From the NCBI GenBank assembly GCA_030037955.1, contig JASHPT010000118.1:1-47124 (forward strand): a stretch of DNA of 47,124 nt, in the 5' to 3' direction. Below the pieces are notes generated by a model, which was not told the DNA's origin, made no database searches, and saw only the letters and a list, made by a program, of their open reading frames with translations. The position numbers and the translations under genes are program-made. This document shows positions 1 to 47,124 of this stretch, in pieces. The stretch's first letter is position 1. Every line of letters starts with the position of its first letter. The DNA comes from Thermoplasmata archaeon. GTDB lineage: Archaea > Thermoplasmatota > Thermoplasmata > Lutacidiplasmatales > UBA184.

Positions 1-2
1 CG

Positions 3-1511
3 CGGGCGCTGTGGCAGGACGGCGAGCCGCTGGTGCAGACGCTCACCGACCTTCGGGGACGGTTGGGCGGCTACCCGCTCGTGTGGGCGCCTCGGGTGGC
101 GTTGCCCCATCGGTTGAGCCTGCTGGCGTGGCTTGGCGTGGACCTCGTCGACACGACCGAGGGCCGTTGGGCCGCGGCGCGAGGAACCTACCTGGACGCG
201 ACCCTTGGCTCGGTCAGTGCCGACGCCGCGCGGGCCCACGGAGCCTGTCCGTGCCCGGCCTGTCAGGCCCAGCCGCCGGGGTCGCTCGAGTCGCACGCGG
301 ACTGGGTCTACCGCCACGAGTTCAACCGCGTTCGGTTGGCGATCCGGGAAGGACGGCTCCGAGAGCTTGTGGAGGCCCGTTTGACCGCCGACCCCGCGAT
401 GGCCGAAATGCTCCGCTTCTCGGACCGCCGAATGGCCCCCCTCCTGGAAGGACGCACGCCCGTGGCGGCCCGACACTCCCGGACCTACGTACTTCGCGAG
501 TCGCGCCGGAGGCCCGAGGTCCGTCGGTTCCTGGCCCGGGTCCGGGAGCGCTATCGTCCTCCGCCCTCCAAGCGGGTACTCCTCTTGGTCCCCTGCTCCC
601 GCACCAAGCCGTATCGGAATTCCCGCAGCCATCGACGGTTCGCCCGAGCATGGGAGACCTGGGGGCCGGCGCCGCTGCTCCACGTCGTGTCGGTCTCGTC
701 GCCGCTGGGTCTCGTTCCGCGGGATCTGGAGGATGTCTATCCGGCGCGGGACTACGACATACCGGTGACCGGTCAATGGGACGAGGATGAGCGGGAGGCG
801 GTCGTGCAGGCCCTCGGAGCCCTGGTGGAGCGGGGACAGTACACTCAGGCGATCGTCCATCTCGACCCGGTGGAGTACCGGTTCCTTGTCGGGGCCGTTC
901 CCGACCGCCTGCATCCTCGGTGGACCCTGTCCGACGACTACACGACCAGCGCCGCCGCCCTCCAGTCGCTGCGGGATGCCCTGGACGCGAGCGACCTCGG
1001 TCCGTCCCCGCCCGCGCTCGGCGCTCTCGGAGCCGCGAAGGAAGGGCTCGAGGCCCTGGCCCGGTACCAGTTCGGCCCGGCGGGCGGGGAGCGGCTGTTC
1101 GCGCCGCCCACTCGACTCGAGGGCCGGCCCTGGAGCCTGCGGGTCAACGACGGTCAGGGCCGAACGCTCGCTACCTGGAGCGAGGAGCGCGGCCTCTTCC
1201 AGCTGACCACGGCCGGCGGCGCCCGGCTCCTGCCGGCGGCGACGCTCTGGGTGGAGGTCGACCCTGGCGTCTCCCTGTCGGGAGACCTCTTCACTCCGGG
1301 CATCCGGGAGGCGGACCCCTCGATCGCCCCGGGCGATGCGGTGATCCTCCGGCGGGACGGGCAGCTGCTGGGCGTCGGCGAGGCCGTGCTCTCCGGACCG
1401 CTCATGACGGAGCTGCCCCGGGGCCTCGCGGTCAAGGTCCGGCACCGCGTCCACGCCACCGACAGTTCCATGACGGCGACCTCGTCTCGTCCGAATGGGC
1501 CGGTAGTCTAG
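3..1511 (+). CDS. arcS: Archaeosine synthase ArcS-like (TGT-like N-terminus, PCSxTKPY domain, C-terminal PUA domain); 5' truncated by window edge
   Basis: Frame is open from position 3 (RALWQDGEPLVQTL...). Contains LLLVPCSRTKPYRNSRSHRRF, an ArcS/DUF5591-type motif, and a C-terminal PUA-like region (LFTPGIREADPSIAPGDAVILRRDGQLLGVGEAVL). Confidence 0.85.
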   Translation, partial: RALWQDGEPLVQTLTDLRGRLGGYPLVWAPRVALPHRLSLLAWLGVDLVDTTEGRWAAARGTYLDATLGSVSADAARAHGACPCPACQAQPPGSLESHADWVYRHEFNRVRLAIREGRLRELVEARLTADPAMAEMLRFSDRRMAPLLEGRTPVAARHSRTYVLRESRRRPEVRRFLARVRERYRPPPSKRVLLLVPCSRTKPYRNSRSHRRFARAWETWGPAPLLHVVSVSSPLGLVPRDLEDVYPARDYDIPVTGQWDEDEREAVVQALGALVERGQYTQAIVHLDPVEYRFLVGAVPDRLHPRWTLSDDYTTSAAALQSLRDALDASDLGPSPPALGALGAAKEGLEALARYQFGPAGGERLFAPPTRLEGRPWSLRVNDGQGRTLATWSEERGLFQLTTAGGARLLPAATLWVEVDPGVSLSGDLFTPGIREADPSIAPGDAVILRRDGQLLGVGEAVLSGPLMTELPRGLAVKVRHRVHATDSSMTATSSRPNGPVV

Positions 1512-1569
1512 CGGTGATGATGCCGCGCTTACAACGCGGAGATCGGCGGTTCGAATCCGTCCCGGCCCA
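1497..1569 (+). tRNA. tRNA-Val (anticodon TAC)
   Basis: Acceptor GGGCCGG/CCGGCCC, anticodon stem CCGCG/CGCGG with loop CTTACAA (TAC), T-arm GGCGG-TTCGAAT-CCGTC. CCA not fully encoded. Confidence 0.93.
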
Positions 1570-1595
1570 CCGTCGACGTCTCGAGCCGACGGCCC

Positions 1596-3569
1596 TCACG
1601 GGGTGAACCCGACGCTCCTCCAGAGGTCCGCGGCCTCGTAGAGACGCCCCCCGGTCAGCACCCGCTCGACGTTCCGAAGGTCCCGAATCTGCGCCAGGGG
1701 GTTCCCCCGCACGAGGATGAGGTCGGCGCGCTTGCCGGGCTCGATGGTTCCCACGTCCGCGCCCAGGCCCATCACGCGGGCCGGCACGGCCGAGGCGGCT
1801 CGGATCGCCTCGACGGGCGTCATTCCGGCCTCCACGTAGAGCTCGACCTCCCGGTGCAGGCTGTGTCCCGGCACCGCCTGGTCCGTGCCGGCGACGAGGA
1901 CGATGCCGGCCCGGTGGAGCTCTCCTACGAGCTCGACCTGCCGACGGAAGATCTCGGCGAACTGCCGGGTGTCGGCGGTGTCCGGGCCGGGATTCAGGAA
2001 CCGGGCCGCCAGTTCCGGCGGGAGCTTTGCCGCACCGGGCTCGAACCGTTCCACCGGATGGGCCGACGAGATCGTGTAGAGCTCCTGGAGCGCGAGCGTG
2101 GGGTCGACGACGGTGCCGTGCCGTCGCAGGAACTCGACTGCCTCGCGTGCGTCCGCAGACCGAACGTCCAGGCGCGCCATCGCGGCCAGGCGTTCCGACC
2201 GCGGAGCCTCGGGGCCAAGCGACGGCAGCATCATCGACGCGACGAAGCCGATGTGATTGATCTGGTCCTGTCCGGCCTCGACCGCCTCCCGGGGGCTTAC
2301 GGCCATCGGGATGTGGCCGGTGACCGTGAGCCCCCGACGGTGCGCGGCCCGTACGACCGCCGTGAGCGCGGTCTTCGAGAGGGAGCTGTAGACCTTGATC
2401 TGTTGAAATCCGGCGGCCCGATAGCGGTCGACCCAGTCGACCGCCTGCTCCTCCGTATCCACTCGGGCGATCCCGACGGCGGAGGGGCCGCTGCCGTCCA
2501 CGACCCCGGCGGCGAGAATCCGAGGTCCGATGCCCCGGCCGGAGGAGATCGCGTCCCGGACCGCCGTGAGGAACTCGAGCTCGTTGCCACAGTCCCGGAC
2601 CGTGGTGACGCCCGCGGCCAGATAGATCGGTCCCCACTCCACTTGCTGGAAGTGGGCATGCATGTCCCAGAGTCCCGGAAGAAGTGCCCGTCCCCTTCCC
2701 TCCACGACCGTGGCCCCCCGCGGAACCGGAACCTCCGGGCCCGGCCCGACCTGGAGGATCCGATCGTCGCGGACGACCACGGTGGCTCCCGGCCGGGCGC
2801 CCGCCCCCGTCCCGTCGATCACGGTGCAGTGGACGAACGCCAGGAGACCGGTGGCGCTCGAGGAGACCCGGTCCCGGGTGTCCCCGAGCGATGCCATTCC
2901 ATCCGCCCCGGCCAGTCCGATGAACGTGCCGAGCGCGGATTCCGCCCCCTGGCGGACGGCTTCGAAGTGGTCGAGCTCGGCATCGATGGTCACCGCCGCC
3001 ACCAAGCTCCGGTCGCGGTCGAACCAGAGGCTCTCCCGGCCCCAGATGAGGCCCTCGACCGAGACTCGGTCCAGCCGCTCGGTTCGGTCGCCGAGCCGGA
3101 CCCGGTCCTGACCCCGGAGAGCGATGCGCACCCGACCCGCGGGATAGGTGGGGAGCTCGGGCGGAGAGCCGTGGCCGAGCCAGTACCGAACGAGCAGCAT
3201 CTGCTGCGCGATCGGGGCGTATCCCACGGTCGGGAAGAACCGCTCGGGCCGGGGAACCGAGGTCTCGCAGTCCCGGTTCCGGAGCCGCAGCTCCCGCTCG
3301 CGGGCGTCGACCGCGACATGGACCTCGACGGACCGCGCCGTCGTACCGTCGGCCCGGAAGTGGAGCGCGTTGAGCGACGGATCCGCAGCAAACTCCGCCG
3401 AGAGGCTCACCTCCTGGCCCCGATCCTGGAACCGAAAGTCCATCCGGGCCTCGAGGCCGGAGGCCGTTCCCCGGATCTGGTACACTTCCTCGCCAATGGG
3501 CTGCTGGAACTTGTGGAGGCGAAACCTGCCCTCCTCGACCGGCGGAGTCCGGTCCGGGGTGGCGGACAC
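1596..3569 (-). CDS. Amidohydrolase-family protein with ~250 aa N-terminal extension domain
   Basis: DGTGAGARPGATVVVRDDRI, LLPGLWDMHAHF, TGHIPM, VAGTDQAVPGHSLHREVELYVEAGMTPVEAIRAAS, GTIEPGKRADLILVRGNPL are amidohydrolase hallmarks. Confidence 0.88.
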   Translation of the reverse strand: MSATPDRTPPVEEGRFRLHKFQQPIGEEVYQIRGTASGLEARMDFRFQDRGQEVSLSAEFAADPSLNALHFRADGTTARSVEVHVAVDARERELRLRNRDCETSVPRPERFFPTVGYAPIAQQMLLVRYWLGHGSPPELPTYPAGRVRIALRGQDRVRLGDRTERLDRVSVEGLIWGRESLWFDRDRSLVAAVTIDAELDHFEAVRQGAESALGTFIGLAGADGMASLGDTRDRVSSSATGLLAFVHCTVIDGTGAGARPGATVVVRDDRILQVGPGPEVPVPRGATVVEGRGRALLPGLWDMHAHFQQVEWGPIYLAAGVTTVRDCGNELEFLTAVRDAISSGRGIGPRILAAGVVDGSGPSAVGIARVDTEEQAVDWVDRYRAAGFQQIKVYSSLSKTALTAVVRAAHRRGLTVTGHIPMAVSPREAVEAGQDQINHIGFVASMMLPSLGPEAPRSERLAAMARLDVRSADAREAVEFLRRHGTVVDPTLALQELYTISSAHPVERFEPGAAKLPPELAARFLNPGPDTADTRQFAEIFRRQVELVGELHRAGIVLVAGTDQAVPGHSLHREVELYVEAGMTPVEAIRAASAVPARVMGLGADVGTIEPGKRADLILVRGNPLAQIRDLRNVERVLTGGRLYEAADLWRSVGFTP

Positions 3570-3615
3570 CGGTTACCTCAGGACGTCGAGCGGCCCGGGC
3601 AGAGGACGCACCCGA

Positions 3616-4425
3616 TCATCGAAGGGCCACGAGGACGCGGTCTTCCAGGACCTGCCAGGCCGTCATCGTGGTCCGGAACCCGGCCCGCCGAAGCGCGGCC
3701 ACCTGCCCGGGCAGCGAGAGAGCCTCCACGTGCGGATGCTGGGCCCGGCGGCGTTCGTGTTCGGCGAAGCTCGCGGCCAGCGGGGGAGCGCGGGCGGCGT
3801 CGCGCCACCAGCGAGTCCAGGGATCCCTTCGCCCGGCACGGGACCGGCCGTGGCGGTGCACGCGGTAGACGCGGCGGAATAAACGACGGGCCTCCGGCTC
3901 CCGCGGGCCCTCGGGAAGATGGTCCCCGTTCATGAACACCCCACCCGGACGCAGCACGTGCGCGAGGTCCCGGTAGGTGCGTCGGAGGGTCGCCGGGGGC
4001 AGCCAGTGAAGGGCCGTCGTGCTCACGGCGGCGTCGAATCGGCGGAGCGGAAGAGCGTCCGTCCAGCCGGGCGACCCGATCTTCGTGTCCACCCACGTCA
4101 GCCGGCCGTGATAGCTGCCCAGGGCGCCTCGACCGATCCGGAGCACGACCGGATCGTAGTCGACCGCCACGCAGCGGGCGCGAGGAAAGCGACGAAGCAC
4201 CCGGAGACTGAGCGGCCCCGGTCCGGACCCGAGGTCGAGTACCCGGGGTGCCCGGCCGACCGCCGCCTCCAGGACGTCCATCATCACGTGGAACCGGCGC
4301 TCCCGGGCCGGTATGAACGTCTCCTGCTGCTCGTCCCAGCGACGGAGCCATCGGCTCCAGTACGCTCGGGAGGGTGCCGCGGTCATTCGGGCCGTCATTC
4401 CCCGGGTGTTGATGAAACCGGCCAC
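3616..4425 (-). CDS. Class I SAM-dependent methyltransferase
   Basis: VLDLGSGPGPLSLRVL, CVAVDYDP, HVLRPGGVFMNGDHL. An internal start (MTARMTAAPSR) is also possible. Confidence 0.83.
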   Translation of the reverse strand: MAGFINTRGMTARMTAAPSRAYWSRWLRRWDEQQETFIPARERRFHVMMDVLEAAVGRAPRVLDLGSGPGPLSLRVLRRFPRARCVAVDYDPVVLRIGRGALGSYHGRLTWVDTKIGSPGWTDALPLRRFDAAVSTTALHWLPPATLRRTYRDLAHVLRPGGVFMNGDHLPEGPREPEARRLFRRVYRVHRHGRSRAGRRDPWTRWWRDAARAPPLAASFAEHERRRAQHPHVEALSLPGQVAALRRAGFRTTMTAWQVLEDRVLVALR

Positions 4426-4441
4426 TGGGCCGGGAGGGCGC

Positions 4442-4885
4442 TCAGCGCCGCACGCGCTCCGACAGCCGGACCAGCTCCTCCCGCGAAGGCTGTCCGACTT
4501 TGGTCTCCCACCACGCGCTCAGGGCGAGTCCGTCGGTTTCGGTCCGCGGGATGACGTGCACATGCAGGTGGAACACGCTCTGCTCCGAGCCGGGTCCGCT
4601 CGCCACGACCAGATTCTCGCCCGTGGTTCCGAGGGACCGACGCAAGCGCCGTTGCACGTCCAGCACAAGGTCGGAGACGGCCCGCCAGTCCTCCGGCGAG
4701 ACGGACGCCAGGTCCAGCGTGTGCGTCTTCGGGATGACGAGCGCGTGCCCGGGCCGGAGCGGCCGGAGGTCCAGGAACGCGAAGGCTCTCTCCGTCTCGG
4801 CGACCCAGTAGGGGACCATCGACCGGTCCCTTAGCAGGCGGCAAAAGATGCACGCCTCCGTCGCCGGCGGCGGACTTCCCGGCAT
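4442..4885 (-). CDS. HIT-family (histidine triad) protein
   Basis: CIFCRL...HALVIPKTH...QSVFHLHVHVIPR. Confidence 0.92.
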   Translation of the reverse strand: MPGSPPPATEACIFCRLLRDRSMVPYWVAETERAFAFLDLRPLRPGHALVIPKTHTLDLASVSPEDWRAVSDLVLDVQRRLRRSLGTTGENLVVASGPGSEQSVFHLHVHVIPRTETDGLALSAWWETKVGQPSREELVRLSERVRR

Positions 4886-4915
4886 GCTCAGCCCCGAACC
4901 GGCGCGGACGGCGGC

Positions 4916-7681
4916 CTACCGACCGGTCGCTCCTCGGGCCCGCGTCGCGACCCGCCGGAGGACGAACGGAAGGATCCCGCCCGAGCGATAGTACTCCATC
5001 TCGGGCTCGGAGTCGATCCGGATCCGGGCACGGAAGGAGCGCTCGTGTCCCGCGGCATCCCGGGCCACGACCTCGAGCTCCCCGCGGGGAACCAGGCCCT
5101 TCCCCTCCGGGAGCCGAAGGGCGAGCGTCTCCTGGCCGGTGAGGCCGAGGGACGTCACGCCCTGGCCCGGCGGGAACTCGAGCGGCAGCACGCCCATGCC
5201 GACCAGATTGCTCCGGTGGATCCGTTCGTAGCTTTGAGCGATCACGGCCCGGACTCCCAGCAGGCGGGGACCCTTGGCCGCCCAGTCCCGGGAGCTTCCC
5301 TGGCCGTAGTTGGCGCCCGCCAGCACGACGAGCGGCACCCCCTCGGCCCGGTATCTCTCCGCCGCATCGAACACCGTGAGAACATCGCCGGACGGAAGGT
5401 GCCGGGTCCAGCCGCCCTCCCGGGGTGCGACCAACGCGTTCTTGATCCGGACGTTCGCGAACGTCCCCCGATTCATGACCTCGTGATTTCCCCGCCGGGT
5501 GCCGAAGGTGTTGAAGTCGGCCGGAGCCACTCCATGGGCCTGCAGGTACTGTCCGGCGGGTCCATCCGCCGGGATCTCACCGGCCGGCGAGATGTGGTCG
5601 GTCGAGACCCGGTCGCCGAGCACGACGAGGGCCCGGGCCCCTTCGAGGCTCCGCGACCCATCCGCGAACGCGGGAGGAGGAAGGTCGAAGTAGGGCGGCT
5701 CCCGAAGGTAGGTCGACGCGGAATCCCAGCGGTAGACCGGTCCCTGGAGATCCGGGAGCTCCTCCCAGTGGGGGTCTCCGACCGTGATCTTCCGGTACTC
5801 CTCGACGTAGAGCGCGGGGCTGAGACTCTTCTCGACCATCGCGCGGACCTCCTCCGGACGCGGCCACAGGTCCCGAAGGTAGACGGGCTGCCCGGTCGCG
5901 TCCCGGCCCAGGGGCTCGGTCGTCAGGTCGATGTCCATGCGCCCGGCCAGCGCATAGGCGACAACGAGCATCGGAGACATCAGGTAATTGGCCCGGACGA
6001 GGTTGTGGATCCGGGCCTCAAAGTTCCGGTTCCCGCTCAGCACGGCCGCGACGTAGAGGTCGCCGTCCTTGACCGCCGACTCGACCGCCGGAAGCAGCGG
6101 TCCCGCGTTGCCGATGCAGGTCGTACAGCCGTAGCCGACCAGGTTGAAGCCGAGCGCATTCAGGGCGGGGGTCAGGCCGGCCCGGTCGAGGTAGTCGGTG
6201 ACGACCTTCGACCCCGGGGCTAACGAGGTCTTGACGTACGACGGCGGGTGGAGCCCCCGCGCGTCGGCCTTCTGGGCCAGCAGTCCGGCCCCGACCATGA
6301 CGGAAGGGTTCGACGTGTTCGTGCAGCTGGTGATCGCGGCGATGACCACGGTGCCGTCATGGACTCGGCCGTTGGCCGACGCCGGCACTCCGCTTCGGGC
6401 ACTCCCCTCGGGCTGGAGCGGGTCGTCGGCCGGATACGCCGGGGCGGCGGCCGTCACGGCCGGGCGAGCGGCCCGATACGCCGACAACCCGGTACGGAAG
6501 GAGGAGGGTGCCTGAGCCAGCGGCACGCTCTCGTCGGGATTGCGGGGTCCCGACACCGTCGGGACGATGGTGGAAAGGTCGAGCTCCAGCTGCTCGTCGA
6601 ACTCCAGCGTCTCGGACTCCGCGGCGCTCCAGAGTCCCTGCCGCCTCGCATACGCCTCGACCCGGGAGATCAGGGCCTCGGGTCGGCCCGTACCCCGGAG
6701 GTAGGAGAGCGTAGCCTCATCGATCGGGAACAGGGCGGAGGTCGCGCCGTATTCGGGGCACATGTTGGAGATCGTGGCCCGATCTGGTACCGTGAGGTGT
6801 CGAAGGCCCGGCCCGTAGAACTCGACGAACTTGTCGACGACCCCGTGCTCCCGCAGCTTCCGGGCAACGGTGAGCACCAGGTCGGTCGCGGTCGATCCCG
6901 CCGGGAGCTCTCCGAACAGCCGTACTCCGACGACCGTCGGCGACGACAGAAAGTACGGTTCTCCGAGCATGGCCGCCTCGGCCTCGATGCCGCCGACCCC
7001 CCATCCCAGCACCCCGACGCCGTTGACCATCGTCGTGTGCGAGTCGGTGCCGATCACGGTGTCCGGGAAAACCTCCGCCACCCCCCGCCGCTCGCGCCGC
7101 GTGACCACGGAGGCGATGTACTCCAGGTTGACCTGGTGCACGATCCCATTCCCCGGGGGCACGACCCGGAACTGCTCGAAGGCGGAACGGGCCCATCGGA
7201 GCAGCACGTAGCGCTCGGAGTTGCGCTGGTACTCGTGGTCCAGGTTGATGAGAAGCGAACGGGCCTGCCCGAAGCTGTCGACCTGCACCGAATGGTCGAC
7301 GACCAGGTCCACGGGGATATCGGGATTCACGAGGGTCGGGTCGAGATCCTGCCGGAGGGCAGCCGAACGCAGGGCCGTCAGATCGACGAGGACCGGAACG
7401 CCGGTGAAGTCCTGAAGCAGGATCCGCTCGGGCCGGAACGGGAACTCCCCGCTCCACTGGCGGTGCTCCCCGTTGGCCAGGGCCCGGAGCATCGCGGCTT
7501 CCTCCGGAGAGCCTGTCGCGTGCCGGAGGAGGTTCTCCAGCAGGATCCGAACCGTCTTCGGTCTCCGAGCGAGGCGGCTCGGGTCCACGCCCGGGACCTT
7601 GTCGATCGCGTACAGCACCGACCTCTCGCCGCTCACCGACAACGCCTCGGTTACTCCCCACGGGTCCGCGCGGTCAGTCAT
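4916..7681 (-). CDS. acnA: Aconitate hydratase (AcnA-type)
   Basis: LLQDFTGVPVLVDLTALR, GTDSHTTMVNGVGVLGWGVGGIEAEAAMLG, AAITSCTNTSNPSVMVGAGLLA, GANYGQGSSRDWAAKGPRLLGV. Start placed at MTDRADPWGV rather than the longer ORF start. Confidence 0.95.
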   Translation of the reverse strand: MTDRADPWGVTEALSVSGERSVLYAIDKVPGVDPSRLARRPKTVRILLENLLRHATGSPEEAAMLRALANGEHRQWSGEFPFRPERILLQDFTGVPVLVDLTALRSAALRQDLDPTLVNPDIPVDLVVDHSVQVDSFGQARSLLINLDHEYQRNSERYVLLRWARSAFEQFRVVPPGNGIVHQVNLEYIASVVTRRERRGVAEVFPDTVIGTDSHTTMVNGVGVLGWGVGGIEAEAAMLGEPYFLSSPTVVGVRLFGELPAGSTATDLVLTVARKLREHGVVDKFVEFYGPGLRHLTVPDRATISNMCPEYGATSALFPIDEATLSYLRGTGRPEALISRVEAYARRQGLWSAAESETLEFDEQLELDLSTIVPTVSGPRNPDESVPLAQAPSSFRTGLSAYRAARPAVTAAAPAYPADDPLQPEGSARSGVPASANGRVHDGTVVIAAITSCTNTSNPSVMVGAGLLAQKADARGLHPPSYVKTSLAPGSKVVTDYLDRAGLTPALNALGFNLVGYGCTTCIGNAGPLLPAVESAVKDGDLYVAAVLSGNRNFEARIHNLVRANYLMSPMLVVAYALAGRMDIDLTTEPLGRDATGQPVYLRDLWPRPEEVRAMVEKSLSPALYVEEYRKITVGDPHWEELPDLQGPVYRWDSASTYLREPPYFDLPPPAFADGSRSLEGARALVVLGDRVSTDHISPAGEIPADGPAGQYLQAHGVAPADFNTFGTRRGNHEVMNRGTFANVRIKNALVAPREGGWTRHLPSGDVLTVFDAAERYRAEGVPLVVLAGANYGQGSSRDWAAKGPRLLGVRAVIAQSYERIHRSNLVGMGVLPLEFPPGQGVTSLGLTGQETLALRLPEGKGLVPRGELEVVARDAAGHERSFRARIRIDSEPEMEYYRSGGILPFVLRRVATRARGATGR

Positions 7682-7843
7682 CGAGCACTTCCCGTCCCCA
7701 GCCGGTCCCGGGCGAGTCCCGGGCCTCTTATCCGTGTTGCCCGAGCCCGTCGCCCGGGCCGACCGGACGACCCCCGGCACGGCTCGGCGCGATGGCCAAC
7801 GGGTAAGCCTCGATTTACTCCGGACTTAAGCCCCCATCCTGGG

Positions 7844-9394
7844 ATGGAAAGCGCACGAGCTTTCCGTATGCATCGTCTCCCCCGTATCGTGGGCGCCCTC
7901 AGCGACCCGGACCGCCCCCTCGGAGTGGCGCTGCTCGACCGCCGCGGGCGCCTCAAGTCCGCAAACTCCGCGATGCTGGATTTGCTCGGGGGAGGGCCCG
8001 GGCTCCTCAGCACGAGTCTGCTCGAGCTGGCTGCCTTCGCGGAAGCGGGACTGGAGGCACCGCTCGCGAGAGCCCTGCGGGAAGGTCAGGCCTCGGCGGT
8101 CCGGGCCACCCGATACCAGCCCCGACCGGGGAAGGAGCTCCTCCTGGACGTCGAGTTCCAGCCGTTGCTCGGCACGGATGGAGAACCGGACGCGGTGGTG
8201 CTGCTCTTCGCCGACGTGACCGCCGGCCCCTACCAGGCCGGCCGTGCTGCGATGTTCTTCCAGGCGTTTCTGCACAGCAGCAATGCGATCGAGATCACCG
8301 ACCGAGACGGCGTCTACGTGGACGTGAACCCGGCGTTCGAGCGGATCTACGGGTACACGCGCGCGGAGGTGGTCGGCCAGCGCCCCCGGATCATCTCGAG
8401 CCCGAAGACGCCCCGGGCGGTGTTCCAAGCCATGTGGGCGGCGCTGCGCGACCCGACCCGGGGCGTTTGGTCCGGCGAGATCACCAACGTCGACCGCACG
8501 GGACGCGAGCACCCGGTGTTTCTCGATGTGAGTGCACTGCGCGATGCGGCAGGTCAACCGGTCTACTATGTGGGCGTGGCCACCGACCTCACTGAGCTCA
8601 AGACCGTACAGCTGCAGAGCATTCGGGCCGAACGTCTCGCTTCCCTGGGTCAGCTGGCGGCGGGCGTGGCCCACGAGCTCAACACCCCGCTCGCCAACAT
8701 CATGCTGATCGCGGAGTCGCTCCAGCGCAGGGCGCGTTCCCCCTGGGTCTCCTCCCGGGCCGAGGCCGTCATCGGCCAGGTCGACGTCGCCTCCCACGTG
8801 GTGTCGGGCCTGCTCGACTTCGGCCGATATCACCCGGCGGTGACTGAGCCGGTCGAGTTGGGGCCGCTCGTCGCAGAGGCAATTTCGTTCGTGAAAGGGA
8901 AGCGCTCCCCGGACGTCGAGGTGGTGGCCACGTCCGCGCTGGCGGGGCTGCAGGTCCCGGTCAACAGGGTCCAGATCCTCCAGGTGCTGGTGAACATCCT
9001 CAACAACGCCTATGACGCCATGAATGACCATGGCCAGATCCGGGTGGATAGCCACATCGCCGACGGCGGAGTCGAGATCACCGTCACCGACACGGGCCCC
9101 GGGATCCCCGACGACGTGCTCCCGCACATCTTCGAGCCGTTCTTCACGACGAAGAGCGACGGCAAAGGGACCGGCCTCGGCCTGGCGATCTGCCACGGCA
9201 TCGTCACGAGCCATGGGGGAACCCTGGCGGTGAGCACACGTCTCGGAAAGGGGACGACCTTCACCATCCGACTCCCCCTCCCCACCCCCGAGGCCCGCGG
9301 GCCGGAGGAGCGGGCGCCCTCGGCGGCACAACCGGCCAGCGTTAAGTCGCGCAGACCATCGGCGGCTCATGCGCATCCTCGTCGTGGACGATGA
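7844..9394 (+). CDS. PAS-domain sensor histidine kinase
   Basis: MESARAFRMHRL start. PAS region (FQAFLHSSNAIEITDRDGVYVDVNPAFERIYGYTRAEVVG), H-box GVAHELNTPLANI, N-box NNAYDAM, G-boxes DTGPGIP and GKGTGLGLAICHGIV. Confidence 0.92.
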   Translation: MESARAFRMHRLPRIVGALSDPDRPLGVALLDRRGRLKSANSAMLDLLGGGPGLLSTSLLELAAFAEAGLEAPLARALREGQASAVRATRYQPRPGKELLLDVEFQPLLGTDGEPDAVVLLFADVTAGPYQAGRAAMFFQAFLHSSNAIEITDRDGVYVDVNPAFERIYGYTRAEVVGQRPRIISSPKTPRAVFQAMWAALRDPTRGVWSGEITNVDRTGREHPVFLDVSALRDAAGQPVYYVGVATDLTELKTVQLQSIRAERLASLGQLAAGVAHELNTPLANIMLIAESLQRRARSPWVSSRAEAVIGQVDVASHVVSGLLDFGRYHPAVTEPVELGPLVAEAISFVKGKRSPDVEVVATSALAGLQVPVNRVQILQVLVNILNNAYDAMNDHGQIRVDSHIADGGVEITVTDTGPGIPDDVLPHIFEPFFTTKSDGKGTGLGLAICHGIVTSHGGTLAVSTRLGKGTTFTIRLPLPTPEARGPEERAPSAAQPASVKSRRPSAAHAHPRRGR

Positions 9395-10460
9395 CCCGAT
9401 CTTCCGCGAGGAACTGACCACGTTCCTCTCGGACCAGGGCCACACCACGTTCGAGGCCTCCTCGGTCCGCCGGGCGCTCGAGGTCCTCGAGGCCGAGAGC
9501 GTGGACGTGCTGTTCACCGACCTCAAGATGCCCCGGCAGAGCGGCCTGGACCTCCTGGGCGAGGTCCACCGCCGATGGCCGGCCATCTTCACCGTGATGG
9601 TCACGGGCTTCGCGACGGTGCAGACGGCCGTCGACGCGATGAAAGAGGGAGCGTTCGACTACATCGCGAAGCCGTTCCGGACCGCCCAGCTGGAACAGGT
9701 CCTCCGTCTCATCGAGGAGCAGCGCAAGTTCCGGGACAGCCACCTGCCCACGGGCACCGCGACCGAGCTCGCCCGGGACCTGGCCCGCCGTCACCACGCG
9801 CGGATCCTCTACGCGGACGAGCCGCCGGCGCCACGAGGAGAGAGCCTGGAGTTCCTCGCCTTCGACGGCCGGTCGCCGTCCGAGCTGCCCCATGCCCTCG
9901 AGGCCTTCCTACAGCGCCATCCGGACGGCGGACTGGTCGTGGCCCGGGCCGACCGAATGCTCGTGGGTCACCGCCTGGAGGACATCGTCGCGATCCTCGA
10001 GGACCTCCGCAAGCGTCTGGAGGGCAAGGGCCCGTTCGCGATCAGCCTGGACCCGACGCAGCTCTCGCAGGGCCAGGCCGAAGCCCTCCGGACCGCCGTA
10101 ACCTCTCCCGCCGTGCAGACCGCGCTCGAAGCGCTATCGAGTCCGATCCGCCGACGGGTCCTGTTCCGGCTCTCGGAGGGACCGGCGAGCTTCAGCGAAG
10201 CCATGCACGCGGCCGAGCTCGACGACTCTCCCAAGCTCGCCTTTCATGTCCATCGGCTCGTGGACGAGGGCCTCATCGCGCACCTGGGCGAGCAGTATCG
10301 CATCACTCCCAAAGGGCAGAGTGCGGTCTCAATCCTCCGGGAAATGGAGGACATCGCCGCCGGGAAGGGCTCGAAGACCGTCGTCTACCAGACTCCGGCA
10401 GCGGCCGCGGTGGCTTCCGCGGCGGAGAGCGGCCAGTCTCTGCGAAAGAAGCGACGCTGA
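9369..10460 (+). CDS. Response regulator receiver with DUF835-like middle region and C-terminal winged-helix domain
   Basis: Receiver MRILVVDDDP...VDVLFTDLKMP...FDYIAKPF. DUF835-like central segment. ArsR-like C-terminus ALSSPIRRRVLFRLSEG...LAFHVHRLVDEGLI. Overlaps the kinase by 26 nt. Confidence 0.87.
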   Translation: MRILVVDDDPIFREELTTFLSDQGHTTFEASSVRRALEVLEAESVDVLFTDLKMPRQSGLDLLGEVHRRWPAIFTVMVTGFATVQTAVDAMKEGAFDYIAKPFRTAQLEQVLRLIEEQRKFRDSHLPTGTATELARDLARRHHARILYADEPPAPRGESLEFLAFDGRSPSELPHALEAFLQRHPDGGLVVARADRMLVGHRLEDIVAILEDLRKRLEGKGPFAISLDPTQLSQGQAEALRTAVTSPAVQTALEALSSPIRRRVLFRLSEGPASFSEAMHAAELDDSPKLAFHVHRLVDEGLIAHLGEQYRITPKGQSAVSILREMEDIAAGKGSKTVVYQTPAAAAVASAAESGQSLRKKRR

Positions 10461-10573
10461 CTCTACCACCCCGGAATCCCGGGAAGCGGTGCCTCCAGGA
10501 GACCCCGTCAGGCCGACTTGACTTGGGTCCCTAATACGGGACGGGAGGATGGAGCGACCTGAGGCGACGGCCC

Positions 10574-11179
10574 ATGGTCGAGCTCGTCCGGAAGCGCCAG
10601 GTGGAGCAGGGGTGGCTGGTCCGACACTCGGAGGGACTCAAGACGGCCTTCCGGGTGATCTTCGGCAGCGTCTGGTTGATCGACGGGAGCCTCAAGTTCG
10701 CACCGGGCCTCGTCGCCCAGTTCCCGGCAATGGTCGTGCAGGCGGGGCAGGGCCAGCCGGCGTGGCTGCATTCCTGGTTCAGCTTCTGGGCGAGTCAGGC
10801 GGCGGCGGCGCCCGCGTTCTGGGTCTACTCGACAGGCGTTCTGGAGATCGCGCTGGCGTTCTGCCTGATCTTCGGATTCCTTCGAAAGATCGCGTACCTC
10901 GGAGGCATCCTGCTCAGCCTGCTGATCTGGGCCGTTCCCGAGGGGTTCGGCGGGCCCTACGGGCCGGGGGCCACCGACATCGGCACCGGCATCGTCTACG
11001 CGATCCTGTTCCTCGCCCTGATCACGCTGAACGCCGGGTTTGGACCCAGCCGCTGGAGCCTGGACTACTACATCGAGGAGCGGTGGCCGGGCTGGGGCGC
11101 GCTCGCGGAGTTCCAGAAGCTGGTGCCGCCGGAGGACCTCGACTCGGTCCCGATCGAACGACGGGAGTTCGGAGTCTAG
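10574..11179 (+). CDS. DoxX/DoxD-like membrane protein
   Basis: Four hydrophobic segments with DoxX/TQO-small-subunit-like layout (RVIFGSVWLIDGSLKF, FWVYSTGVLEIALAFCLIFGFLRKIAYLGGILLSLLIWAVPEGFGGPY). Confidence 0.75.
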   Translation: MVELVRKRQVEQGWLVRHSEGLKTAFRVIFGSVWLIDGSLKFAPGLVAQFPAMVVQAGQGQPAWLHSWFSFWASQAAAAPAFWVYSTGVLEIALAFCLIFGFLRKIAYLGGILLSLLIWAVPEGFGGPYGPGATDIGTGIVYAILFLALITLNAGFGPSRWSLDYYIEERWPGWGALAEFQKLVPPEDLDSVPIERREFGV

Positions 11180-11347
11180 CCCCTTCGCCGCTGCCCGTCA
11201 ACCCGGCTTGAGACCGGGTATTTCCCCGCCCCTCGCCATCGCGAATCGTCGGGTCGTTGGTAGGTCGGCTGTCGCAGCCGGCGGACCTCTCAGGGACCCG
11301 GCACCGAGGGTCGGGTCCCCGCAGACGGAACGAATCCGCCGAGACGC

Positions 11348-12982
11348 TCAAAGGAGGCCGATGACCCGGCCCTCGGCCGTGAGGTCGATCTGCTCGGAGA
11401 GGGGGCGGCGGGGCAGCCCGGGCATGGTCTGGATCTCTCCCAGATACGCCACCGTAAACCCCGCACCCGCGGACCTCGAGAATCGCCGGACGGTCGGGAC
11501 GAACCCGGTCGGACGACCCCGGACCGCCGGGTCGTCGGAGAGAGAGAGGGGCGTCTTCGCGACGCACACCGGACCCTCCGCCTCCTGGATCCGACGGAGC
11601 ATCCCGAGCGTTTCCTGGGCCGGCGGCGCGATCGTCACGCCGGCGCCCCCGTAGATCTGACGGACGATGGTCTCGATCGCGGCTTCGATCGATGTCGACG
11701 CGGTATAGAGCGGACGGGAGTGACCTCCCCGGGCGCAGACCTCCACGACGCGGGCGGCCACATCCGCCGCTCCCGGTGCCCCCTCCACGAAGGCCGTCGA
11801 CTCGGCGTAGGCCAGGTTCCGCTCCTCGCAGAACCGCCGGAGCAGGGCGAGCTCCTCGGCCGTGTCCCCGGGGAAGCGATTCGCGACAACGACGGGCTCG
11901 ATCCCCAGCGTGCGCAGGTTGCTTACGTGCTGCTCCAAGTTGGAAAGTCCTCGGCCGATGGCCGCCGGGTCGGGCAGGGCGTCCCGCTCGTCGGGAACCC
12001 CTCCATGATATCGGAGCCCCCGGAGCGTCGCGACGAGCACGGCGCCGGCGACATCGAGCCCGGCCAGACGCCCGACGATGTCGACGAACTTCTCCGCGCC
12101 AAGGTCCGTCGCGAACCCCGCCTCCACCACGCAGTAATCGGCGGTCGATTGCGCCAGTTCGATGGCCAGGCGGCTACAGGTCCCGTGCGCGATGTTCGCG
12201 AACGGACCCCCGTGGATGAGGGCCGGCGTGCCGTCGCGTGCCTGCAGCAGGTTCGGCTCGAGCGCGAATCGGAGGAGAGCGGCTGCCGCACCCGAGGCCT
12301 TGAGGTCCCGAACGCGGACGGGCTCGCCGGTCTTTCGGAACCCGAGAAGCACCCGACCGATTCGCTCCTTGAGGTCGGCGTAGTCTTGGGACAGCCCCAG
12401 GATGGCGGTGATCTCGGAGGCCGCTGCGATGACGAAGGTCCCCGGCTGTGGCGGCTCGCGCGGGCCACCCTGCGCGCTCGTCACGACCTGCCGGAGAGAC
12501 CGGTCCTCGACGTCCAGCGTCCGTGGCCAGAGCCGGATCGTTGGGTCAATGCCGAGCGCGTTGCCCTGGAAGATGTGGTTGTCGAAGAGGGCAGCGATCA
12601 GGTTGTGCGCTGCGGCGATCGCGTCCAGGTCACCGGTCAGCCCGAGGTTGATGGTCTCGGCCGGCTCGACCGTGGCCTCGCCGCCTCCGGCGGCCCCGCC
12701 CTTGATGCCAAAGACGGGTCCCAGGGAGGGCTGTCGCAGGCAGACGACGGCCCCGTACCCGGCACGACGCAGAGCCATCGCGACCGCGATGGAGGTGACG
12801 GTCTTTCCCTCCCCGTGTTTCGTGGGGGTCATGGCGGAGACGAGGACGATCTTGCCGCGACGCGGCCCGGCCGCGAGGGACCGGACCGTCGCGACGGGGA
12901 CCTTGAGCGCCTCCCCGCGGTAGGGTCGTAGGTCCGACGGGGACAGGCCGAGTTCGCCCGCCACCTCCGTGATGGGTCGCAC
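11348..12982 (-). CDS. fhs: Formate--tetrahydrofolate ligase
   Basis: TPTKHGEGKTVTSIAVAMALRRAG, LRQPSLGPVFGIKGGAAGGGEATV, LTGDLDAIAAAHNLIAALFDNHIFQGN, FATDLGAEKFVDI. GTG start at 12982 (MRPITEVAGELGLSPSDLRPYR). Confidence 0.95.
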   Translation of the reverse strand: MRPITEVAGELGLSPSDLRPYRGEALKVPVATVRSLAAGPRRGKIVLVSAMTPTKHGEGKTVTSIAVAMALRRAGYGAVVCLRQPSLGPVFGIKGGAAGGGEATVEPAETINLGLTGDLDAIAAAHNLIAALFDNHIFQGNALGIDPTIRLWPRTLDVEDRSLRQVVTSAQGGPREPPQPGTFVIAAASEITAILGLSQDYADLKERIGRVLLGFRKTGEPVRVRDLKASGAAAALLRFALEPNLLQARDGTPALIHGGPFANIAHGTCSRLAIELAQSTADYCVVEAGFATDLGAEKFVDIVGRLAGLDVAGAVLVATLRGLRYHGGVPDERDALPDPAAIGRGLSNLEQHVSNLRTLGIEPVVVANRFPGDTAEELALLRRFCEERNLAYAESTAFVEGAPGAADVAARVVEVCARGGHSRPLYTASTSIEAAIETIVRQIYGGAGVTIAPPAQETLGMLRRIQEAEGPVCVAKTPLSLSDDPAVRGRPTGFVPTVRRFSRSAGAGFTVAYLGEIQTMPGLPRRPLSEQIDLTAEGRVIGLL

Positions 12983-13034
12983 CGCGCTCAGCTCCCCGCG
13001 GTATCGCGTCGAGGTCCGATTCGAGCCAGGGACC

Positions 13035-13592
13035 TCACCCCGAGGCCGCGTCGGTGGCGGCGTCGAGGATGGCCCGGGAGGCGGCGACGGCCTCGTCCTC
13101 GGTCCAGGCCTGAACGATAAAGTACCATCCGAGCACCAAGAGCAGCAGGAGGTTCGGGTCTCCCCGGCCTTCGGCACTCACGCTCACGAGCCCCCCCGCG
13201 AGGCGGGCCTCTTCCCGGACCGGCTCGAAGTCGACCAGCTCCCGGCCTGTGGTCGTTTGAACCTCCCACGCCGGGACCCAGAATCCGGTCCGGGTCCATC
13301 GATACAGAGCCCCGCTCGGCAGCTGGACCAGACTGTTGTTCAGGTGCACGTGCAGTTCAGCGACCGGTCTTCCGGTCTCCGCCTCGTTGACTGCCACGAT
13401 CGGCCGGAGGAACCCGTGCCGGCGGAGGGTCCACTTTACGCCCGCCGCCTCGGCGACCGCGACCGTCTCGACCGGCTTCTCCCACCGGAGCGTGGCCAGG
13501 GGATCCTTCCCCGATTCGAGGCGGTACGAATGGGCTTCGGGCCCCTTCGTCCAACGTAGGCCTTCCATCTCGGCGGAGGACAGCGGCTGCAT
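13035..13592 (-). CDS. Conserved hypothetical protein
   Basis: ORF with MQPLSSAEMEGLRWTKGPEAHSYRLESG start; same strand as and directly upstream of fhs. No family recognised. Confidence 0.65.
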   Translation of the reverse strand: MQPLSSAEMEGLRWTKGPEAHSYRLESGKDPLATLRWEKPVETVAVAEAAGVKWTLRRHGFLRPIVAVNEAETGRPVAELHVHLNNSLVQLPSGALYRWTRTGFWVPAWEVQTTTGRELVDFEPVREEARLAGGLVSVSAEGRGDPNLLLLLVLGWYFIVQAWTEDEAVAASRAILDAATDAASG

Positions 13593-13756
13593 CAGGACCG
13601 AGTTGCCACGGACCGCTGGGGCAAAAAGGCCACGGTGGGGCGTGCACGGCCCGCCCGAGCCCTCGAGCACGGGGGGAGTTCGCCTCCCTCGGCGCCCGGG
13701 GCGCGGAACCGCCCCCTCCATAGACTCTACATGTCAACCCATGGCAAAGGGACCAC

Positions 13757-13820
13757 AATATATGCATCTATATTCTATACTCATGTTCTACATATATTCC
13801 GGTCCGCTCGGTTTACCGAG
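13757..13820 (+). promoter_or_regulatory. AT-rich promoter/operator island upstream of the AbrB-PhoU/pst run
   Basis: Inverted repeat AATATATG (13757-13764)/CATATATT (13791-13798); the latter is a TATA-like box ~27 nt before ATG 13821. CTCGG-TTTA-CCGAG (13807-13820) abuts the start. Confidence 0.65.
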
Positions 13821-15071
13821 ATGGATGAACCAGGAACGGCTCGGACTCGTTCGGCGAGCCCGTGGACTCCCTCCTCGCTCGTGGAGGAGGATGACAGAGC
13901 GAATCTCGCCCGGCGTCTGCAACGGATGGGCACCGTGACGATCGGGGTGTCCCTTCCCCGAGAGTGGGTCGGCACCCGGAACCTCTCCGTCGGAAGCACG
14001 GTCTTCCTCCGTGCGCTCGCCGACGGCTCCCTGCTGATTCAGGACCGAGACCCGTCGAGCGAGCGGGCCTCCGTCGAGGTCCTGGTTCAGCCGGACCGTT
14101 CCCGGGAGCACACCTTTCGGGACCTCGTGGCGGCCTATCTCGCGGGGGCGCGAGAGTTCGTGATCCACGAGAAGGATGGCATCACGCCCGAGACGATGGC
14201 TGTCGCCAAGACCTTCGCGCGACGCACACTTCAGCCCGAGATCGTCTCCGAAGAGCGGGGCGTGCTCATCCTGCGAGATGTCTCGCGGGGGGCCGAGCTC
14301 GACGTCGTCCCGCTGCTCCGACGGATGTTCCAGATCGTGCTGGGCCTCCAGCAGGAGGCGGCGCACACCTGGTCCGAGCCGGATCGGTGGCGCGGCACTC
14401 GGTGGGAACAGCGGGACGACGAGGTGGATCGCCACGCGTGGCTGATCGAGCGCATCCTCGCGCTGCGACTCGCGGGCGCGGTTCCGGGCGCCGACGCCGG
14501 CTTCCCCGTGGACCGCCCCCTCCAGACGCTCATCCTCGTGCGGTCGCTCGAACGGATCGGTGACCATGCCGTCCAGATCGCGGACCAGGGCCTTCGGTGG
14601 GCCGAAACCTCGCCGCCCGACCGGCTGGTCCGACCGGTGTCGGAGTTCCACGGTCAGGTGCTGGACCATCTCCGGGCTGCGTTCCGGGCGGCTTCGGAGG
14701 AGCGCGACGCCCTCCACGCGAACGACGTCATCGACGTCGGCGAGGCGCTCCACGCGACGTATGCCACCCTCACAGAGGGGCTGTTCACGCGCGGGAGTGG
14801 GAGTGGACTCTCGGCCCTCGCCGCCGTCCCGCTGGGTCTGATCCTGCAGTCGATCGACCGGACAGTGTCCTACGCGCAGGACATCGCCGAGGTCGGACTC
14901 GATCGAAGCACCGTCATGTCGGTCGCCGACGGGGCCGGCCCGGCCCTTCCCGCGGTTGCGACGGCATCGTCCCGGACCCCCAGGGGGGCTGGTCGCGGGA
15001 CCGTACGAGTGGAGCCCCCCGTTAACGCGCCACGGAATCGAAGGAGAAAACAGGAGAAGGAACCAGAATGA
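13821..15071 (+). CDS. AbrB/SpoVT-like DNA-binding domain plus PhoU-type phosphate uptake regulator
   Basis: N-terminal swapped-hairpin-like RLQRMGTVTIGVSLPREWVGTRNLSVGSTVFLRALADGSLLIQD; PhoU-like helical region LILVRSLERIGDHAVQIADQ. Immediately precedes pstS. Confidence 0.87.
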   Translation: MDEPGTARTRSASPWTPSSLVEEDDRANLARRLQRMGTVTIGVSLPREWVGTRNLSVGSTVFLRALADGSLLIQDRDPSSERASVEVLVQPDRSREHTFRDLVAAYLAGAREFVIHEKDGITPETMAVAKTFARRTLQPEIVSEERGVLILRDVSRGAELDVVPLLRRMFQIVLGLQQEAAHTWSEPDRWRGTRWEQRDDEVDRHAWLIERILALRLAGAVPGADAGFPVDRPLQTLILVRSLERIGDHAVQIADQGLRWAETSPPDRLVRPVSEFHGQVLDHLRAAFRAASEERDALHANDVIDVGEALHATYATLTEGLFTRGSGSGLSALAAVPLGLILQSIDRTVSYAQDIAEVGLDRSTVMSVADGAGPALPAVATASSRTPRGAGRGTVRVEPPVNAPRNRRRKQEKEPE

Positions 15072-16288
15072 GCGCACCAAACCAACAGAGTGAGACTATC
15101 CAGAGCAAGGGGTCCAGCCGTACCGGCTGGTACGCCGCGGTCGCGGTGATCATCGTCGTGATCATCCTGTTCGCAGGACTGTACGCGGCCGGGTACATCG
15201 GCAAGAAATCGACGGGCCCCTCGACTCCTGGAACGTGCACCTCGGTCACGATCCTGGGTGCGGGCTCGACGTTTGTGGAACAGCTACAGGATGAGTGGGC
15301 GTCGGTGTACTCGACGAGCACGGTAGACTACGACGCCGTCGGTAGCGGCGCCGGCATCTCGGATATCACGGACAAGACCGTGACCTACGGCGCCAGCGAT
15401 GCTCCGCTCAATGCAACGCAGACGACGGCGCTGCCAGATCCCGTTCTGACCATGCCCGAAACGGCGGGCGCGGTCGCCGTGATCTTCTACCTGCCCGGGG
15501 TCACCTTCCCGCTCGGGTACTCCCTCAACATGACGGGAGCCATCCTGGCCGAAATCTACCTCGGTGACATCACGACCTGGAACGACTCGGCGATCACCGC
15601 CATCAACCCGTCCCTGTTGCATGATGGCGTCCCGGTGTCCGCGGCCAACAACACCATCGTGGTGTATCACCGGTCGGACGGGAGCGGAACGAGCTACGCC
15701 TTTAGCCAGTTCCTGTCGGACAGCAGCAGCACGTGGAAGTCCACCATCGGGTACAGCACCCTGCCGAACTGGCCCAAATTCAGCTCGGCCGTCGGCGCCA
15801 AGGGGAGCTCGGGAATCGCCGGTGGCGTGAAGGACACGCCCTACTCGATCGGGTATGTCGACCTGGGCGAGGCGGCAAGCAACGTGCTGAGCTACGCCGC
15901 CGTGGAGAACCCGTCCGGGAAGTACATCATTCCGACGGTGAACAACACGGCCTCGGCGATCACGGACCTCCTGGCGACGACCACGCTGCCGTCGGGCTCT
16001 GCCAGCTGGGCCAACGTGTCGATGATCAACGCTCCGGGAGTGAAGGACTACCCGGTCGCGACGTTCTCGTACATGTTGTTCTATGCGGAGGCGAAGAACA
16101 ACCCCGTGATCACGAGCCAGGCGTATGCGTCGAGCTTCGCCAACTGGCTCAACTGGACGGTCACGAAGGGGCAGACGTACTCGGCGCAGCTCTACTTCAT
16201 CCCGCTGCCGGCAAGCGTCGTTACGGCCGACCAGGCCACCATCGCGTCGATGACCTACAACGGAGCGGCGATCCCCGCGTGTTCGTAG
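15068..16288 (+). CDS. pstS: Phosphate ABC transporter substrate-binding protein PstS (membrane-anchored)
   Basis: TM anchor AVAVIIVVIILFAGLYAAGYIG, then VTILGAGSTFVEQLQDEWASVY, VVYHRSDGSGTSYAFSQFLS. ATGA overlap with upstream gene. Confidence 0.93.
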   Translation: MSAPNQQSETIQSKGSSRTGWYAAVAVIIVVIILFAGLYAAGYIGKKSTGPSTPGTCTSVTILGAGSTFVEQLQDEWASVYSTSTVDYDAVGSGAGISDITDKTVTYGASDAPLNATQTTALPDPVLTMPETAGAVAVIFYLPGVTFPLGYSLNMTGAILAEIYLGDITTWNDSAITAINPSLLHDGVPVSAANNTIVVYHRSDGSGTSYAFSQFLSDSSSTWKSTIGYSTLPNWPKFSSAVGAKGSSGIAGGVKDTPYSIGYVDLGEAASNVLSYAAVENPSGKYIIPTVNNTASAITDLLATTTLPSGSASWANVSMINAPGVKDYPVATFSYMLFYAEAKNNPVITSQAYASSFANWLNWTVTKGQTYSAQLYFIPLPASVVTADQATIASMTYNGAAIPACS

Positions 16289-16300
16289 GGGCGGGACGAG

Positions 16301-16308
16301 CTAAATAG
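16301..16308 (+). promoter_or_regulatory. Putative internal TATA box upstream of pstC
   Basis: CTAAATAG in a GC-rich context, ~31 nt before the pstC ATG. Confidence 0.45.
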
Positions 16309-16334
16309 AAACCCCGGGCCGGGATTCTGCGTCG

Positions 16335-17336
16335 ATGCTTCGGAGCACGCGGACTCCCGGCCGAACCCTTTCCGTCCGGCTCCGGCGACTCTTCGACCTG
16401 AGTTTCCTGGGCCTGACCTTCGCGGTGGCCCTCGGAATCCTGGCGCTTCTCACGGCGTTCGTACTGGTCCTCGTGCACGGCGCCCAGTTGACGATCGCGC
16501 GGTACGGGATCTCGCTGCTCGGCAACCCCAACTGGGCGCCGAGCCTGAACCAGCTCGGACTCCTCCCCTTCATCGTGGGTACGCTACTCACGTCGGTGAT
16601 CGCGCTGATCATCGCGATCCCCCTCAGCCTGGGGATTGCGATCTTCCTCTCGGAGCTCGCCCCCCGATGGATCTCCGAACCGTTCGGCTATCTCGTGGAA
16701 CTCCTTGCGGCGATCCCCTCCGTCATCTACGGGCTGTGGGGGATCTTCATCCTCGTCCCCTTCATGCGGACCGACGTCCAGCCGGTCCTGCGGTCCTGGA
16801 ACCTCTCGGCCAACAAGACGTTCCATGTGAACATCCCCCTGTTCACGGGTCCGATCTTCGGGTTCGGCGTCTTCACCGCGGGGGTCATTCTCGCGATCAT
16901 GATCATCCCGACGATCTCGGCGATCTCGCGAGAGGCCCTCAAGGCAGTCCCGCAGCCGCAACGGGAAGCGGCGCTCGGCCTCGGCGCCACCGGATGGGAG
17001 ACGACCCGGATCTCGGTCCTGAGCTACGCACGGATCGGAATCGTGGGCGCGGTCATCCTCGGTCTCGGCCGGGCCATCGGGGAAACGATGGCCGTCACGA
17101 TGGTGATCGGCAATGCCGACGTCATCCCGGCATCCCTGTTCGCCCCGGGCCAGACGATCGCGAGTCTGATCGCGAACGACTTCCTGTCCGAGGCGAGCTC
17201 CCCCCTGGCCACGAGCGCGTTCATCGAGGCGGCGCTCGTCCTGTTGCTGATCACCCTCGCCATCAACGTCGGCGCGCGCGCACTGGTCTGGCGCCTGGTA
17301 GCGCAAGGAGGGGGAGGCGGGGCCAATGAAGTTTAA
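16335..17336 (+). CDS. pstC: Phosphate ABC transporter permease PstC
   Basis: GTLLTSVIALIIAIPLSLGIAIFLSELAP, LLAAIPSVIYGLWGIFILVPF, GLGRAIGETMAVTMVIGN. Confidence 0.95.
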   Translation: MLRSTRTPGRTLSVRLRRLFDLSFLGLTFAVALGILALLTAFVLVLVHGAQLTIARYGISLLGNPNWAPSLNQLGLLPFIVGTLLTSVIALIIAIPLSLGIAIFLSELAPRWISEPFGYLVELLAAIPSVIYGLWGIFILVPFMRTDVQPVLRSWNLSANKTFHVNIPLFTGPIFGFGVFTAGVILAIMIIPTISAISREALKAVPQPQREAALGLGATGWETTRISVLSYARIGIVGAVILGLGRAIGETMAVTMVIGNADVIPASLFAPGQTIASLIANDFLSEASSPLATSAFIEAALVLLLITLAINVGARALVWRLVAQGGGGGANEV

Positions 17337-18189
17337 CCGCGACGGCCGCCGCCGGATATTCAACTGGGTCGTGGCCGGCCTCTGTTTCCTCTGCGTGATC
17401 GCCGCCCTCGTGCCGTTGCTGAGCATCATCTACACGGCCTTCGTCAACGGCGCTCGCGTGCTCAGTTTCAACTTCCTGGTCGCTCCGCTGTCGTTCGGCG
17501 TCTGTGCCCCGAACGTCAGTTGCTACGGGGGCATCGGGCCGGCCCTCGCCGCCACGCTGATCGTGGTCGGCGTCGCGTCGGCCATGTCCCTGCCGGCCGG
17601 TATCCTGGCGGGCATCTACCTGTCGGAGTACGGCAAGCACCCCTTGGGACGGTCGATCAGCTTCTTCACCGACGTCATGACCGGTTCCCCCTCGATCGTC
17701 GTCGGTCTCTTCGTCTACGCGATGTTCGTCTACTTCGACCGGGCGATCGCGTTCAGCGCCCTGTCGGGCTCGGTCGCGCTGGCGGTGATCATGATCCCGA
17801 TCGTGACCCGGACGACCGAGGAGGGCCTCCGGCTGGTGCCCAACACGCTCCGCGAAGGGGCATACGCCCTCGGGATCCCTCGCTACCGGACCGTGCTCCA
17901 GGTCGTCCTCAGCTCGGGACGAGGTGTCGTGATCACCGGGGCTATTCTCGCGGTGATGCGGGCCGCGGGCGAGGTGGCCCCACTCCTGCTCACGGCCTTC
18001 TGGAGCGACCGTGGGTTCACCGGACTCACCCAGCCCGCGGGGTTGCTGGGCCCGCTCATCTTCATGGACGCGACCAGCCCGTCCCCGGCCCTGGTAGCGA
18101 CGGCGTGGGGGGCGTCGCTTATCCTCATCCTCCTCATGCTCGGCATCAGCCTCACCGCCCGGATTGCGCTCAGGAAGCGCTTCGGCTGA
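17326..18189 (+). CDS. pstA: Phosphate ABC transporter permease PstA
   Basis: [58 protein letters not shown]. Confidence 0.94.
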
Positions 18190-18208
18190 AGAGGGCCGGA
18201 GGTCGCTC

Positions 18209-19009
18209 ATGGAAGGAGAAGCGCTCGGACCGTCCGCCGGCCTCAACCATGATGGCGCCCCCGCGAAGATGTCGGTCGCGAAGCTGTCCGCCTTCTACGG
18301 GAAGAAGAAGGCCGTCTCGGACGTCTCCCTCTCCTTCCGAGAGAACAGCGTCACCGCGATCATCGGACCGTCCGGCTGCGGGAAGTCCACGCTGATCCGG
18401 TGTCTCAACCGGATGCACGAGGTGAGTCCCGGGGGCCGCGTCGAGGGCCAGGTCCTCCTCGATGGAGAAGACATCTACACCCAGGACCCCGTGACGGTTC
18501 GCCGCCGCATCGGGATGGTTTTCCAGAAACCGAACCCGTTCCCCACGATGTCGGTCTACGACAACGTCGCCGCGGGGCTGCGGCTGAACGGCGTCCGCAA
18601 GCGCGAGGTCCTCGATGCCGCGGTCCTGCGGAGCCTGAAGCAGGCGGCCCTCTGGGACGAGGTCAAGGAGAGCGTCCATGGCTCCGGCAACCGGCTCTCG
18701 GGCGGACAGCAGCAGCGGCTCTGCATCGCCCGCGCGCTGGCCATCGAGCCCGAGGTCATCCTCATGGACGAGCCGTGCTCGGCCCTCGACCCGATCGCGA
18801 CCGCGAAGATCGAGGACCTGATCTTCGACCTGCAGAAGTCCTACACCGTGGTCATCGTGACGCACAACATGCAGCAGGCGGCGCGGGTCGCGGAGTATAC
18901 GGCGTTCATGTATCTCGGCGAGCTCATCGAATACGACCGCACGAAGAAGATCTTCGAACAGCCCGCCCAGAAGCTGACCGAGAACTACATTACGGGAAGG
19001 TTTGGGTAA
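18209..19009 (+). CDS. pstB: Phosphate ABC transporter ATP-binding protein PstB
   Basis: Walker [72 protein letters not shown]. Confidence 0.96.
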
Positions 19010-19746
19010 TGCCGACCGCTGTGGAACGCAAAGCGCTCTCCGAGGCACTCGACCGCCTGAACGAGAACATGCGCACCATGTCCGAACTCGCCGTGCTGGC
19101 GATCCGGAAGGCCGTGCAGGCGCTCGAGAAGGGCCGGAGCCATGACGCCGACGAGGTTTTCACACTCGACGAGGAGATCTACGGCCTCAAGCACAAGATC
19201 GAGCAGTCGTGCATCGAGCTCATCGCCCTCTACGCCCCCGTCGCCACCGACCTGCGGACCATCACCGCCTCCCTCGAGATCACGACGGACCTGGACCGCA
19301 TCGGCCGCTACTCGAAGGACATCGCCGAGGCGGCCGAAAAGCTCCGAGGCATGAGCCGGGAAAGCCTGGGGAAGGTCGGGAACCTCACCCGGATGGCCGA
19401 CCTGACGATCCAGATGATCGAGACCTCGGTCAACGCGTTCGCGCAACGCCAGGCGGACCCCGTCCGGGACATCGTCCGCACCGACGACGCGATCGACACC
19501 CTCCACGACGAGGTCTTCCAGGAACTCGTGGAGAAGATGACCGACCAGTCGGTCGCTCCCCGCGTCGGCGCCCAGTACATCCTGATCAACCGATACTTCG
19601 AGCGGCTCGCCGACCACGCCGTCAACATCGGCCTGGACGTGATCTACATGATCACCGCGGAGCGGCCCATCAAGGCGAAGCATCGGGACTCCACTCCCCA
19701 CGGGGCGGCCGCTGGACCGTCCGTTCCGCCGGGGGAGCCGTCGTAG
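19009..19746 (+). CDS. phoU: Phosphate transport system regulator PhoU
   Basis: Tandem PhoU helical repeats: LYAPVATDLRTITASLEITTDLDRIGRYSKDIAE and YILINRYFERLADHAVNI. ATG overlaps pstB stop. Confidence 0.93.
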   Translation: MPTAVERKALSEALDRLNENMRTMSELAVLAIRKAVQALEKGRSHDADEVFTLDEEIYGLKHKIEQSCIELIALYAPVATDLRTITASLEITTDLDRIGRYSKDIAEAAEKLRGMSRESLGKVGNLTRMADLTIQMIETSVNAFAQRQADPVRDIVRTDDAIDTLHDEVFQELVEKMTDQSVAPRVGAQYILINRYFERLADHAVNIGLDVIYMITAERPIKAKHRDSTPHGAAAGPSVPPGEPS

Positions 19747-19765
19747 GGCGACGGATCGAGGGCGG

Positions 19766-21277
19766 ATGACCCAGCTCCATCCGCCCACCGTCCCTCGGGC
19801 GCTCCGGCAGGCCCTGATCGAGACCGGGCCGATCGGGTCGACCACGCGTCAGCTGTCCGTACGACTCGCGCAGCCGGAGTCCGAGCTGGACGGGCTGCTC
19901 GAGCAACTGGCACGCCACGGCGCCGTCGTCCGAATCGGCCGGGGACTCTGGCTCCTGTCGGCGTACGCCCACCTGGATGCACGGGAGGATTTCCACGCGC
20001 CCGAGGACTATGTCGAGCGCTTCTCGCGGGAGTGCGGCGTCGTACTCGGACGCTACGAGGGTCCGATCACCTTCGCGGACAACTCGAACTCCCCGGTGCA
20101 CCGGTGGTGGCCCTACGTGCAGGGCTACTCCGCCGAGTTCGTGGCCGGGGTCCTCGAGGACGAGGAACTCCGCCGGGGCTCGACGGTCCTCGACCCGTTC
20201 GCGGGCAGCGGCACCACCCTGGTCGAAGCCCGCCGGGCCGGTCACCGGGCCTGGGGGACGGAGCTGCTCCCACCGGCCGCCCTCGCGGCCCGGGTCAAGA
20301 CGCACTTTGAACTCTCGGGACGTCGGCTCCAGTCCGCCGCTCGGGAGATACTGCGCCACGCCGCGCGTCGCGCCTCCGCTCCGCCTCCGTTTCTCCGCGA
20401 GACGTCCCGGCAATTCATCCCGCGGACCCTCCGGCAGCTCACCCGTCTTCGGGATGCGCTGCCGCCACCGGGGGGGCCCCAGAGCGACGCCGTGCGCCTG
20501 TCGTTCGGCCGGGTCCTGATCCCTGTGAGTCGCCTGCGCCGGTCTCCCTGTCTGGGGTACGGCCGGCCGGATGCGAACCAGTACCGCGACCCGTTCGCGG
20601 AATTCTCGAGGGCGATCGACGACATGGTGGAGGACCTGGAGGCTCTGGGCGAGGTACGTGCGCACTGGGGGCCGCCCAGCCAGGTCTGGGAACAGGATGC
20701 GCGTACGCTGACGCTCCCGCCCGGGTCCGTCGACCTCGCGGTGACCAGCCCGCCGTACGTGAACGGCATGGACTACGTGAACAACTACAAGCTCGACCTC
20801 GCCTGGCTGGGGTACGCCCACGGATACCCCGACCTCCGCCGACTCCGCGAGAGCTTGGTCGCCTGCGACAACTTGGGCCGGGCCGCCGTTCGGCCCCACC
20901 TCGGTACGGAGGATGTGGCGGACTCGTGGCTCCGGGAGATTCTCCGGCAAATCCGGAGCAACGTGGACCGGAAACAGAGTTACCGTAGGGACGACGCCCA
21001 CGGTGTGGTGAAGCGATACTTCTTGGACCTGCGGCCGGTGCTCGCCGCCGTGTACCGAGCGCTTCGACCCGGGGGCCGCTTCCGGTTGGTCGTCGGGGAC
21101 TCCCTCCTGGCGGGCACCTACGTTCCCGGCGACCTGCTGACGGCCCGTCTCGGCACCGAGGTCGGATTTCGTATCGACACGGTGGATGTCGCGCGCCGTC
21201 GGTGGTCCGGCCAGCGTCGGAGCTTCCCCCTGCGAGAAACGATCGTTACGCTGCAGCGGCCGGCCGCCGCTTCGTAG
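19766..21277 (+). CDS. Winged-helix-fused DNA methyltransferase (SPPY type, putative N4-cytosine/N6-adenine)
   Basis: Motif I DPFAGSGTTLVEARRAGHRAWGTEL (20192-20218) precedes motif IV DLAVTSPPYVNGMDYVNNYKLDLAWLG (20741-20758). N-terminal helix-turn-helix-like region. Confidence 0.83.
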   Translation: MTQLHPPTVPRALRQALIETGPIGSTTRQLSVRLAQPESELDGLLEQLARHGAVVRIGRGLWLLSAYAHLDAREDFHAPEDYVERFSRECGVVLGRYEGPITFADNSNSPVHRWWPYVQGYSAEFVAGVLEDEELRRGSTVLDPFAGSGTTLVEARRAGHRAWGTELLPPAALAARVKTHFELSGRRLQSAAREILRHAARRASAPPPFLRETSRQFIPRTLRQLTRLRDALPPPGGPQSDAVRLSFGRVLIPVSRLRRSPCLGYGRPDANQYRDPFAEFSRAIDDMVEDLEALGEVRAHWGPPSQVWEQDARTLTLPPGSVDLAVTSPPYVNGMDYVNNYKLDLAWLGYAHGYPDLRRLRESLVACDNLGRAAVRPHLGTEDVADSWLREILRQIRSNVDRKQSYRRDDAHGVVKRYFLDLRPVLAAVYRALRPGGRFRLVVGDSLLAGTYVPGDLLTARLGTEVGFRIDTVDVARRRWSGQRRSFPLRETIVTLQRPAAAS

Positions 21278-21291
21278 CCGGAGAGGTTCCC

Positions 21292-22170
21292 GTGGCCCCA
21301 GCCAAACCCACGGCCCGGGAGGCGACGGTCCTTCGGGCCGAGATCGCCCGGTCGGCCCGTCGGGCCGAAGATGGTCTCCGAGCCGCAGCCTACCGCGAGA
21401 TGCCGGACCCCGAGACGCTGCACCGACTCCACCGGGACCTCCGCGAACTCCGGGTCTCGCATCGACTCCTGATCCCGCTCCCCAAGATCGGGCCCCACGA
21501 GGACGCCACCGACCGGCGACTGCGCAAGCTCGCGGGCCTCGTCGGCGAGGTTCGGGACCGGGATGTCGCCACCGACCTCCTCCTGCGCGCGGGCCGCGGC
21601 ATGGACCCCCGGCTCCGACAGAGCCTCCGGTCCCGGCTCCGACACGAGGGCCAGGTTGGGCGGGAGCTCCTCCGGGCGGCGGCGCGCGCGGAACTCGAAC
21701 GCCACCTGTTGCAGACCGTCATCCGGGATGTGGCCGGGGCGACCGTCCCGGGTCCGGCCCGGCTGCGACGCGAGCTGGAGTCGGCGCTCGCGCAACATCA
21801 TCAGACGGTCGTGAGGGCGTTTCGCCGGGGATTGAAGAAGCCCTCCACCCGACGGCTGCATCGGCTCCGGATCTCTCTCCGAAATGCCCGGGCCCTACGG
21901 GTACTCGTGGGTCGAGCGACGGGGCACCCGGCCGAGTCGGTGCCGTCCGACCTCGAGAAGCTCCAGCGGACCCTCGGACGCCTGCACGACCTCGATATGG
22001 TCGCCGACCGAATCGCCGCGCTTCCGTCCGGGGAGAACATCGACCGGTGGGAGCGGCAATGGCGCCGGGCACGGAAAGCCGAACGGATCCAGGCCTTGGC
22101 CCGCATGCAGCGACGCCGGACCCGAAAGTCGCTCGCATGGCTTACCCTGGCGACGACCGAGGGTGGATGA
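21292..22170 (+). CDS. CHAD-domain protein
   Basis: Arg/His-rich helical protein with LHRLRISLRNARALRVLV and LQRTLGRLHDLDMVADRI. GTG start inferred. Confidence 0.83.
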   Translation: MAPAKPTAREATVLRAEIARSARRAEDGLRAAAYREMPDPETLHRLHRDLRELRVSHRLLIPLPKIGPHEDATDRRLRKLAGLVGEVRDRDVATDLLLRAGRGMDPRLRQSLRSRLRHEGQVGRELLRAAARAELERHLLQTVIRDVAGATVPGPARLRRELESALAQHHQTVVRAFRRGLKKPSTRRLHRLRISLRNARALRVLVGRATGHPAESVPSDLEKLQRTLGRLHDLDMVADRIAALPSGENIDRWERQWRRARKAERIQALARMQRRRTRKSLAWLTLATTEGG

Positions 22171-22237
22171 CCGAGAGGACGTGGACCCCGGCGCGGGGTT
22201 CATAGGCCGGGGGGACTTGCGCGTGACGCCACTCACC

Positions 22238-23788
22238 ATGTCGGCGAGTTCTCCCAGCCTCCTGAGCGAGATCCGGCCTGGGGAGGCCAGCCAGCTCGCC
22301 GTCATCGACCTGGGCTCGAACACCGCCCGGCTCGCGATCTTCGAGGTGACGGGGGAAGGAGGTCTGCGGACCGTCTACGAGGTGAAGGAGGTGCCGCGCC
22401 TCGGGAAAGGCGTCCGCGACGACCTCTCCCTCTCGCCGGGCGCGATCGAGCGCGGGCTGGCGACCCTGACCCGCTTCTCCCGGCATCTCACGGTGATGGG
22501 AAACCCGCCCACGATCGCCGTCGCCACGAGCGCGGTCCGCGACGCGCCCAACGGCCCGGCCTTCCTGGAGCGCATCGCCCGGAGGACCGGCATCCTGATG
22601 CGCATCATCTCCGGAGAGGAGGAAGCGCGGCTGGGATACCTCGGCGTGGCGTCGGCCTGGGAACTCGACCGGGACGTGATCGCCGACCTGGGCGGCGGCT
22701 CGCTGCAGCTCGCGTCAACGCGGGACGGCCAGCTCGAACGGTCGACCAGCCTGGCGCTCGGCGCGCTCCGCATGACGCAGGAATTCCTACGGCACGACCC
22801 TCCGAAGCGGAAGGAGCTCGAGTCGGCCCGGGACCATATTCGAGAGGAGCTCGCAGCGACGTCGCTCCCGCGGCCGTCGGAACGCCTGCGAGTCTTCGGC
22901 GTGGGAGGTACGATCCGGTGCCTTGCCCGGGTGGCGATGGAACTTCGCGAGTATCCGGTCCAGCGGGTCCACGGGTACCGGCTGAACCGACGAGACCTGG
23001 AGGTGCTCGAGGGCATCCTCCTCGAAATGCCCGCTTCGCAGCGTCGGGAAGTGCCGGGCATCAGCGCCGCCCGAGCCGATGTCATCGTCGCCGGACTGCT
23101 CGTCGTGGACGAACTCCTCCGTCGAACGGACCGAGACGAACTCTGGGTGACCGGCCACGGAATCCGGGAGGGTGCGGTGATCGAACGCCTCGCGATCCCG
23201 GTGCCGGCCTCCCAGGAGGCGCTCGCGTTCCGCTCCGTCACGGCCGCTGCCCGGGCGATGGGCTTCTCCCTGATCCACGGGGAACAGGTCCGGCGCCTGG
23301 CCCTCACCCTGTTCGACCGGCTCCAGACCCGCTACGGGTGGACCGCGAACGACCGCCTCGTGCTCTCGGTCGCCGCCTGGATGCACGACGTGGGGGCGGT
23401 CGTCGACGCCTGGCACCACCCGCAGCACTCGGCCTACCTGATCCGCAACCTGGCGAGCCTGTCGCTCACCGACCGGGACGCGGTGCTGGCCTCCCTGGTG
23501 GCGTACCTTCATGAAGGTGATGAGATGCCCGAAGGCTGGGCCAAGACATGGCGCGCCATTCTCACGCCGGACGATCTCCAGGTCGCGCGCCAGCTGGGCA
23601 CGATCGCTTACTTTGCCGAGACTCTCGAGGGAGCGCGGCTCACGGTGACGTTGCCGCGCGGCTCTCAGCGCCTGAGGATCGAGCCGCACCGCAACGGCGG
23701 GGCGACGGTGCCGCCGCGCGCCGTCGAGCGACTGCGGAAGCCGATCGAGCGCGTCTTCGAGCTGGAGCTGGTGGCCCCCGATGAGTGA
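22238..23788 (+). CDS. Exopolyphosphatase Ppx/GppA family with C-terminal HD domain
   Basis: AVIDLGSNTARLAIFEV, VATSAVRDAPNG, ISGEEEARLGYLGV, VIADLGGGSLQLAS; C-terminal HGEQVRRLALTLFD...AAWMHDVGAVVDAWHHPQHSAYLI. Confidence 0.93.
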   Translation: MSASSPSLLSEIRPGEASQLAVIDLGSNTARLAIFEVTGEGGLRTVYEVKEVPRLGKGVRDDLSLSPGAIERGLATLTRFSRHLTVMGNPPTIAVATSAVRDAPNGPAFLERIARRTGILMRIISGEEEARLGYLGVASAWELDRDVIADLGGGSLQLASTRDGQLERSTSLALGALRMTQEFLRHDPPKRKELESARDHIREELAATSLPRPSERLRVFGVGGTIRCLARVAMELREYPVQRVHGYRLNRRDLEVLEGILLEMPASQRREVPGISAARADVIVAGLLVVDELLRRTDRDELWVTGHGIREGAVIERLAIPVPASQEALAFRSVTAAARAMGFSLIHGEQVRRLALTLFDRLQTRYGWTANDRLVLSVAAWMHDVGAVVDAWHHPQHSAYLIRNLASLSLTDRDAVLASLVAYLHEGDEMPEGWAKTWRAILTPDDLQVARQLGTIAYFAETLEGARLTVTLPRGSQRLRIEPHRNGGATVPPRAVERLRKPIERVFELELVAPDE

Positions 23789-24491
23789 CCGAGCCCCGGC
23801 GCCGCCTCCCAACGGGAACAATGGCGGAATGGGACGTCTCCTCGTCGTCGAAGGTCTCGACGGGAGTGGCAAGTCGACCCAGGCCCGCCTCCTCGTGAAG
23901 TGGCTCCAGTCCCGCGGCTATCGGGTGTTCTTCACCGAGTGGAATTCGTCCGAGCTGGTGTCCGGCGTCATCCGGCGCGGCAAGAAGAAGGGTCTGCTCA
24001 CGCCGACCACGTTTGCGCTCCTTCACGCGACGGACTTTGCGGACCGGCTGGAACGGCAGATCCTTCCGCCGCTTCGGGCCGGCTACTTCGTGGTCTGCGA
24101 CCGATACTGCTACACCGCCTACGTCCGCGACGCCGCTCGCGGCTGCGACCCCGCCTGGGTGCGCAACATGTACTCCTTTGCTCCGATCCCCGACAAGGTG
24201 CTCTACTTCCGCGTACCGGTGCAGATCTCGCTGGACCGCAAGCTCGCGTCCCGCGAGCCGATCTCCTACTACGAGGCGGGGATGGACCTCCACCTCGCCG
24301 ACGACGTGGTCGAGAGCTACCAGCGCTTCCAGGCGGCGCTCCGACGCGGCTACGAGAAGCTCGTGACCAGCGATCACCTCGTGCCGATCGACGCGGCGAA
24401 GCCGGTGGAGCAGGTCCTGACCCGCGTCCGGTCCGAGGTGAAGCCGCTTCTCAACGCCTTCCCCAAGATGGAGACGCTCGTCCATGGTTAG
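23781..24491 (+). CDS. Thymidylate kinase-like P-loop kinase (copy A, canonical Walker A)
   Basis: LLVVEGLDGSGKSTQARLLVKWL, VVCDRYCYTAYVRDAARG, SYYEAGMDLHLADD. Confidence 0.87.
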   Translation: MSDRAPAPPPNGNNGGMGRLLVVEGLDGSGKSTQARLLVKWLQSRGYRVFFTEWNSSELVSGVIRRGKKKGLLTPTTFALLHATDFADRLERQILPPLRAGYFVVCDRYCYTAYVRDAARGCDPAWVRNMYSFAPIPDKVLYFRVPVQISLDRKLASREPISYYEAGMDLHLADDVVESYQRFQAALRRGYEKLVTSDHLVPIDAAKPVEQVLTRVRSEVKPLLNAFPKMETLVHG

Positions 24492-25260
24492 GACGTACGG
24501 AACACGCATCCCGAACCTTCCGAAGAAGGAGCTGCCGGGCCACCTGATCGTCGTCGAGGGCGCGGACGGCTCCGGGCGGACGACCGAGGTCGAGATGCTC
24601 CGGGACTGGCTCGAGATCCAGGGCCATCCGGTCGTCGACACCGGGCTCCGCCGGTCTACGCTGGTCAGCAAGCAGATCGACCGGGCCAAGCTGGGCCACA
24701 CCCTCGGGGGCACCACGATGGCGCTGTTCTACGCCGCCGACTTCGCGGACCAGCTCGAGAACAAGATCCTCCCCGCACTGTCGGCCGGCAGCACGGTGCT
24801 CGCCGACCGGTACACCTACACGCTGATGGCCCGGGCCATCGTCCGCGGGGCCACCCGCGAGTACGCCCAGAAGCTCTACGCCTTCGCCTTCGAGCCGGAC
24901 CTCATCGTCTTCCTCGATGCCCGGACCGACATCCTCCTCCACCGCGCGATCGCCAAGTACGGTTCGCTCGACTACTGGGAGAGCGGGATGGACCTCTCCC
25001 TGTCCCGGGACCGGTTCGAGAGCTTCTCCGCCTACCAGGGTCTCCTCAAGAAGGAGTTCGACTGGATGGCCCGGACGTATGGCTTCCAGCGCGTGGACGC
25101 GAACCGGACACCGGCGCAGGTCCACCGGGACGTCAAGGCGCTCGTCGCCGCCCTGTTCGGCAAGAAGGTGCGGATCGAGGTCGGCATCGAGGGCGGTCCC
25201 CGGGTCGCGACCGAGCCAGAAGTATCGGGGCTGGGACCGGTCGAGGGGCAGAACGCCTAA
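24484..25260 (+). CDS. Thymidylate kinase-like P-loop protein (copy B, Walker A Lys replaced by Arg)
   Basis: LIVVEGADGSGRTTEVEMLRDWL, VLADRYTYTLMARAIVRG, DYWESGMDLSLSRD. Overlaps copy A by 8 nt. Confidence 0.87.
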   Translation: MVRTYGTRIPNLPKKELPGHLIVVEGADGSGRTTEVEMLRDWLEIQGHPVVDTGLRRSTLVSKQIDRAKLGHTLGGTTMALFYAADFADQLENKILPALSAGSTVLADRYTYTLMARAIVRGATREYAQKLYAFAFEPDLIVFLDARTDILLHRAIAKYGSLDYWESGMDLSLSRDRFESFSAYQGLLKKEFDWMARTYGFQRVDANRTPAQVHRDVKALVAALFGKKVRIEVGIEGGPRVATEPEVSGLGPVEGQNA

Positions 25261-25757
25261 CCCAGCCGCTCGAGCTGCTTCCGCGTCAGGATCCAGTCGA
25301 TCTCGGCCGCACCGGCCCTCGCTTCCCGGGGGAAGGTCAGCTGCGCCACCCCCGCCTTGGCGAACCGGGTGATCGGAACGGAGTCCCCGGTGACGGCCAG
25401 TCCGAGCAACTCGCCGAGCGTGGGCTCGTGGCCCACCAGGGCAACGCCCCGGCGGCGGGAGTAGCGTTGCACGCGTTCGAGGATCGGCCCCGGTGAAGTG
25501 TCCGGCTCGAGCTCGTCCCACAGCTCGAGCTCCGCGTCGATCGCGAGCACCTCTCGGAAGATCTCGGCGGTCGCCCGCGCCCGGACGGCCGGGCTGGAAA
25601 CGACCTTGTCAACGCCCGGCTCCAGCCGGGCGAGGCCTTTCGCGGCGCGCCGGGTCGAGCGCTCGCCCTCCGGGGTCAGCGGCCGGTTGCGGTCGTCCGG
25701 CCATCGGGAAGGGTCGCGGTCCGCCGCCGGGCCATGCCGGATCAGGAGGAGGTCCAT
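25257..25757 (-). CDS. SixA-like phosphohistidine phosphatase (histidine phosphatase superfamily)
   Basis: MDLLLIRHGPAADRD, RPLTPEGERSTRRAAKGL, VVSSPAVRARATAEI, VALVGHEPTLGELLGL. Confidence 0.88.
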   Translation of the reverse strand: MDLLLIRHGPAADRDPSRWPDDRNRPLTPEGERSTRRAAKGLARLEPGVDKVVSSPAVRARATAEIFREVLAIDAELELWDELEPDTSPGPILERVQRYSRRRGVALVGHEPTLGELLGLAVTGDSVPITRFAKAGVAQLTFPREARAGAAEIDWILTRKQLERLG

Positions 25758-25868
25758 TCCGCCGCGGTCCTCCCTCCGCGCGAGAATCGACCCCCTATAA
25801 CGGCCTCGTTCCTCTCGACCCAAACCCTTAGGGGGGAGTTCGGCCGGCTCCGGGACCGAGGAATCCGT

Positions 25869-26636
25869 ATGGCCGCATCTATCCCCCCTCCGTCGTTCAC
25901 CGAACCCGCGCTGGGCATCGTCTTCGACCTGGACGGGACGCTCGTGGACAGCCAGCACGACTTCCCCCGGCTCCGCAAGACCGTGATCCACATCGCCGAG
26001 AAGTACGGCGTGCCGCCCGGACGGCTATCGGTGACCGAGACGGTCAATCGGCTCCTCCGGGACGCGACCGCCATCCTCGTGGCGGACAACCTGCCCGAGG
26101 GACACGTCTTCCGGTTCGAGAAAGAGGTGAACGACGCGATCGACACGATCGAGATGGAGGCCCTGCCACGTACCCAGGCGACCCCGAACGCGGGACCGGT
26201 GCTCAAGGCCCTGAGCGAGAAGGGGTTCCGCCTGGGTCTCTTGACCCGAAGCTCGGACCACTTTGCCCGCTCCGCTCTCTCGAAGACGCAGCTAGCCCCG
26301 TACTTCCCCTTCCTCCGCAGCCGCAGCTCCCCGGGCCCGGTCAAGCCCTCTCCCGAGGCGCTCCGTCTCCTGCTCGAAACGATGGGGATCCCGACCGAAC
26401 GCGCCGTCCTGGTCGGAGACCAGCTGCTGGATTGCGAGTGCGCGGTGGCGGCTCGGGTCAAGTTCTATGGGGTCATGCTTCCGTCCAAAGACCCCCTGCA
26501 CGTCGACCTGGAGAAGTTCCAGGCCGGCGGCGCCACCGCCGTCGCCCGGGACCTCACCGAGCTCGCCGGCTATTTCGGTGTCAAGGTGGCACCCGTCGCC
26601 ACGAAGGGCCCATCGCCGGGCTCCGCAACCGGCTAG
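25869..26636 (+). CDS. HAD-superfamily hydrolase
   Basis: GIVFDLDGTLVDSQ (motif I), LGLLTRSSD (motif II), KPSPEALRLLLE and VLVGDQLLDCECAVAA (motifs III/IV). Confidence 0.9.
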   Translation: MAASIPPPSFTEPALGIVFDLDGTLVDSQHDFPRLRKTVIHIAEKYGVPPGRLSVTETVNRLLRDATAILVADNLPEGHVFRFEKEVNDAIDTIEMEALPRTQATPNAGPVLKALSEKGFRLGLLTRSSDHFARSALSKTQLAPYFPFLRSRSSPGPVKPSPEALRLLLETMGIPTERAVLVGDQLLDCECAVAARVKFYGVMLPSKDPLHVDLEKFQAGGATAVARDLTELAGYFGVKVAPVATKGPSPGSATG

Positions 26637-27631
26637 CCGAGCGATTGCACAAAAACGTCGATAACAGCGCGCTCGGCCGTAGCCCAGGCCTCCGGGATCT
26701 GGTTCCATCCGGACCGAAGGTCGCCGATGCAGTACAACCCGGGGATCGGGCTGCTGTCCTTCTCGGAGAGCACACGGCAATCCTCGTCGGTCCGAACGTA
26801 GCCCTCCGCGTCGAGCGCGGCCCCCAGCTCTCGCGGGAGATGCTGGTGCATGTCGTACCAGCCGAGACCCGAGAAGCCGCGGTCGAAGGTCCGTGCTTTC
26901 CCGTCGGCGAACTTTACCGTGAAGTTCTTCTCCCGAATCCCATCGAAGCCGACCATCACCTCGGTCGACCAGGGGATCCCGGCGGCGCGCAGACGGTTCT
27001 CGAGCTCCGCCTTTTCGGCCGCTTCGACGTGGTCGAGGAACGGCTCCCCGTGGGTGAGGATCTCCACCGACGCCGGCCCGAAATGTCGCAGCTCGAGGGC
27101 CAGTTCCCCCGCGTACGGCGTCGCACCGAGCACGGCGACGGTCTTTCCCGGCAGCTCGTGTCCGTCACAGAACTCGCAGAAGTAGACCAGCCCCTGGTTG
27201 GCCCAGGGAAAGATCGTATCGATCTTGCCGCCGACCTCCGGGATCCGGTCGACGACCCCGTTGGCGAGGATGAGGTGCCGCCCGCGCACTCTCCGGGGCT
27301 GTTTCAGCCATTCGAACTCCACCTCGAAAGCCTCCTCCGTGTGGCGAGCCGCGGTCGCCCGGGACGGCGTTACGTACGTCACCCGGTCCTCGTGTTTGCG
27401 CAGGGCTTCGACCTGCTTGTCCAGGAGCGCGTGGCCCGAGATTCCTTCGCCAAACCCGGGGATGTTGTCCATCCGCGGAGAGTAGTATGAACGGCTGTAC
27501 TTCGGGCCCCGGTCGATGACGACCGCCGTCAGGTGGAGGAGGGCGGCCTTGAGGCCGGCTTGGAGGCCGGCGTGGCCACCCCCGACGATGACGATGTCAT
27601 ACGACTCCTGCAACCGTGGGAACCCGGGCAT
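26633..27631 (-). CDS. Thioredoxin reductase-like FAD-dependent oxidoreductase
   Basis: FAD Rossmann YDIVIVGGGHAGLQAGLKAAL, CxxC motif FCEFCDGHE, C-terminal IPGLYCIGDLRSGW. Confidence 0.88.
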   Translation of the reverse strand: MPGFPRLQESYDIVIVGGGHAGLQAGLKAALLHLTAVVIDRGPKYSRSYYSPRMDNIPGFGEGISGHALLDKQVEALRKHEDRVTYVTPSRATAARHTEEAFEVEFEWLKQPRRVRGRHLILANGVVDRIPEVGGKIDTIFPWANQGLVYFCEFCDGHELPGKTVAVLGATPYAGELALELRHFGPASVEILTHGEPFLDHVEAAEKAELENRLRAAGIPWSTEVMVGFDGIREKNFTVKFADGKARTFDRGFSGLGWYDMHQHLPRELGAALDAEGYVRTDEDCRVLSEKDSSPIPGLYCIGDLRSGWNQIPEAWATAERAVIDVFVQSLG

Positions 27632-27782
27632 CCGGCCCCCGCAGAGCGGGGCGGGGATTTGATAGGGCAGGGTCGCCGGTGTGAGTGCTCGCCCCGTTCA
27701 GCAGATCCCGGATCGTCGAATTGAGAACGGGATGGCCGCCGTCCCGCAGCCGTTCGTTGAGCAAGCCTTATGATGGCCGCCT

Positions 27783-28958
27783 TTGTGGTTCGACTTTGGG
27801 TCCATCACGCCCGCGAGGTCGGAGTCGAGTCCGCCGCGCCGACGGGGAACCTTGCTTCTCGAGGATGGCACCCGCTTCGATGGGATAGGCTTCGGGGCGT
27901 CGACGACGGTCGTCGGCGAAGTCGTGTTCACCACCGGGATGGTGGGGTATCCGGAGTCTCTCACCGACCCCTCCTTCCGGGGACAGATCCTGGCCTTCAC
28001 GTATCCGCTCCTCGGAAACTACGGAGTGCCCCCTACGACGGTCCGCGACGAGTGGGGGCTTCCCCGGTTCCTGGAGTCGACCGGGGTCCAGGTCCGCGGA
28101 ATGGTGGTCCGGGGACTCACCCCCCCGAGTCACTGGCAATCCCGGCATCCACTCGAACAGTGGCTCCAGGACTCCGGTGTCCCCGGGATCGCGGGGGTCG
28201 ATACCCGACGGTTGACGGAACACCTGCGCGCCGACGGGGTGGTCCGCGGCGCGCTGCACGTCGGGAGCACGCTCCCCTCGGACGACACGCTCGCCGAGGA
28301 GATTCGACGAGCTCCCGGGTACGCCGACGAGGACTACATGGCCCAAGTTTCGGTGCGTCATCCCCTCGCGTACGGTGACCCCTCGGCTCCGCTCGTTGCC
28401 GTGCTGGATTGCGGCGTCAAGGCGAGCATCCTGCGGGCGCTCCTGTCCCGGAATCTTGGCGTCCTCCGGCTTCCGCACGATGCCCCGGTGCCCGAGCGCT
28501 GGGAGGGCCGGCGAGTCCGCGGACTGGTCGTGGGGAACGGACCCGGGGATCCCGAGCGCCTGACGTCGACGGTCGCGGAGATCCGGCAAGCGGTCCAGGC
28601 CCGCCTCCCGGTCCTCGGAATCTGCCTCGGGAACCAGCTCCTCGCTCTCGCCCAAGGCGGACGGACGTTCAAGCTGAAATACGGCCATCGCGGCCAGAAC
28701 AAGACCGTCTGCTTCCCGAACGGCCGCTCCCTGATTATGAGCGAGAACCACGGCTACGCCGTCGACCCCTCGTCGCTTCGGGGGACCGGCCTGGTCGCCT
28801 GGGCCACCAACCCCGACGACGGCACGCTCGAAGGGCTTCGGGATCGGAGCGGACGAATCCTCGCGCTCCAGGGCCATCCGGAGGGACATCCCGGCCCACA
28901 AGAAGCGGGGTTCGTCTTTGACCAGTTCGCGGACGGCGTGCACCGGAGGAGTCGATGA
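27783..28958 (+). CDS. carA: Carbamoyl-phosphate synthase small subunit
   Basis: GEVVFTTGMVGYPESLTDPSFRGQILAFTYPLLGNYGV, GVDTRRLTEHLR, glutaminase LGICLGNQLLALAQGG, LQGHPEGHPGPQ. Start codon uncertain (TTG at 27783, or a downstream TTG). Confidence 0.94.
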   Translation: MWFDFGSITPARSESSPPRRRGTLLLEDGTRFDGIGFGASTTVVGEVVFTTGMVGYPESLTDPSFRGQILAFTYPLLGNYGVPPTTVRDEWGLPRFLESTGVQVRGMVVRGLTPPSHWQSRHPLEQWLQDSGVPGIAGVDTRRLTEHLRADGVVRGALHVGSTLPSDDTLAEEIRRAPGYADEDYMAQVSVRHPLAYGDPSAPLVAVLDCGVKASILRALLSRNLGVLRLPHDAPVPERWEGRRVRGLVVGNGPGDPERLTSTVAEIRQAVQARLPVLGICLGNQLLALAQGGRTFKLKYGHRGQNKTVCFPNGRSLIMSENHGYAVDPSSLRGTGLVAWATNPDDGTLEGLRDRSGRILALQGHPEGHPGPQEAGFVFDQFADGVHRRSR

Positions 28959-31900
28959 GCGCACGTCGGTTCCAGAAGATCGTAGTCCTGGGGTCCGGTG
29001 CGCTCAAGATCGGCGAAGCGGGGGAGTTCGACTACTCCGGTAGCCAGTGCCTGCGGGCGCTCGAGGAAGAGGGCGTCTATGCGGTCGTCGTGAACCCCAA
29101 CATCGCGACCCTCCAGACCGATCCGCCGAAGCACGGCCGCGTCTACCTCCAGCCGGTGCGACCGGAGTTCGTGGAGCCGATCCTCGAGGCCGAACGACCG
29201 GAGGGGATGATGCTGAGCTTCGGAGGCCAGACCGCACTCGACTGCGGCATCCGTCTTGCGGACCGAGGGGCCTACCGGCGCACCGGGGTCAAAGTACTGG
29301 GCACGCCGCTCCAGGGCATCCGGGATACCGAGGACCGGGCGCTCTTCGTCTCCGCGATGGGCCGGGCCCGAGTCCCGGTGCTGCCCAGCCGGGCCGTCTA
29401 CTCCGTCGACGAGGCCCTTGCGGCCGCGGACCTCCTCGGCACACCGGTCATGATCCGGGTCGCGTACACGCTCGGAGGGAAGGGCGGCGGCGTGGCCTGG
29501 GACCGGGCCGGAGTACGCGAGATCGCCGAACGGGGCCTCCGGTTGAGTCCGGTCGGGCAGATCCTCCTCGAACGCTACGTCGGCGACTTCAAGCAGATCG
29601 AGTATGAGATCGTCCGCGACCGAAAGGGCAACACTCTCACCGTCTGCAACATGGAGAACGTGCTCGCCATGCGCGTGCACACGGGCGACAACATCGTCAT
29701 CGCCCCGTCGCAGACCCTCAACGACTCGGAGTACCAGCTGCTGCGGCAGGCCGCGCTCCGCGCCGCGACCGAGGTAGGTATCGTCGGGGAGTGCAACATC
29801 CAGTTCGCCCTCGACCCGCAGAGCGAGGAGTACTACGCGATCGAGATCAACGCACGATTGTCCCGGTCGAGCGCCCTCGCGAGCAAAGCGACCGGGTACC
29901 CGCTGGCGTACGTCGCGGCGAAGCTCGCGCTCGGATACACGCTCCCGGAGCTCAAGAATCGAGTGACCGGCGTGACGACCGCCTGCTTCGAGCCGGCCCT
30001 CGACTACGTCGTCGTGAAACTCCCGCGTTGGGACCTCGACAAGTTCGAGCGCGCCGACCGGCGCCTGGGCCCCTCGATGAAGTCGGTCGGGGAGGTCATG
30101 GGGATCGGCGCCTCCTTCCCCGAGGCCATCCAGAAGGCCGTGCGGATGAGCGACCCGACGGTCGACCTGGTTCCGCCGGCGACTCCCCGACCGCTCGCCG
30201 AGGTCGAGCCGGAGCTCCGGCGGGCGGGACCGGAGATCCTCTTCCGGGTTCTCGAGGCGCTCGAGGCCGGCGCAACGGTCCAGCATATCGCGCAGCTGTC
30301 CGCGATCGACCCGTGGTTCGTCGAGCAACTCGCCCTCGTGGTCCGGGAAGACCGGGCCCTTCGACGACTGGCCGGAAAGCCCCTGCCCGGGGCCCGGCTC
30401 CGGTCGGCGAAGGAGCTCGGGTTCTCCGACCGGGCCATCGGCCGGGCGACACACCACTCGGAAGCGGCCGTCCGGGCTCGACGGCTCCACCTCGGCGTCC
30501 GGCCGCACGTTCGCATGATCGACACGCTGGCCGGGGAGTGGCCGGCGCGGACGAACTACCTCTACCTGACGTACCGGGCCGACGCGGACGATGTCCGCCC
30601 CTCTCCGAAGGGCAGTGCCCTCGTCCTCGGCGCCGGACCCTACCGGATCGGGTCGAGCGTCGAGTTCGACTGGTCGACGACGAACCTGGTCGCGGGGCTC
30701 AAGGCGGCCGGCATCCCCTCGGTAACGATCCTGAACTCCAACCCGGAGACGGTCTCGACGGACTACGACCGGTCGGACCGGCTCTACTTCGAGGAGATCA
30801 CGCTCGAACGCGTGCAGGACCTGTTCGACCTCGAGAAGTTCCGGGGCGTCGTGACCTGCGTCGGCAGCCAGCTGGCCCAGAACCTGGCGCCGGCCCTGAA
30901 GCGCACGGGAGTCCCGGTGCTGGGCACCACGCCCGAGGCCATCGAGACGGCCGAGGACCGGTCGCAGTTCGCGCGTCTCCTGGAACGGCTCGGGATCCCT
31001 CAGCCGGCCTGGAAGGCGTTCACCACGCTGGAGGAGGCTTCGGCGTTCGCCGACGAGGTCGGCTACCCGGTGCTGGTCCGGCCGTCGTTCGTGCTCAGCG
31101 GGCAGGCGATGCGGGTGATCTGGGGCCGACCGGACCTGGCCCGGTTCTTGGAGGTGGCCCTGCGGATCTCCCGCGAGCACCCGGTGGTCGTCACCAAGTT
31201 CGTCCAGGGCGCCGACGAGCTCGAGCTGGATGCGATCTCGGACGGAGAGAAGATCCTCGTGGCCGGCGTCCTCGAGCATGTCGAGCGGGCCGGCGTGCAC
31301 TCGGGGGACGCGATCTTCTCGATCCCGCCCCGACGGACCGTGCTCGCCGTCCAGGAGGACCTCGTCCGGGCCGCCGAGCGGATCGCCCAGGCGCTGCGGA
31401 TCCGGGGCCCGTTCAACATCCAGTACCTGGTCAAGGACGGCCAGTTCCAGATCATCGAGCTCAATCTCCGGGCCAGCCGCTCGCTCCCCTTCCTCTCCAA
31501 GTTCACCGGCCTCCCGCTCATCGACGAGGCGGCCCGTGCCCTGCTGGGGGAGCCGCTCTCCCGGAGCGGCTGGAGCCCTCCGCCTCCGGACCGCTGGGGA
31601 GTCAAAGTACCCCAGTTCTCGTTCCTGCAGCTCGTCGGCGCCGACCCGTTGCTCGGCGTCGAGATGCAGTCGACCGGCGAGGTCGCCTGCTTCGGCGCGA
31701 GCTTTCCGGATGCCCTGATGCGCGGGCTCTTCGCGGCCGGCTGGACCGCGCCGCGCGCCGGGGGCCGGGCCTTTGTCTCCGTCGGAGGTCCGACGCTCAA
31801 GGCGGAGATGCTGCCGAGTGTGGAGCGGCTCGCCTCCCTCGGCTTCGGCCTCGCGGCGACCGAGGACACGGCGCTGTATCTGTCGCAGGCCGGCTTTTCG

Positions 31901-32257
31901 GACGTGGCCGTGCTCTACAAGGTCAGCGAGCCGGACCGGCACCCGAACATCCTCGAGGCCCTGGCCGACGAACGGGTGTCGATCGTCCTCAACGTGCCCC
32001 TGTCGCTCTCGCAGGAGAAGCTCGAGCAGATGCTGGAGGACGAGTACGTGCTGCGGCGGCGGGCGATCGAGCTCGGGATCCCGCTGTTCACCAGCCTCGA
32101 GGTCTTCCAGGCCTACGTCGAGGGACTCGCCTGGATGAAGGACCACGCGCTGTCCGTGCAGCCGACCTATGGACCCCACGGGACGGCCCGCCCGGAGGGC
32201 CCTACCGTGACGCTGGGCGTCCGACTGCCGCTGACCGCGCCACCGAAGGCGAAGTAA
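28955..32257 (+). CDS. carB: Carbamoyl-phosphate synthase large subunit
   Basis: VLGSGALKIGEAGEFDYSGSQCLRALEEEG, NPNIATLQTD, LVLGAGPYRIGSSVEFDWSTTNLVAGLKAAG, NSNPETVSTDYD. ATGA overlap with carA. Confidence 0.97.
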   Translation: MSARRFQKIVVLGSGALKIGEAGEFDYSGSQCLRALEEEGVYAVVVNPNIATLQTDPPKHGRVYLQPVRPEFVEPILEAERPEGMMLSFGGQTALDCGIRLADRGAYRRTGVKVLGTPLQGIRDTEDRALFVSAMGRARVPVLPSRAVYSVDEALAAADLLGTPVMIRVAYTLGGKGGGVAWDRAGVREIAERGLRLSPVGQILLERYVGDFKQIEYEIVRDRKGNTLTVCNMENVLAMRVHTGDNIVIAPSQTLNDSEYQLLRQAALRAATEVGIVGECNIQFALDPQSEEYYAIEINARLSRSSALASKATGYPLAYVAAKLALGYTLPELKNRVTGVTTACFEPALDYVVVKLPRWDLDKFERADRRLGPSMKSVGEVMGIGASFPEAIQKAVRMSDPTVDLVPPATPRPLAEVEPELRRAGPEILFRVLEALEAGATVQHIAQLSAIDPWFVEQLALVVREDRALRRLAGKPLPGARLRSAKELGFSDRAIGRATHHSEAAVRARRLHLGVRPHVRMIDTLAGEWPARTNYLYLTYRADADDVRPSPKGSALVLGAGPYRIGSSVEFDWSTTNLVAGLKAAGIPSVTILNSNPETVSTDYDRSDRLYFEEITLERVQDLFDLEKFRGVVTCVGSQLAQNLAPALKRTGVPVLGTTPEAIETAEDRSQFARLLERLGIPQPAWKAFTTLEEASAFADEVGYPVLVRPSFVLSGQAMRVIWGRPDLARFLEVALRISREHPVVVTKFVQGADELELDAISDGEKILVAGVLEHVERAGVHSGDAIFSIPPRRTVLAVQEDLVRAAERIAQALRIRGPFNIQYLVKDGQFQIIELNLRASRSLPFLSKFTGLPLIDEAARALLGEPLSRSGWSPPPPDRWGVKVPQFSFLQLVGADPLLGVEMQSTGEVACFGASFPDALMRGLFAAGWTAPRAGGRAFVSVGGPTLKAEMLPSVERLASLGFGLAATEDTALYLSQAGFSDVAVLYKVSEPDRHPNILEALADERVSIVLNVPLSLSQEKLEQMLEDEYVLRRRAIELGIPLFTSLEVFQAYVEGLAWMKDHALSVQPTYGPHGTARPEGPTVTLGVRLPLTAPPKAK

Positions 32258-32263
32258 CCGCCC

Positions 32264-32974
32264 TCAGCGGTCGTCCGACGGAGGGACCGACCGCGCCGGC
32301 TGCATCGGGAACTTCGATACCGAGTACTCGGGGACGAGGGTGCTGGTGTCGACGACCTCGGGCAGTCCCCGGATCCGCTCGGTGACGAAGTCGAGCACCT
32401 GGCGTTTCCGCGTGTTCGCCTCGCGGAACTCGAGGACCAGGAACGCGTCCCAGTCGCCCGTCAGCAGGTGGAGCTCTCGGACCTCCGGATAGGTGAGGAC
32501 GATGTCGCGGATCCGGTCGAGGTCTCCGCCGCGGACCTTGATGTACGTGAAGGCCCGGAGCCGGAACATCTCGGTCGGCATCATGTCGCAGAGCCGCTCC
32601 TCCGTGAACGCGGAGACACCCTCGAGGCGCTGGCCGGAGGCGGAGATCAGCACCGGGAACCGCTCCACGCCTCGGAGATGCTCCGCGACCAGCTTCGTGA
32701 GCATGCTGGCCTTGCCGACGTCCACGACCCGGATCCGGTACCCGCGGCGGGCCGCGGTCTCTTCCGCCATCGCGAGGCAGTGCGCCTGGTCGTCCGAGAG
32801 GAAGTAGGCCTCCTCCGCGGTCCCGGCGCCTTCGTCGCCGCCCGCCCCCGTCTGGTGGACGTCGCCGACCTCGGGCGTCAGCGCGACCCGGGCGGCCGAG
32901 GGCCGGTAGAAGTTCGTGACGACCTTCTTGCTCTGCACGTAGAGCGTGAGCTGCCGGCTCTTGTCCTCGACCAT
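32264..32974 (-). CDS. Thioredoxin/glutaredoxin-like fold fused to C-terminal AsnC/Lrp ligand-binding (RAM)-like domain
   Basis: N-terminal RIRVVDVGKASMLTKLVAEHLRGVERFPVLISASGQRLEG; C-terminal AFTYIKVRGGDLDRIRDIVLTYPEVRELHLLTGDWDAFLVLEF. Confidence 0.75.
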   Translation of the reverse strand: MVEDKSRQLTLYVQSKKVVTNFYRPSAARVALTPEVGDVHQTGAGGDEGAGTAEEAYFLSDDQAHCLAMAEETAARRGYRIRVVDVGKASMLTKLVAEHLRGVERFPVLISASGQRLEGVSAFTEERLCDMMPTEMFRLRAFTYIKVRGGDLDRIRDIVLTYPEVRELHLLTGDWDAFLVLEFREANTRKRQVLDFVTERIRGLPEVVDTSTLVPEYSVSKFPMQPARSVPPSDDR

Positions 32975-33000
32975 GGGGATGGGACGGCCACTGGAGGGCG

Positions 33001-33009
33001 CTATTTAAG
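33001..33009 (-). promoter_or_regulatory. TATA-like element for the Trx-fold/RAM gene
   Basis: Minus-strand CTTAAATAG centred ~31 nt upstream of the ATG at 32974. Confidence 0.5.
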
Positions 33010-33020
33010 GAGATTTTAGT

Positions 33021-33066
33021 GAAAAATGGAAAGAAAGGGGTTCGGGCCTGCCGTGGGGCAGGCCCG
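33021..33066 (-). terminator. Hairpin plus T-rich tract downstream of the OB-fold/SSB gene
   Basis: Perfect 10-bp stem CGGGCCTGCC/GGCAGGCCCG with 4-nt loop (33043-33066), followed on the minus strand by CCCCTTTCTTTCCATTTTTC. Confidence 0.7.
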
Positions 33067-33090
33067 GGGGTCGGTCCGCGGGACGCGGAC

Positions 33091-33585
33091 CTAGTACCGC
33101 TTGTAGCTCTCGGAGCGTTCCCGGCCGCCGCTGTCGCCGCCGCCGTAGCGGGAGCCGCCGCCGCCGTAGCCGCCGGAGCCTCGGTCCCGGTAGCCGCCGC
33201 CGCCCCCGTAGGAGCGACGCTCGGTCTCGAACTCCTGCTGGCTCATGTCGAGCTGCTGGTTCACCGCCGCCACGTCATCGTTCGACTTGGACAGCTGTCC
33301 GTACCGGCCCACGTTGAGGCGCATGTGGCCTCGGACCAGGGAGACGTATCCGTTGTCGATGAGGATGTTCTCGTCCTTCGTGATCGAGCCGATCTGCTCG
33401 TTCCAAAGGGAGAGCGTGATGACCGCCGTGTCATCGCCGATCACCGCTTCGGCCACCTTTCGGGGGTCGCCGTACTTTCCCATCACCTGCTTCGCCTCGC
33501 CCACGTTGACAACCTTCGCGTGGACGTTGACTTGCTTCGAGCTCGGGGTCAGGTCTCGCACTTTCGTCAGGGGTTTGTCTGCCAT
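33091..33585 (-). CDS. Single-stranded nucleic-acid-binding OB-fold protein with Gly/Arg/Tyr-rich tail
   Basis: OB-fold-like VNVHAKVVNVGEAKQV...GDDTAVITLSLWNEQIGSI..LIDNGYVSLVRGHMRLNVGRYGQLSK; tail GGGGGYRDRGSGGYGGGGSRYGGG. Confidence 0.87.
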   Translation of the reverse strand: MADKPLTKVRDLTPSSKQVNVHAKVVNVGEAKQVMGKYGDPRKVAEAVIGDDTAVITLSLWNEQIGSITKDENILIDNGYVSLVRGHMRLNVGRYGQLSKSNDDVAAVNQQLDMSQQEFETERRSYGGGGGYRDRGSGGYGGGGSRYGGGDSGGRERSESYKRY

Positions 33586-33876
33586 GTTCTCTGTCGCCTT
33601 CTCTTCGCGTTTCGCGTTCTTTCCTTGTCGTGAAATGGCCTGCCCTCCCTCACATCGGGCTGTCGGGCGTCAACGTCCCACGAAAAGTAGGCGGTCTGAC
33701 GGCGGCGGCTGGATGGGCTGGAGTCTCGGACCCTTTCAGCCCAAGGACTGGGCCCGTCTATTTAAAGGGCCCCACTCCGCGAGAGGGTGTGGCACGCCCG
33801 CCACGCCCGGGCCCCCGAATCGGCCGGTTCCTATCGAACACTAGGTTTTTCTCCCTCGCACCGGGGTCGAACGTCG

Positions 33877-34656
33877 GTGAGTCGCGTGACACGCGAATTT
33901 GACGTCGGTCTCGAGCTCTTCAGCCGCAAGCAGTACGCCCGCGCGGCGAAGACGTTCGAGGAGGTCCTGCTCGGCGACCCCCACCACGCCCGCGCCTGGT
34001 CGTATCTCGGGATCGCCCTCGCCCACCTGGGCCGGGCCCCGGATGCCGAGGAGGCCCTCCATCGGGCCCTCGAGCTCGCTCCCGGGAACGGAGAGTGCTG
34101 GTTCCATCTGGGGGTAGCCGCTACGCTCCGGGCGGACTGGCACGAGGCCGCCGAGTCGTTCCGCCACGCCGCGGCGTTGATGCCGCACGACATGGCGACC
34201 TGGCACCGCCTGGGCGTTGCGTTGGCCGAGGCGGGGGACGCGGAGGGCAGCACCGCCGCCTTCGAGCGAGCCCTGATCCTCTCGCGAGAGACGAGCAGTC
34301 CGGAAGCGACGGCCCGACCCCATCGCGGCCCGGTCGACGACCACCTGTCCGAACCCGGAGAACGGGAAGGACCCAAGGAGGCCGAGAGTTGGATCTCCCT
34401 CGCACTCTCCCTGCTGACCCTTGGGGAGGTGGAAGAGGCGGTGGCCGCCTACGAACGGGGCTACAGTGTCGATCCGGACCGTGCCCGGCACTCCATGTTC
34501 CGCCCCATGCTGAAGCTGCTGACCGCTACGTCCGGGGACTCGCCGGAGGACCTGCCCGGCGGGCGGACCCTCGAGGTCGCGCCCGTGTCCCCTCTGCGGC
34601 CGCCCAGCCGCCCCGCGCCGCCGGATCCGGACGGGCCCCTCTCCGGAGTCGGCTGA
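33877..34656 (+). CDS. Tetratricopeptide (TPR) repeat protein
   Basis: Repeats such as ARAWSYLGIALAHLGRAPDAEEALHRALELAPGNGECWFHLGVAATLRADWHEAAESF. GTG start inferred. Confidence 0.82.
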   Translation: MSRVTREFDVGLELFSRKQYARAAKTFEEVLLGDPHHARAWSYLGIALAHLGRAPDAEEALHRALELAPGNGECWFHLGVAATLRADWHEAAESFRHAAALMPHDMATWHRLGVALAEAGDAEGSTAAFERALILSRETSSPEATARPHRGPVDDHLSEPGEREGPKEAESWISLALSLLTLGEVEEAVAAYERGYSVDPDRARHSMFRPMLKLLTATSGDSPEDLPGGRTLEVAPVSPLRPPSRPAPPDPDGPLSGVG

Positions 34657-34676
34657 CCGGCCCGGCCCGCAAAGCA

Positions 34677-35864
34677 CTAGGGGAGCGGGACCTCGCCCCG
34701 AACGACGGGCCCCGCCGCGTCCGACCGCTCGCCGCCTTCCAGGATCAGGGACTCCGCGGTGCCGACGACGGCCTCCTTGCGCTTCGCGTGCTCCTGGAGG
34801 AAGTCGTTCACGCGGACGACGAGCCGCGACTTGCAGTCGCCGCACAGCAGGGCGCCGGAGCGGCAGCCGGCGGTGACCTCCTCGAATTCCGCGTCGTTCT
34901 TCGCGAACTTCGACCGCCACTGGGCCCACACGGAGCAGACCTCGGGAACGGCCCCCAGCCGGCGCTGTTCCTCGACCGTGGCCCGGCCGCCCGTGAGGGC
35001 GTTCTTGATCTTGCGCTCCACGTCCTTGGGCCGGTCCGTGAGGAAGATGGCGTTCTCCTTCGAGTCGCCGGTCGTGGACATGACCCGCTCCCCGAGCAGG
35101 CCCGGCAGCATGATCGAGTGCATCAGCGCCGGCTTGGGGTAGCCGAGGCTCTCGGCGAGGTCCCGGCTCACGCGGAAGTGCGGGTCCTGGTCGATGCCGC
35201 ACGGGATGAGACACGGGATCGGCCGACCCGCGTACCAGGACGGCCAGAAGCAGGGAACGCTCTGGAGTGCGGTGTAGAAGATGGCCCCGATGTTCTGGCT
35301 GGCGGAGAAGCCGAAGACGGCCTTGACGGTGGAGAAGTTGACCCGCTTGGCCACGTCCACCGCGAGCGGATACATCGCGCCGATGGAGCGGGTATCGAAG
35401 AAGACCCGCGTTCTCGCCGGGTCGAAGCCGAGCGCCAGCAGGTCGGCCAGGTTGTCGAGACCCCAGCGATAGGTCTCCTCCCGGGACAGGCCGCCGCGGA
35501 CCCAGAACTTCTCGTCGTCGGTGATCTGGATGTACATCGGAGCGTCGAACTTCTCCTGCAACCACCGGCACAGGTCGAACGGAAGGAGATGCGAGGTGTG
35601 CAGTGGGCCCGAGGGACCCCGGCCCGAGTACAGGAAGAAGCCCTGGCCGGCCGCCGCGAGCCTCAGCGTCTCTCCCAGGTCCCGGTGAGAGAAGTAGATC
35701 CCGCGGGCCAGGAGGGGATGGAGCTCCCCATCCGCCCGCGCCCGGATCTGCGCCAGCAGGTCGGGCGTGAGATCCTGGGTGCCGAACATCTCCTTGAGAC
35801 GAGCGTAATCGATGTGGCCCTTGACCTCGTACGGCGTGACGACGAACTCGTCCTTCGTCGGCAC
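34677..35864 (-). CDS. trpS: Tryptophan--tRNA ligase
   Basis: GRGPSGPLHTSHLLPFDLCRWLQ, ITDDEKF, FSASQNIGAIFYTALQSVPCF, CGIDQDPHFRVSRD, C-terminal SGALLCGDCKSRL typical of archaeal TrpRS. Confidence 0.9.
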   Translation of the reverse strand: MPTKDEFVVTPYEVKGHIDYARLKEMFGTQDLTPDLLAQIRARADGELHPLLARGIYFSHRDLGETLRLAAAGQGFFLYSGRGPSGPLHTSHLLPFDLCRWLQEKFDAPMYIQITDDEKFWVRGGLSREETYRWGLDNLADLLALGFDPARTRVFFDTRSIGAMYPLAVDVAKRVNFSTVKAVFGFSASQNIGAIFYTALQSVPCFWPSWYAGRPIPCLIPCGIDQDPHFRVSRDLAESLGYPKPALMHSIMLPGLLGERVMSTTGDSKENAIFLTDRPKDVERKIKNALTGGRATVEEQRRLGAVPEVCSVWAQWRSKFAKNDAEFEEVTAGCRSGALLCGDCKSRLVVRVNDFLQEHAKRKEAVVGTAESLILEGGERSDAAGPVVRGEVPLP

Positions 35865-35883
35865 GGCGGAACCGCTCCCGGCT

Positions 35884-36192
35884 CTAGCCTTCCGGGAAGG
35901 AGATCTTGCCGAGGATGACCTCTCGTTCGTGCATCGGAACTCCCATCGAGGAAAGCGCGGAGGCGATACAGATCCGCTCGTGGGTGTGGTGCACGGTGTT
36001 GCCGCAGGTGGGGCAGGTCGTGGAGCCCTGGATCAGCCGTCGGAGGCTCTCACGGCCCTCGGAGGAGTCCCGTCGGGCGAATCGGTCGATGAGCACGGAG
36101 GCCCCGGTCGCGTTCTCGAGCTCGGAGAGCGGCACCCGGACGGGGGTATTGCAGACCAGACAACGCGGCATCCGCCGGCAGGTGCACGCCAT
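35884..36192 (-). CDS. Small zinc-binding protein (two CxxC pairs)
   Basis: RCLVCNTPVRVPL and TCPTCGNTVHHTHERICI. Confidence 0.7.
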   Translation of the reverse strand: MACTCRRMPRCLVCNTPVRVPLSELENATGASVLIDRFARRDSSEGRESLRRLIQGSTTCPTCGNTVHHTHERICIASALSSMGVPMHEREVILGKISFPEG

Positions 36193-36206
36193 AGGGTCGT
36201 AGCACT

Positions 36207-36226
36207 AGAGACGTCTCTCCTTAAGG
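36207..36226 (-). promoter_or_regulatory. Palindromic operator candidate plus TATA-like element for the zinc-protein gene
   Basis: Perfect 12-bp palindrome AGAGACGTCTCT (36207-36218) next to CCTTAAGG (36219-36226), ~30 nt upstream of the minus-strand start at 36192. Confidence 0.5.
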
Positions 36227-36332
36227 TGTTCCCGAGCCCGTGCGCGATTCGCGGGGTCCCGCGCAAGGACCGGGCACGCCGAGGTGCGAGAACGAAAGCC
36301 GACGGATTCAAGTAGGGGAAGCCGAGCTACTT

Positions 36333-36683
36333 TTGCGTACGCAAGCGACGGATGGACGGTCCGACCCGATCCGGGCGACCCTGCTCGCGGTGCTCCGCCA
36401 GCTGAACCAGACGGAGGCCCATCACGAGGGGAACGAGCAGGACCAGGCCCTCGAGCTCGCCGAGATCGAGGCCCGGTTGTCGGACTTCTGGGCGGTCAAG
36501 CAGGGGAAGATCAAGATCCCCCTGGCCGTGGGACTCCTCCTCCGGAACAAGATGGTGGAGACCCGGGCCGACTCGAAGGAGTCCTGGCAGCGGCAGCGCA
36601 CCGTCCAGCAGCGGTACCAGATCACGGTCGAAGGCAAGCGGTTCCTTACCGAGGCCGTCACCTCGGAATCGCGCATCAAGTGA
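36333..36683 (+). CDS. Small hypothetical, winged-helix-like protein
   Basis: RATLLAVLRQLNQTEAHHEGNEQDQ...VKQGKIKIPLAVGLLLRNKMVETR...RYQITVEGKRFLTEA. Start uncertain (TTG 36333; ORF track gives 36240). Confidence 0.55.
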   Translation: MRTQATDGRSDPIRATLLAVLRQLNQTEAHHEGNEQDQALELAEIEARLSDFWAVKQGKIKIPLAVGLLLRNKMVETRADSKESWQRQRTVQQRYQITVEGKRFLTEAVTSESRIK

Positions 36684-36750
36684 GCCCCGGGCTCTGACGG
36701 CAGTTCGCCGCGCGCATAGCGTTTAATACGCATCCCTGTGTCGCTCGCCC

Positions 36751-37206
36751 GTGTCACGAATTCACTCCGGCCGGAAGGGTCGTTCCGGCTCCGACCGGCC
36801 GTATCCGGCCCTGGCACCCAGCTGGCCGATTCCCGAGCCCTCCGAGATCGTGGACCAGGCCGTACAGCTGGCCAAGGGCGGTCTCTCGGCGGCCCAGGTC
36901 GGGACGGTCCTCCGCGACACCTACGGAGTGCCGTCGGTGCGTCTCGCGACCGGGGAGCGGCTGACGCCCCTCCTGGCCAAGCAGGGGGTCCGGCCGGAGC
37001 TGCCGGAAGACCTCGCCGCCCTGCTCCGCCGGGTCGTCACGCTCCAGCGCCACCTGGCGGAACATCCGAAGGACCACTCGAACCGCCGGGGTCTCGCACT
37101 CATCGAGTCTCGGATCCGGCGCCTGGCCCGGTACTACCGGGACCGGAAACTACTGCCCGAGACCTGGCGGTACTCCGCCGCTGAGGCGGTCCTCCAGGTG
37201 GAGTGA
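36751..37206 (+). CDS. rps15: 30S ribosomal protein S15P
   Basis: [79 protein letters not shown]. Confidence 0.96.
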
Positions 37207-38600
37207 TGCCCTCCGGGCCCGAGCAGTTCGTTGCGCATCCGCTCTACCAGCAAGAGTTCACCCGGGCCCGGGAACTGCTGCTGGCCACGCCCGGACGGTG
37301 GCGGATCATCTACCACTACGACGGGGATGGGATCGGTGCGGCATCCGCCCTGGTCCGAGCGCTGCGGCGGCTCGGCTACGGGTTTCAGACGACGGCGCTG
37401 AAGGGCGTCGAGCGGGCTCGGATCGAGGAGCTGCTCCGGGCCACGTCCGGGCCCGTAATCGTCACCGATACGGGAGCGAGCTGGCCGGAGTCCTACGTGC
37501 CGCATCGGTTCCCCGTGATCGTGCTCGACCACCACACCTACCCGGGGCATCCGGTGCCGCCGACGCTGCCCGCCCACGTCGCGTTCGTGAACCCCCTCGA
37601 CTGGGGCGTCGACGGCATGAACGAGATGTGTGCGTCGACGCTGTGCTGGCTGTTCTCCATCTTCCTCGACCCGAAGAACTGGGACAACGTGCCCTGGGCG
37701 CTCTCGGGGGCGATCCACGACCGGCAGCACGTGGGCGGTTTCCGGGGCCTCAACGAGCTCCTGGTCCGCGAAGCGATCCACCGCGAGCTGCTGCACGAAC
37801 GCCGGGAGCTTTCGCTCCGTGGACCGACGGTCGGGACGGCACTCACGGCCTCGATCGACCCGTATTTCGTGGGCCTCTCGGGCCGGGCCGACGCCTCGGC
37901 GGAGTTCGTCCGCCGGCTCGGAGTATCGCCGGACCGGTCGGTCGACGGACTCGAGACCTCGGACCGGGAGCGGCTCGGAGCCGCCCTGAAAGCCCGTCTC
38001 GTACAGCAGGGCGCCCGGCCGGAGTTTTGCGAGCGCGTATCGACGGAGCGATGGACCTTCCCGGGCGAGGCGATCGACGCCGAGGAGCTGTCCCAGCTGC
38101 AGAACGCCGCCGGGCGTGCCGAAGAACCGGGCGTGGGTGTCGCGCTCGCGCTCGGAGACCCTTCGGCCGGGCTGCGATGCCGGACGTTCTGGGAGACCTG
38201 GCAGACCGGCGTCCTCCGGGGACTGCGTCGACTGGAGGACGAAGGAGCCCACCAGAAGACCGCGCTCCAGTGGTTCCAGAGTCCCGAGCTGACCCTGGCC
38301 GGCACCCAGGCCGGGCTCGCGATCACCTATTTCCTCGACCCGTACAAGCCCGTCTTCGTACTCTCCCGGAGCGACGGGTCCACGAAGGTGTCGTCGCGGG
38401 GAACGACCTGGTTGGTCGACCAGGGCCTCGACCTCGCCACCGCCTGCCGGACGGCGGCATCCGCCGTCGGGGGAGAGGGTGGGGGCCATCGCGTCGCGAG
38501 CGGCGCGACGATCCCCTCGGATCGAGAGGAGGAGTTCCTTCAAGAGGCCGATCGAATCATCGTTCAGCAGCTTCCGGCGCGTCCGGAAACCTCCCCATGA
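37206..38600 (+). CDS. RecJ-like DHH-family phosphoesterase/exonuclease
   Basis: [56 protein letters not shown]-terminal [42 protein letters not shown]. Confidence 0.9.
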
Positions 38601-41215
38601 GCGCCCCGGCGAAGAAGCTCCCTCCGGCCGAGCCGACGGTCACCGTCGACCACGTGAGGGACCATCCGGTCGAGGCGGAGCTCCACAAGTCGTACATCGA
38701 TTACGCGATGAGCGTCATCGTCGGCCGGGCGCTCCCGGACGGCCGGGACGGGCTCAAGCCCGTCCACCGGCGGATCCTCTGGTCGATGTGGGACAGCGGC
38801 GGGACCCACGACCGGCCGTACCGGAAGTCGGCGCGCATGGTCGGCGATGTGCTGGGAAAGTACCACCCCCACGGCGACACGGCGGTCTACGATGCCCTGG
38901 TCCGCATGGCGCAGCCGTTCTCCCTCCGCTACCTCCTGATCGATGGCCAGGGGAACTTCGGCTCCGTCGACGGCGACATGCCGGCGGCGATGCGGTACAC
39001 CGAAGCGCGTCTCTCGGCGTTGTCGGAGGAGCTGCTCCTGGACATCGAGAAGGAGACGGTCGAGTGGACCGACAATTTCGACGGGTCGCTCAAGGAACCC
39101 CTCGTCCTGCCCTCCAAGGTCCCGAACCTGCTCGTGAACGGGTCGGCGGGGATCGCCGTCGGGATGGCGACGAACATGCCGCCGCACAACCTCTCCGAAA
39201 TCGCCGACGCCCTCCTGCTCCTGCTCCAGAGACCGGACGCCACGCTGGACGAGCTCATGCAGGTCGTTCCGGGCCCGGACTTCCCGACCGGCGGCATGCT
39301 CGCCGCGGACGAGGGGATCCGGGAGGCCTACGAGACCGGTCGGGGGCTGTTGCGGCTCCGCGGTCGGGCCGAGAAGCGCGAGCGGGACGGGAAGGACGAG
39401 ATCGTCATCACCGAGATCCCGTACGAGGTCAACAAGTCCCAGCTGCTCCAGCTGATGGCCGACCTCGTCCGCGACAAGCGGATCGACGGCGTCGCCGACC
39501 TCCGGGACGAGTCCGACCGACACGGCATGTCGATCGTGGTCGAACTCAAGCGGGACGTGCCCGTGGAGATCGTCCTCAACCGGATCTACGAGCACACCCC
39601 GCTCGAGACGACCTTCGGCGTGATCAACCTCTGTCTCATCGACGGTCGACCGAAGGTCCTCGGCCTCAAGCAGCTGCTCGAGGTGCATCTCCAGCACCGG
39701 CGGACGGTGCTCACCCGTCGGACCACCTTCGACCTCGCCCGGACGCTCGAGCGCCTCCACCTCCTGGAGGGGTTCCTGATCGCCATCGACCACATCGACG
39801 AGGTGATCCGGATCATCCGCCGGTCCAAGGACGCCGAGGCCGCCTCGACGTCGCTGATGGGTAAGTTCCTGCTCTCGACCGAGCAGGCGAAGGCGATCCT
39901 CGACATGCGGCTCGCCCGCCTCACCCAGCTGGAACGGGAGGCCGTCGAGAAGGAGAGCCACGAGAAGGAGGCACTCGTCACTCGGCTCAAGGAGATCCTG
40001 GCCTCGCCGCACGAGCTGGACGGTCTCATCGTCGCCGAGCTCACCGACCTCAAGCAGCGCTTCGGCGATGCCCGTCGGACGACGATCGTCCCGGGCTTCA
40101 CCGAGCGCACGCTCGAGGACCTGATCCCGGACACGGACGTGGTAGTGCTCGTCACCCACGACGGCTACATCAAGCGCCTCCCGCTCGACAGCTACCGGCG
40201 GCAGCGCCGGGGCGGCAAGGGCCTCATCCAGATGGAGACCAAGGAGGAGGACTTCGTCACCCGGACCTTCGTGGGCCGGACCCACGACAACATCCTGTTC
40301 TTCACGACCCTGGGCCGGGTCTACCGCCTCAAGGCCTACGAACTTCCGGAGGGGAGCCGCCACTCGAAGGGGAAGGCCATCATCAACCTCCTGCCGAAGC
40401 TCAAGGACGGCGAGAAGATCCAGACGCTCCTCCTGGTCCGGGACCTCGGGCAGACCGGGGACCTGGTCTTCGCCACCCGGGCCGGTCTCGTGAAGCGGAC
40501 CGGCCTCGAGCAGTTCCAGAACATCCGGACGAACGGCATCCAGGCCGTCCTCCTCGAGGAGACGGACGCGCTCGTGGACGTCCAGCTCATCGATGACGAG
40601 ACGGTCGAGATCCTGCTCGCGACCCGGTCGGGGCAGCTCGTCCGCTTCCCCGTCGGCGAGATCCGCCGGATGGGCCGGGCCACCTACGGCGTGATCGGGG
40701 CGCGGCTCTCGGACGAGAAGGGCGACCAGGTCGTGTCGATGACCGTCGCGAGCGCCGCCTATCCGTACCTGCTCTCGTTGACGTCCACGGGGTTCGGCAA
40801 GCGCAGCGCCACGGAGGAGTACCGCCGCACCCACCGGGGAGCCAAGGGGGTCCGCACGATCCGCACCGGTGGCCGCAACGGACAGGTGGTCGCCGTCCTG
40901 CCGACCCGGGACGACCAGGAATTGCTTGTCACGACGCAATGGGGCATCACCATCCGGGCCCCGGTCGAAGGGATCCGGGCCCAGGGGCGGAACACGCTCG
41001 GCGTGCGCGTGATCCGGCTCGAGGAAGGGGACACGGTCCGGGACGCCGTCGCGCTCATCCCACCGGGGGAGACCGAGGAGAGCGGCCCCGGAACCCCCCC
41101 GACCCCGCCGCCCGGCCCCTCGCCGCCGGGCGAGGACGACGACGAGGACACGCCCGAGGAACCGGACCCGGAACCTCCGGAGGACGACGATGAAGCGTCG
41201 CCGGCCCCGGGGTAA
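38597..41215 (+). CDS. gyrA: DNA gyrase subunit A
   Basis: [61 protein letters not shown] (active Tyr), GyrA box QRRGGKG at 40202-40222. Confidence 0.97.
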
Positions 41216-41369
41216 GATCGTCCGCAGCTGCCCGTACTGCCGGTCGACCCGGCTGATCTTCGAGGGAGCGCTGATCCTGGGGCAGCTCTATCGCTGCCTG
41301 GACTGCGGCTACGTCGGGCCGCTCGTCCTCGAGGAAGAGGAGGCCACACCGGCGGCACGGCCGTCCTGA
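41190..41369 (+). CDS. Small zinc-ribbon protein (59 aa, absent from supplied ORF track)
   Basis: Translation [63 protein letters not shown] and CLDC knuckles. Confidence 0.72.
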
Positions 41370-42625
41370 GGGACGGGGAATCGCCCGCTCCGGACGGCGT
41401 CGGCCAGGGCGACGGCCCGTACGGTCGGGGCGACATCGTGCACTCGAACGACGGCCGCATGGGCCAGGGCGGCGATCACCGCAGCGGCGAGGCTTCCCTC
41501 GAGACGCTGGTCCAGCGACGCGCCTCCGAGTGCCCGGCCGATGAACTCCTTGCGGGAGGCGCCGACGACGACCGGCCGCCCCAGGCTGCGGAACTCCCCC
41601 AGGTGGCGGAGCAGGTCGAGTCCCTGCTCGGAACTCTTCCCGAAGCCGATCCCCGGGTCGACCAATAGCTGCTCCGGCGCGATCCCGTCCGCCTGGGCCG
41701 CGGCGAGGGCCCGGGCCAGGTCCTCGTAGACCTCCGAGCGCAGGTCCGCGTACTCGGTGTTGAACTGCATCGTTCCGGGGGTGCCCCGCATGTGCATCAG
41801 GATCGCCGGCGCCTCGACGCGGGCCAGCAGCCGGCGCATCTCGGGATCCCGGAGGCCGGAGACGTCATTCACCAGGTCGGCGCCCAAGTCGAGAGCCTCC
41901 CGGGCGACGTCGGCCTTCTGAGTATCCACCGAGATCGGGATCTTCACCCGGTCGTGCAGCGCCGGGAGCACGGCTCGAAGGCGAGCCAGCTCCTGCTCCG
42001 CCGAGATCGGAGTCGCGCCCGGCCGACTCGACTCCGCTCCGATATCGAGGATGCCGGCTCCCTCGGCCTCGATCTCGAGCCCACGGGCCACGGCCACGTC
42101 CGGCTCTTCGAACAGCCCTCCGTCGCTGAACGAGTCGGGGGTGATGTTCAGCACCCCCATCACCACGGTCGCTTCCCCGAGCCGAACCGAGCGGTGGAGT
42201 CCTTCCACGAGGGTCGGGGCCTGTCGAGCGTAGTTCTCGAGCACCGCCTCGACGGCCGTGGCGACGGACCGGAGCTGGAACGGTTGGCGACGCAGTTTCG
42301 GGATCAGGCGAGCATACTGCGAGGGCGTCCCGATGAGCACCACCGCGCTCTGGGGTACGGAGAGGTCGGCGATCCCCTTCGCATGCGCGGAGTCGGCCCC
42401 GAGGGCGAGCATCTCCTGCTTGAGCAGCGGGGCGGCCTTGAGCGGAATCCCGTCGAGTCGGACGAGCAGGGTCCGGCCCTTGCGGGTCATGATCCCGACT
42501 CCCTCCGGGTCGGAGTCCGTACGCTCCACCTCCCGTGCGATCTCGGCCGGGGTAGAGGCCTCCAGCACGCGGACGCCATAGCGGGCGATCAGGTCGATCG
42601 GGGCACGGGGGCTGGCGCGGGGCAC
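41309..42625 (-). CDS. folP: Dihydropteroate synthase family protein with N-terminal extension
   Basis: VMGVLNITPDSFSDGG, ILDIGAESSRPGATPIS, ISVDTQKADVAREALDLGADLVNDVSGL, LLVDPGIGFGKSSEQGLDLLRHL. GTG start inferred at 42625. Confidence 0.92.
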   Translation of the reverse strand: MPRASPRAPIDLIARYGVRVLEASTPAEIAREVERTDSDPEGVGIMTRKGRTLLVRLDGIPLKAAPLLKQEMLALGADSAHAKGIADLSVPQSAVVLIGTPSQYARLIPKLRRQPFQLRSVATAVEAVLENYARQAPTLVEGLHRSVRLGEATVVMGVLNITPDSFSDGGLFEEPDVAVARGLEIEAEGAGILDIGAESSRPGATPISAEQELARLRAVLPALHDRVKIPISVDTQKADVAREALDLGADLVNDVSGLRDPEMRRLLARVEAPAILMHMRGTPGTMQFNTEYADLRSEVYEDLARALAAAQADGIAPEQLLVDPGIGFGKSSEQGLDLLRHLGEFRSLGRPVVVGASRKEFIGRALGGASLDQRLEGSLAAAVIAALAHAAVVRVHDVAPTVRAVALADAVRSGRFPVPQDGRAAGVASSSSRTSGPT

Positions 42626-42737
42626 ACCCTCAGAGACGCGCGTCCTTCCCAAAAGGGTGGTCCCGGCCGAGACCCTCCCCCGATTTCGCGACGGAACCAA
42701 CGTTAAGCTCCCGAGCCGTCGTCCCGGGCCTTTCCCG

Positions 42738-42956
42738 ATGAAGCCGCTGGACCTCCTGCAGCAGAGCCTCCGCCAGCCCGTGCTGGTGGAGCTCCGGGGC
42801 GGCCGCCGGATCCGGGGCACGCTCGAGTCCTACGACCAGCACCTCAACCTGGTGCTCTCCGCCGCCGAGGAACAGGACGCGACCGGGACGACTCCGACGC
42901 CGAGGCCGGGCCTCACCCTGGTCCGGGGCGATAGCGTCATCTTCATCTCCCCGTAG
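42738..42956 (+). CDS. LSm/Sm-like archaeal RNA-binding protein
   Basis: MKPLDLLQQSLRQPVLVELRGGRRIRGTLESYDQHLNLVLSAAEE...VRGDSVIFISP (Sm1/Sm2 motifs). Confidence 0.92.
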   Translation: MKPLDLLQQSLRQPVLVELRGGRRIRGTLESYDQHLNLVLSAAEEQDATGTTPTPRPGLTLVRGDSVIFISP

Positions 42957-42982
42957 GCTCCGCCCCACGACCCGGAGCACGT

Positions 42983-43144
42983 ATGGGAAAGGGAACTCCG
43001 TCCAGCGCCGGCGGCAAGATCGTTCACTTCCGCTGCCGTCGCTGCGGCAAGCACTCGTTCCACCGGCAGAAGCGGGTGTGCTCCTCGTGCGGGTTCGGCC
43101 GGACGACCACGCTACGGCACTACGACTGGGCGAAGCGGCACTGA
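42983..43144 (+). CDS. rpl37e: 50S ribosomal protein L37e (53 aa, absent from supplied ORF track)
   Basis: MGKGTPSSAGGKIVHFRCRRCGKHSFHRQKRVCSSCGFGRTTTLRHYDWAKRH*; CxxC zinc knuckles; directly follows LSm. Confidence 0.95.
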   Translation: MGKGTPSSAGGKIVHFRCRRCGKHSFHRQKRVCSSCGFGRTTTLRHYDWAKRH

Positions 43145-43726
43145 ACCGACCGCCGACCGGCTCCTCCAGCCCCGAGGACGGGGCGTGGACACCCAGCGGT
43201 TTCCGGCCAGCGCGAAGCGCAGGGGGCGCGACCGCGCCCTTCGGATTCCGACCCGCGGCCCCCGGACCACCTTCGTTCTGTTCACGGTGCCCCGAAGCAC
43301 CCGAAGACAACGGCCCGTCACTGCGCTCGTGCCGTCCTCCGCCCGCGTGAGACCGAACGCGCGGCAGAGGCGGCCGGGGCCCCGAGTGTCTCCCAGGCCC
43401 GGGGTCAGCGGCTCGACCGCTCGGACGAGCACCGCCTGCCCTTCCCGGGTCGTCAAGTTGAGACAGTGGACCTGATGGATCCGGTAGATGTAGACCGTAC
43501 CGGGCCCGGCGAACATCGCCCGGTTCCGCCGGGTCACCCCCCGGTATGCGTGGCTCGCCGGATCCCGCGCCACATACGCCTCGGTCTCGACGATTCGCCC
43601 CACGCGCCATCCGTGCCGGGCGCGCACGACCAGCCACCGGCCCAGCAGCTGCCGCGCCACGGTGGCGGTCGGACGGTCGTACCAGGCGGCCGGCAGGGGA
43701 TGAGCGAAGGCCGTGCGCCAGACCAT
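43112..43726 (-). CDS. 3-methyladenine DNA glycosylase (AAG/MPG family)
   Basis: ARQLLGRWLVV, GRIVETEAYVARDPASHAYRGVTRRNRAMFAGPGTVYIYRIHQVHCLNL, AVLVRAVEP. Confidence 0.92.
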   Translation of the reverse strand: MVWRTAFAHPLPAAWYDRPTATVARQLLGRWLVVRARHGWRVGRIVETEAYVARDPASHAYRGVTRRNRAMFAGPGTVYIYRIHQVHCLNLTTREGQAVLVRAVEPLTPGLGDTRGPGRLCRAFGLTRAEDGTSAVTGRCLRVLRGTVNRTKVVRGPRVGIRRARSRPLRFALAGNRWVSTPRPRGWRSRSAVGSVPLRPVVVP

Positions 43727-43746
43727 CCCGGGTGGCGCCGCGGCCC

Positions 43747-44850
43747 TCAGAGGAGCTTTCCCCGGTCGACCAGCGGCTTGCCATCCAGCGCCACGGTCGC
43801 CTCGCCCACGATCAACCAGGCGAGGAACGGATTCGAGTTCGTCCCGCCGTAGTCCACATTGCCGCCGATCGCGATGGCGACCGCGCCGGCCTCGGCGTCT
43901 TCCACACGCGGAACCCCTGGGTCGAGCGCCGGATTCAGTCCGACGGAGATGTATCCCGCCCGGTTCCAGCCCGGGGTCACCGACTGGGTGGACCGCTCGA
44001 ACGCGGCTCCTCCATCGGTGAAGGAGCAGCTGACCATCTGCCCGTGGTCGAACTCCCACTGGCCTCCCTCGACACGACCCATCCGCGGGAAGCTGGGACG
44101 ATTCGCGACCACGAGGCCCGCCGCGCTCTTCTCGTCGACCGCCACGGCCGCGTAGCCGGGCGGCGCCGCCGTCATGTTCTCCCCCCGCCGGAGGTCGCCG
44201 GCGTCCACGACCCCGTCGTCGATGGTCGGGGTCCGGCCGCGGAGCGAGAGCTTGAGGTCGGTCCCATTGGCCGCGGTCAGGTGAAACTCGCGTCCCTTCT
44301 GGAGTCGAGCGGCCAGCCGAGCGGCGTCCCGCTTGATCGTCGTAGGGTCGGCCTGTACGGAGGCGCGTACCAGTTGCTCGCGCCAGACCGTCGGGTCGAC
44401 ACGGAACTCCGCCGCCGCCTCGTTCGAGGCGTAGCCCAGCATCGATCGGACCCCGCGGAGGTGGGCGCTCTTCGCCCGGCGGTACCACTCGAGGTTGTAG
44501 GCCACGGATTGGACAGCGTCCCGGCCCTGGGCTCGAAATCGCGGGCGGTCGGCCGGGCCGGGGAAGAACACGTAGGCCTGGGCCTTGCTGAGGGCCGCCC
44601 ATTCGTGGGAGCCGACCTTCCCGAGCTCCCGCTTGGGGACAAGGTCCCAGCTCCTCCAGTACGCCGGTTCGTCCTCGTAAAGGAGCATCGGCCGGGCACC
44701 GCGCCGCCGAGCCTCGGTGACGCAGGCGCTCGCGTACGGAAGGGTGTGGGTCCAGGTCTCGACGATGACGTTCTCTCCGCGTCGAACGTTGAGGGCCGGC
44801 CCGAGCAGGACGCGGGCAAGTGCCTCGGCGCTCGAGCCGTCCGCCGCCAT
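43747..44850 (-). CDS. Aminopeptidase T/M29-like leucyl aminopeptidase
   Basis: VRRGENVIVETWTHTLPYASACVTEARRRGARPMLLYEDEPAYWRS..., LTAANGTDLKLSLRGR, GYISVGLNPALDP. TATA-like box ~27 nt upstream supports the MAADG start. Confidence 0.82.
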   Translation of the reverse strand: MAADGSSAEALARVLLGPALNVRRGENVIVETWTHTLPYASACVTEARRRGARPMLLYEDEPAYWRSWDLVPKRELGKVGSHEWAALSKAQAYVFFPGPADRPRFRAQGRDAVQSVAYNLEWYRRAKSAHLRGVRSMLGYASNEAAAEFRVDPTVWREQLVRASVQADPTTIKRDAARLAARLQKGREFHLTAANGTDLKLSLRGRTPTIDDGVVDAGDLRRGENMTAAPPGYAAVAVDEKSAAGLVVANRPSFPRMGRVEGGQWEFDHGQMVSCSFTDGGAAFERSTQSVTPGWNRAGYISVGLNPALDPGVPRVEDAEAGAVAIAIGGNVDYGGTNSNPFLAWLIVGEATVALDGKPLVDRGKLL

Positions 44851-44872
44851 ACCTCCCGGGAAGCGGTGGCTC

Positions 44873-44880
44873 GGTTTAAA
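44873..44880 (-). promoter_or_regulatory. TATA-like element for the aminopeptidase gene
   Basis: Minus-strand CCTTTAAACC centred ~27 nt upstream of the start at 44850. Confidence 0.5.
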
Positions 44881-46177
44881 GGCGTGAGGCAAGCCCACCC
44901 GGACTCGCCCGCAATCGACGCACGAACGCCGGGGCGTCCTCGGACGACCGGCTCCAGGCCGAGACCCAGCCGGTGATCAGGGTCCCGGCATCCTCGCGTC
45001 CGGGGAGTACGTCCACCGCTGCGGAGCGGTCCGGGAATGTGCGTCGCCAGGCCTCGCTCTTCCATGCCTTTCGTGCGATGGCTTCGACCCGCCGCAGTCG
45101 AGAGAAGTCGGACAGGTCGGCGCATAGCGCGGCCGACACTCCGTGTCGGCGCCACGTGCGCAGCAGGGCATCGATCTTCTCCGGACGATGGCGTCGTGTA
45201 CGTCGGCCCCGGTCGAGCACCCCGTTGAAATAGAGGAAGGGGCCGCCGACGGATAGAGCCTCCAGCAGGGTCCGGCTCCCGGTCACGATCCGAAGCTCCG
45301 CACGGGCGAAGGCCTGCGCCCACTCCCGGGGTCCCGAGGGGTCCCGCCAGGACCACCGGAGGCCCCGAGCCGGCGGCAACTCGAACCGCCGCGGGCCCCG
45401 AACCTCGATGCGGAGGGGATGGGATCCTTTCGGGAGAGCAGAGAATCCGTGGGCCAGACGGCGCGCGAGTCGGTCGGACGAGGAGGGGCTCGCGTACCAG
45501 ACCCAGCGGCCGGCGCGGGCCTGGCGTGAGCCGGGGAGCCGGCCCGGCCAGAGCGGCCCGGTCTGGACGGCTTCGGGGAACTCATGCTGGAACGCGGGAG
45601 ATCGGAGAAATCCCGTGTACAGATGGATCACGTTGGGCCGGTCGAAGGCGCGCCAGGTGCGGTATGCGTCGCGGAAGGCCCGGATCTCACCGACGGCGGA
45701 GGGCCGGGAGATCCGCCGCGCGATGTCCGTGGCGACGACCCCACCCTCTCGCCACCGTTCTCGCGTCTGCTGTCGGCTGGTCCAGGTCCGGGCGAACTCC
45801 TCCAGGCTGAGGTGGACGACCCGGTCCGTTCCGTACGCCCGTTCCAGTCGGGCCGTCTCCTCGCTCCAGTCGCCCGGCCGACCCGACCGCTCCGCCGCCG
45901 GCGCCGCCGAGACCCCCCACCAGGGGGTGACGGTCAACGCTCGCGGTGCACGGACCCCCAGGTTCCGCAGCCGCCGGACGGGGGGCCAGCCCCACGGCCC
46001 CTCCACCGGCTCGGGAAGGCGCCGCCCTTCCGCCCGGTACAGCCGTAACGGCCAGCCGGCCAACCAGAGTCGTCGGCCGACGGCCAGCACCTCCTCGATG
46101 TCCCCGAGGCCTCCGCCGACGACGGCCGGCTGCAGGTAGATGTCGAGCCTCGGCCGCGGCCCGCCGTGGGCGCTCAT
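44876..46177 (-). CDS. Hypothetical protein, possibly glycosyltransferase-like
   Basis: MSAHGGPRPRLDIYLQPAVVGGGLGDIEEVLAVGRRLWLAGWPLRLYRAEG; C-terminal AELRIVTGSRTLLEALSVGGPFLYFNG resembles GT-B donor-side patterns. Overlaps upstream GNAT gene by ATGA. Confidence 0.55.
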   Translation of the reverse strand: MSAHGGPRPRLDIYLQPAVVGGGLGDIEEVLAVGRRLWLAGWPLRLYRAEGRRLPEPVEGPWGWPPVRRLRNLGVRAPRALTVTPWWGVSAAPAAERSGRPGDWSEETARLERAYGTDRVVHLSLEEFARTWTSRQQTRERWREGGVVATDIARRISRPSAVGEIRAFRDAYRTWRAFDRPNVIHLYTGFLRSPAFQHEFPEAVQTGPLWPGRLPGSRQARAGRWVWYASPSSSDRLARRLAHGFSALPKGSHPLRIEVRGPRRFELPPARGLRWSWRDPSGPREWAQAFARAELRIVTGSRTLLEALSVGGPFLYFNGVLDRGRRTRRHRPEKIDALLRTWRRHGVSAALCADLSDFSRLRRVEAIARKAWKSEAWRRTFPDRSAAVDVLPGREDAGTLITGWVSAWSRSSEDAPAFVRRLRASPGGLASRL

Positions 46178-47121
46178 GCGGGGAGACGATGAAGCATCGT
46201 GAGGATCTGAAAGCGCTCGACGAAGCCGAGGTCGTCCAGGACCGGACGGCGGGCCGACGCATGATCCGGCAGCCACGTAACGACCCGGGCGGCGTGCCGG
46301 CTCTCGGCCCACCGGAGCGCCGTGGTGATCGCGTCCCGGATCGCCGGTACCGGGACGGCGTCGGCGAACAGCGGCGTGCTGAGGTTCGCGGCATCCATCA
46401 GCCGACTCACGGTCATGCGGAGGTAGCCGGCCGGGCGGCCGTTCATCTCGAGGACCCACGCCTCGCTCTCCGACTGGAGGAGCCGCTCCGTTGGAGCAGA
46501 TCTACGAAACTCCCGGGGGGACCGGGGCAAGATCTCCCGCACCGGGACCGGCATCCGGGCATTGTCGATCTCCGCGAGGGCACGGCCGTCGGCGGAAGTG
46601 AAAGGCCGCAGTGGCGTGTGGCCAGACGCCGGAGGAAGCGGCTGCCCGGGACCGAGCTCACGGGCCATCCAGAGGACCTCACGGAGCCTTCCGAAGCCGG
46701 AGCCCCCGTACAGCTGGCGGGCGGGGGCGTTTTGCGCGAGGACGTCCAGCACCACGTTCGGCCGACGGTAGCGACGCGCGAGGCTCTCGGCGTACCCGAG
46801 CATTGCCCGGGCCCGCCCTTGGCGTCGAAAGGCCCGGTCCACGACGACGCCCGAGACGTAGGCGCCGTCCGGGGTGTAGTTCACCAGCGTGGAGCCCACG
46901 ACATGGCCGGCCTCCTCGTCAATCAGGATCGAGACGACCGGGCGGCCGACCCACCGGGCGAGCCGGAGGAGCCACCGGATCCCCGGTCGTTCCGTGCGTT
47001 GCAGGACCTGCCCCACGGCCTGGGGATGAAGTCCGAACAAGGGAAACTCGTCCGACGGGTTCCGGTTCCAGAGGTCGGCCACTCCGACCCAATCCCCCTT
47101 CCGGTACTCGCGGACCGTCAC
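46174..47121 (-). CDS. GNAT-family N-acetyltransferase (5' end may be truncated by window edge)
   Basis: MTVREYRKGDWVGVADLWNRNP, VSGVVVDRAFRRQGRARAMLGYAESLARR, ARQLYGGSGFGRL. Confidence 0.85.
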   Translation of the reverse strand: MTVREYRKGDWVGVADLWNRNPSDEFPLFGLHPQAVGQVLQRTERPGIRWLLRLARWVGRPVVSILIDEEAGHVVGSTLVNYTPDGAYVSGVVVDRAFRRQGRARAMLGYAESLARRYRRPNVVLDVLAQNAPARQLYGGSGFGRLREVLWMARELGPGQPLPPASGHTPLRPFTSADGRALAEIDNARMPVPVREILPRSPREFRRSAPTERLLQSESEAWVLEMNGRPAGYLRMTVSRLMDAANLSTPLFADAVPVPAIRDAITTALRWAESRHAARVVTWLPDHASARRPVLDDLGFVERFQILTMLHRLPA

Positions 47122-47124
47122 GCG

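Follow-up and report, generated by a model that had tools for sequence, protein, structure and literature searches.

Until about 2024 it was not clear how archaea lacking both PPK1 and PPK2 synthesise polyphosphate (polyP), a store of phosphate and energy. Sulfolobales store polyP without either enzyme (PMC6864096, PMC7831078). According to the papers that cite it, the work of Hofmann et al. (bioRxiv 2024.08.28.610084; JBC 2026 302:111283) describes in Sulfolobus acidocaldarius a polyP-synthesising enzyme, the "archaeal family 3 polyphosphate kinase", that forms a distinct PPK family. The exopolyphosphatase (PPX) of S. acidocaldarius has been published as Saci_2018. A CHAD gene cluster of Sulfolobales comprises SixA, PPX, dTMP kinase and CHAD (PMC10892726, Fig. 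2); the kinase is mentioned there a single time, in the figure legend, and is not discussed as a PPK. PPK2 (PF03976) has a P-loop kinase fold related to that of thymidylate kinase (TMK), and among structures other than those of PPK2, ST1543 of S. tokodaii came closest to Francisella PPK2 (PMC4748334).

Here we describe a locus of similar gene content in a Thermoplasmata archaeon. It lies in a stretch of DNA of 47,124 nucleotides, the whole of which is referred to as the window. Two of its genes, termed A and B, encode proteins of TMK fold and are most likely members of this just-described family.

Organization of the locus

Open reading frames and profile scores place a CHAD gene, a Ppx/GppA gene, the overlapping genes A and B and a convergent SixA gene downstream of pst-phoU (Table 1), where the first-pass annotation had put them. 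A DNA-methylase-like gene between phoU and the CHAD gene does not appear in that annotation. Gene A shares 8 bp with the PPX gene, and gene B overlaps gene A by the same length. The CHAD frame contains an alternative in-frame GTG at 21292 that may be the true start.

Table 1. Genes of the locus and of the adjoining phosphate-uptake region (positions in the window)
Feature	Position	Strand	Evidence and remarks
PhoU-domain regulator	13821-15071		upstream of pst genes
pstS	15068-16288	+	assigned from sequence, no profile scan
pstC	16335-17336	+	assigned from sequence, no profile scan
pstA	17326-18189	+	assigned from sequence, no profile scan
pstB	18209-19009	+	assigned from sequence, no profile scan
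PhoU	19009-19746	+	TIGR02135 170 bits, above cut-off; last gene of the upstream pst phosphate-uptake operon
DNA-methylase-like gene	19766-21277		between phoU and CHAD
CHAD-domain protein	21202-22170	+	PF05235 75 bits, E 1e-20, cut-off 25.6; likely polyP-binding
Exopolyphosphatase, Ppx/GppA family	22238-23788	+	PF02541 193 bits, cut-off 27
TMK-fold kinase A (TMK-A)	23781-24491	+	PF02223 96 bits; Walker A GLDGSGKST, TEWNSS motif
TMK-fold kinase B (TMK-B)	24484-25260	+	PF02223 67 bits; Walker A GADGSGRTT (Lys to Arg), GLRRS motif
SixA-like histidine phosphatase	25257-25757	-	TIGR00249 80 bits, cut-off 74.5; convergent with TMK-B

The PPX protein had been annotated as a Ppx/GppA member with an HD tail. 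Its family assignment holds, with the reservation that it scores 283 bits against the exopolyphosphatase model TIGR03706, below the cut-off of 307, and that exopolyphosphatase and GppA are not separated by score. The tail is not a special feature and was rejected as such: it is the usual domain III of the Ppx/GppA family (PF21447, 41 bits, above cut-off), and the HD family PF01966 scores below cut-off on this protein.

As judged from 45% identity of A to ST1543, the shared gene set and common clades, the window's A and B are orthologues of the TMK-like pair in the polyP operon of Sulfolobales. Since the polyP operon of S. acidocaldarius (presumed locus L159, genome G431) is ordered SixA-PPX-A-B-CHAD, A/B are very likely the family 3 PPK of Hofmann et al., as that enzyme is portrayed in the citing papers. 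Judging by gene order, the two genes that follow ppx Saci_2018 there would be Saci_2019 and Saci_2020. The earlier description of the module as uncharacterised is not supported. Two differences from the Sulfolobus system are apparent: the window's archaeon belongs to another phylum, and its B carries arginine at the Walker position where the second kinase of L159 has lysine. The window further differs from the Sulfolobales CHAD cluster in having pst-phoU next door and SixA in convergent orientation.

Sequence and fold of A and B

In fold, P-loop, DRY motif and lid-region arginine the pair resembles canonical TMKs (PF02223, TIGR00041), except that the P-loop of B has arginine for the Walker lysine, and A exceeds the cut-off of the NCBIfam dTMP kinase model TIGR00041 (99 bits versus 83). 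A is 45% identical to ST1543 (2PLR, titled "dTMP kinase"), which is itself an A protein. AF2 models of A (pLDDT 92) and B (pLDDT 88) find ST1543 structures as their best Foldseek matches. The possibility that A/B are PPK2 in disguise was rejected, as neither protein matches PF03976 and the top Foldseek matches are ST1543 and TMKs. In contrast to PPK2, A and B lack the DRSWYN motif, and both by sequence and by fold they belong to the TMK family.

In A, the full P-loop, DRY and the lid-region arginine are conserved in essentially all members. What differs from canonical TMKs, of which only four served as reference, is the thymine site. There the canonical E-P-x-x is replaced by invariant WNSS, the thymine-stacking Phe by His, the next Arg by Phe, and AYQ by [AV]RD. 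Relative to the same four sequences, the canonical series [TR]EP, Phe+Arg, AYQ reads EWNSS, HATDF, [AV]RD in A and GL[KR]RS, YxxDF, AR in B. Key residues of the replaced pocket are invariant in all 57 A proteins of our alignment set.

The second departure concerns the Walker A position, which is lysine in A and arginine in B in 80/80 named loci. In the alignment set, GxxGxGK[ST] with lysine is found in 57/57 A proteins, and arginine replaces it in 53/57 B proteins, including the window's B. The remainder of the B site is conserved, its aspartate included.

The tree places Sulfolobales copies within both the A and the B clade (support 0.41, which is weak, for A and 0.996 for B), and distances among A proteins in the tree correlate with those among B proteins at 0.89. 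The two genes form a single tandem pair of ancient origin.

Distribution and genomic context

A and B stand in tandem in all 80 named loci, which come from many archaeal and bacterial phyla, among the latter Acidobacteriota, Chloroflexota, Verrucomicrobiota, Nitrospirota, Planctomycetes and others. The designation "archaeal" in the first-pass annotation is consequently too narrow. At least one polyP gene (PPX, CHAD, SixA or PPK2) lies within 2 kb of A/B in 51 of these loci: PPX in 42, CHAD, which adjoins the pair in numerous phyla, in 28, SixA in 22 and PPK2 in five. No polyP gene is found nearby in the other 29, many of which are from Verrucomicrobia and some on short contigs. All 13 Sulfolobales loci have the order SixA-PPX-A-B-CHAD, and PPK2 was detected in none of the 13 genomes. 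The tie to polyP genes is thus close and spans two domains of life.

The same holds within the window's order. Since the pair is present in 97 of its 106 genomes, the arrangement of A and B is not due to chance. A/B and PPX are kept or lost jointly: 96 genomes have both, nine have neither, one has A/B only and none has PPX only (p = 3e-12). In the single genome with A/B but without PPX, the locus is situated at a contig end.

PPK1 (PF02503) is a phospho-histidine enzyme, and its fold and mechanism are unrelated to those of A/B. Its likeness to them would lie in the same role, polyP synthesis, and in a complementary distribution in Acidobacteriota, where PPK1 occurs in 3/29 genomes with A/B versus 110/168 without (p = 4e-8, a statistic that ignores shared ancestry). 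Among Thermoplasmata, the search for PPK1 took in the window's genome together with six named genomes. Neither PPK1 nor PPK2 was detected in the window's genome (89.6% complete), in accordance with the first-pass annotation. Among 50 A/B genomes of many phyla, PPK1 was found in only five, and half of the 50 are without PPK2 too. Verrucomicrobia deviate from this pattern, as PPK1 is also present in 4/7 A/B genomes checked. In a sample of 155 Verrucomicrobiota genomes A/B are rare (one genome) and PPK1 is common (119), which says nothing on mutual exclusion.

The window's genome encodes, on contig C50, a third TMK that is canonical. Similarly, a third, lower-scoring TMK match occurs in most A/B genomes of Acidobacteriota and Sulfolobales.

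Possible functions of the A/B pair

Enzymes of TMK fold phosphorylate nucleoside monophosphates (NMPs), and some PPK2 enzymes do so with polyP. Like PPK2 class II, A and perhaps B could therefore be polyP-dependent NMP kinases, which spend polyP synthesised elsewhere. NMPs are substrates of TMK-fold enzymes, some PPK2 enzymes accept polyP as donor (PMC8776046), and a polyP-degrading PPX is encoded in the same operon. We nevertheless regard this as improbable, because the NMP pocket of A is rebuilt, 45/50 A/B genomes have no PPK1, half have no PPK2 and Sulfolobales accumulate polyP with neither. Some synthase is thus needed, and A/B are the best placed candidate.

It is still harder to picture A and B as a non-catalytic sensor of nucleotides or energy that controls PPX, CHAD or the uptake of phosphate, B being a P-loop protein that has degenerated. 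The loss of the Walker lysine from every B of the named loci, combined with conservation of the rest of its site, is what such a sensor might look like, and in the window these genes and pst-phoU stand close together. A, however, retains P-loop, DRY and lid-region arginine, as catalysis would require, and the scarcity of PPK1 is left unexplained by a mere regulator; we consider this reading quite unlikely.

Ordinary duplicated dTMP kinases that adjoin polyP genes by chance would agree with the automatic annotation (TIGR00041) and with the names given by depositors to the ST1543 structures, but were rejected as very improbable in view of the canonical tmk that the window's genome has besides A and B, the third TMK match elsewhere, the rebuilt thymine pocket of A, the joint loss with PPX, the linkage conserved across phyla and, as weak negative evidence, ADP as the only ligand named in ST1543 structure titles among the matches listed.

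The proposal that the pair makes or uses polyP rather than phosphorylates dTMP is, at the level of sequence and genome comparison, well supported by the other tmk, the missing PPKs, the linkage and the rebuilt dTMP pocket of A. Unlike canonical TMKs, A has TEP, Phe/Arg and AYQ replaced by other invariant residues, B is devoid of the Walker lysine, and the two form an obligate tandem pair in a polyP neighbourhood. We consider it highly probable that A and B constitute a two-gene, presumably heteromeric, polyphosphate kinase of TMK fold, which very likely corresponds to the family 3 PPK of archaea. A would be the catalytic subunit; it would bind nucleotide at its intact P-loop and exchange the terminal phosphate, in either direction, between ATP/ADP and a polyP chain end, the chain occupying the place of dTMP in canonical TMKs. 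B, having kept fold and aspartate and acquired the Walker arginine, would probably be a polyP-binding or regulatory partner; an inactive and an active domain are paired in some PPK2 enzymes too (PMC8776046). CHAD would tether polyP at the A-B complex, PPX would strip terminal phosphates from polyP, and pst-phoU would supply the cell with phosphate.

More broadly, we lean towards the view that A/B represent a widespread two-subunit PPK of archaea and bacteria, composed of one lysine-P-loop subunit and an obligatory arginine-P-loop subunit, mislabelled as "dTMP kinase" and mostly replacing PPK1 outside Verrucomicrobiota. The arginine subunit would have a distinct job, for example gripping the polyP chain. 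Its lysine-to-arginine change and the displacement of PPK1 in bacteria may be new.

Implications

The answer apparently found in Sulfolobus extends to many bacteria and, among archaea, to Thermoplasmata and Nitrososphaeria. A large number of genes now annotated as "dTMP kinase" may be misnamed, and genomes with A/B would be overlooked when the capacity for polyP is denied from missing PPK1 and PPK2. Finally, the invariant partner with arginine in place of lysine poses a clean mechanistic question.

Organization of the locus and its host genome

The five genes of the module lie 3' of pstSCAB-phoU at the positions where the first-pass annotation had placed them, and profile matches confirm all of them (see the table). 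An overlap of 8 bp links the ppx gene to the gene for the first TMK-fold kinase (A), and one of equal length links the latter to the gene for the second kinase (B); this suggests that ppx, A and B are probably read as one transcript with coupled translation.

Features of the locus
Feature	Position	Strand	Profile match	Remark
PhoU-domain protein (second)	13821-15071	+		5' of pstS; weak MazE-like match at N-terminus
DNA-methylase-like protein	19766-21277	+	N6_N4_Mtase, PF01555	two separated matches; between phoU and CHAD
CHAD protein	21202-22170	+	PF05235, 75 bits
Ppx/GppA protein (PPX)	22238-23788	+	PF02541, 193 bits	usual domain III present
TMK-A	23781-24491	+	PF02223, 96 bits
TMK-B	24484-25260	+	PF02223, 67 bits
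SixA	25257-25757	-	TIGR00249, 80 bits	convergent

The DNA-methylase-like gene is absent from the earlier account; in L065, L095, L099 and L102, all Thermoplasmata loci, relatives of its product are encoded close to polyphosphate (polyP) genes. PhoU-family matches are also found near the A/B pair in Nitrososphaeria loci L042 and L066.

The assembly holding the window (contig C110) comprises 1.88 Mb in 168 contigs and is 89.6% complete; among named matches to the neighbourhood, the best come from Thermoplasmata archaea (e.g. L095, L099, L102). A separate canonical tmk is present on contig C50. Its product, the third TMK of the genome, carries TEP, DRS and AYQG motifs and has TMKs of Pseudomonas and Thermus as best solved relatives, and the gene adjoins genes resembling TatD, TBP and Cdc6. 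In agreement with the proposed lack of PPK1 and PPK2, neither gave any match in this genome, 10% of which is missing.

A and B as a tandem pair

Using A proteins as query, and thus selecting on A alone, 80 named loci were gathered; they span archaea (Thermoplasmata, Nitrososphaeria, Bathyarchaeota and Methanoliparum, among others) as well as numerous bacterial phyla. Although the query selected for A only, B directly follows A in all 80, and the Walker-A lysine position is occupied by Lys in A and Arg in B without exception. The second kinase of Sulfolobales (13 loci, L154-L166) is far more divergent than elsewhere; it has Arg at this position in nine loci and Lys in four (L158, L159, L162, L163), the candidate S. 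acidocaldarius genome (G431) being among the latter. In a tree including four canonical TMKs, support is 0.996 for the B clade and weak (0.41) for the A clade. Pairwise distances of A and B correlate at 0.89, as expected from co-inheritance. The pairing of A with B is ancient.

Association with polyphosphate genes

Within 2 kb of the pair, PPX was detected in 42, CHAD in 28, SixA in 22 and PPK2 in five of the 80 loci, and at least one of these in 51; chance expectation for a gene occurring about once per 3-4 Mb is well under one. In the window's order, A and/or B occur in 97 of 106 genomes, and PPX in 96 of these 97 but in none of the nine genomes lacking the pair (Fisher p = 3e-12). In the sole exception (G073), 421 bases separate B from the end of its contig. 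The arrangement SixA-PPX-A-B-CHAD is common to all 13 Sulfolobales loci; this cluster had already been drawn in PMC10892726, where the kinase is named solely in a figure legend.

Several Verrucomicrobia loci (L062, L072, L077, L090, L104 and others) contain no recognised polyP gene within 8 kb of the pair, and some have apparent respiratory-complex genes nearby instead. Seven loci (L034, L041, L043, L057, L063, L105 and L110) encode, no more than 500 bases from the pair, a protein resembling ROK-family sugar kinases, the superfamily that includes polyP glucokinases.

Fold and rebuilt thymine site

Motifs of 57 A proteins were aligned with those of four canonical TMKs, one of them from T. thermophilus. 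In A, EWNSS stands in place of [TR]-E-P-x-x, His in place of the stacking Phe, Phe in place of the next Arg and [AV]RD in place of AYQ; key residues of these altered motifs are invariant in all 57. The replaced residues take part in thymine binding in TMKs; the thymine site of A is rebuilt. Basic K68, R116 and R217 are invariant in A and lack counterparts in the four canonical TMKs; they would suit a polyanion.

AlphaFold models are confident (pLDDT 92 for A, 88 for B), and both match best ST1543 of Sulfolobus tokodaii (2PLR), followed by canonical TMKs. ST1543 also belongs to the A proteins, with a 100% match in G523 that lies within a SixA-PPX-A-B-CHAD operon. It was deposited as dTMP kinase, with ADP the only ligand named among the entry titles listed. 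For Francisella PPK2, it was the nearest structure outside PPK2 itself (PMC4748334). A scores 99 bits against TIGR00041, the NCBIfam dTMP kinase equivalog (cut-off 83), and automatic annotation will therefore name A proteins dTMP kinase; B falls just under the cut-off.

A further, single TMK-like family occurs in Acidobacteriota G211, G249, G257 (contig C37), G270 and G305; it scores 164-175 bits, between B and canonical TMK, and PPK1 is present as well in three of the five.

Distribution against PPK1 and PPK2

Of 50 genomes with A/B, drawn from numerous phyla, only five contain PPK1 (four Verrucomicrobia, one Ignavibacteria). PPK2, mostly a polyP user, occurs in 25 of these 50 genomes; the 13 Sulfolobales all lack it. 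Among 197 Acidobacteriota genomes, PPK1 occurs in 3 of 29 with the pair versus 110 of 168 without it (p = 4e-8, a statistic that ignores shared ancestry). With the same reservation about ancestry, the pattern suggests that one polyP synthase has displaced another. The 155 Verrucomicrobiota genomes sampled include a single one with the pair.

Proposed function

Most likely, A would transfer phosphate between nucleotide and polyP, the end of the polyP chain occupying the former NMP pocket. B would, again most likely, be a partner of similar structure that holds phosphate or polyP in its arginine P-loop without ATP chemistry. For SixA, putative removal of phosphohistidine is taken from the family name. 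Pairing of an inactive B with an active A would parallel class II PPK2, which fuses an inactive domain to an active one (PMC8776046). CHAD domains bind polyP (PMC6537752).

Up to 2021, polyP synthesis in crenarchaea was stated as unexplained (PMC6864096, PMC7831078); according to a 2024 paper, the enzyme has lately been characterised in Sulfolobus (PMC11677633). The family 3 PPK reported from S. acidocaldarius (Hofmann et al., bioRxiv 2024; JBC 2026) is very likely A and/or B, since two TMK-like genes follow ppx, which is Saci_2018 in this species (PMC7831078), in the candidate S. acidocaldarius genome. In our literature search, these TMK-like genes were not found named as PPK in Thermoplasmata or bacteria; the family 3 PPK paper may itself cover distribution.

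The module was thus correctly recognised in the first-pass annotation, and its proposal that the TMK-like pair makes or uses polyP is very probably right in substance. The module was described there as uncharacterised; where archaea as such are concerned, the proposal has probably lost its novelty. The parts worth following are the bacterial spread of the pair with displacement of PPK1, and the Lys/Arg subunit rule.
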